Of a stretch of 24,056 bases of DNA, positions 1 through 24,056 are shown one piece after another. Source of the stretch: a virus; IMG/VR virus record IMGVR_UViG_3300044641_009002, positions 1 to 24,056 of that record, one strand, 5' to 3'. Position 1 is the stretch's first letter. Each line of letters begins with the position of its first letter. The notes beneath the pieces were generated by a model, which was not told where the DNA came from, made no database searches, and saw only the letters and a list, made by a program, of their open reading frames with translations. The position numbers and the translations under genes were made by a program.

Positions 1-212
1 ACCTGTTGTCCAAGGTAATCGTCGGGGTATTTGGGGCATTCGTGCACCTTTTCCTTGGTTAAGTGTTTAAGGAGGTGTCCATCACCCTCTGGGACAACAA
101 TGTGGATATCTCTAAAACCTCTGGCAAATAGTTCGCATGACTTTAGGCAGTGAGCCAGCCATTCAAAATCCCCACGATAGCTTCTAATAAAAAGGTCTAC
201 CGAGGCCGACAT
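1..212 (-). CDS. Glycosyltransferase-like protein (DUF6492-like), 3' end cut by window edge
   Basis: The open frame runs from an ATG at 212 to the left edge without a stop, giving 70 N-terminal residues, so the C-terminal part is missing. The start reads MSASVDLFIRSYRGDFEWL, followed by a stretch ending in IHIVVPEGDG. This resembles the first beta strand and helix of DUF6492-type GT-A-like glycosyltransferases (D-hhhh-Y-x-D-hxWL ... hhVVP). It overlaps the end of the FkbM-type gene by 16 bases, as is usual for a translationally coupled cassette. Inferred role: sugar transfer, together with the next three genes. The acceptor is unknown and the catalytic DxD motif would lie outside the window, so the family call is moderate to low. 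Confidence 0.5.
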   Translation of the reverse strand, partial: MSASVDLFIRSYRGDFEWLAHCLKSCELFARGFRDIHIVVPEGDGHLLKHLTKEKVHECPKYPDDYLGQQ

Positions 213-904
213 AAGATATCGTACTGGAACCGATTTGGTTCTGGGTGTGGCTCCATATCATATTTTAACTCGTCAGATATATACTCCAAAAGGCCTTCTA
301 GGCTTTCACCCTGGCGGTAAAGAGCGTTGCTGTTGCACTCAACCCAAAGCATAGGCCGATAAGCCTCAATTGTTTGTCTGGCTCCGCGCAAAGCAGAAAT
401 TTCGTGACCCTCGACATCAAGCTTGAAAAAGTTCAGCTTTTTCAAATTAATCGAGTCCAGATCCAGAACAACGACTTTCTCGATCCCAGCACCCCCAAGA
501 TGACCAGCACCGGCATTGGATGACTTCGAGTACACATATTCCCCACGCTTGTCGCTTAAGCCGTAAGGCATACTCACGGCCTTCGGGCAATTGTGGACTA
601 GGCATTCAAAAGCTTTTGGGTTTGGTTCAAAAGCGTATACGGCTCCAGACGCACCAACTTTCTCGAGATAGGCGATTGTGTGATCACCAATAAAAGCACC
701 GGCGTCGACAACAAAATCACCTTCGTTAATGTTGGGTAAGATAATCCCCAACGAATACTCGTCGTGTGCTAGCTTGCCAGACTCCTCCACCCATTTTGAA
801 ATGTGGGTGTCACCTTCGATCACCGCAAGGTTATTTGGGAGAAGTTTCACAAGTTGCGAGTGTAGTCGATAGGTTTGTTTAGGCCAACATCTTCTTTTTG
901 ACAA
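197..904 (-). CDS. FkbM family SAM-dependent methyltransferase
   Basis: This 235-aa protein carries the class I methyltransferase pattern of the FkbM (Methyltransf_21) family. The SAM-binding loop is VVDAGAFIGDHT at residues 65-76. The acidic end of the second strand is AFEPNP at 91-96, and the family signature KLDVEGHE lies at 161-168, followed by a strand ending WVEC at 187-190. FkbM proteins methylate hydroxyl groups, often on sugars. Its place between glycosyltransferase-like genes suggests O-methylation of a glycan, but the substrate is an inference. It overlaps its upstream neighbour by 26 bases and the next gene by 16. The length is normal for the family and no key motif is missing. 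Confidence 0.88.
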   Translation of the reverse strand: MSKRRCWPKQTYRLHSQLVKLLPNNLAVIEGDTHISKWVEESGKLAHDEYSLGIILPNINEGDFVVDAGAFIGDHTIAYLEKVGASGAVYAFEPNPKAFECLVHNCPKAVSMPYGLSDKRGEYVYSKSSNAGAGHLGGAGIEKVVVLDLDSINLKKLNFFKLDVEGHEISALRGARQTIEAYRPMLWVECNSNALYRQGESLEGLLEYISDELKYDMEPHPEPNRFQYDILCRPR

Positions 905-1541
905 AATTTAAAAGTTTAACTTTATTCCCGATACCCCTAACCCAATTGGCGTGATGCATAAGTATGCTTTTGGGTATTTCAAGATCCTCTTGCCCTTCCC
1001 AGATTTGGTTGTTGGTCGCTGACGAAATTGTATAATACTTTTCGTTTGGGAGGAAATCGAAGGAAATCGTATCGGCTATGGTGTTTGCCGCAAGTTGTTC
1101 ATCCTGGTACTTCGGTAGGAGATCAAGAATCTTCTCGTAAAAGCCTTCCGATGTCGAATTGCACTTAATCAAGACAAATCCTGTGCACATGCGGTTTTTA
1201 TGTTCTGGTTTTGGGGCATCGTCCTGGAACAAAATATCAACGCCATCTCGCCTCTGGCTCAAAATGTCCTCTGCAAAACCTTCAAAAAACTGGACATCGG
1301 CGTCAGAAAGAACCACAAAATTACCAAAATTGCTTCTTATGATCTTTAGGATCAGCCTAACTTTATCGAGCATAGCGTAAGACCACCCTTCAGAAAAATA
1401 TTCGCCAGCTTCTGTCCTTTGAGGCAACTCGGCAAAATTTAATGACAATAAATTTTTTGGGTCTGCTCTGAAAAAAGAAGGCTTGAAAAACTCTAGGAAT
1501 ATTGGTTTGTGGGATTGGGAGAAAAACGAAAAGACTTTCAC
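879..1541 (-). CDS. Putative nucleotide-diphospho-sugar transferase (GT-A type)
   Basis: This 220-aa protein has the features of the Nucleotid_trans family (PF03407-like). There is an N-terminal strand (MKVFSFF), a central metal and nucleotide-sugar binding motif VVLSDADVQFF with DAD at residues 80-82, a GFVLIKCN strand at 121-128, and a DEQLA motif at 147-151 that matches the family's conserved D-Q near the C-terminal half. The predicted role is transfer of a sugar from a nucleotide donor. It starts with a 4-base overlap with the stop of the upstream gene, so translation is probably coupled. No signal peptide or membrane segment is visible, so it should act in the host cytoplasm. Confidence 0.72.
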   Translation of the reverse strand: MKVFSFFSQSHKPIFLEFFKPSFFRADPKNLLSLNFAELPQRTEAGEYFSEGWSYAMLDKVRLILKIIRSNFGNFVVLSDADVQFFEGFAEDILSQRRDGVDILFQDDAPKPEHKNRMCTGFVLIKCNSTSEGFYEKILDLLPKYQDEQLAANTIADTISFDFLPNEKYYTISSATNNQIWEGQEDLEIPKSILMHHANWVRGIGNKVKLLNFVKKKMLA

Positions 1542-2206
1542 ACCTTAAGTTCCCTCAATCGGTCAATGAATGAGCTATTTTTACATTGATGGAACAAAAC
1601 AGTTTTAGGCTTGAGGATGTCGGTTAAGCTTTTTTTGTCTGGGAAATCAAAATCACGTTTCTGACTCCAAATGTGCTGGATGAGTTCCGTCCAGTGTGCG
1701 TTGTTGACGATATCGTCAGCGCAAGCAACGTCCCAAGCGATGCGATCCAACTTGCAAACATATTGGGCTTGGTGGAGAACATCTGCCGGGTAAACAGCAT
1801 TGCCGCTCATATGTAGCGGGACATTCTCGGCTACTACTCTCGCTCCCATAAAGGGCTTACCACACGAATTGTACTCAGCCTCAATCTGATCGATCCAGGA
1901 GGGGACGATAGGGACACAATCTGCCTCAAACCAGAGGAATGGGCGTTTGATGTCCCAAGTAATATGCTGGCAAAGTCTTTTAAAAAGGTGGTTCGGGCTC
2001 TGAGGCCAGCCACGTTCATCCTCGTCGTGGGGGACAAAGAAACTTGTTTTGGCAAACGGGCTTTTGAAGGCCGATGTGTCGACCCTTTTGGATGCGGAAA
2101 TGATGAGCTCATGTTTCTCCGTGGGTGTCTTGATCTCCTCAATCCAGTCCAGCAAGCGTTGCGCGGCTGGTGCGTCCAGATGGCTGGTTGGCAAAACCAA
2201 AAGCAT
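1538..2206 (-). CDS. Putative glycosyltransferase (GT-A-like)
   Basis: This 222-aa protein starts with a hydrophobic strand (MLLVLPTSH). It has a central FLWFEADCVPI segment in which E94-A95-D96 sits where GT-A enzymes carry the DxD metal site. A PSWID segment follows at 102-106, then F119-M120-G121-A122 and the MSGNAVYP segment at 133-140. This layout (strand, acidic site, then an acceptor-side loop with a small-residue turn) matches small phage and bacterial glycosyltransferase-like proteins. I assign the fold, not a specific family. It lies directly downstream of the repetitive adhesin, which makes that protein a plausible glycosylation target. The RBS before the ATG at 2206 is weak. Confidence 0.6.
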   Translation of the reverse strand: MLLVLPTSHLDAPAAQRLLDWIEEIKTPTEKHELIISASKRVDTSAFKSPFAKTSFFVPHDEDERGWPQSPNHLFKRLCQHITWDIKRPFLWFEADCVPIVPSWIDQIEAEYNSCGKPFMGARVVAENVPLHMSGNAVYPADVLHQAQYVCKLDRIAWDVACADDIVNNAHWTELIQHIWSQKRDFDFPDKKSLTDILKPKTVLFHQCKNSSFIDRLRELKV

Positions 2207-2210
2207 CGGA

Positions 2211-4019
2211 CTACCCTAGGGCAATAATGTCGGCTGGTATAGCGGTTTTTTTAAGTTTCTCGCCAACTGAACCAGGTGTGCTGGAAGCCGACGAAAGAGC
2301 GTAGTCCCAGACGTTGGCCTGGGTTAAGACGGCGGTACCGACGGTGTTGTCCACCGCTACGCCTGCGGCCACGGAGCTTGCGGCTGGGACGGCACAGGTG
2401 CCGGTAAGGTTGCCTGCGTTGTAGGTGACACCGGAACGGACGTTGGTGACGGCTGGCATTAGGCCAGCGGCGTTTCCATCAACGAGGGTTTTGGTCCCAG
2501 CGGCTGAAGTGTAAAATTTTGCGGTGTTTGTTGAATCGTCGATCAGCTGGAACACTCCTGGTCCGCTTATGGGGGTATTTCCACGAGCCCCGAACTCAAG
2601 TTTCTTAAATCGAATAATCGGGTTTACGTTCTGAGCATTAGCCGCATAGGTAAAACCGTTTATACCAACAGAACCTGGACCAAAATCGTTTCCAACAAGT
2701 TTATCTGCTATTAAAGTGGCCGTAGAAGAAGCACTATAACCATGGGCAGCAGATCCAATACCTGCGGTAATCGTACCGTTAACCGTAATCACTGAATTAA
2801 CTTCGTTAGAGATCCCAACACCAGCTGCCCCAGAGCCGCCAACAACATTACCATTTATAGTTGCTGGTGAGTTATTGTTCGAACGATAAGCTATAGAAGT
2901 ACTTCCTCCTCCTCCCCCGGTTAAATTGCCATTTATAAGAATTACTTGTCCGGAATTACCAGACCAAAAAGTATAATTTTGGGTTGTTGAATTCCCGGCA
3001 ATCACGTCACCTGTCTGAGTATATTGAGAGCCACTCCCAACAAGATAAACGGCTCCGCTTTGCGTACCAACACCAGAAGTAGAGCCGTAAATACTTCCAT
3101 TCACAACCAGTAACCCACCAGCCCTGTGCACAATAGCCGCCTCGCTTTGAGATCCTCCTGCTCCGGTGGAAGCTGCGTAGACATTTCCGTTAACAGTTAT
3201 GGTTGCCCCACCATTTATGTCGATTGCTCGGTTTACCAGTGTTCCCGTCACATTACCTGTGATGGTACAAGGGATGGAATTTGTATTGTGGTAATATGCT
3301 GGGTTACCGAAACCACCTACCCCAGAAGCCCCTCCTGTAAGATTACAATTTATAATTGTGGAAGAAGGTGCGATAGATGCTCCAGTAGGACTCCAACCAA
3401 CAGATAATGCTGCAGTACTACCACTTGTGGAGGTCCCGCCAATCAAAGCTGAACCACTATTAATTTGAGTAAATGTTGGGATATTATTAGAATTAAATAA
3501 ACTTATTCCGTTACAACTGTTTCCACCAGTTCCTCCACGAACTGTCCCAGTCACATATAAGGAGCCACCAGCATGTCGTACCCCTTCGGAATTAGTTACG
3601 CTTCCACCAGTTATATTCCCGTTAATTGTGACCGTGGGGTAATCGGAAAGACTGGACGATACGAAAGAATAAGTCCCCATCGTAAATGTGGAGTTGGCAT
3701 TTGTGCCTGCCGTTACCGCTCCGTTTAAGGTAAAGTTAACTGTTCCAGCAACAATGGTCACAACTGACCCGTTGGCCGCTGAGATAACATTTGCGTTAAC
3801 GACTCGTGTTCCGGAAGTCTGGCTTTGGAAAGTCCCTCCTGCCGTGATTGCGGGACTGCCGACCGCGGCGTTACGTAAACTGATCACCGTAACATTTTGA
3901 TCAATGGTTACGGTTCTGTTATTGGCGTAAACATCGTCAGCGGATGTGGGCAGTGTTCCACCGTCCCATGTGGCGGTGCTAGACCAATTTCCGTTGGCAA
4001 CGGCGTAACGAATGGCCAT
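2211..4019 (-). CDS. Repetitive beta-helix-like tail fibre/adhesin
   Basis: This 602-aa protein is rich in Gly, Ser, Thr, Asn and Val and almost free of charged residues in its middle. The N-terminus (MAIRYAVANGNWSSTATWDG, then a VTIDQNV strand) resembles the start of G8/right-handed beta-helix surface proteins. From about residue 125 to 430 there are repeated coils of the form (V/I)NGN(I/V/L)(T/V/Y)-GG/A, for example at TVNGNVYAAS, LINGNLTGGG, TINGNVVGGS and TVNGTITAG. The C-terminal 80 residues form a separate domain with the ANVWDYALS and GSVGEKLKK segments often seen at the ends of phage adhesins. Predicted role: host receptor binding or a virion appendage. No enzymatic motif is visible. 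Its genomic position, after small virion genes and before the sugar genes, fits this. Confidence 0.72.
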   Translation of the reverse strand: MAIRYAVANGNWSSTATWDGGTLPTSADDVYANNRTVTIDQNVTVISLRNAAVGSPAITAGGTFQSQTSGTRVVNANVISAANGSVVTIVAGTVNFTLNGAVTAGTNANSTFTMGTYSFVSSSLSDYPTVTINGNITGGSVTNSEGVRHAGGSLYVTGTVRGGTGGNSCNGISLFNSNNIPTFTQINSGSALIGGTSTSGSTAALSVGWSPTGASIAPSSTIINCNLTGGASGVGGFGNPAYYHNTNSIPCTITGNVTGTLVNRAIDINGGATITVNGNVYAASTGAGGSQSEAAIVHRAGGLLVVNGSIYGSTSGVGTQSGAVYLVGSGSQYTQTGDVIAGNSTTQNYTFWSGNSGQVILINGNLTGGGGGSTSIAYRSNNNSPATINGNVVGGSGAAGVGISNEVNSVITVNGTITAGIGSAAHGYSASSTATLIADKLVGNDFGPGSVGINGFTYAANAQNVNPIIRFKKLEFGARGNTPISGPGVFQLIDDSTNTAKFYTSAAGTKTLVDGNAAGLMPAVTNVRSGVTYNAGNLTGTCAVPAASSVAAGVAVDNTVGTAVLTQANVWDYALSSASSTPGSVGEKLKKTAIPADIIALG

Positions 4020-4020
4020 A

Positions 4021-4287
4021 TTAGGTCTTCGTCAGGCTGGTGAGATTTCCGCTTCCGTCGTACCCGAGCGTAAGCGTGGCGACCGTGGTTCCGCTGGAAC
4101 CTCCGGTTTTGTAGGTCACCGTGGACAAGTTTCCGGAACCGTCGTAGCCGAGAGCCCGGTAATCATGAGTGGGAATGTCCCACCCGGGAATGTTTACCGT
4201 CGCCTCAACCGGGCTTGCCCGTAACTCGGTATCGGTAAGACCTCCGCCTCCTCCACCCCCACTACCGCCGCTTTGAAATACAGGCAT
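4021..4287 (-). CDS. Small Gly-rich virion-type protein with two GYDGSGNL repeats
   Basis: This 88-aa protein has a Gly-rich linker at residues 7-16, followed by LTDTELRASPVEA, a segment commonly found in small phage head or tail proteins. The octapeptide GYDGSGNL occurs twice, at residues 47-54 and 75-82, each followed by a beta-prone stretch. No enzyme motif, signal peptide or membrane segment is visible. It lies one base from the adhesin gene and one base from the next structural-type gene. It is probably a minor virion or adhesin-associated protein; the function is not established. Confidence 0.6.
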   Translation of the reverse strand: MPVFQSGGSGGGGGGGLTDTELRASPVEATVNIPGWDIPTHDYRALGYDGSGNLSTVTYKTGGSSGTTVATLTLGYDGSGNLTSLTKT

Positions 4288-4288
4288 A

Positions 4289-4579
4289 TTATCCCTCTAG
4301 TGCTACGAAAGGTTCGCCGGCTGTGTTGCAGAAAATATGAATTGCCTCAACCGGAACCGCGCCATCCTCGAACACCACGCCGCCGCCGTTTGCGCTTATG
4401 CAGATCCCAGTTGTATCGGTAGGCGAATAGCCGATACCGACATACATCGAATCAGTAGCGGATAGGTTTTGAACCAGAAGAAAATTACGGTCCGGACTGG
4501 CAGGCACAATCTCCTGGCTTACTCCAGCCGAAGTGATTGTTCCCGAGTTATTGGTAAAACTTGTGTTCCGAAAGCCCAT
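4289..4579 (-). CDS. Small beta-rich phage structural protein
   Basis: This 96-aa protein has the pattern of small phage virion beta-barrel proteins: an N-terminal Thr/Ser/Asn stretch, then RNFLLVQNLS, MYVGIGYSP, a Gly-rich turn before VVFEDGAVPV, and a final EPFVALEG. Many phage proteins with this layout are decoration or head-tail proteins. That role is inferred from layout and context; there is no catalytic motif. It is packed between the Gly-rich 88-aa gene and the holin-like gene in the virion/lysis part of the operon. Confidence 0.55.
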   Translation of the reverse strand: MGFRNTSFTNNSGTITSAGVSQEIVPASPDRNFLLVQNLSATDSMYVGIGYSPTDTTGICISANGGGVVFEDGAVPVEAIHIFCNTAGEPFVALEG

Positions 4580-4614
4580 AGGACTTACCTAGGATGCCGG
4601 AACCCGATACAAAA

Positions 4615-4833
4615 TCAAGAACTTTGTCCGAAAAGCTTATGCCAGATGGTTTGGCCTACCGTGGTGATGGCGAGCGTAATAACGGCCACAATTCCGTAAC
4701 CACGGTTAATATGACCCTCAACGTTCTGAATACGGTTCTCCTGGCTGGAAATCGAATCTACCAGAATATCCAGCTTGGACTCCATGCGGGCAGTCCTGTC
4801 TAGAAGCTCATAGATCACGTCATTTTGATCCAT
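4615..4833 (-). CDS. Holin-like small coiled-coil/TM protein (XhlA-like)
   Basis: This 72-aa protein has an N-terminal coiled-coil-prone half (residues 5-45, with LLDRTARMESKLDIL heptads). One strong hydrophobic segment follows (GYGIVAVITLAITTVG, about 45-60) and then a short basic tail, WHKLFGQSS. This is the topology of haemolysin XhlA-type holin-associated membrane proteins. A role in host membrane permeabilisation at lysis is inferred from topology and position only. Upstream of the ATG at 4833 there is a strong GGAGG Shine-Dalgarno inside the preceding gene, which it overlaps by 14 bases. It could instead be a small virion membrane-contact protein. Confidence 0.5.
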   Translation of the reverse strand: MDQNDVIYELLDRTARMESKLDILVDSISSQENRIQNVEGHINRGYGIVAVITLAITTVGQTIWHKLFGQSS

Positions 4834-5041
4834 AAACTTCCTCCAGCATGGGGATAAGGTGCTTCTTCATCTTACTTGCAGTATAACCCTTTACCCCCAG
4901 TAAAGGCAAGAATAGTTCGAAGCAGAGTTCGAACGACTCCCGCTCGAAGCAGGCTTTTGGCCTGCCGGCTTTCTTCCCGGCCCTCAGGTCTTGGAGATCG
5001 TTCCAAGCCTGGCGAACCACGGCCAGGAGCAAACGGTCCAC
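4820..5041 (-). CDS. Hypothetical small protein
   Basis: This 73-aa protein starts with GTG at 5041. I do not recognise it. It is helical and amphipathic, has a basic patch (RAGKKAGRPK, residues 20-29) and ends in a Lys-rich helix. There is no membrane segment and no enzyme motif. The basic RPK patch would suit nucleic-acid contact, but that is only suggestive. It overlaps the holin-like gene by 14 bases and begins 7 bases after the stop of the acidic 79-aa gene, so it belongs to the same late operon. Confidence 0.5.
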   Translation of the reverse strand: MDRLLLAVVRQAWNDLQDLRAGKKAGRPKACFERESFELCFELFLPLLGVKGYTASKMKKHLIPMLEEVYGSK

Positions 5042-5047
5042 GGCTAA

Positions 5048-5287
5048 TTAGGCTTCTTCGGCCATTCCTTTTTCAACGGCCTCAACCATGCCCATTTCCT
5101 CGCCGCCTTCTTCAGCCTCGACTTCTTCGGCTTCTTCAGCCCCGGAAACGCCGATACCTTCGACTGCGGTTAGATACATGGTGGGACCTTTGAAGTAGCC
5201 GCTAGCCATAAAATCAAAGGGTTTGCCTTCGGCAACACCCTCCGGGGGTGTGAAACCTTCGGGAACAGGAAAAGAGATATTGTCCAT
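5048..5287 (-). CDS. Hypothetical protein with acidic Glu/Ala-rich tail
   Basis: This 79-aa protein has two halves. Residues 1-48 are a compact-looking segment with PVPEGFTPPEGV and FDFMASGYFKGP. The second half is an almost uninterrupted Glu/Ala/Gly tail (about residues 50-79) with a strong negative charge. A GAAAGG-type Shine-Dalgarno variant (GAAAGG) lies upstream of the ATG at 5287. It follows the hairpin downstream of the capsid genes. Acidic tails of this kind occur on small phage assembly proteins, but I do not recognise a family and assign no function. Confidence 0.5.
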   Translation of the reverse strand: MDNISFPVPEGFTPPEGVAEGKPFDFMASGYFKGPTMYLTAVEGIGVSGAEEAEEVEAEEGGEEMGMVEAVEKGMAEEA

Positions 5288-5304
5288 AAAAACCTTTCAG
5301 TAAA

Positions 5305-5336
5305 GATCCCCCCAGGGGATAAACCCTGGGGGGATC
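5305..5336 (-). terminator. Perfect 13-bp hairpin after the capsid genes
   Basis: Positions 5305-5317 and 5324-5336 are perfect inverted repeats of 13 bp with a 6-nt loop and very high GC content. The hairpin lies in the 56-bp gap downstream of the capsid and 80-aa genes. On the minus strand it is followed only by TTTA and not a long U-run, so it may be a leaky terminator or an mRNA-stabilising 3' structure that separates high capsid expression from the genes beyond. Confidence 0.65.
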
Positions 5337-5343
5337 GATTCGA

Positions 5344-5586
5344 TTAAGCGTTAACGTTGTTGATCAGTGTGACAAGTTCGTTGACCTTTTCAGCCAGTGA
5401 CTTGAAGTTGTTATTCAAGGTCGTTTGGTTGAAGGCCGCGCCCACGTCAGAGATGGTGTTGCTGGCCGTGCCAGTGGCAGCGGTCAAGGCAACAACATTG
5501 GTCCACGTCCCGCCATTGGCAAGAACGTTACGGACCTGAGCGGCGAGAACATTGTCCTGCGTCGCTACTTGAAGAGGGAAACTCAT
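5344..5586 (-). CDS. Small protein co-transcribed with major capsid protein
   Basis: This 80-aa protein is preceded by a good AAAGGAG ribosome binding site 8 bases before its ATG. It is rich in Ala, Thr, Asn and Val. The first 45 residues look beta-prone with a GTASNTISDV turn, and the last 30 form an amphipathic helix (FKSLAEKVNELVTLINNV). There is no catalytic motif or TM segment. Its position directly after the capsid gene and before a strong hairpin suggests high expression, so a virion component such as a head decoration or fibre-like protein is a reasonable inference. The family is not recognised. Confidence 0.6.
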   Translation of the reverse strand: MSFPLQVATQDNVLAAQVRNVLANGGTWTNVVALTAATGTASNTISDVGAAFNQTTLNNNFKSLAEKVNELVTLINNVNA

Positions 5587-5607
5587 TTAGAGTACTCCTT
5601 TCTTCAA

Positions 5608-6990
5608 TTAGCTAACGTAGTCGAGGCTGATCGCGGACCGCTTGTGCAGGATGGCATAACCATACTGCGGGAAGACGGGACGCGCACCGTTGGCCAGAAC
5701 GCCACGGAAGTAACCAACGTTACCATCCGGGTTGCTCTGACGGTCAAGGATATTGACCCATTTGAACTCACCCCGGTAATTCTGGGGGTTGAAGCTCATC
5801 TTGTTGGCGGTGTTGACCGGACCAGGAACCACCGAACGGAACACATCCTGATGGTAGATGTAGCTCAGCTCATAGGCCGCAGTCTCGTACTCGCTGTTGA
5901 TGTTGTAGGCCGTACCCTTGGTCGTGGTTTCCTTCTTGAACGGATACACACGGATGAGCTTGTCATTCGTGGTGTCGTACACGCGGAACCGCGGGGGATA
6001 CGGATCGATGGCGTGATAAAAGCCACCGTAGCTGCGCTCGATACCGAGCGGGGTCAGCAGTTCATTGGGCTTCGCATAGCGGAAGTCCTGACGGATGTCG
6101 GCGTTGAGCCGGATCAGGGACTCGCTGGTCTCAGCACCGCAGATCAGCATGAACACCGGAGCACCGTTCTCACGGCCCATGGCGTTCGTTCCCGCGCCGT
6201 CGCGGACGAGCTTCATGTAGAGCCGCTTGAGGATGCCCTGAGTCAGCTGACTCTGAGGCAGGTTAGCCGCAGTGATCGCGCCGGAAGCGGCAGTGCCGAC
6301 TCCGGTGGTAACTGCGTCATAGATGACCTTCGCGTCGGCGGAGCTTGCGCTCGTGGAGGCAACGATCGAGGAGGTGCTGGGGTAAACCAGGTTTCCTTCG
6401 TCCGCAACCTGCGCCGTGTACTGATTCCGGTAGCGATCCTGCCAGATGAGCGAGGTCGACTCGGTCAGCACGTCCATGATGTTAGCCAGCTGCTCGCGAC
6501 GCTTAACCGCGAAGCGCAAGTCTTCGAGGGCAACGTCGGGGGACTCCAAGGAGGCCCACTCGAGGCTGTACTGGCGGAGCTTCTGGCCGAACGTCACGCC
6601 GTTAAGAGCGGCGGGAAGAACGTTACCGGCAGACGACGTGGACTGCACCGGAGGGGTGGAGCCACCAGAGAGCGTCTGGGTATAGGCGTTGAAGCCGGTG
6701 TAGGTCTGATCAACCGGGTTGGAACCCAGTTTGCGCCAGCCCGAGCCGGCATCAGCCACGATTTCGTTTTCGGCATAACCGTTGGTATTGCCGACGCCCG
6801 CGAGAGTCCGGGACGGGTAGAACCGCTCGAAAGTAACCGAGCTGATCACGTCGCCCATCTCCTCGGGGAACTGTTCTTGCTTGGTCAGTTTGAGCCAAGC
6901 GGAAGTGTCGATCGTCCGGCGATAAATCTCCGGTCCGATACGGCCAGCTTCCTTCACGAGCAACTGCTCGATGGAGTAAGTAGTAGCCAT
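5608..6990 (-). CDS. Major capsid protein
   Basis: This 460-aa protein lies directly downstream of a scaffold and portal, in the canonical head-gene order. The N-terminus (MATTYSIEQLLVKEAGRIGP), the central DLRFAVKRREQLANIMDV helix with WQDRYRNQYTAQV (a spine-helix-like region), and the C-terminal RGVLANGARPVFPQYGYAIL resemble HK97-fold capsid proteins of the N4-gp56-like/podoviral type. The length is typical. An AAAGGA Shine-Dalgarno lies about 12 bases upstream, and a candidate promoter sits about 225 bp upstream, which fits separate high expression. A 524-aa plus-strand open frame lies antisense across the gene and is a codon-bias shadow. The function call is based on context plus sequence character; the exact capsid family is less certain. 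Confidence 0.85.
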   Translation of the reverse strand: MATTYSIEQLLVKEAGRIGPEIYRRTIDTSAWLKLTKQEQFPEEMGDVISSVTFERFYPSRTLAGVGNTNGYAENEIVADAGSGWRKLGSNPVDQTYTGFNAYTQTLSGGSTPPVQSTSSAGNVLPAALNGVTFGQKLRQYSLEWASLESPDVALEDLRFAVKRREQLANIMDVLTESTSLIWQDRYRNQYTAQVADEGNLVYPSTSSIVASTSASSADAKVIYDAVTTGVGTAASGAITAANLPQSQLTQGILKRLYMKLVRDGAGTNAMGRENGAPVFMLICGAETSESLIRLNADIRQDFRYAKPNELLTPLGIERSYGGFYHAIDPYPPRFRVYDTTNDKLIRVYPFKKETTTKGTAYNINSEYETAAYELSYIYHQDVFRSVVPGPVNTANKMSFNPQNYRGEFKWVNILDRQSNPDGNVGYFRGVLANGARPVFPQYGYAILHKRSAISLDYVS

Positions 6991-7053
6991 TTTAGTTAGT
7001 TATCCTTTCATCCATCCCCCGCTCGCGCAAGGGATGTTATGATTTGCGGCAGT

Positions 7054-7082
7054 AGCGTTAGCTCCACTCGGAGCTATTCGCT
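7054..7082 (-). other. Hairpin in the capsid mRNA leader
   Basis: Positions 7059-7065 and 7070-7076 pair perfectly (7 bp, 4-nt loop). The stem is extended by pairing of 7054-7057 with 7079-7082 across a small internal bulge. A second, weaker 6-bp stem is 7013-7018 with 7031-7036. Both lie between the candidate promoter and the capsid start, so they would form in the untranslated leader. No U-run follows on the minus strand, so a terminator is unlikely. A stabilising or regulatory 5' structure is more plausible. Confidence 0.4.
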
Positions 7083-7211
7083 CTTACCACACTTCAAAAC
7101 CATTCCCTGGCGGCATCCCAGAGCTTTTAATGCCCGAATTGTGACCATTTCAATTTTTATAGGTCATGTTCGACAAGGGTCTCAGTCTTTATACCTGTGC
7201 CGAACAAATCA

Positions 7212-7239
7212 AAAGTATCAACCGGCTTGAACGTGTCAA
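7212..7239 (-). promoter_or_regulatory. Candidate sigma-70-like promoter for the capsid gene
   Basis: On the minus strand a perfect TTGACA (-35, positions 7239-7234) is separated by 16 bp from TACTTT (-10, positions 7217-7212). It sits in the 262-bp non-coding gap between the scaffold stop (7253) and the capsid start (6990), the longest gap in the left half. A transcript from here would have a leader of about 215 nt. The rest of the gap holds the hairpin near 7054-7082 and no credible ORF. Confidence 0.5.
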
Positions 7240-7252
7240 TACCTTTTACAAA

Positions 7253-8458
7253 CTATTTTTTGCTCATTCCCCGTTCCAAAGCTTCGAGGAAGCCCAGGTC
7301 AGAGGCGATCTCAGGTGCGCTTCCGCTTTCCGATCCGGAAGATGGGAGGGTTGCGCGAAGTTCTTTAGCTGTCTTCTCAAGCTCGTTAATACGGGACTGA
7401 GTCTTGGAAACATAGTCCTGAAACACCTGCATGACTACTGGCATTGCGGCGGCGTTAAAGGTAAGCCGGGCTTTAGACCTAGGGTCAAGCTCGGTGTTCT
7501 CAATTTCCAAAGCCTTAGACTGGATAGAATTAAGGGTGTTATTCCAAGCTTCGTTGTCCTCAATAGGACGTAGAAGCGGATTCTCTTGCTGGAGCGCATC
7601 CCATTCCGCCTTATAAGCTGAAGAAATTTCTTCCTGACTGCGTTTTTGAAATGCCTCCATTTCAGACTTTTCTTCATTCTCAAGCATCTCCAAGACTGTT
7701 TTGACGTCTTTGGTAAGGACATCACGACGCTCAAAAACCTTCTGGAGTTCTTCAGCTTTGTTTCGTACCGCCAAAGAATCCACCGGATCAAAGGCAGAGG
7801 TGGCTTCCTTCAGCAGAGCCCGACGCTTCGCGGCGTCCGGTTCGACCATGGCCGAATAAATAAGCCGGGGGTCAGCCTCATAAAGTTTGGCAATTTCCGC
7901 CACTTCTTTTTGAATGACCGAGAGGGGTTCCGTAACAGCTTGTTTGTATTCACGGGTCGCCTCTAACCGTGAAAACCGTAACTCCTGTTCATACTCATCC
8001 CTCTCTGACTTTAAGGCGTCAAGTTGGGCCTTAAGATCAATCTGCTCAGTGGAGTTTACCGGGGCTTCTGCTGTTTTGGTTTCCAACTCTTTGATCTTAG
8101 CCCGGGCATCGCGCAAATCTTTGGTAAGCCTGGCCCATGCTGTTTGAGCCTCCGGCTTTAGGTTTTCAGGGGTTTTGACGTCCAACTCCTCCGAGGAAGC
8201 TTTGGTTTTGGAGGTTTCTTCCTGGCCAGTAAGCCTTTTGGTTAGAACATCCAAGGGGTTGGTATTTTCAACCGAGTTCGTTTTATCGACCACCGCTTCT
8301 TTAGCGGTCTCAACGGCTTTAACAGGTTCCGGTGTGGCCTGGACCGGGGCAGTTACAGGGGCTTCTTGAGGCCCACGATCAATCGCGTCAATCCCTGCAT
8401 CCAGGGCATCGGCTAAACTCAGATCGGCGGTTGGGGTTGCAGTAGCAGTGTTACTCAT
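7253..8458 (-). CDS. Capsid scaffolding protein
   Basis: This 401-aa protein lies between the portal and the capsid gene. It has a low-complexity N-terminal third (Thr/Ala/Pro/Val-rich, about residues 1-110), then long charged helical stretches with coiled-coil heptads, for example around residues 115-175 (LRDARAKIKELETKT; LKSERDEYEQEL), 230-280 and 355-375 (SRINELEKTAKELRATL). It ends in a short basic tail, ERGMSKK. A disordered N-terminus, coiled coils and a basic C-terminal tail that contacts the coat are the hallmarks of phage scaffolds. Direct sequence similarity to a named scaffold cannot be judged here. An AAGGAA ribosome binding site precedes the ATG. Confidence 0.75.
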   Translation of the reverse strand: MSNTATATPTADLSLADALDAGIDAIDRGPQEAPVTAPVQATPEPVKAVETAKEAVVDKTNSVENTNPLDVLTKRLTGQEETSKTKASSEELDVKTPENLKPEAQTAWARLTKDLRDARAKIKELETKTAEAPVNSTEQIDLKAQLDALKSERDEYEQELRFSRLEATREYKQAVTEPLSVIQKEVAEIAKLYEADPRLIYSAMVEPDAAKRRALLKEATSAFDPVDSLAVRNKAEELQKVFERRDVLTKDVKTVLEMLENEEKSEMEAFQKRSQEEISSAYKAEWDALQQENPLLRPIEDNEAWNNTLNSIQSKALEIENTELDPRSKARLTFNAAAMPVVMQVFQDYVSKTQSRINELEKTAKELRATLPSSGSESGSAPEIASDLGFLEALERGMSKK

Positions 8459-8470
8459 GGTTTGTATTCC

Positions 8471-8761
8471 TTATTCTTGGTTTGGTTGGGTTTTGTTTTC
8501 CCATGGGGCCGGAAGATCTTCCGGCGCACTGGGGTCTTCTGAAAGAGTTCCTAGCAAACGGATGGCTTCGTAAAACCCTTCTCGGCGGGTATTGAGGCTC
8601 GCGTTCCAGTCGACAAAATCAACTCCAGGTGGTGGCATTACTGCGGTGGGTGTTCCCAAAAAACCAAGTACGTTTTTTAAAGCTTGCCCAGCTTCGGACT
8701 TGTAAAAGGCTTTCCAAGCCAGCCTTAAATCTTCTCTTTGATTCCAGTCTTTTAATGTCAT
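8471..8761 (-). CDS. Hypothetical head-module protein between portal and scaffold
   Basis: This 96-aa protein overlaps the portal stop by 4 bases, so its translation is probably coupled. It begins MTLKDWNQREDLRLAWKAFY, a helix rich in Trp and charged residues. It then has a Pro-rich turn (PPPGVDFVDWN), another helix (NTRREGFYEAIRLLGTL) and an acidic Pro-rich tail. Small proteins with this helix-turn-helix layout sit at this position in several podoviral head modules. I do not recognise a named family and assign no function. Confidence 0.6.
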   Translation of the reverse strand: MTLKDWNQREDLRLAWKAFYKSEAGQALKNVLGFLGTPTAVMPPPGVDFVDWNASLNTRREGFYEAIRLLGTLSEDPSAPEDLPAPWENKTQPNQE

Positions 8762-11073
8762 GCAGTGGGTGCGTTCGGTGTCTCAAACGCGGAACGCAGA
8801 CTAGCTGCGGTCGCGGCGTCTTGTAAAGCTAATTTTTGCTTTAGCTCGAGCTCCTTAAATTTCGCATCCATAGCGGCTTTTTCCTGCTTCAACTGCATGT
8901 CGAGTTGATGCTCTTGCATCTTCATTTGCATCTGCGGAGAAATGGGTTGAACTGCTCCCTGTTCCATTGCGGCCTGTTGCTGGGCTTCAGCCGCCGCCCG
9001 AATATCTTGTTCGACGTCGCGTTGCAAATTAACGACTGCTTCACGGAGAAGATTCATGGCAAGATTGGCTTGGCTAATCTCAGCTTGTTTCGTTTTATCT
9101 CCAGCAATTCGGGTCAAATGGTCGTTGCAATGCTCGTAAATCATCGTCAGGTACATCATGGTTCCCTGTTTGTCCTGCACCTGATTGGTTTGCGTTGCCT
9201 GGACAAGGGGCTGGGTTTCGCGCAAATGAACGCCGAGATGAATTGCGTGGTTCTCGTTTGGCATCACCGTGACCATTTTGCCGGCCTGCATGGAGCCGTT
9301 TTCAAGTTCAGCAATTTTGGCGTCCACAGGAACGCGGTTCTTAACATTTGGGTTGGGTAAATATCTGTCTACCTGGTCGTATCCGACCCGGGCGGCGACG
9401 CGATCGCGGATAGCGTTTACCTGGCCGAGTTCATCAAAGCGAGGTAGCAACTGCATGAATTCATTAAACGCCGTCAAACGTGCCGCCGGAGACCCAAGAC
9501 CAATGGCCCTCACCGGGTCCACATCGTAAACTTCCTTAACAGCCTGCCACGGAACTCCACGTTCTTCCAGGCGCTGGCGGAACTTCTTGGCTTCGGCGGC
9601 TCCTTGCTCTCCGGCAATCCAGGAATCCCTTTGCAACCGGCGAAACTGTTCTCGGAGGAGACGTCCCCACGGGACATAAAACAAGTTCAGGGAGTTGGCG
9701 CTAAGAACTCCTTCATTTGCAATCTGCGCTTCAACTTCGGTGGCAGTCCGAGGATTGCCCGTAGGAGCATTCATTTGGGTGCGATACGAACCGGTATTGC
9801 TTTGGCGAACCATTGCCATTTCGTTAACAATCGGCATGACGCCAGCAGCCAAGTTGGGGTAATCAGTTTTTACTACCTGGAGGCCGGGCGGGAGAAATGA
9901 AAGGGGGCCAGAATAAGCCATCGTCATCCGGGAGATGTCTTCAGCCGACTGAGGCTGAAGAAGGACCGAAGTCTGCAACATGGCCCCATCGGCCATGGCG
10001 CAACGCAAACGGTTAGTCATCTGGATATGGGGGAAAATCTTGTACCCGAGACCGCGGATGGAATGATAAAGACCATTACCAATTCCGTAGGTAAAGATAT
10101 GGAACGCTTCAGAGGCAGTTTTAAAACGGTGAAGTTTCTTGAAAAGAAAATCTCCCACTCCGTCACGACGACCGATGGCGTGGGAATAAGATCCGTCAAA
10201 CTCCCGGACGTAGTAATGGATTACGTGAACCTCGCGGCTACGAACATGGGAAAAATAAAGATCGTTGCTTTTAATTTCCCTTTGCAGCTCTTCCCAATTA
10301 AAGGTGTCGACCGGCATCGTGGTGGTAGCATCGCGAATGGCTTGCTTAACTGCGTCAACATTCCAGCCAGCCTCTTTCGCCGCTTTTTCATTCTCGATGT
10401 ACTTGTAAAGTTCGTGGGTTAGATAAATGCGCCGGACGCAGGCAATCTCAACTTTGTCCTCGGTGGCGGGAGTTCCGCGAGGGATTAGAAAGTCACCGAT
10501 CGGGCAAATGTTCCACTGCCAGTTCCGTTCGTCTTCAAAGAAAGCCACCGCCAAGCCCTGGGCAATGAAGTAGTAAGAAAGCAACTGTTGCCGAAAATAG
10601 AAACTCGGCCAGTCTTTTGTCAACAAACGGTGGAACTCTTCTGAAATAATGGCGGCGTATTCTTCGCGCTGGCTTTCGTCGCCAAATTTGGTTTTGACGC
10701 TGACCAAGCGATCCACTGAGGTAACCAGATCGTTGTAAGCGGAAAGAGCTTTTTCCAGGTCGGCGCTGGCTTCTCCAAAATTCAAATTGGCCCTATAACC
10801 TTGACCCATTCGGCGCAAAACAACAGGATCATATGGAGCCGCACCATCAAACATATCCATGATACGGGTGCGATCCTTGGACGACTGTTCGTCGGCCAGG
10901 TAAAGATTTTGATAAAGCCCGTAAAGTCCGGCATGATTTGTAATCCGGGTTTTGGGAGCTTTGCCGCTTTTGTCCAGAGTCAAAAGCCCGTCAGCATCTC
11001 CGGTGGCGGGGTTTAGGTAGAGTTTTTCGTCCACAAGTCCATCCAGTATGGATAAATGCCTCTGCCCTGTCAA
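8758..11073 (-). CDS. Portal protein
   Basis: This 771-aa protein forms the dodecameric DNA channel at the capsid vertex. It lies between the terminase and scaffold and matches the size of P22-type podoviral portals (about 700-780 aa). The N-terminal and clip/wing regions are mixed alpha/beta (for example WNICPIGDFLIP, then REVHVIHYYVREFDG). A central stretch contains NAPTGNPRTATEVEAQIANEG, a typical portal stem/tunnel-loop neighbourhood. The last 110 residues are Gln/Met/Lys-rich coiled coil, like the barrel of P22-type portals. The first codon used here is TTG at 11073 with no clear RBS. A GTG at 11034 (758 aa) is an alternative start. Confidence 0.85.
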   Translation of the reverse strand: MTGQRHLSILDGLVDEKLYLNPATGDADGLLTLDKSGKAPKTRITNHAGLYGLYQNLYLADEQSSKDRTRIMDMFDGAAPYDPVVLRRMGQGYRANLNFGEASADLEKALSAYNDLVTSVDRLVSVKTKFGDESQREEYAAIISEEFHRLLTKDWPSFYFRQQLLSYYFIAQGLAVAFFEDERNWQWNICPIGDFLIPRGTPATEDKVEIACVRRIYLTHELYKYIENEKAAKEAGWNVDAVKQAIRDATTTMPVDTFNWEELQREIKSNDLYFSHVRSREVHVIHYYVREFDGSYSHAIGRRDGVGDFLFKKLHRFKTASEAFHIFTYGIGNGLYHSIRGLGYKIFPHIQMTNRLRCAMADGAMLQTSVLLQPQSAEDISRMTMAYSGPLSFLPPGLQVVKTDYPNLAAGVMPIVNEMAMVRQSNTGSYRTQMNAPTGNPRTATEVEAQIANEGVLSANSLNLFYVPWGRLLREQFRRLQRDSWIAGEQGAAEAKKFRQRLEERGVPWQAVKEVYDVDPVRAIGLGSPAARLTAFNEFMQLLPRFDELGQVNAIRDRVAARVGYDQVDRYLPNPNVKNRVPVDAKIAELENGSMQAGKMVTVMPNENHAIHLGVHLRETQPLVQATQTNQVQDKQGTMMYLTMIYEHCNDHLTRIAGDKTKQAEISQANLAMNLLREAVVNLQRDVEQDIRAAAEAQQQAAMEQGAVQPISPQMQMKMQEHQLDMQLKQEKAAMDAKFKELELKQKLALQDAATAASLRSAFETPNAPTA

Positions 11074-11080
11074 TCAGGAT

Positions 11081-12814
11081 TTACTGGGATAGGAAGGCGT
11101 TGGCCGAATGAACGGAATCCAGTTTTCTTGCCTGGTCGATCCAGGACGACCTCATTTTGCCCCCAACCATAGAACCAGCCTGAATCCCCAACCGTTGACG
11201 GGCCAAATCCAAGCCCAGAAAAAAAGCATCCGCCAAGTCGGGAGACCGGCCCAATCTCAGCTTATAATCGCGTTTTGGCTCTACAGTGACCTTGCCCCCA
11301 GAAGTAGTCATGTACTTACGCCCGGTCATCTCCTTGGCTAAGTCAGGAAGTACGCCCTTTAGTTGGTTAGCCCGCATATACTCGACCCCGGAAAACCATA
11401 ATTCGGTCACACGATTAGTGTACTTGTCGGTCCCCTTGATGGGATTGGTTATGCTGACAGGTAAATTTGACGCTTTCTCGCCAAACTTGATTCGCAATAT
11501 CCGTTGCGACCAAATTTCCGAAAGAATATCGCAAAACGGGTCACCGGCACCAGTGGCGTCGATTGCCACCCGTTCCGGCGGAACCCCGTTCTCCTGGCAA
11601 ATTCGCATGACTTCCCGGGCAATCTGAAAGTTTCTTGGCTCCGGTTTGGTGACATCCTCCCGCAAATAATGAAACCTATGTAGGCAGACAGACGGCCCGG
11701 CTTCTTCACTTTGCCCGTACTTAAGAATGGCTAATACTGACCGATCGCCACCGTTGGTGAAGGCCGGATCGAACCCAGCCAGAAACAAAGGTTGGCCTAC
11801 CCATCTAGGCTCTTTGGCCACATCGTACTTCCTAAAGTCGGCTTCCGAGTAAATACCTTCCTCCGCCCCAACCGGAGCTGGGAATGATCGGATGAACCGC
11901 CAGAAGGACAGGGAATTTTCGCCCTCGTTCTCAATGGCGTATTTGACCTGCTTGGAGGTCAACAAAAAGGGCCACTTGTCATTGTGCTCGATGTTCGGAG
12001 TCTTGAGTCCGTCCAGGTGGATGCACTTGCCGAGTTTTGTGTCCCACTCTTCCGAATCGACGGTGACCGAATTCCACCCGTCCTTGGGGGTGGAGAAAAC
12101 ACCGAACGGATCGTACTGGGAATTAAAGTTACCGAGTGCGACGCATTGAAAATACGGGTTGGCGTTAAGATTGTTAATCGCCTCAAAAACAGAGTTTGTC
12201 ACGTCGGTCGCCTCGTCAATGATCAGAAGAACCCGTTTGTTTTTCAAGCCGATCAGTTTCGCCGTGGCTTCCTTTTCCTTGTCGGGGCTGGAAGGAACCA
12301 GGGTGATCGAGGATCGATCGCTGGCTTCTCCCGCTTCGTCCGGGTTAAGAACGATCTTACCCATCGAGTCGATCAGCTTGCCCGGCAGACCCGGAACCTG
12401 CATGTACCGCTCACGAATGGAGCCCCATAAACGCTTCCTTGCTTCTCGGACGGATGTGGTTGTTACCAGGACGAGGGTCTCGTGCGGGGCGCAGAGCCAA
12501 TTGACCAAACCCCACATGGCCAGGGTTGAAGTCTTGGCCGACGACTTTGGGCCGGATATGGCCAGGTAATTGTGCTCGCACGCCCGCTCGATCATCCAGT
12601 CTGCCCAAGGATGCCAGTTGAATCCGTTCTTGTTTTTCTTGGCGTGGTATGGCCACAGAATGTTGACCGCGTTTTTAAAATGCTGGGCCTTGCCCAACCC
12701 TCCGTCCTCGGGGCGCAATCCCCACTTGAAGGAGAGCAATTCAATGTCGAGATCGCTGGCCCCGTCGGGCCAGGACTTTCCATATTTCTCAATAGGCAAG
12801 CGGCCACTCTGCAT
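11081..12814 (-). CDS. terL: Terminase large subunit
   Basis: This 577-aa protein is the DNA-packaging motor and headful or site-specific nuclease. The ATPase has a Walker A variant GPKSSAKTS at residues 88-96, a Walker B LLIIDE with D200-E201, and a coupling motif near GNFNSQYDP (228-236). The C-terminal RNase H-like nuclease has the first acidic strand LAGFDPAF (D349), the second VAIDATGAGD (D419) and the third SPDLADAFFLG (D526, D529). All motor and nuclease motifs are present and the length is normal. It is the first gene of the minus-strand half. No Shine-Dalgarno is visible before its ATG; a perfect palindrome lies there instead. No small terminase is found in the window. Confidence 0.93.
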   Translation of the reverse strand: MQSGRLPIEKYGKSWPDGASDLDIELLSFKWGLRPEDGGLGKAQHFKNAVNILWPYHAKKNKNGFNWHPWADWMIERACEHNYLAISGPKSSAKTSTLAMWGLVNWLCAPHETLVLVTTTSVREARKRLWGSIRERYMQVPGLPGKLIDSMGKIVLNPDEAGEASDRSSITLVPSSPDKEKEATAKLIGLKNKRVLLIIDEATDVTNSVFEAINNLNANPYFQCVALGNFNSQYDPFGVFSTPKDGWNSVTVDSEEWDTKLGKCIHLDGLKTPNIEHNDKWPFLLTSKQVKYAIENEGENSLSFWRFIRSFPAPVGAEEGIYSEADFRKYDVAKEPRWVGQPLFLAGFDPAFTNGGDRSVLAILKYGQSEEAGPSVCLHRFHYLREDVTKPEPRNFQIAREVMRICQENGVPPERVAIDATGAGDPFCDILSEIWSQRILRIKFGEKASNLPVSITNPIKGTDKYTNRVTELWFSGVEYMRANQLKGVLPDLAKEMTGRKYMTTSGGKVTVEPKRDYKLRLGRSPDLADAFFLGLDLARQRLGIQAGSMVGGKMRSSWIDQARKLDSVHSANAFLSQ

Positions 12815-12820
12815 AATGAC

Positions 12821-12834
12821 TTGACAGTTGTCAA
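12821..12834. promoter_or_regulatory. Perfect palindrome, candidate operator (site 1)
   Basis: The 14-bp sequence TTGACAGTTGTCAA is an inverted repeat of TTGACA around a 2-nt centre. It lies 6 bp before the terminase start, in the 63-bp gap between the divergent halves. A related site starts 58 bp to the right. It could bind a dimeric regulator or form a small hairpin over the terminase start region. Confidence 0.45.
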
Positions 12835-12877
12835 TTTAAGTTCAGTCTGGCCCGACGCTTGGGAACACATATGAACC

Positions 12878-13279
12878 GTGAACAGCTGTCAAAAAGGAAA
12901 GGTTGGGGAGCGTGAGTGGCGCGACGTCCTCAAGGAAAAAGGCTTCGAAGCCCGCAGGGGCCGCCAGTTCTCAGGTAGCCCGGAAAGCCCGGACGTGGTC
13001 TCCAACCTCCCGTTCCATTTTGAGGTCAAGCGGGTTGAGGCCCTCAACATTGATAAAGCTATGGAACAGGCCCAACGAGATTGTGGCAAGCAAGTGCCTG
13101 TCGTGGCCCATCGAAAAAACAAGCGCCCGTGGCTTGTTACGATGCTTGCGGAAGATTGGTTGGCGCTAGTCCGTGAAAAACACTCCGACGCCTGTAGTTC
13201 TGCACCCGTGGCAGGAGAAAGCGAAGAGCACTTTACTTCAGGCGCTTCGGAACCACTCGATCGCTCTCGATTGTTCTGA
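12878..13279 (+). CDS. Holliday junction resolvase-like / PD-(D/E)XK nuclease
   Basis: This 133-aa protein carries the Hjc-type nuclease pattern: KGKVGEREW with catalytic Glu11, SPDVV with Asp39, then FHFEVKR with Glu49-x-Lys51, and a Gln-containing helix MEQAQRD at 62-68. PVVAHRKNKRPWLVTM completes the fold. It would cut branched DNA during replication or before packaging. GTG at 12878 is chosen because the nuclease motif begins within a few residues and no in-frame ATG exists upstream. The core ends by about residue 100. The last 35 residues are low-complexity and overlap the helicase gene by 107 bases in another frame, an unusually long overlap for this genome. Confidence 0.78.
   Translation: MNSCQKGKVGEREWRDVLKEKGFEARRGRQFSGSPESPDVVSNLPFHFEVKRVEALNIDKAMEQAQRDCGKQVPVVAHRKNKRPWLVTMLAEDWLALVREKHSDACSSAPVAGESEEHFTSGASEPLDRSRLF
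12879..12892. promoter_or_regulatory. Related imperfect palindrome, candidate operator (site 2)
   Basis: TGAACAGCTGTCAA matches site 1 at 11 of 14 positions and keeps the CAG(C/T)TG core and the TGTCAA half. It overlaps the first codons of the resolvase-like gene, so some of the match could be coding constraint. The 58-bp offset from site 1 is consistent with paired operator sites for both transcription directions. Confidence 0.35.
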
Positions 13280-14477
13280 CACCGGAACGGGCAAGACCGT
13301 AACGGCCTGCTCCGTCGCCAAGGATCTTGGCCTTCCGTTTGCGATCATTGCCCCAAAGATTGTTCTGCCAGCGTGGAGGGAGTGGTGTAGCACATTTGGA
13401 CTACAACCTGAATTTGTCCTAAACTACGAAAAGCTCAGGACCGGCAAAACTCAATTCCTCAAAAAACTGGGCAATAAGCAATGGGAATGGACCAATGCTT
13501 CAAAGGACTTTTTGTTTATCTTCGACGAGGTCCACCGGTGCAAGAGCTACAAGTCCCAGAACGGAGCCATGCTCGAAGCGGCCCGTCCGTCCAAAATCCT
13601 AATGCTGTCGGCAACCGCCGCGGGAAGTCCCCTCGACATGCGGTTCACCGGAAGGCTCCTGGGGCTCCACAACGGCGTCAACTTCTTCAGCTGGCTCCAC
13701 AAAAACGGTGTGCTCAAAGCCCCTTGGGGAGGATTCATTTTCCGAGGGGGAAAGAAAGTGCTCGTGGACATCCATTCAAAAATCTTCCCAGAGAAGGGTG
13801 TCCGGGTAAAGATAGACGAGCTTGGAGACGCTTTCCCATCCAACCAGGTCAACGCCCAGACTTTCGACATCTCGCCGAGGATCGGGGAACTTTATGAGGA
13901 GGTCGAAAAAGAAATAGCAGAGTTGAAAAGCAAGGCTTTGAGGGATCGAGACCCGGAAAGCCCGCTTACCAAGCGCCTTCGTATGCGCCAGGAAATCGAG
14001 CTTTTGCGGGTCCCGGTCATGGTGGAGATGGCCGAGGAGTTCATCTCCGAGGGGAAAAGCGTGGTGTGCTTCGTCAACTTCAGGCAGACACTGGACGCGT
14101 TGATGGAAAAGATGGAGAAGTACCAACCAATATACATTGCCGGCGACCAGTCGGAAACTGACCGACAGGATGCGGTCAATGCCTTTCAATCCAACGCCCA
14201 TTATTTTCTGGTTTGCCAAATAGCGGCTGGTGGAGTCGGAGTGAGTCTTCACGATCTAAACGGAAGACCGAGGGTATCCCTCATCAGCCCGACATATTCG
14301 GCTATTGATCTCAAACAGGCTCTTGGCCGGATTCATCGGTCGGGGGCCAAGTCCCCTGCTCTTCAGTACATTTTGTTTGCGGCCAACTCGGTTGAAGAAG
14401 AGGTTAGCCAGTCGGTTCGCAGAAAACTCAAGAACATTGAGTTGCTAAACGATGGTGATCTTCTCACGCACAATTGA
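13173..14477 (+). CDS. SF2 DNA helicase (SNF2/DEAD-like)
   Basis: This 434-aa protein has the full SF2 motif set. There is a Gln-containing N-terminal helix HPWQEKAKSTLL, motif I SDTGTGKT (residues 35-42), motif II DEVH (118-121) and motif III LSATA (145-149). Motif V lies around AAGGVGVSL (351-359) and motif VI is QALGRIHRSG (382-391). The compact size and spacing match SNF2-like phage helicases found beside resolvase-like nucleases. It would remodel forked or recombining DNA. The start is GTG at 13173, the first start codon after an in-frame stop at 13167-13169. It lies inside the nuclease gene and lacks a good RBS, so coupled or low-level translation is likely. Confidence 0.9.
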   Translation: MKNTPTPVVLHPWQEKAKSTLLQALRNHSIALDCSDTGTGKTVTACSVAKDLGLPFAIIAPKIVLPAWREWCSTFGLQPEFVLNYEKLRTGKTQFLKKLGNKQWEWTNASKDFLFIFDEVHRCKSYKSQNGAMLEAARPSKILMLSATAAGSPLDMRFTGRLLGLHNGVNFFSWLHKNGVLKAPWGGFIFRGGKKVLVDIHSKIFPEKGVRVKIDELGDAFPSNQVNAQTFDISPRIGELYEEVEKEIAELKSKALRDRDPESPLTKRLRMRQEIELLRVPVMVEMAEEFISEGKSVVCFVNFRQTLDALMEKMEKYQPIYIAGDQSETDRQDAVNAFQSNAHYFLVCQIAAGGVGVSLHDLNGRPRVSLISPTYSAIDLKQALGRIHRSGAKSPALQYILFAANSVEEEVSQSVRRKLKNIELLNDGDLLTHN

Positions 14478-14478
14478 C

Positions 14479-14506
14479 TTGACGTTTGCGTTTTAAACAT
14501 CACAAT
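14479..14506 (+). promoter_or_regulatory. Weak candidate promoter before split nuclease genes
   Basis: In the 42-bp gap, TTGACG (14479-14484) is followed after 16 bp by CACAAT (14501-14506), which matches 5/6 and 4/6 of the sigma-70 consensus. The predicted start would lie only about 7 nt before the ATG at 14520, which has no Shine-Dalgarno, so the message would be nearly leaderless. The spacing is acceptable but the -10 is weak. Confidence 0.25.
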
Positions 14507-14519
14507 ACGCGCCACGCTA

Positions 14520-14756
14520 ATGGACACTTCACACGCAAGATATAGCCCGAGCACTCTCAAGAGCCGGGAACTCTGCCCGGGGTACGAGCCGAAAAAAGAC
14601 GGCGAGGTCCACATCGTTACACAACGCGGGACCGCCATGCATCAAGCTTGCGAGATCGGCGACTTCGACAACCTTAACGCCGAAGAAACAAAACTTGTCA
14701 TGAAATGCCTGGACTATGTCGAACGCGTCCGGGCGGAGTTATTGACCGATGCTTGA
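14520..14756 (+). CDS. RecB/Cas4-like nuclease, N-terminal part (split gene, ORF A)
   Basis: This 78-aa protein matches the first quarter of DUF2800/Cas4-like PD-(D/E)XK nucleases. It has the start YSPSTLKSRELCPG with Cys19, the single N-terminal ligand of the family's Fe-S cluster, and QRGTAMH with His41, the first catalytic motif. A helix ending DYVERVRAELL follows. It stops at 14756. The remaining motifs are in the next ORF, in the +1 frame, which overlaps by 8 bases. Together the two ORFs total 365 residues, close to the usual single-chain length. It could be a separately translated subunit, a frameshifted product, or a gene broken by mutation or sequencing error. There is no Shine-Dalgarno at the ATG. 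Confidence 0.7.
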   Translation: MDTSHARYSPSTLKSRELCPGYEPKKDGEVHIVTQRGTAMHQACEIGDFDNLNAEETKLVMKCLDYVERVRAELLTDA

Positions 14757-15612
14757 TCTAAAGGAAATCAAACTTGAAGTCTTTGATCAATGGGGGTTTG
14801 TCGACCGCCTGCTCATTCGCGGCAACAAAGCCCACCTCATTGACTACAAATTTGGATTCAATCCTGTCGATGACGCGGAGCACAACGCTCAAATGTGGGC
14901 TTATACGCTCGGGGTTTTTGACAAGTACGACTACATCACCGATGTCACCGTCCATGTCCTACAACCCAGACTCGACCTTATCTTCACCCACACATTCAAT
15001 CGGGAATCCGATTATGGGCGGATGGAAAAACGAATAAAAGGAATCATAGACAAATGCAAAAATCATACCGAAGCCGATTACACCCCCGGAGACCAATGCG
15101 TGTTCTGCGCGAAACTGGCCGACTGCCCAGCAGTCCACGGAGCCACCATGCAGATCGTTAAAGCATATGACCTGGCACACGACGCGCAGTTGCCGGAACT
15201 ATTTCATCCAAGCCAGTTGGCTACACCCGAACGTCGCGCTCAGGCGCACCGGATCGCGATGGTCATGGAGGCTTGGTGTTCCAGCGTCCGCAAGCACAAT
15301 CTGGAGTTTGCTAAGGAAGGCGGTGAAATTCCCGGTTACGGCCTCAAGGAGATTCAAGGCCGAAGGGAAATAAAAGATCCGCAAAAGGCATGGGAACTTG
15401 TGAAGGAAAAACTCACCCCGGAGGAATTTAGTTCCGCTTGTGAGGTTAAGTTTACGGATTTGGCCGATCTGGTTGCGGCCAAGGCGCCTCGCGGTCAGAA
15501 GACCGTGGCGAAAGAACAACTGGAAGACGCGCTGATCGAAGCGGAAGCAATGACGCGAGGTGAGCCGTCTTATCAACTAAGAAAAACTAAAGAGATAAAA
15601 CAAATAAAATGA
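14749..15612 (+). CDS. RecB/Cas4-like nuclease, catalytic C-terminal part (split gene, ORF B)
   Basis: This 287-aa protein holds the rest of the DUF2800-like nuclease: KLEVFDQWGFVDRL with Glu10 and Asp19, IDYKFG with Asp32-x-Lys34, and the NAQMWAY helix (46-52) typical of RecB-family motif IV. The C-terminal Fe-S ligands are CVFCAKLADC, with Cys117, Cys120 and Cys126 in Cx2Cx5C spacing. The expected His motif and first cysteine are missing here because they lie in ORF A. A GGAG site lies 10 bases before the ATG at 14749, so independent or coupled initiation is possible. In related phages this nuclease sits with an ssDNA-binding protein and family A polymerase, as here, and is thought to act in end resection or recombination. 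Confidence 0.8.
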   Translation: MLDLKEIKLEVFDQWGFVDRLLIRGNKAHLIDYKFGFNPVDDAEHNAQMWAYTLGVFDKYDYITDVTVHVLQPRLDLIFTHTFNRESDYGRMEKRIKGIIDKCKNHTEADYTPGDQCVFCAKLADCPAVHGATMQIVKAYDLAHDAQLPELFHPSQLATPERRAQAHRIAMVMEAWCSSVRKHNLEFAKEGGEIPGYGLKEIQGRREIKDPQKAWELVKEKLTPEEFSSACEVKFTDLADLVAAKAPRGQKTVAKEQLEDALIEAEAMTRGEPSYQLRKTKEIKQIK

Positions 15613-16325
15613 AGACATCATTCAGTAAGAAAGACAAAGAAGCGGCGGAACAGAAGGAAACTCAGGCTCTGGCGGCTGTGGAGAGCAAAGCTCCCGCAAT
15701 TGCCAACCGCAACTCGGCGGTCGATGGCGAATTCAAAGCCTCCGACTTCCTGATCCCGCGGATCAACCTGGTCGGCAAGACCGGGAACCTGAGCAACAAC
15801 TTCCAGCCGGGCTCCTTCGTCTTCAACAAAGAGCTCGTCGTTGGGTCGAAAGACGCCCCAATGGAGACGATCATCACTCACATCCAGAAGAAGTACATCC
15901 AGGAGATCCCGTACGGAACCGATGTGATCCCGAAGATTTTCGCCTCGCAAGCCGAGGTGGAAGCTGCCGGAGGAACCCTGGACATCACCGAGGGCGACGA
16001 TACGGACCGTTACATTCCGTTTCTCGTCCTCACTCTCCTGGTTGCGGAACCCAAGGACAAGAACCCTATCTTTTCCTTCGAGGGACCGGACAAGAAGAAC
16101 TACGCCCTGGCCCAGTACAACCTCACCAAGAGTGCGTACCGTGGCGCGGGTCGTCAGTTGCTGACCGACAGCCAGACCGTCCTGCGCGGTGCGCTCACCA
16201 AGGGCCGCTACCACGTTGGAAGCAAGCTGAACACGAACTCGATGGGCAGCTGGTTTACGCCCACGTTCAAGCTGGCCGGAACCAACAACGAAGAGTTCCA
16301 GGCTTGGGCCTCGAGCTTGGTCTAA
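15609..16325 (+). CDS. Putative ssDNA-binding protein of the replication module
   Basis: This 238-aa protein has a charged N-terminal tail (about residues 1-35, Lys/Glu/Ala-rich). A mixed beta domain follows, starting at SDFLIPRINLVGKTGNL, with FVFNKELVVG, PMETIITHIQKKYI and FLVLTLLVAEP. It ends in SWFTPTFKLAGTNN and a short helix. There is no enzyme motif or Walker site. It starts with an ATGA overlap with the nuclease gene. In phages with DUF2800-type nucleases and family A polymerases this position is usually filled by an ssDNA-binding (DUF2815/gp2.5-like) protein. The role here is inferred from that synteny and the beta-rich character, and the sequence family is not confirmed. The C-terminus is not acidic, unlike gp2.5. 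Confidence 0.45.
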   Translation: MKTSFSKKDKEAAEQKETQALAAVESKAPAIANRNSAVDGEFKASDFLIPRINLVGKTGNLSNNFQPGSFVFNKELVVGSKDAPMETIITHIQKKYIQEIPYGTDVIPKIFASQAEVEAAGGTLDITEGDDTDRYIPFLVLTLLVAEPKDKNPIFSFEGPDKKNYALAQYNLTKSAYRGAGRQLLTDSQTVLRGALTKGRYHVGSKLNTNSMGSWFTPTFKLAGTNNEEFQAWASSLV

Positions 16326-16353
16326 ATAGATGAGGAAGGGGAGACGTTCCGGC

Positions 16354-16500
16354 ATGGTGCGGCGCGAGAAGCGCCGACAGGTTAAGTGTTCCTTGCCGCG
16401 TGAAACACCGGACGTCCTCCGCCAATTTATATCTCTCTTGAATCATCTTAATTTCAACGTGAAAACAGAAGTAAAGGGTATATGGATCAAAACGAAATAA
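16354..16500 (+). CDS. Possible small basic protein
   Basis: A 48-codon frame (MVRREKRRQVKCSLPRE, then VLRQFISLLNHLNFNVKTEV) begins at an ATG preceded by AAGGGGAG with 10-nt spacing. It ends at a TAA that overlaps the next gene by 19 bases. Upstream in the same frame there is also an ATG at 16330 without a clear RBS. The N-terminus is strongly basic and the second half is amphipathic. It fills most of an otherwise empty 156-bp gap, which also contains a 6-bp hairpin at 16360-16376. The function is unknown, and coding status is only moderately supported. Confidence 0.4.
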   Translation: MVRREKRRQVKCSLPRETPDVLRQFISLLNHLNFNVKTEVKGIWIKTK

Positions 16501-16793
16501 ACACGGATTTGGCTCCAGCCATCAGCGAGGTGGTGGCGGAAGCCGGAGAAGTCATCAACAAAATCATGTCCAAAGGTTCGGATAAAAGCGTGTTTGGCCA
16601 GTGGTTTCACACCGACAGCCGCAGATACAACGCCGACCGACTTATATCGCATGTTACCCAGGCCATGATGCAAATCGACGGCAACAGGCCCGACCCCGAT
16701 ACCGCCGGTGAAACTTCTCTCGATCATTTGGAGAGGGCTTTGGTCAGGGCCATGTTTTTGCTTTACAAGACGCGCAGGGGGAAAACGCTATGA
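16482..16793 (+). CDS. Hypothetical phage protein (DUF5664-like pattern)
   Basis: This 103-aa protein has helix-rich segments EVVAEAGEVINKIM and NADRLISHVTQAMMQIDG, then a DPDTAGETSLDHLERALVRAMFLL segment. The (G/D)-E-T-x-x-D-H-L-x-x-A pattern is reminiscent of small phage proteins such as DUF5664/dATP-dGTP diphosphohydrolase N-terminal-like helices. The resemblance is weak and no catalytic HD set is visible. A GTAAAGGG element lies just upstream of the ATG. It is coupled by an ATGA overlap to the next gene. No function is assigned. Confidence 0.6.
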   Translation: MDQNEINTDLAPAISEVVAEAGEVINKIMSKGSDKSVFGQWFHTDSRRYNADRLISHVTQAMMQIDGNRPDPDTAGETSLDHLERALVRAMFLLYKTRRGKTL

Positions 16794-16996
16794 TCGATGC
16801 CTTGTTGCTTCGCATTTTTGTGTGGATCAGCCGGCGTTGGTTTGGCTCGGTCGTATTCGCCACCGATCCCGATACCGAGCGAGTAACTTCCATGTTTTTC
16901 TTTGACAGGGAGGAGCACGCGCACAGACTCATGAGGATTATCGAGAAAGAGAAACTCAATCACGAACCACAAAAGGAGCATAAAAATGATCATTGA
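16790..16996 (+). CDS. Small hypothetical protein with N-terminal hydrophobic helix
   Basis: This 68-aa protein starts in an ATGA overlap with the previous stop. Residues 1-24 (MIDALLLRIFVWISRRWFGSVVF) are hydrophobic and aromatic with Arg-Arg in the middle, so membrane association is possible but a clean TM segment is not. The second half is charged and helical with many His, Lys and Glu (REEHAHRLMRIIEKEKL). The overlap with the next small gene includes that gene's strong RBS. The family is not recognised. Confidence 0.55.
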   Translation: MIDALLLRIFVWISRRWFGSVVFATDPDTERVTSMFFFDREEHAHRLMRIIEKEKLNHEPQKEHKNDH

Positions 16997-17114
16997 ATGG
17001 CTTTGGAATCGAAGGGGATTTGCATTCCCGCAGGTAAAAACGGAAACCAAAAGCACGAAGGCAAAAATCAGGGTCGGAAAGACCAAAACAAATGCCAAGA
17101 AACGCAAGCGATAA
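16986..17114 (+). CDS. Very basic 42-aa protein
   Basis: An ATG at 16986 is preceded by AAAAGGAGCAT, a near-consensus Shine-Dalgarno at good spacing. The 42-residue product starts MIIEWLWNRRGFAFPQVKTE. Its second half is almost entirely Lys, Arg, Thr and Ala, ending KKRKR. The high positive charge suggests nucleic-acid or acidic-protein binding. It overlaps the preceding gene by 11 bases. The strong RBS is the main support. Such small basic early proteins often act on host factors, but that is inference. Confidence 0.6.
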   Translation: MIIEWLWNRRGFAFPQVKTETKSTKAKIRVGKTKTNAKKRKR

Positions 17115-17241
17115 GCTGGCTGACGAACTTGTTGCCGCTTTGGATTACCTGTTGCAGGAGGGATTTATATGTTTGACAGACCGGAAGGAACCCACGATTG
17201 TTTTAAGCAAGGAGGTAGCCACATGGAACTTCAGGAAATAG
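17092..17241 (+). CDS. Possible 49-aa protein
   Basis: This open frame encodes MPRNASDKLADELVAALDYL, then LQEGFICLTDRKEPTIVLSKEVATWNF. The composition is protein-like: an amphipathic helix followed by a strand-like segment. However, there is no RBS, and it overlaps genes at both ends (23 bases with the basic gene, 73 with the coiled-coil gene). It also contains the RBS elements of the downstream gene. It could be a real overlapping gene or chance. Confidence 0.3.
   Translation: MPRNASDKLADELVAALDYLLQEGFICLTDRKEPTIVLSKEVATWNFRK
17156..17216 (+). promoter_or_regulatory. Two strong ribosome binding sites for two in-frame starts
   Basis: AGGAGGG (17156-17162) lies 6 nt before the ATG at 17169. 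AAGGAGGT (17209-17216), a full match to the 16S anti-Shine-Dalgarno, lies 6 nt before the ATG at 17223. Both ATGs are in the same frame, 18 codons apart, so the coiled-coil gene may have two translation starts. Confidence 0.6.
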
Positions 17242-17534
17242 TCGGGAAAGAAGATTACGAAAAGACCGACCATAATCGCCGGAGTAGTCTCCATCGCCTC
17301 CACCAGTTTTACTGCCGGGTCGTTGATCTGGCGGAAGCCAACCACGTGACTGCCGCTCGCCTTGTGGAGGAGAACGGTCGTCTAGAGAACGAGAACGAAG
17401 GTCTGAGGGATCTCTGCCAGGAGCTCCTCTCCGACATGGCCGACCTCGAGAAGGAATGCTCGGAGTTCCGACGCAAGGTCCGGTCCGCCGTCCTCGAATT
17501 AACACCACACCAGAAAGAGAACAAACATGACTGA
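17169..17534 (+). CDS. Coiled-coil protein with two possible starts
   Basis: This 121-aa protein (103 aa from the second start at 17223) has a long coiled coil from about residue 60 to 112. Heptad Leu/Glu repeats are seen in ARLVEENGRLENENEGL and MADLEKECSEF. The short N-terminal extension MFDRPEGTHDCFKQGGSH is present only from the first start. There is no DNA-binding or enzyme motif that I can name. The last 8 bases overlap the next gene. It lies among small plus-strand genes before the polymerase, so a role in early takeover or as a replication accessory is plausible but unproven. Confidence 0.6.
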   Translation: MFDRPEGTHDCFKQGGSHMELQEIVGKEDYEKTDHNRRSSLHRLHQFYCRVVDLAEANHVTAARLVEENGRLENENEGLRDLCQELLSDMADLEKECSEFRRKVRSAVLELTPHQKENKHD

Positions 17535-17829
17535 AATAGTAATCAGAATCGAACATAATCAAAAAGACGAAAAACTTAACATCAGCGTTGTCCCGCGTGA
17601 CAACGAGCCGACCCTTGTGGAAAAGGATGTTTTCCTGGGGTTGATGCCCCTCATCCATAGTCTTTTGTCCCAAATTCTTGGCCAGGAAGGATTCAAGAAT
17701 CCGGATAAAAGCGACCTTGTCGACAAGCAAGGTAACTCCCTCAGCGAGGACTACATGGTCTCCAACGGGATGATTGAACCCGAAGGCGGCGCTGAGATTG
17801 TCGATCCCAAAACCGGCGACAGAAAATGA
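17527..17829 (+). CDS. Hypothetical protein
   Basis: This 100-aa protein begins with a beta-prone segment (TEIVIRIEH, then LNISVVP), followed by an amphipathic helix with hydrophobic residues (FLGLMPLIHSLLSQILG). It ends in an acidic, Gly-rich tail (EPEGGAEIVDPKTGDRK). No TM segment, signal peptide or catalytic motif is evident. It overlaps its upstream gene by 8 bases and its downstream gene by an ATGA junction. The family is not recognised. Confidence 0.55.
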   Translation: MTEIVIRIEHNQKDEKLNISVVPRDNEPTLVEKDVFLGLMPLIHSLLSQILGQEGFKNPDKSDLVDKQGNSLSEDYMVSNGMIEPEGGAEIVDPKTGDRK

Positions 17830-18119
17830 CCCGAACTTCAGCCAGTTACGCACTGGCCGAGGAGTTCATGGTGATCCCTTACCCATTCGTGGGTGAGGGG
17901 AGGGACTCAATCGAGGCCGAATACATGGTGCTGCTGGAAAGCGGCATTCACCCTAAAGAGATTTCGGATATGATCCTTGACGCCCTCAAGATCCTATTGA
18001 ACGCCAGGTTAAAGACGAAGAACAATAACGAAAAATATACAAAATTGACAAACCAAATATCCGACATGCTTGGGAGACTTTTGGTTTTCGAGGAACTCAT
18101 ACGCGGAGACAAAAAATGA
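17826..18119 (+). CDS. Hypothetical helical protein
   Basis: This 97-aa protein is mostly helical. It has an N-terminal ALAEEFMVIPYPF stretch, then IEAEYMVLLESGIHPKEISDMILDALKILL, a Lys/Asn-rich turn and a final amphipathic helix (ISDMLGRLLVFEELI). It starts in an ATGA overlap and ends in another with the DNA polymerase gene, so it is probably made with the polymerase. The family is not recognised and there is no catalytic motif. The codon usage in the 18000-18060 stretch looks more AT-rich than in its neighbours. Confidence 0.55.
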   Translation: MTRTSASYALAEEFMVIPYPFVGEGRDSIEAEYMVLLESGIHPKEISDMILDALKILLNARLKTKNNNEKYTKLTNQISDMLGRLLVFEELIRGDKK

Positions 18120-19906
18120 ACACATACGCAATCGACTTTGAAACTTACTATGACAAGGACATTTCCATCACCACACTTGGACAGTGGCACTATTTGCGCC
18201 ACGACAAGTCGGACATCTACATGGTGGCCATCCACGGTCCGGACGTGGACTACGTGGGGAGTCCTAAAAACGCTCCCTGGGCCAAGATCAACGGGCACAG
18301 GTGGATTGCCCACAACTACAGTTTTGACGGCGCGGTGATCGAGAGATTGCGCGAGGCAGGTGAGTTCTTAGCCAGACCTGTTGTCTGGGACTGCACCGCC
18401 AATCTTTCGGTCGCCGTGGGAGCGCCCCGTAACCTTGCAGGGGCCTCCCGTGAACTTCTGGACAGAAAGATCGACAAGGACCCACGCGACAAGATGCACT
18501 CCAAAAAATGGATCGACGTGGAGAACACCGAGTTTGGAAAGGAAGTTCTGGAGTACGCCAGACAGGACGCGCAGGCTTGCTACCAGATCGACCAGAAGTT
18601 CGGCGGAAGCCTCCTTCCGATGGAACAGGAACTTTCCCGTCACACGATCTCGATGGGTTGGGGCGGCGTTTATGTAGACAAGGATGCCGTTGAAAAAGGC
18701 ATCAAGATCCTGGAGCGAAAGACATGGGAATCTGAAAATGCATTGCCCTGGATCGACGAGACTGACGGGGTCGTTCTTTCGACCAAGGCGTTCCGCCGGG
18801 AATGTGCCAAGGCCGGGATTCCGTGGCCCACCTCTATGGCGGAGAACTCCGAGGAGTGCGCTTTGTGGGAAGCCCAGTACGGCGACAAGGTTCCGTTTGT
18901 CGGCATCATGCGCGACTGGCGGAAAGCCAACTCGCTTCTGGCCAAGATGAAGGTCATGCGCTCCCGCGTGCGACCGGACGGTACGATGGGATACGGACTC
19001 AAATACATGGGCGCCCACACCGGGCGCTGGTCGGGTGACTCCAAATTCAATGTGCAGAATCTTCCCCGCAACGAGATGTTTGGTGTTGATCTACGGGGTT
19101 GCATCGTACCCCGGCCAGGTAAGAAGTTTGTGATCTGCGATCTGGCCCAGATTGAGCCCAGGGTTCTTGCATGGTTGTGCGAGAACGAAGGACTCCTGGA
19201 CGCAATTAGGAACGGTTATGGCATCTATGAGGCCGCGGCCAAGAACATGAATCTCTGGAACGGTGCGAAAGGCACGCTGAAGAAGACCGATGCCCCGCTC
19301 TATCAGCTGGTGAAAGCCATGGTGCTCGGCCTTGGTTATGGCGCGGGAGCCAAGAAGTTCTCGCTCATCGCCAAGATGCAGTACGGGATTGAGATGACGG
19401 ATTCAAGGGCCCAGGAGATCGTCAACGATTTTCGCGGACGCAATCCGGGCATCCTCCAGCTGTGGCGCAGACTTGAGAATGATCTTCACCAGGCCAAAGC
19501 CGACAAACAGCTTGAGGTCGGACTTCCAAGCGGCCGTATTCTTACCTACCGCAATATCATGTCGCAATGGCCTGAGAGCCAGAAGTTCGACAAGGACGGT
19601 CGGATGCGGAAGCCGGCGTGGACCGCTAGCGTAGAGCGCGGCGGTCCGCAGATTCCGTTCTACGGAGGGAAGCTTTGCGAGAACCTGGTGCAGGCTGTAG
19701 CGCGGGACGTTATGGGCGCGGCGGTGCTTCGCCTGGAGAAGGCCGGCTGTCCCGTTGTGATGCACATCCACGACGAGGCGGTTTGTGAAGTTGACAAGAA
19801 CGTTCCGGCTGGTGAAATTGAAAGGCTCATGAGTGAATCCCCCGAATGGCTGGAAGGTTGTCCGATCGGGGCGGAAGCGGTGGACGCGGAAAGGTACAAG
19901 AAATGA
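18116..19906 (+). CDS. polA: Family A DNA polymerase with 3'-5' exonuclease, Leu762 type
   Basis: This 596-aa replicative polymerase has the DEDD exonuclease at the N-terminus: ExoI AIDFET (D7, E9), ExoII HNYSFD (N67, D71) and ExoIII YARQD (Y147, D151). The polymerase motifs are A CDLAQIEPR (D342), B KAMVLGLGYG (K400 to G409) and C MHIHDEAV (H552, D553, E554), so all catalytic residues are present. By alignment of motif B with E. coli Pol I (K758, F762, Y766), position 762 is Leu404 here. There is no 5'-3' nuclease domain, as expected for phage enzymes. It is coupled by ATGA overlaps to the genes before and after, the latter being the primase-helicase. Confidence is high. Confidence 0.95.
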   Translation: MNTYAIDFETYYDKDISITTLGQWHYLRHDKSDIYMVAIHGPDVDYVGSPKNAPWAKINGHRWIAHNYSFDGAVIERLREAGEFLARPVVWDCTANLSVAVGAPRNLAGASRELLDRKIDKDPRDKMHSKKWIDVENTEFGKEVLEYARQDAQACYQIDQKFGGSLLPMEQELSRHTISMGWGGVYVDKDAVEKGIKILERKTWESENALPWIDETDGVVLSTKAFRRECAKAGIPWPTSMAENSEECALWEAQYGDKVPFVGIMRDWRKANSLLAKMKVMRSRVRPDGTMGYGLKYMGAHTGRWSGDSKFNVQNLPRNEMFGVDLRGCIVPRPGKKFVICDLAQIEPRVLAWLCENEGLLDAIRNGYGIYEAAAKNMNLWNGAKGTLKKTDAPLYQLVKAMVLGLGYGAGAKKFSLIAKMQYGIEMTDSRAQEIVNDFRGRNPGILQLWRRLENDLHQAKADKQLEVGLPSGRILTYRNIMSQWPESQKFDKDGRMRKPAWTASVERGGPQIPFYGGKLCENLVQAVARDVMGAAVLRLEKAGCPVVMHIHDEAVCEVDKNVPAGEIERLMSESPEWLEGCPIGAEAVDAERYKK

Positions 19907-22035
19907 CGCTTTTCCGAATCCCTAATTTGTCGTCGGCTGTGGCCGGTCCCTGCACACCGTGGACTGGGAATGTAAACCAGCCCCCGAGCATGAAGCCAGA
20001 AGATGCCAAGAAGTGGTCCACCAGTTCGCAGACGGACGGAATGTTCGTCAGCGGATTCGAGGGCCGGGCACCCTCCATGCGCGTGACCAAGGACAACCCC
20101 CCGGCCAAGATGCATGCGTTCGTGGTCGACTACGACGCCGAGATTACCGACAGCGAATTCATCGACAGCCTAGCCAACAAGGTCAAGGGCTACAAACCCA
20201 ACTATGCCCACAGGACTCCGAGCGGCGGGGCCCGGGTCATCTGGATGTTTGAGGAGCCGGCGCAGATCCCGGTGGGTCTGCTGGAGCCTTTCATCAAACG
20301 GATGGCCAAGGAACTGGGGATCAAAAAGATCTTCCCCGGTCTGGACGATAACTACCTACGTCCGGAGCAATACTACGCGTGGTACGAACCCATCACCAAG
20401 GTTAGCGACAAGCCGATCCGGTCGGAAACGATCTTCAGCTGGCTCGCCACGACGATTGACTCTTCAACCAAGTACCGCGGAGAAGGTCCGGTCGAGATTC
20501 CGATGGACCGGGTCCGTTCGCGTGTCGAGGAAATGTTCCCAGGGCGATTGATCGGAAAGCTTGAGGTCAACTCCAGGACCAATGCGTTCTGGTCGCCGAC
20601 CTCGGACAATCCGACGTCCTGCGTGGTCACCCCGACCGGCATGGTCAGCTTCTCCCAGGAGAAGAGCTTCTACAGCTGGGCCGACATCCTCGGGGCCGGC
20701 TGGGTCAAGGAGTTTGAGGAAGACCGCCTGGGCGCTCCGCTGTCCAACTACTATTATGACGGCAAGAAGTACTGGCGGCGTGACGGCACAGGCGTGTGGC
20801 GTGATGCTGAATCCGACACGGCCAAGAAAGACATCGCCAGCATCTACGGACTGTCGCTTGCCCCGATGCAACGGGGTGGACAGTGCGAGGTTGACCAGAC
20901 GATGTTCCGCATCCGAGAAACACGGCGGGTCGACGAAGCTGGTCCTATCCTTTTCAACAAGGAGGAGATCGTCCACCTGGGCGGCAAGAACATCCTGAAC
21001 GTCTCACGCGTCAAGGTTCTCGAGCCCCGCTCGGAACCCTGCATTAAGTGGGGCGACGGATTCCCATGGATGGCGCAATTCCTGGAGGGGTTCTTTGACC
21101 CGTCCGATTCGCTCCAGTACTTCCTGGCGTGGCTCCATCACTTCTACACCTCGGCCCGTGCCGGCAAGCAGTCCCAAGGCCAGGCGATCTTTATCGCCGG
21201 TCCGGTGGGCGTAGGTAAGACTCTCCTGGGCACCCAGGTTGTCTCCCGCTTGCTGGGCGGAGGTTGCGACGCCTCGGGTCACATCTCCGGCGAAAGCGAG
21301 TTCAACTCGGAGATGTTCGAGGTGGGCGTGCTTAACGTGGACGACACGATCGCCTCGACCAGCCATGAGAAACACCTACTCTTCTCCAACACGGTCAAGA
21401 AGTTTGTCGCCAACCGGCGGCATCGCTACCGAGCCATGTGGAAGAATCCCTCGACCATCGAGTGGAGCGGGCGCGTGTTTGTCACCCTCAACGACGATCC
21501 CGATTCAATGCGGGCGGTTCCATACACCGACGCGAGCATCCTGGACAAGCTGATGCTTTTCAAGGCGTCGTCGCGTGGGATGAGATTCCCCGCGGCCAAG
21601 GAACTCCAACGCATCCTGGACGGCGAGCTTCCGGCGTTTGCCCGCTGGCTTGTCGACATGGAGATCGACGACGAACTCAAAAGCTCCAGCCGGTTCGAGG
21701 TCAAGTGCTACCACCACCCCGACATCCTGGAAGACACCCGGACCACGCACCCCAACCACGCGTTCTCCGAGCTTCTGGATGAATTTTTGGCCAGCTTCAA
21801 GCTGTCCAATCCCAAGGAGATCGTCTGGAAGGGATCTGCCACGCAGCTTCTGACCCAGATGCTCAACGATCCGGGTCTGGAGAAACTCACCCGCCACTAT
21901 GCGGCTACGCCCGAGAAGATGGGCCAGCGGTTGGCAAAGCTGATGACCACAAAGAGCATCGAGCGGGTGACCCTGCACGGCAAGGTGACGTGGAAAATTC
22001 CTGTTGACGACGGCCAGGGGGCCTTGGCAACATGA
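19903..22035 (+). CDS. AEP-like primase fused to SF3-type helicase
   Basis: I start this 710-aa protein at the ATG of the ATGA overlap (19903, RBS GGAAAGG), not at the in-frame ATG inside polA. The N-terminal third looks like an archaeo-eukaryotic primase: motif I FVVDYDAE (D76, D78), TPSGGARVIW near 105-114 (motif II position, with Arg111 where many family members have His) and FPGLDD (144-149). The C-terminal half is a D5/VirE-like SF3 helicase: Walker A GPVGVGKT (433-440), Walker B VLNVDD (D480-D481) and motif C FVTLND (526-531). It should prime and unwind DNA for the adjacent polymerase. The primase assignment is less certain than the helicase. Confidence 0.82.
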   Translation: MTLFRIPNLSSAVAGPCTPWTGNVNQPPSMKPEDAKKWSTSSQTDGMFVSGFEGRAPSMRVTKDNPPAKMHAFVVDYDAEITDSEFIDSLANKVKGYKPNYAHRTPSGGARVIWMFEEPAQIPVGLLEPFIKRMAKELGIKKIFPGLDDNYLRPEQYYAWYEPITKVSDKPIRSETIFSWLATTIDSSTKYRGEGPVEIPMDRVRSRVEEMFPGRLIGKLEVNSRTNAFWSPTSDNPTSCVVTPTGMVSFSQEKSFYSWADILGAGWVKEFEEDRLGAPLSNYYYDGKKYWRRDGTGVWRDAESDTAKKDIASIYGLSLAPMQRGGQCEVDQTMFRIRETRRVDEAGPILFNKEEIVHLGGKNILNVSRVKVLEPRSEPCIKWGDGFPWMAQFLEGFFDPSDSLQYFLAWLHHFYTSARAGKQSQGQAIFIAGPVGVGKTLLGTQVVSRLLGGGCDASGHISGESEFNSEMFEVGVLNVDDTIASTSHEKHLLFSNTVKKFVANRRHRYRAMWKNPSTIEWSGRVFVTLNDDPDSMRAVPYTDASILDKLMLFKASSRGMRFPAAKELQRILDGELPAFARWLVDMEIDDELKSSSRFEVKCYHHPDILEDTRTTHPNHAFSELLDEFLASFKLSNPKEIVWKGSATQLLTQMLNDPGLEKLTRHYAATPEKMGQRLAKLMTTKSIERVTLHGKVTWKIPVDDGQGALAT

Positions 22036-22041
22036 TCCCAC

Positions 22042-22536
22042 GTGGAAACGAATGCCAAGAAGTCTTTCGACCAGCTGGTTGAATCCTACCGGGAACATCT
22101 TTCCCGCGGGGTCTCCAATCCTGATCTCGAACTAAAGCAATCATCCATCCCGGATGCCGGGCTGGGTGTGTTTGCCAAGCGCGACTTCTCGGAGTTCGAC
22201 ATCGTCGAGTTCTGCCACTGCGTGATTTTGGACTGGCGCAGGAAGTATGTGCGCGACCCCAGGATCGAGCAGTACGCCTATTCGCCCAAGTGCGAGTGCG
22301 AGGAGTGCAAGAAGCACGGCGCCCACATCGTTTTGCCCATGGGTTTTGGCATGGCCTACAACTCGGCCGAGTCCATGGAAGCCTCCAATTGCAGTTTTGC
22401 CATCGTGCCGGGACACCGGATGATGGCCTTCATCGCCAGAAAGCCCATCAAGGCGGGTGATGAAATCGTGACGTGGTGGGGTCAGGCGTATTTCGACAAG
22501 TGGTGCAAGAGGAAAGATGAGCCAGCGGCCCAATGA
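22042..22536 (+). CDS. SET-domain protein (putative protein-lysine methyltransferase)
   Basis: This 164-aa protein begins at GTG 22042, 6 bases after the primase stop. SET features in order are SIPDAGLGVFAKRDF (GLG at 40-42, SAM-binding motif I), FCHCVI, and a Cys cluster PKCECEECKKH (82-92) that could bind zinc. YNSAESMEASNC (106-117) lies at the place of the usual NHS-pN motif, with Asn107-Ser108 and Asn116 but without the His. KAGDEIVTWWGQAYF (137-151) lies at the place of motif IV. A single SET domain without other domains suggests methylation of a phage or host protein lysine. The missing His makes catalytic activity uncertain. It is embedded in the plus-strand operon with an ATGA overlap to the next gene. 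Confidence 0.75.
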   Translation: METNAKKSFDQLVESYREHLSRGVSNPDLELKQSSIPDAGLGVFAKRDFSEFDIVEFCHCVILDWRRKYVRDPRIEQYAYSPKCECEECKKHGAHIVLPMGFGMAYNSAESMEASNCSFAIVPGHRMMAFIARKPIKAGDEIVTWWGQAYFDKWCKRKDEPAAQ

Positions 22537-22946
22537 GAAAACTAATCCTGGCGGGAATCCTGGGTCTACTGGCCCAGGTTCACGCGGCCAACATCCTAAT
22601 CGAGCCCGATCCGACCAAAAAGCCGGCCAAAAAGATCAAGGTAAGGGTCACGGCGTACTGGCCGGGGCAGGATTACTGGACAAGCCGGTTCAAGTCCAGC
22701 ACGGGCTATACCCTCAAGTGCGGCAAGTCGTGCGCGGTGGACCCAAGGCTCATCCCGTACGGCAGCACGGTCGTCGTCGCCGGAAGGGAATTCCGGGCTA
22801 TCGACACGGGCACGGCGGTCAAGAGCCGCAAGGCAAGCCGGGGGAAGTACCCTGTTGTCGACCTTTTCTTTGCAAGCGAGAAGAAGGCCATGCGGGAGCT
22901 GGCCACCCTGCCCAAATACGCCTGGGTCGAGGTGAAACCGAAATGA
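22533..22946 (+). CDS. Secreted 3D-domain cell-wall protein
   Basis: This 137-aa protein starts with a clear signal peptide: basic start MRK, hydrophobic LILAGILGLLAQ, then an AHA|A-type cleavage region near residue 18-19. It then has the 3D domain named for three conserved aspartates: CAVDPRLIPYGSTVVV (D70), FRAIDTGTAV (D91) and VVDLFF (D110), preceded by VRVTAYWP. 3D domains occur in MltA-like lytic transglycosylases and other wall-cleaving proteins. Its export suggests action on peptidoglycan at lysis or during infection. Two cysteines (C63, C67) could form a disulfide outside the cytoplasm. It starts in an ATGA overlap. Activity is inferred from the family. Confidence 0.83.
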   Translation: MRKLILAGILGLLAQVHAANILIEPDPTKKPAKKIKVRVTAYWPGQDYWTSRFKSSTGYTLKCGKSCAVDPRLIPYGSTVVVAGREFRAIDTGTAVKSRKASRGKYPVVDLFFASEKKAMRELATLPKYAWVEVKPK

Positions 22947-23155
22947 AAAAGGAACAAACCCTCGGGGAGATACGCATTCTCTCCGAGAAAAACGTGCCAT
23001 ACGTCGAACTCAAACTCGACATGGACGACGAGACCATCAACCGGCTGGCCCAGGCCGGGTGGATCGAGATCCAGCACGACAAAGAAGCCCTGGTAGCCTA
23101 CGCGTTTACCAAGGCCCTCCAGGAGTTTGTTTCCAATGCCAAACGAGCTCGCTGA
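22943..23155 (+). CDS. Hypothetical small protein
   Basis: This 70-aa protein starts at the ATG of an ATGA overlap, within a longer open frame whose upstream part is antisense-like filler. The sequence has a strand-like VPYVELKLDMDDETINRLAQ segment, an AGWIEIQHD turn and an amphipathic helix (ALVAYAFTKALQEFVSNAK). It is acidic in the middle and basic at the end. There is no TM segment or catalytic motif. The family is not recognised. Its place between the secreted 3D and protease genes suggests it belongs to that subset, but it has no signal peptide. Confidence 0.6.
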   Translation: MKKEQTLGEIRILSEKNVPYVELKLDMDDETINRLAQAGWIEIQHDKEALVAYAFTKALQEFVSNAKRAR

Positions 23156-23270
23156 ATGTCTTTTCTTTTCAATCGCCGCGCTTCTTGGCGCCGCCATCTG
23201 CATCTTTCTTACCGGTCTGTCCTGGGCCTCGTACTGCTGGCTACGCAAGTTCTGGTATCGCCTCTTCTAG
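23136..23270 (+). CDS. Possible 44-aa membrane protein overlapping the protease gene
   Basis: This frame starts at an ATG preceded by AGGAG at 10-nt spacing. It encodes MPNELAECLFFSIAALLGAA, continuing as a hydrophobic segment to LSWASYC, then a basic-aromatic tail (WLRKFWYRLF). It has one convincing TM helix. It overlaps the 70-aa gene by 20 bases and the protease N-terminus by 115 bases in another frame. The RBS here is better than the one for the protease start at 23156. It may be a real small membrane protein coupled to protease translation. Chance is possible because the overlapped region also encodes a hydrophobic signal. Confidence 0.4.
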   Translation: MPNELAECLFFSIAALLGAAICIFLTGLSWASYCWLRKFWYRLF

Positions 23271-23842
23271 GCCAGCAACCCGATTTTTACCGCCTCCAGG
23301 CGCTTTCCGCACTCGCCTCAACGAGAATTATTTCGGATACCTCGATAGGCATGGGGGTCGTCATCGGTGACGGCACAACCGTGGCTACCTGCGCCCACGT
23401 GGTTGGGGATCAAAAGAAGGTCACGGTAAAGTCCGGTTTGGGAACCATGGAGGGTACGGTACTGGCCATCGACAAGGCCCAGGACGTGGCCATCCTTTCA
23501 GTGCCTGTCAGGCACATTGCCCTCAAGATCCGCTTCTCAAGCGACCTGATGCCCCCAAATTCGTTCGTAATGGCCGCAGGAATGGGGGATGACGTCATGG
23601 ACATGGATATGAGGCCGGGAGAGGTCCTAGCCAAGTTTATAGGCCCTTACCCCAACTACATCATGAGCTGCCTACCCAAACCTGGTTACTCCGGAGGGCC
23701 TGTCCTGGATAGCAAGGGATACCTGGTGGGATTGATACAAGGCTTCGCATACCTGGATAGCAGGGAAGGCATGAACGTTATCCCTGCATACAAGATCTAT
23801 AAATTAGCCCAACGGGAACTCAAAGACCTGGAAATCAAGTAG
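23156..23842 (+). CDS. Secreted trypsin/HtrA-like serine protease
   Basis: This 228-aa protein has a complete catalytic triad of the S1C-like trypsin fold: His81 in ATCAHVVGD, Asp110 in IDKAQDVAIL and Ser179 in KPGYSGGPVL, followed by GLIQGF. The N-terminus is basic (FNRRASWRRH) then hydrophobic (SVLGLVLLATQVLVSPLLG, 21-39) and reads as a signal peptide or anchor, so it should act in or beyond the envelope. There is no PDZ domain, unlike full HtrA proteins. The start at 23156 directly abuts the previous stop and has a weak RBS. It is the last gene before the terminal non-coding region. Role inferred: degradation of host envelope proteins or maturation of exported proteins. Confidence 0.85.
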   Translation: MSFLFNRRASWRRHLHLSYRSVLGLVLLATQVLVSPLLGQQPDFYRLQALSALASTRIISDTSIGMGVVIGDGTTVATCAHVVGDQKKVTVKSGLGTMEGTVLAIDKAQDVAILSVPVRHIALKIRFSSDLMPPNSFVMAAGMGDDVMDMDMRPGEVLAKFIGPYPNYIMSCLPKPGYSGGPVLDSKGYLVGLIQGFAYLDSREGMNVIPAYKIYKLAQRELKDLEIK

Positions 23843-23844
23843 TC

Positions 23845-23862
23845 TTGGGTACCCCCACCCAA
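23845..23862 (+). other. Hairpin after the protease stop
   Basis: TTGGGT (23845-23850) pairs perfectly with ACCCAA (23857-23862) around a 6-nt loop, starting two bases after the stop. No U-run follows, so it is a weak terminator candidate. Its right half includes the first copy of the direct repeat. Another 6-bp stem with a 3-nt loop lies at 23892-23906. Confidence 0.35.
23850..23861 (+). repeat. 12-bp direct repeat, copy 1
   Basis: TACCCCCACCCA occurs here and again at 24011-24022, an offset of 161 bp. Both copies are within the non-coding right end (23843-24056), which otherwise holds no credible ORF. Confidence 0.6.
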
Positions 23863-23907
23863 TGCATATTGTGTAAGTAATTGGGAGACAAAGATTCGTA
23901 GAATCTA

Positions 23908-23934
23908 GGGTTGGGGGGTGGGGGGTGGTAGGGG
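23908..23934 (+). other. G-run cluster, candidate G-quadruplex on plus strand
   Basis: G-runs of 3 (23908-23910), 6 (23913-23918), 6 (23920-23925) and 4 (23931-23934) are separated by loops of 2, 1 and 5 nt. This meets the standard G3+N1-7 quadruplex pattern. It lies in the non-coding right end. The region to its right (23935-24010) is T/G-rich with several T-runs. Confidence 0.6.
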
Positions 23935-24010
23935 TGTTTTGAACTTCGTTGCCGTGCGGCCGTTGCGTTTTTGCGTGTTTTTTGTTTGTGCGTGGGGTAA
24001 CGAGTTGAAA

Positions 24011-24022
24011 TACCCCCACCCA
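24011..24022 (+). repeat. 12-bp direct repeat, copy 2
   Basis: This is an identical copy of the 12-mer at 23850-23861. It forms the left part of the C-run cluster. Confidence 0.6.
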
Positions 24023-24040
24023 CCCCCACCCCTCCCACCC
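24013..24040 (-). other. C-run cluster, candidate G-quadruplex on minus strand
   Basis: C-runs of 5, 3, 5, 4, 3 and 3 are separated by single bases. The minus strand therefore carries six G-runs of three or more, a very strong quadruplex pattern; the plus strand could form an i-motif. With the plus-strand cluster 79 bp away, the two are in opposite orientation and partly complementary. Confidence 0.65.
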
Positions 24041-24056
24041 ACCTCTCTTATTATAT

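Follow-up and report, generated by a model that had tools for sequence, protein, structure and literature searches.

Does a nuclease whose iron-sulfur ligands and active-site residues lie on two overlapping reading frames represent one broken gene or an enzyme made of two chains? The question is raised by a 24,056-base virus record, here called the window, which carries the tailed-phage genes for a terminase, a helicase, a RusA-like resolvase, and a family A DNA polymerase. A first-pass annotation of this record had described a Cas4/RecB-like nuclease divided over two overlapping open reading frames, here ORF A and ORF B (Table 1), and had left open whether this reflects a two-subunit enzyme made by coupled translation, the product of a +1 frameshift, or a sequencing or assembly error.

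The two ORFs, their overlap, and their motifs were present as that annotation claimed. The overlap is 8 nt long and places ORF B in the +1 frame relative to ORF A, and a TGA at 14743 closes the ORF B frame just upstream. The assignment of Cys19 and RGTAMH to ORF A and of the D/E, D-x-K, and Cys117/120/126 parts to ORF B held up as well: ORF B contains GFVD (D19), D32-x-K34, Q48xxxY52, and the 3 cysteines, so that the motif I His is on ORF A and the motif II and III residues and the QxxxY motif are on ORF B. All of these residues (Cys19 and His41 on ORF A; D19, D32, K34, Q48, Y52, and Cys117/120/126 on ORF B) are invariant in the alignment. Also in agreement with the earlier description, the combined length of the two ORFs is like that of a normal single chain, the natural single-chain sister protein having 370 aa, and ORF B has a separate GGAG site (14735–14738) besides the ATGCTTGA overlap.

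Table 1. Features of the nuclease locus and its surroundings (coordinates refer to the window)
Feature	Position	Strand	Remarks
SF2-type helicase gene	13173..14477	+	Upstream; phrog_62, E = 1.5e-48; fused to the nuclease in L027-L037 and L067
Promoter-like TTGACG-16-CACAAT	14479..14506	+	Consensus scan; just before ORF A
ORF A	14520..14756	+	78 aa; helical N-terminal part of the nuclease, Cys19 and RGTAMH (His41)
CGGAG	14734..14738	+	Shine-Dalgarno-like site for ORF B, inside ORF A
ATGCTTGA	14749..14756	+	ORF B start and ORF A stop; identical in 25/25 relatives and the window
ORF B	14749..15612	+	287 aa; nuclease core and C-terminal part
Downstream conserved gene	15609..16325	+	ATGA overlap with ORF B

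Family and predicted fold of the divided nuclease

Profile searches assigned ORF B to DUF2800 (PF10926; E = 1.8e-27, 96.9 bits against a curated cut-off of 21) and aligned it with positions 200-436 of the phrog_69 exonuclease profile (E = 2.7e-32). ORF A produced a weak match to positions 83-146 of the same phrog_69 profile (E = 9e-4). Because of these matches, we consider that the two ORFs follow one another within a single family, ORF A supplying the N-terminal and ORF B the C-terminal portion of one predicted DUF2800/phrog_69 Cas4-RecB-like exonuclease. The PD-(D/E)XK residues and the motif I His expected of such an enzyme are present over the two ORFs taken together. The cysteines follow the four-cysteine Cas4 arrangement, with Cys19 on ORF A and Cys117/120/126 on ORF B spaced as C-x2-C-x5-C; Cas4 proteins have one N-terminal and 3 C-terminal cysteines (PMC4176176). 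By analogy with Cas4, Cys19 of ORF A would be the first Fe-S ligand. No Cas4 family model in Pfam or NCBIfam matched, the sequence search of solved structures returned nothing significant, and known phage records contained no match for ORF A.

The structure of a natural single-chain relative (L058) was modelled using AlphaFold2, which gave a mean pLDDT of 73.8 with most of the nuclease core at 84-94. This model has a helix at residues 60-83, a loop at 84-86, and a strand at 87-97, and the junction between ORF A and ORF B aligns with that loop, where the final N-terminal helix gives way to the first strand of the core. Its best matches among solved structures were the Ago-associated Cas4 ACE1, the Cas4 of the Cas4-Cas1-Cas2 complex, AdnAB, and MGME1, and its best viral matches were DUF2800 proteins. 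Given the modest TM-scores, we take the model as backing a Cas4/RecB-like fold class but not the details of the structure.

The window nuclease resembles several known systems in part. It shares with the DUF2800 (PF10926)/phrog_69 phage exonucleases, such as APSE-1 P51, the sequence family, the catalytic motifs, the cysteine pattern in aligned relatives, and the place before an ssDNA-binding-type gene, but those that we checked are single chains, a form found neither in the window, where there are two overlapping genes, nor in its 25 close relatives. Cas4 nucleases (SSO0001, Pcal_0546, ACE1) have the RecB-like fold class and the 1+3 cysteines in common with it, but they consist of one chain and the window nuclease is too weakly similar to them in sequence for membership. 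In AdnAB, AddAB, and UvrD-Cas4, a RecB-type nuclease is linked to a helicase, and one clade of relatives (L027-L037) is such a fusion, whereas the window helicase belongs to another superfamily and has a gene of its own, and the nuclease itself is split.

Conservation and history of the split

A scan of IMG/VR identified 25 close relatives from 22 metagenomes that are 87-100% identical to the window in ORF B. Each carries the two ORFs and shares the junction CGGAG-yTR-NNN-ACC-RATGCTTGA-Y, and the overlap measures -8 nt in all 26 sequences (the relatives and the window). Because the junction is identical in 25/25 close relatives, the split is far above chance. Many pairs of relatives are only 70-80% identical in DNA and saturated at synonymous sites; dN/dS is approximately 0.04 for ORF A and 0.03 for ORF B, with dS saturated, and Cys19 and His41 of ORF A are kept in every copy. 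Judged from these alignments, the split is real, a fixed gene form under selection. Purifying selection on ORF A alone does not tell two chains from one. A sequencing or assembly error, or a decaying pseudogene, is scarcely credible: shifting the frame at the junction would make the protein whole again, but the same junction occurs in relatives from 22 metagenomes whose synonymous sites are saturated, and purifying selection on both ORFs is strong. The error option of the first-pass annotation is thereby excluded. That annotation had also envisaged that close relatives might all encode an intact fused gene; instead, every close relative has the split, and the intact form appears only at 59% identity and beyond.

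The search for fused and split homologues, which had been proposed at the same time, returned a single-chain sister clade and a helicase-fused distant clade besides the 25 split relatives. In the sister clade (59% identity; 15 contigs, namely L058-L060 and 12 contigs found by DNA pattern), the nuclease is one intact gene, and the L058 copy shares ATGCCTGA with the stop of the helicase gene. In the distant clade (12 contigs, L027-L037 and L067; approximately 32-36% identity, and 49% for one partial match), the helicase, a Pro/Ala-rich linker, and the nuclease form one ORF. No relatives were found by search in bacterial genomes. Taken most simply, these clades point to an ancestral single chain and a derived split. 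Owing to very short inner branches, the split clade does not form one resolved branch in the tree, and a single origin of the split fits the tree without being proven by it.

APSE-1 P51, the one known-phage DUF2800 relative that we checked in detail, is a single chain. The pair P51 and P52 of APSE-1 was considered as a precedent for the split and rejected, P52 being an opposite-strand ORF. Searches of the open-access literature yielded no description of a nuclease of the Cas4 or DUF2800 type divided in such a way. Judged by its sequence family the enzyme is a known one, and the two-gene form is new.

Translation across the junction

The GGAG of ORF B lies 10 nt before the ATG at 14749, and its predicted duplex with the 16S rRNA tail amounts to -6.1 kcal/mol versus +1.9 for ORF A, placing the ORF B pairing among the stronger ones predicted in the window phage. 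The wobble bases of the GGAG are invariant among the 23 distinct sequences, and the site is absent from the single-chain sister clade. Overlaps of 8 nt recur in the lineage of this phage: ATGACTGA joins two other genes of the window at 17527-17534, and ATGCCTGA joins the helicase and nuclease genes of L058. Among 2.66 million gene pairs, the commonest overlaps were -4, -1, and -8 nt, coupling by termination-reinitiation needs short distances of this kind, and pairs with such overlaps were enriched for subunits of one complex (PMC10666635). The junction falls within the range of -8 to +10 nt in one direction that this study gives for termination-reinitiation, and reinitiation is often raised by a Shine-Dalgarno site (PMC6728339).

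Third positions of ORF A are invariant at 5 of 6 sites at the junction versus 3 of 67 elsewhere, in a test made after the region had been seen. One relative (L011) has the Asp codon changed to AAT and keeps the ATG. Initiation by itself would not require the degree of conservation seen in the exact TGA and in the C of ACC, a point against the two-chain reading, and the invariance of that C is explained by none of the models considered. A further point against it is that invariant third-position runs also occur near the ORF B end. A conserved RNA structure around the junction received no support (of 35 pairs, only 2 had changed in both partners; covariation term of -1.55).

These data bear on the two options that remain. 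Two chains made by coupled translation is the best supported reading, on the strength of the kept split, the purifying selection, the single-chain relatives, a break that falls on a predicted loop, and the signals for translation; the case for a +1 shift is weaker. A programmed +1 ribosomal frameshift at GCU_UGA_Y would entail a one-base slip at a slow UGA, giving a 363-aa nuclease like the sister proteins, possibly beside free ORF B product. The frames can be joined only at the ATGCTTGA stretch (GCT_TGA_Y), where TGAY read as Asp would generate a seamless product in register with the single-chain relatives, and both the TGA and the preceding GCT are invariant; with the exact TGA conserved and the product seamless, a shift is possible. 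We nevertheless consider it unlikely when set against the prfB +1 site, which has CUU_UGA, an adjacent Shine-Dalgarno element, and a C favoured after the stop (PMC13245932; PMC6321510). The junction is like E. coli prfB in having a sense codon followed by UGA, a +1 continuation, and an upstream Shine-Dalgarno-like element, but its P codon is the non-slippery GCU, which by a pairing argument re-pairs poorly as CUU in the +1 frame, the GGAG is 12 and not 3 nt away, and C or T follows the stop equally. The slippery codon before UGA and the adjacent Shine-Dalgarno element of a prfB-type site are thus both missing. Moreover, a conserved stimulatory structure was not found at the junction, and a frameshift does not predict a conserved ATG with initiation-type Shine-Dalgarno spacing.

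Use of both modes, in which ORF A and ORF B would mostly be made separately and a small share of A-B protein would arise by frameshift or readthrough, seems more improbable still. The sequence features that favour a +1 shift favour it too, and programmed shifting and coupling are found together in some clusters of prokaryotic frame transitions (review, PMC3711429), but nothing specific at the locus requires them.

From this evidence, we infer that a single-chain nuclease has probably been divided into two subunits made by coupled translation, which would assemble, share one cluster, and be active together. An ancestral single-chain DUF2800-type Cas4/RecB-like exonuclease would have been divided into two genes in the phage clade of the window, and ORF A and ORF B would be translated as separate chains from one mRNA. 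Ribosomes ending ORF A at the TGA would restart at the overlapping ATG, aided by the GGAG, and this restart would produce the two chains together, able to assemble on the spot. ORF A would dock on ORF B as an N-terminal helical layer that provides the His of motif I and the first cysteine of the cluster, and ORF B would provide the acidic residues, the Lys, and 3 cysteines. The rebuilt nuclease may trim DNA ends beside the helicase and the probable ssDNA-binding protein encoded downstream, with a putative role in phage recombination or replication. We incline, by a small margin, to the further view that one Fe-S cluster and one active site are built across two separately translated chains and have long been kept so in this phage clade, the cluster stapling the subunits and perhaps serving as an assembly switch.

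Should ORF A and ORF B indeed be made as separate chains, the Fe-S "staple" known from Cas4-like nucleases would here hold two proteins and not two ends of one, and the purpose of the cluster (stability, assembly, or regulation) could be tested by mixing the halves. The relatives form a natural series in which helicase and nuclease are one chain, the nuclease is alone, or the nuclease is in two. Were a frameshift used instead, GCU_UGA would stand out as an atypical +1 site. In both cases, automatic annotation might overlook ORF A or label the gene broken.

Neighbouring genes and further observations

The promoter-like sequence before ORF A is not above chance in the window, and both of its hexamers are kept in nearly all relatives. 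It lies so near the ORF A start that a transcript from it would be almost leaderless, and no Shine-Dalgarno site precedes ORF A. The gene downstream of ORF B is conserved 3' of the nuclease in all three clades; profile searches gave no family match for it and its structural model is unusable (pLDDT 36). Its product is possibly an ssDNA-binding partner or annealing protein, by position only.

Near the end of ORF B (15457-15520), third positions are almost invariant in relatives that are saturated elsewhere. This stretch contains CGCGGTC-AGAA-GACCGTG, approximately 95 nt before the next gene, and its folding is no better than that of shuffled sequences. The invariance may reflect a cis element or a recent exchange. 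Farther along the window, a chain of small genes at 17169-18119 runs up to the DNA polymerase with overlaps of 8, 4, and 4 nt, which suggests heavy use of translational coupling. Finally, a phage gene at 22042-22536 encodes a SET domain (PF00856, E = 3e-8), which is usually a lysine methyltransferase domain.
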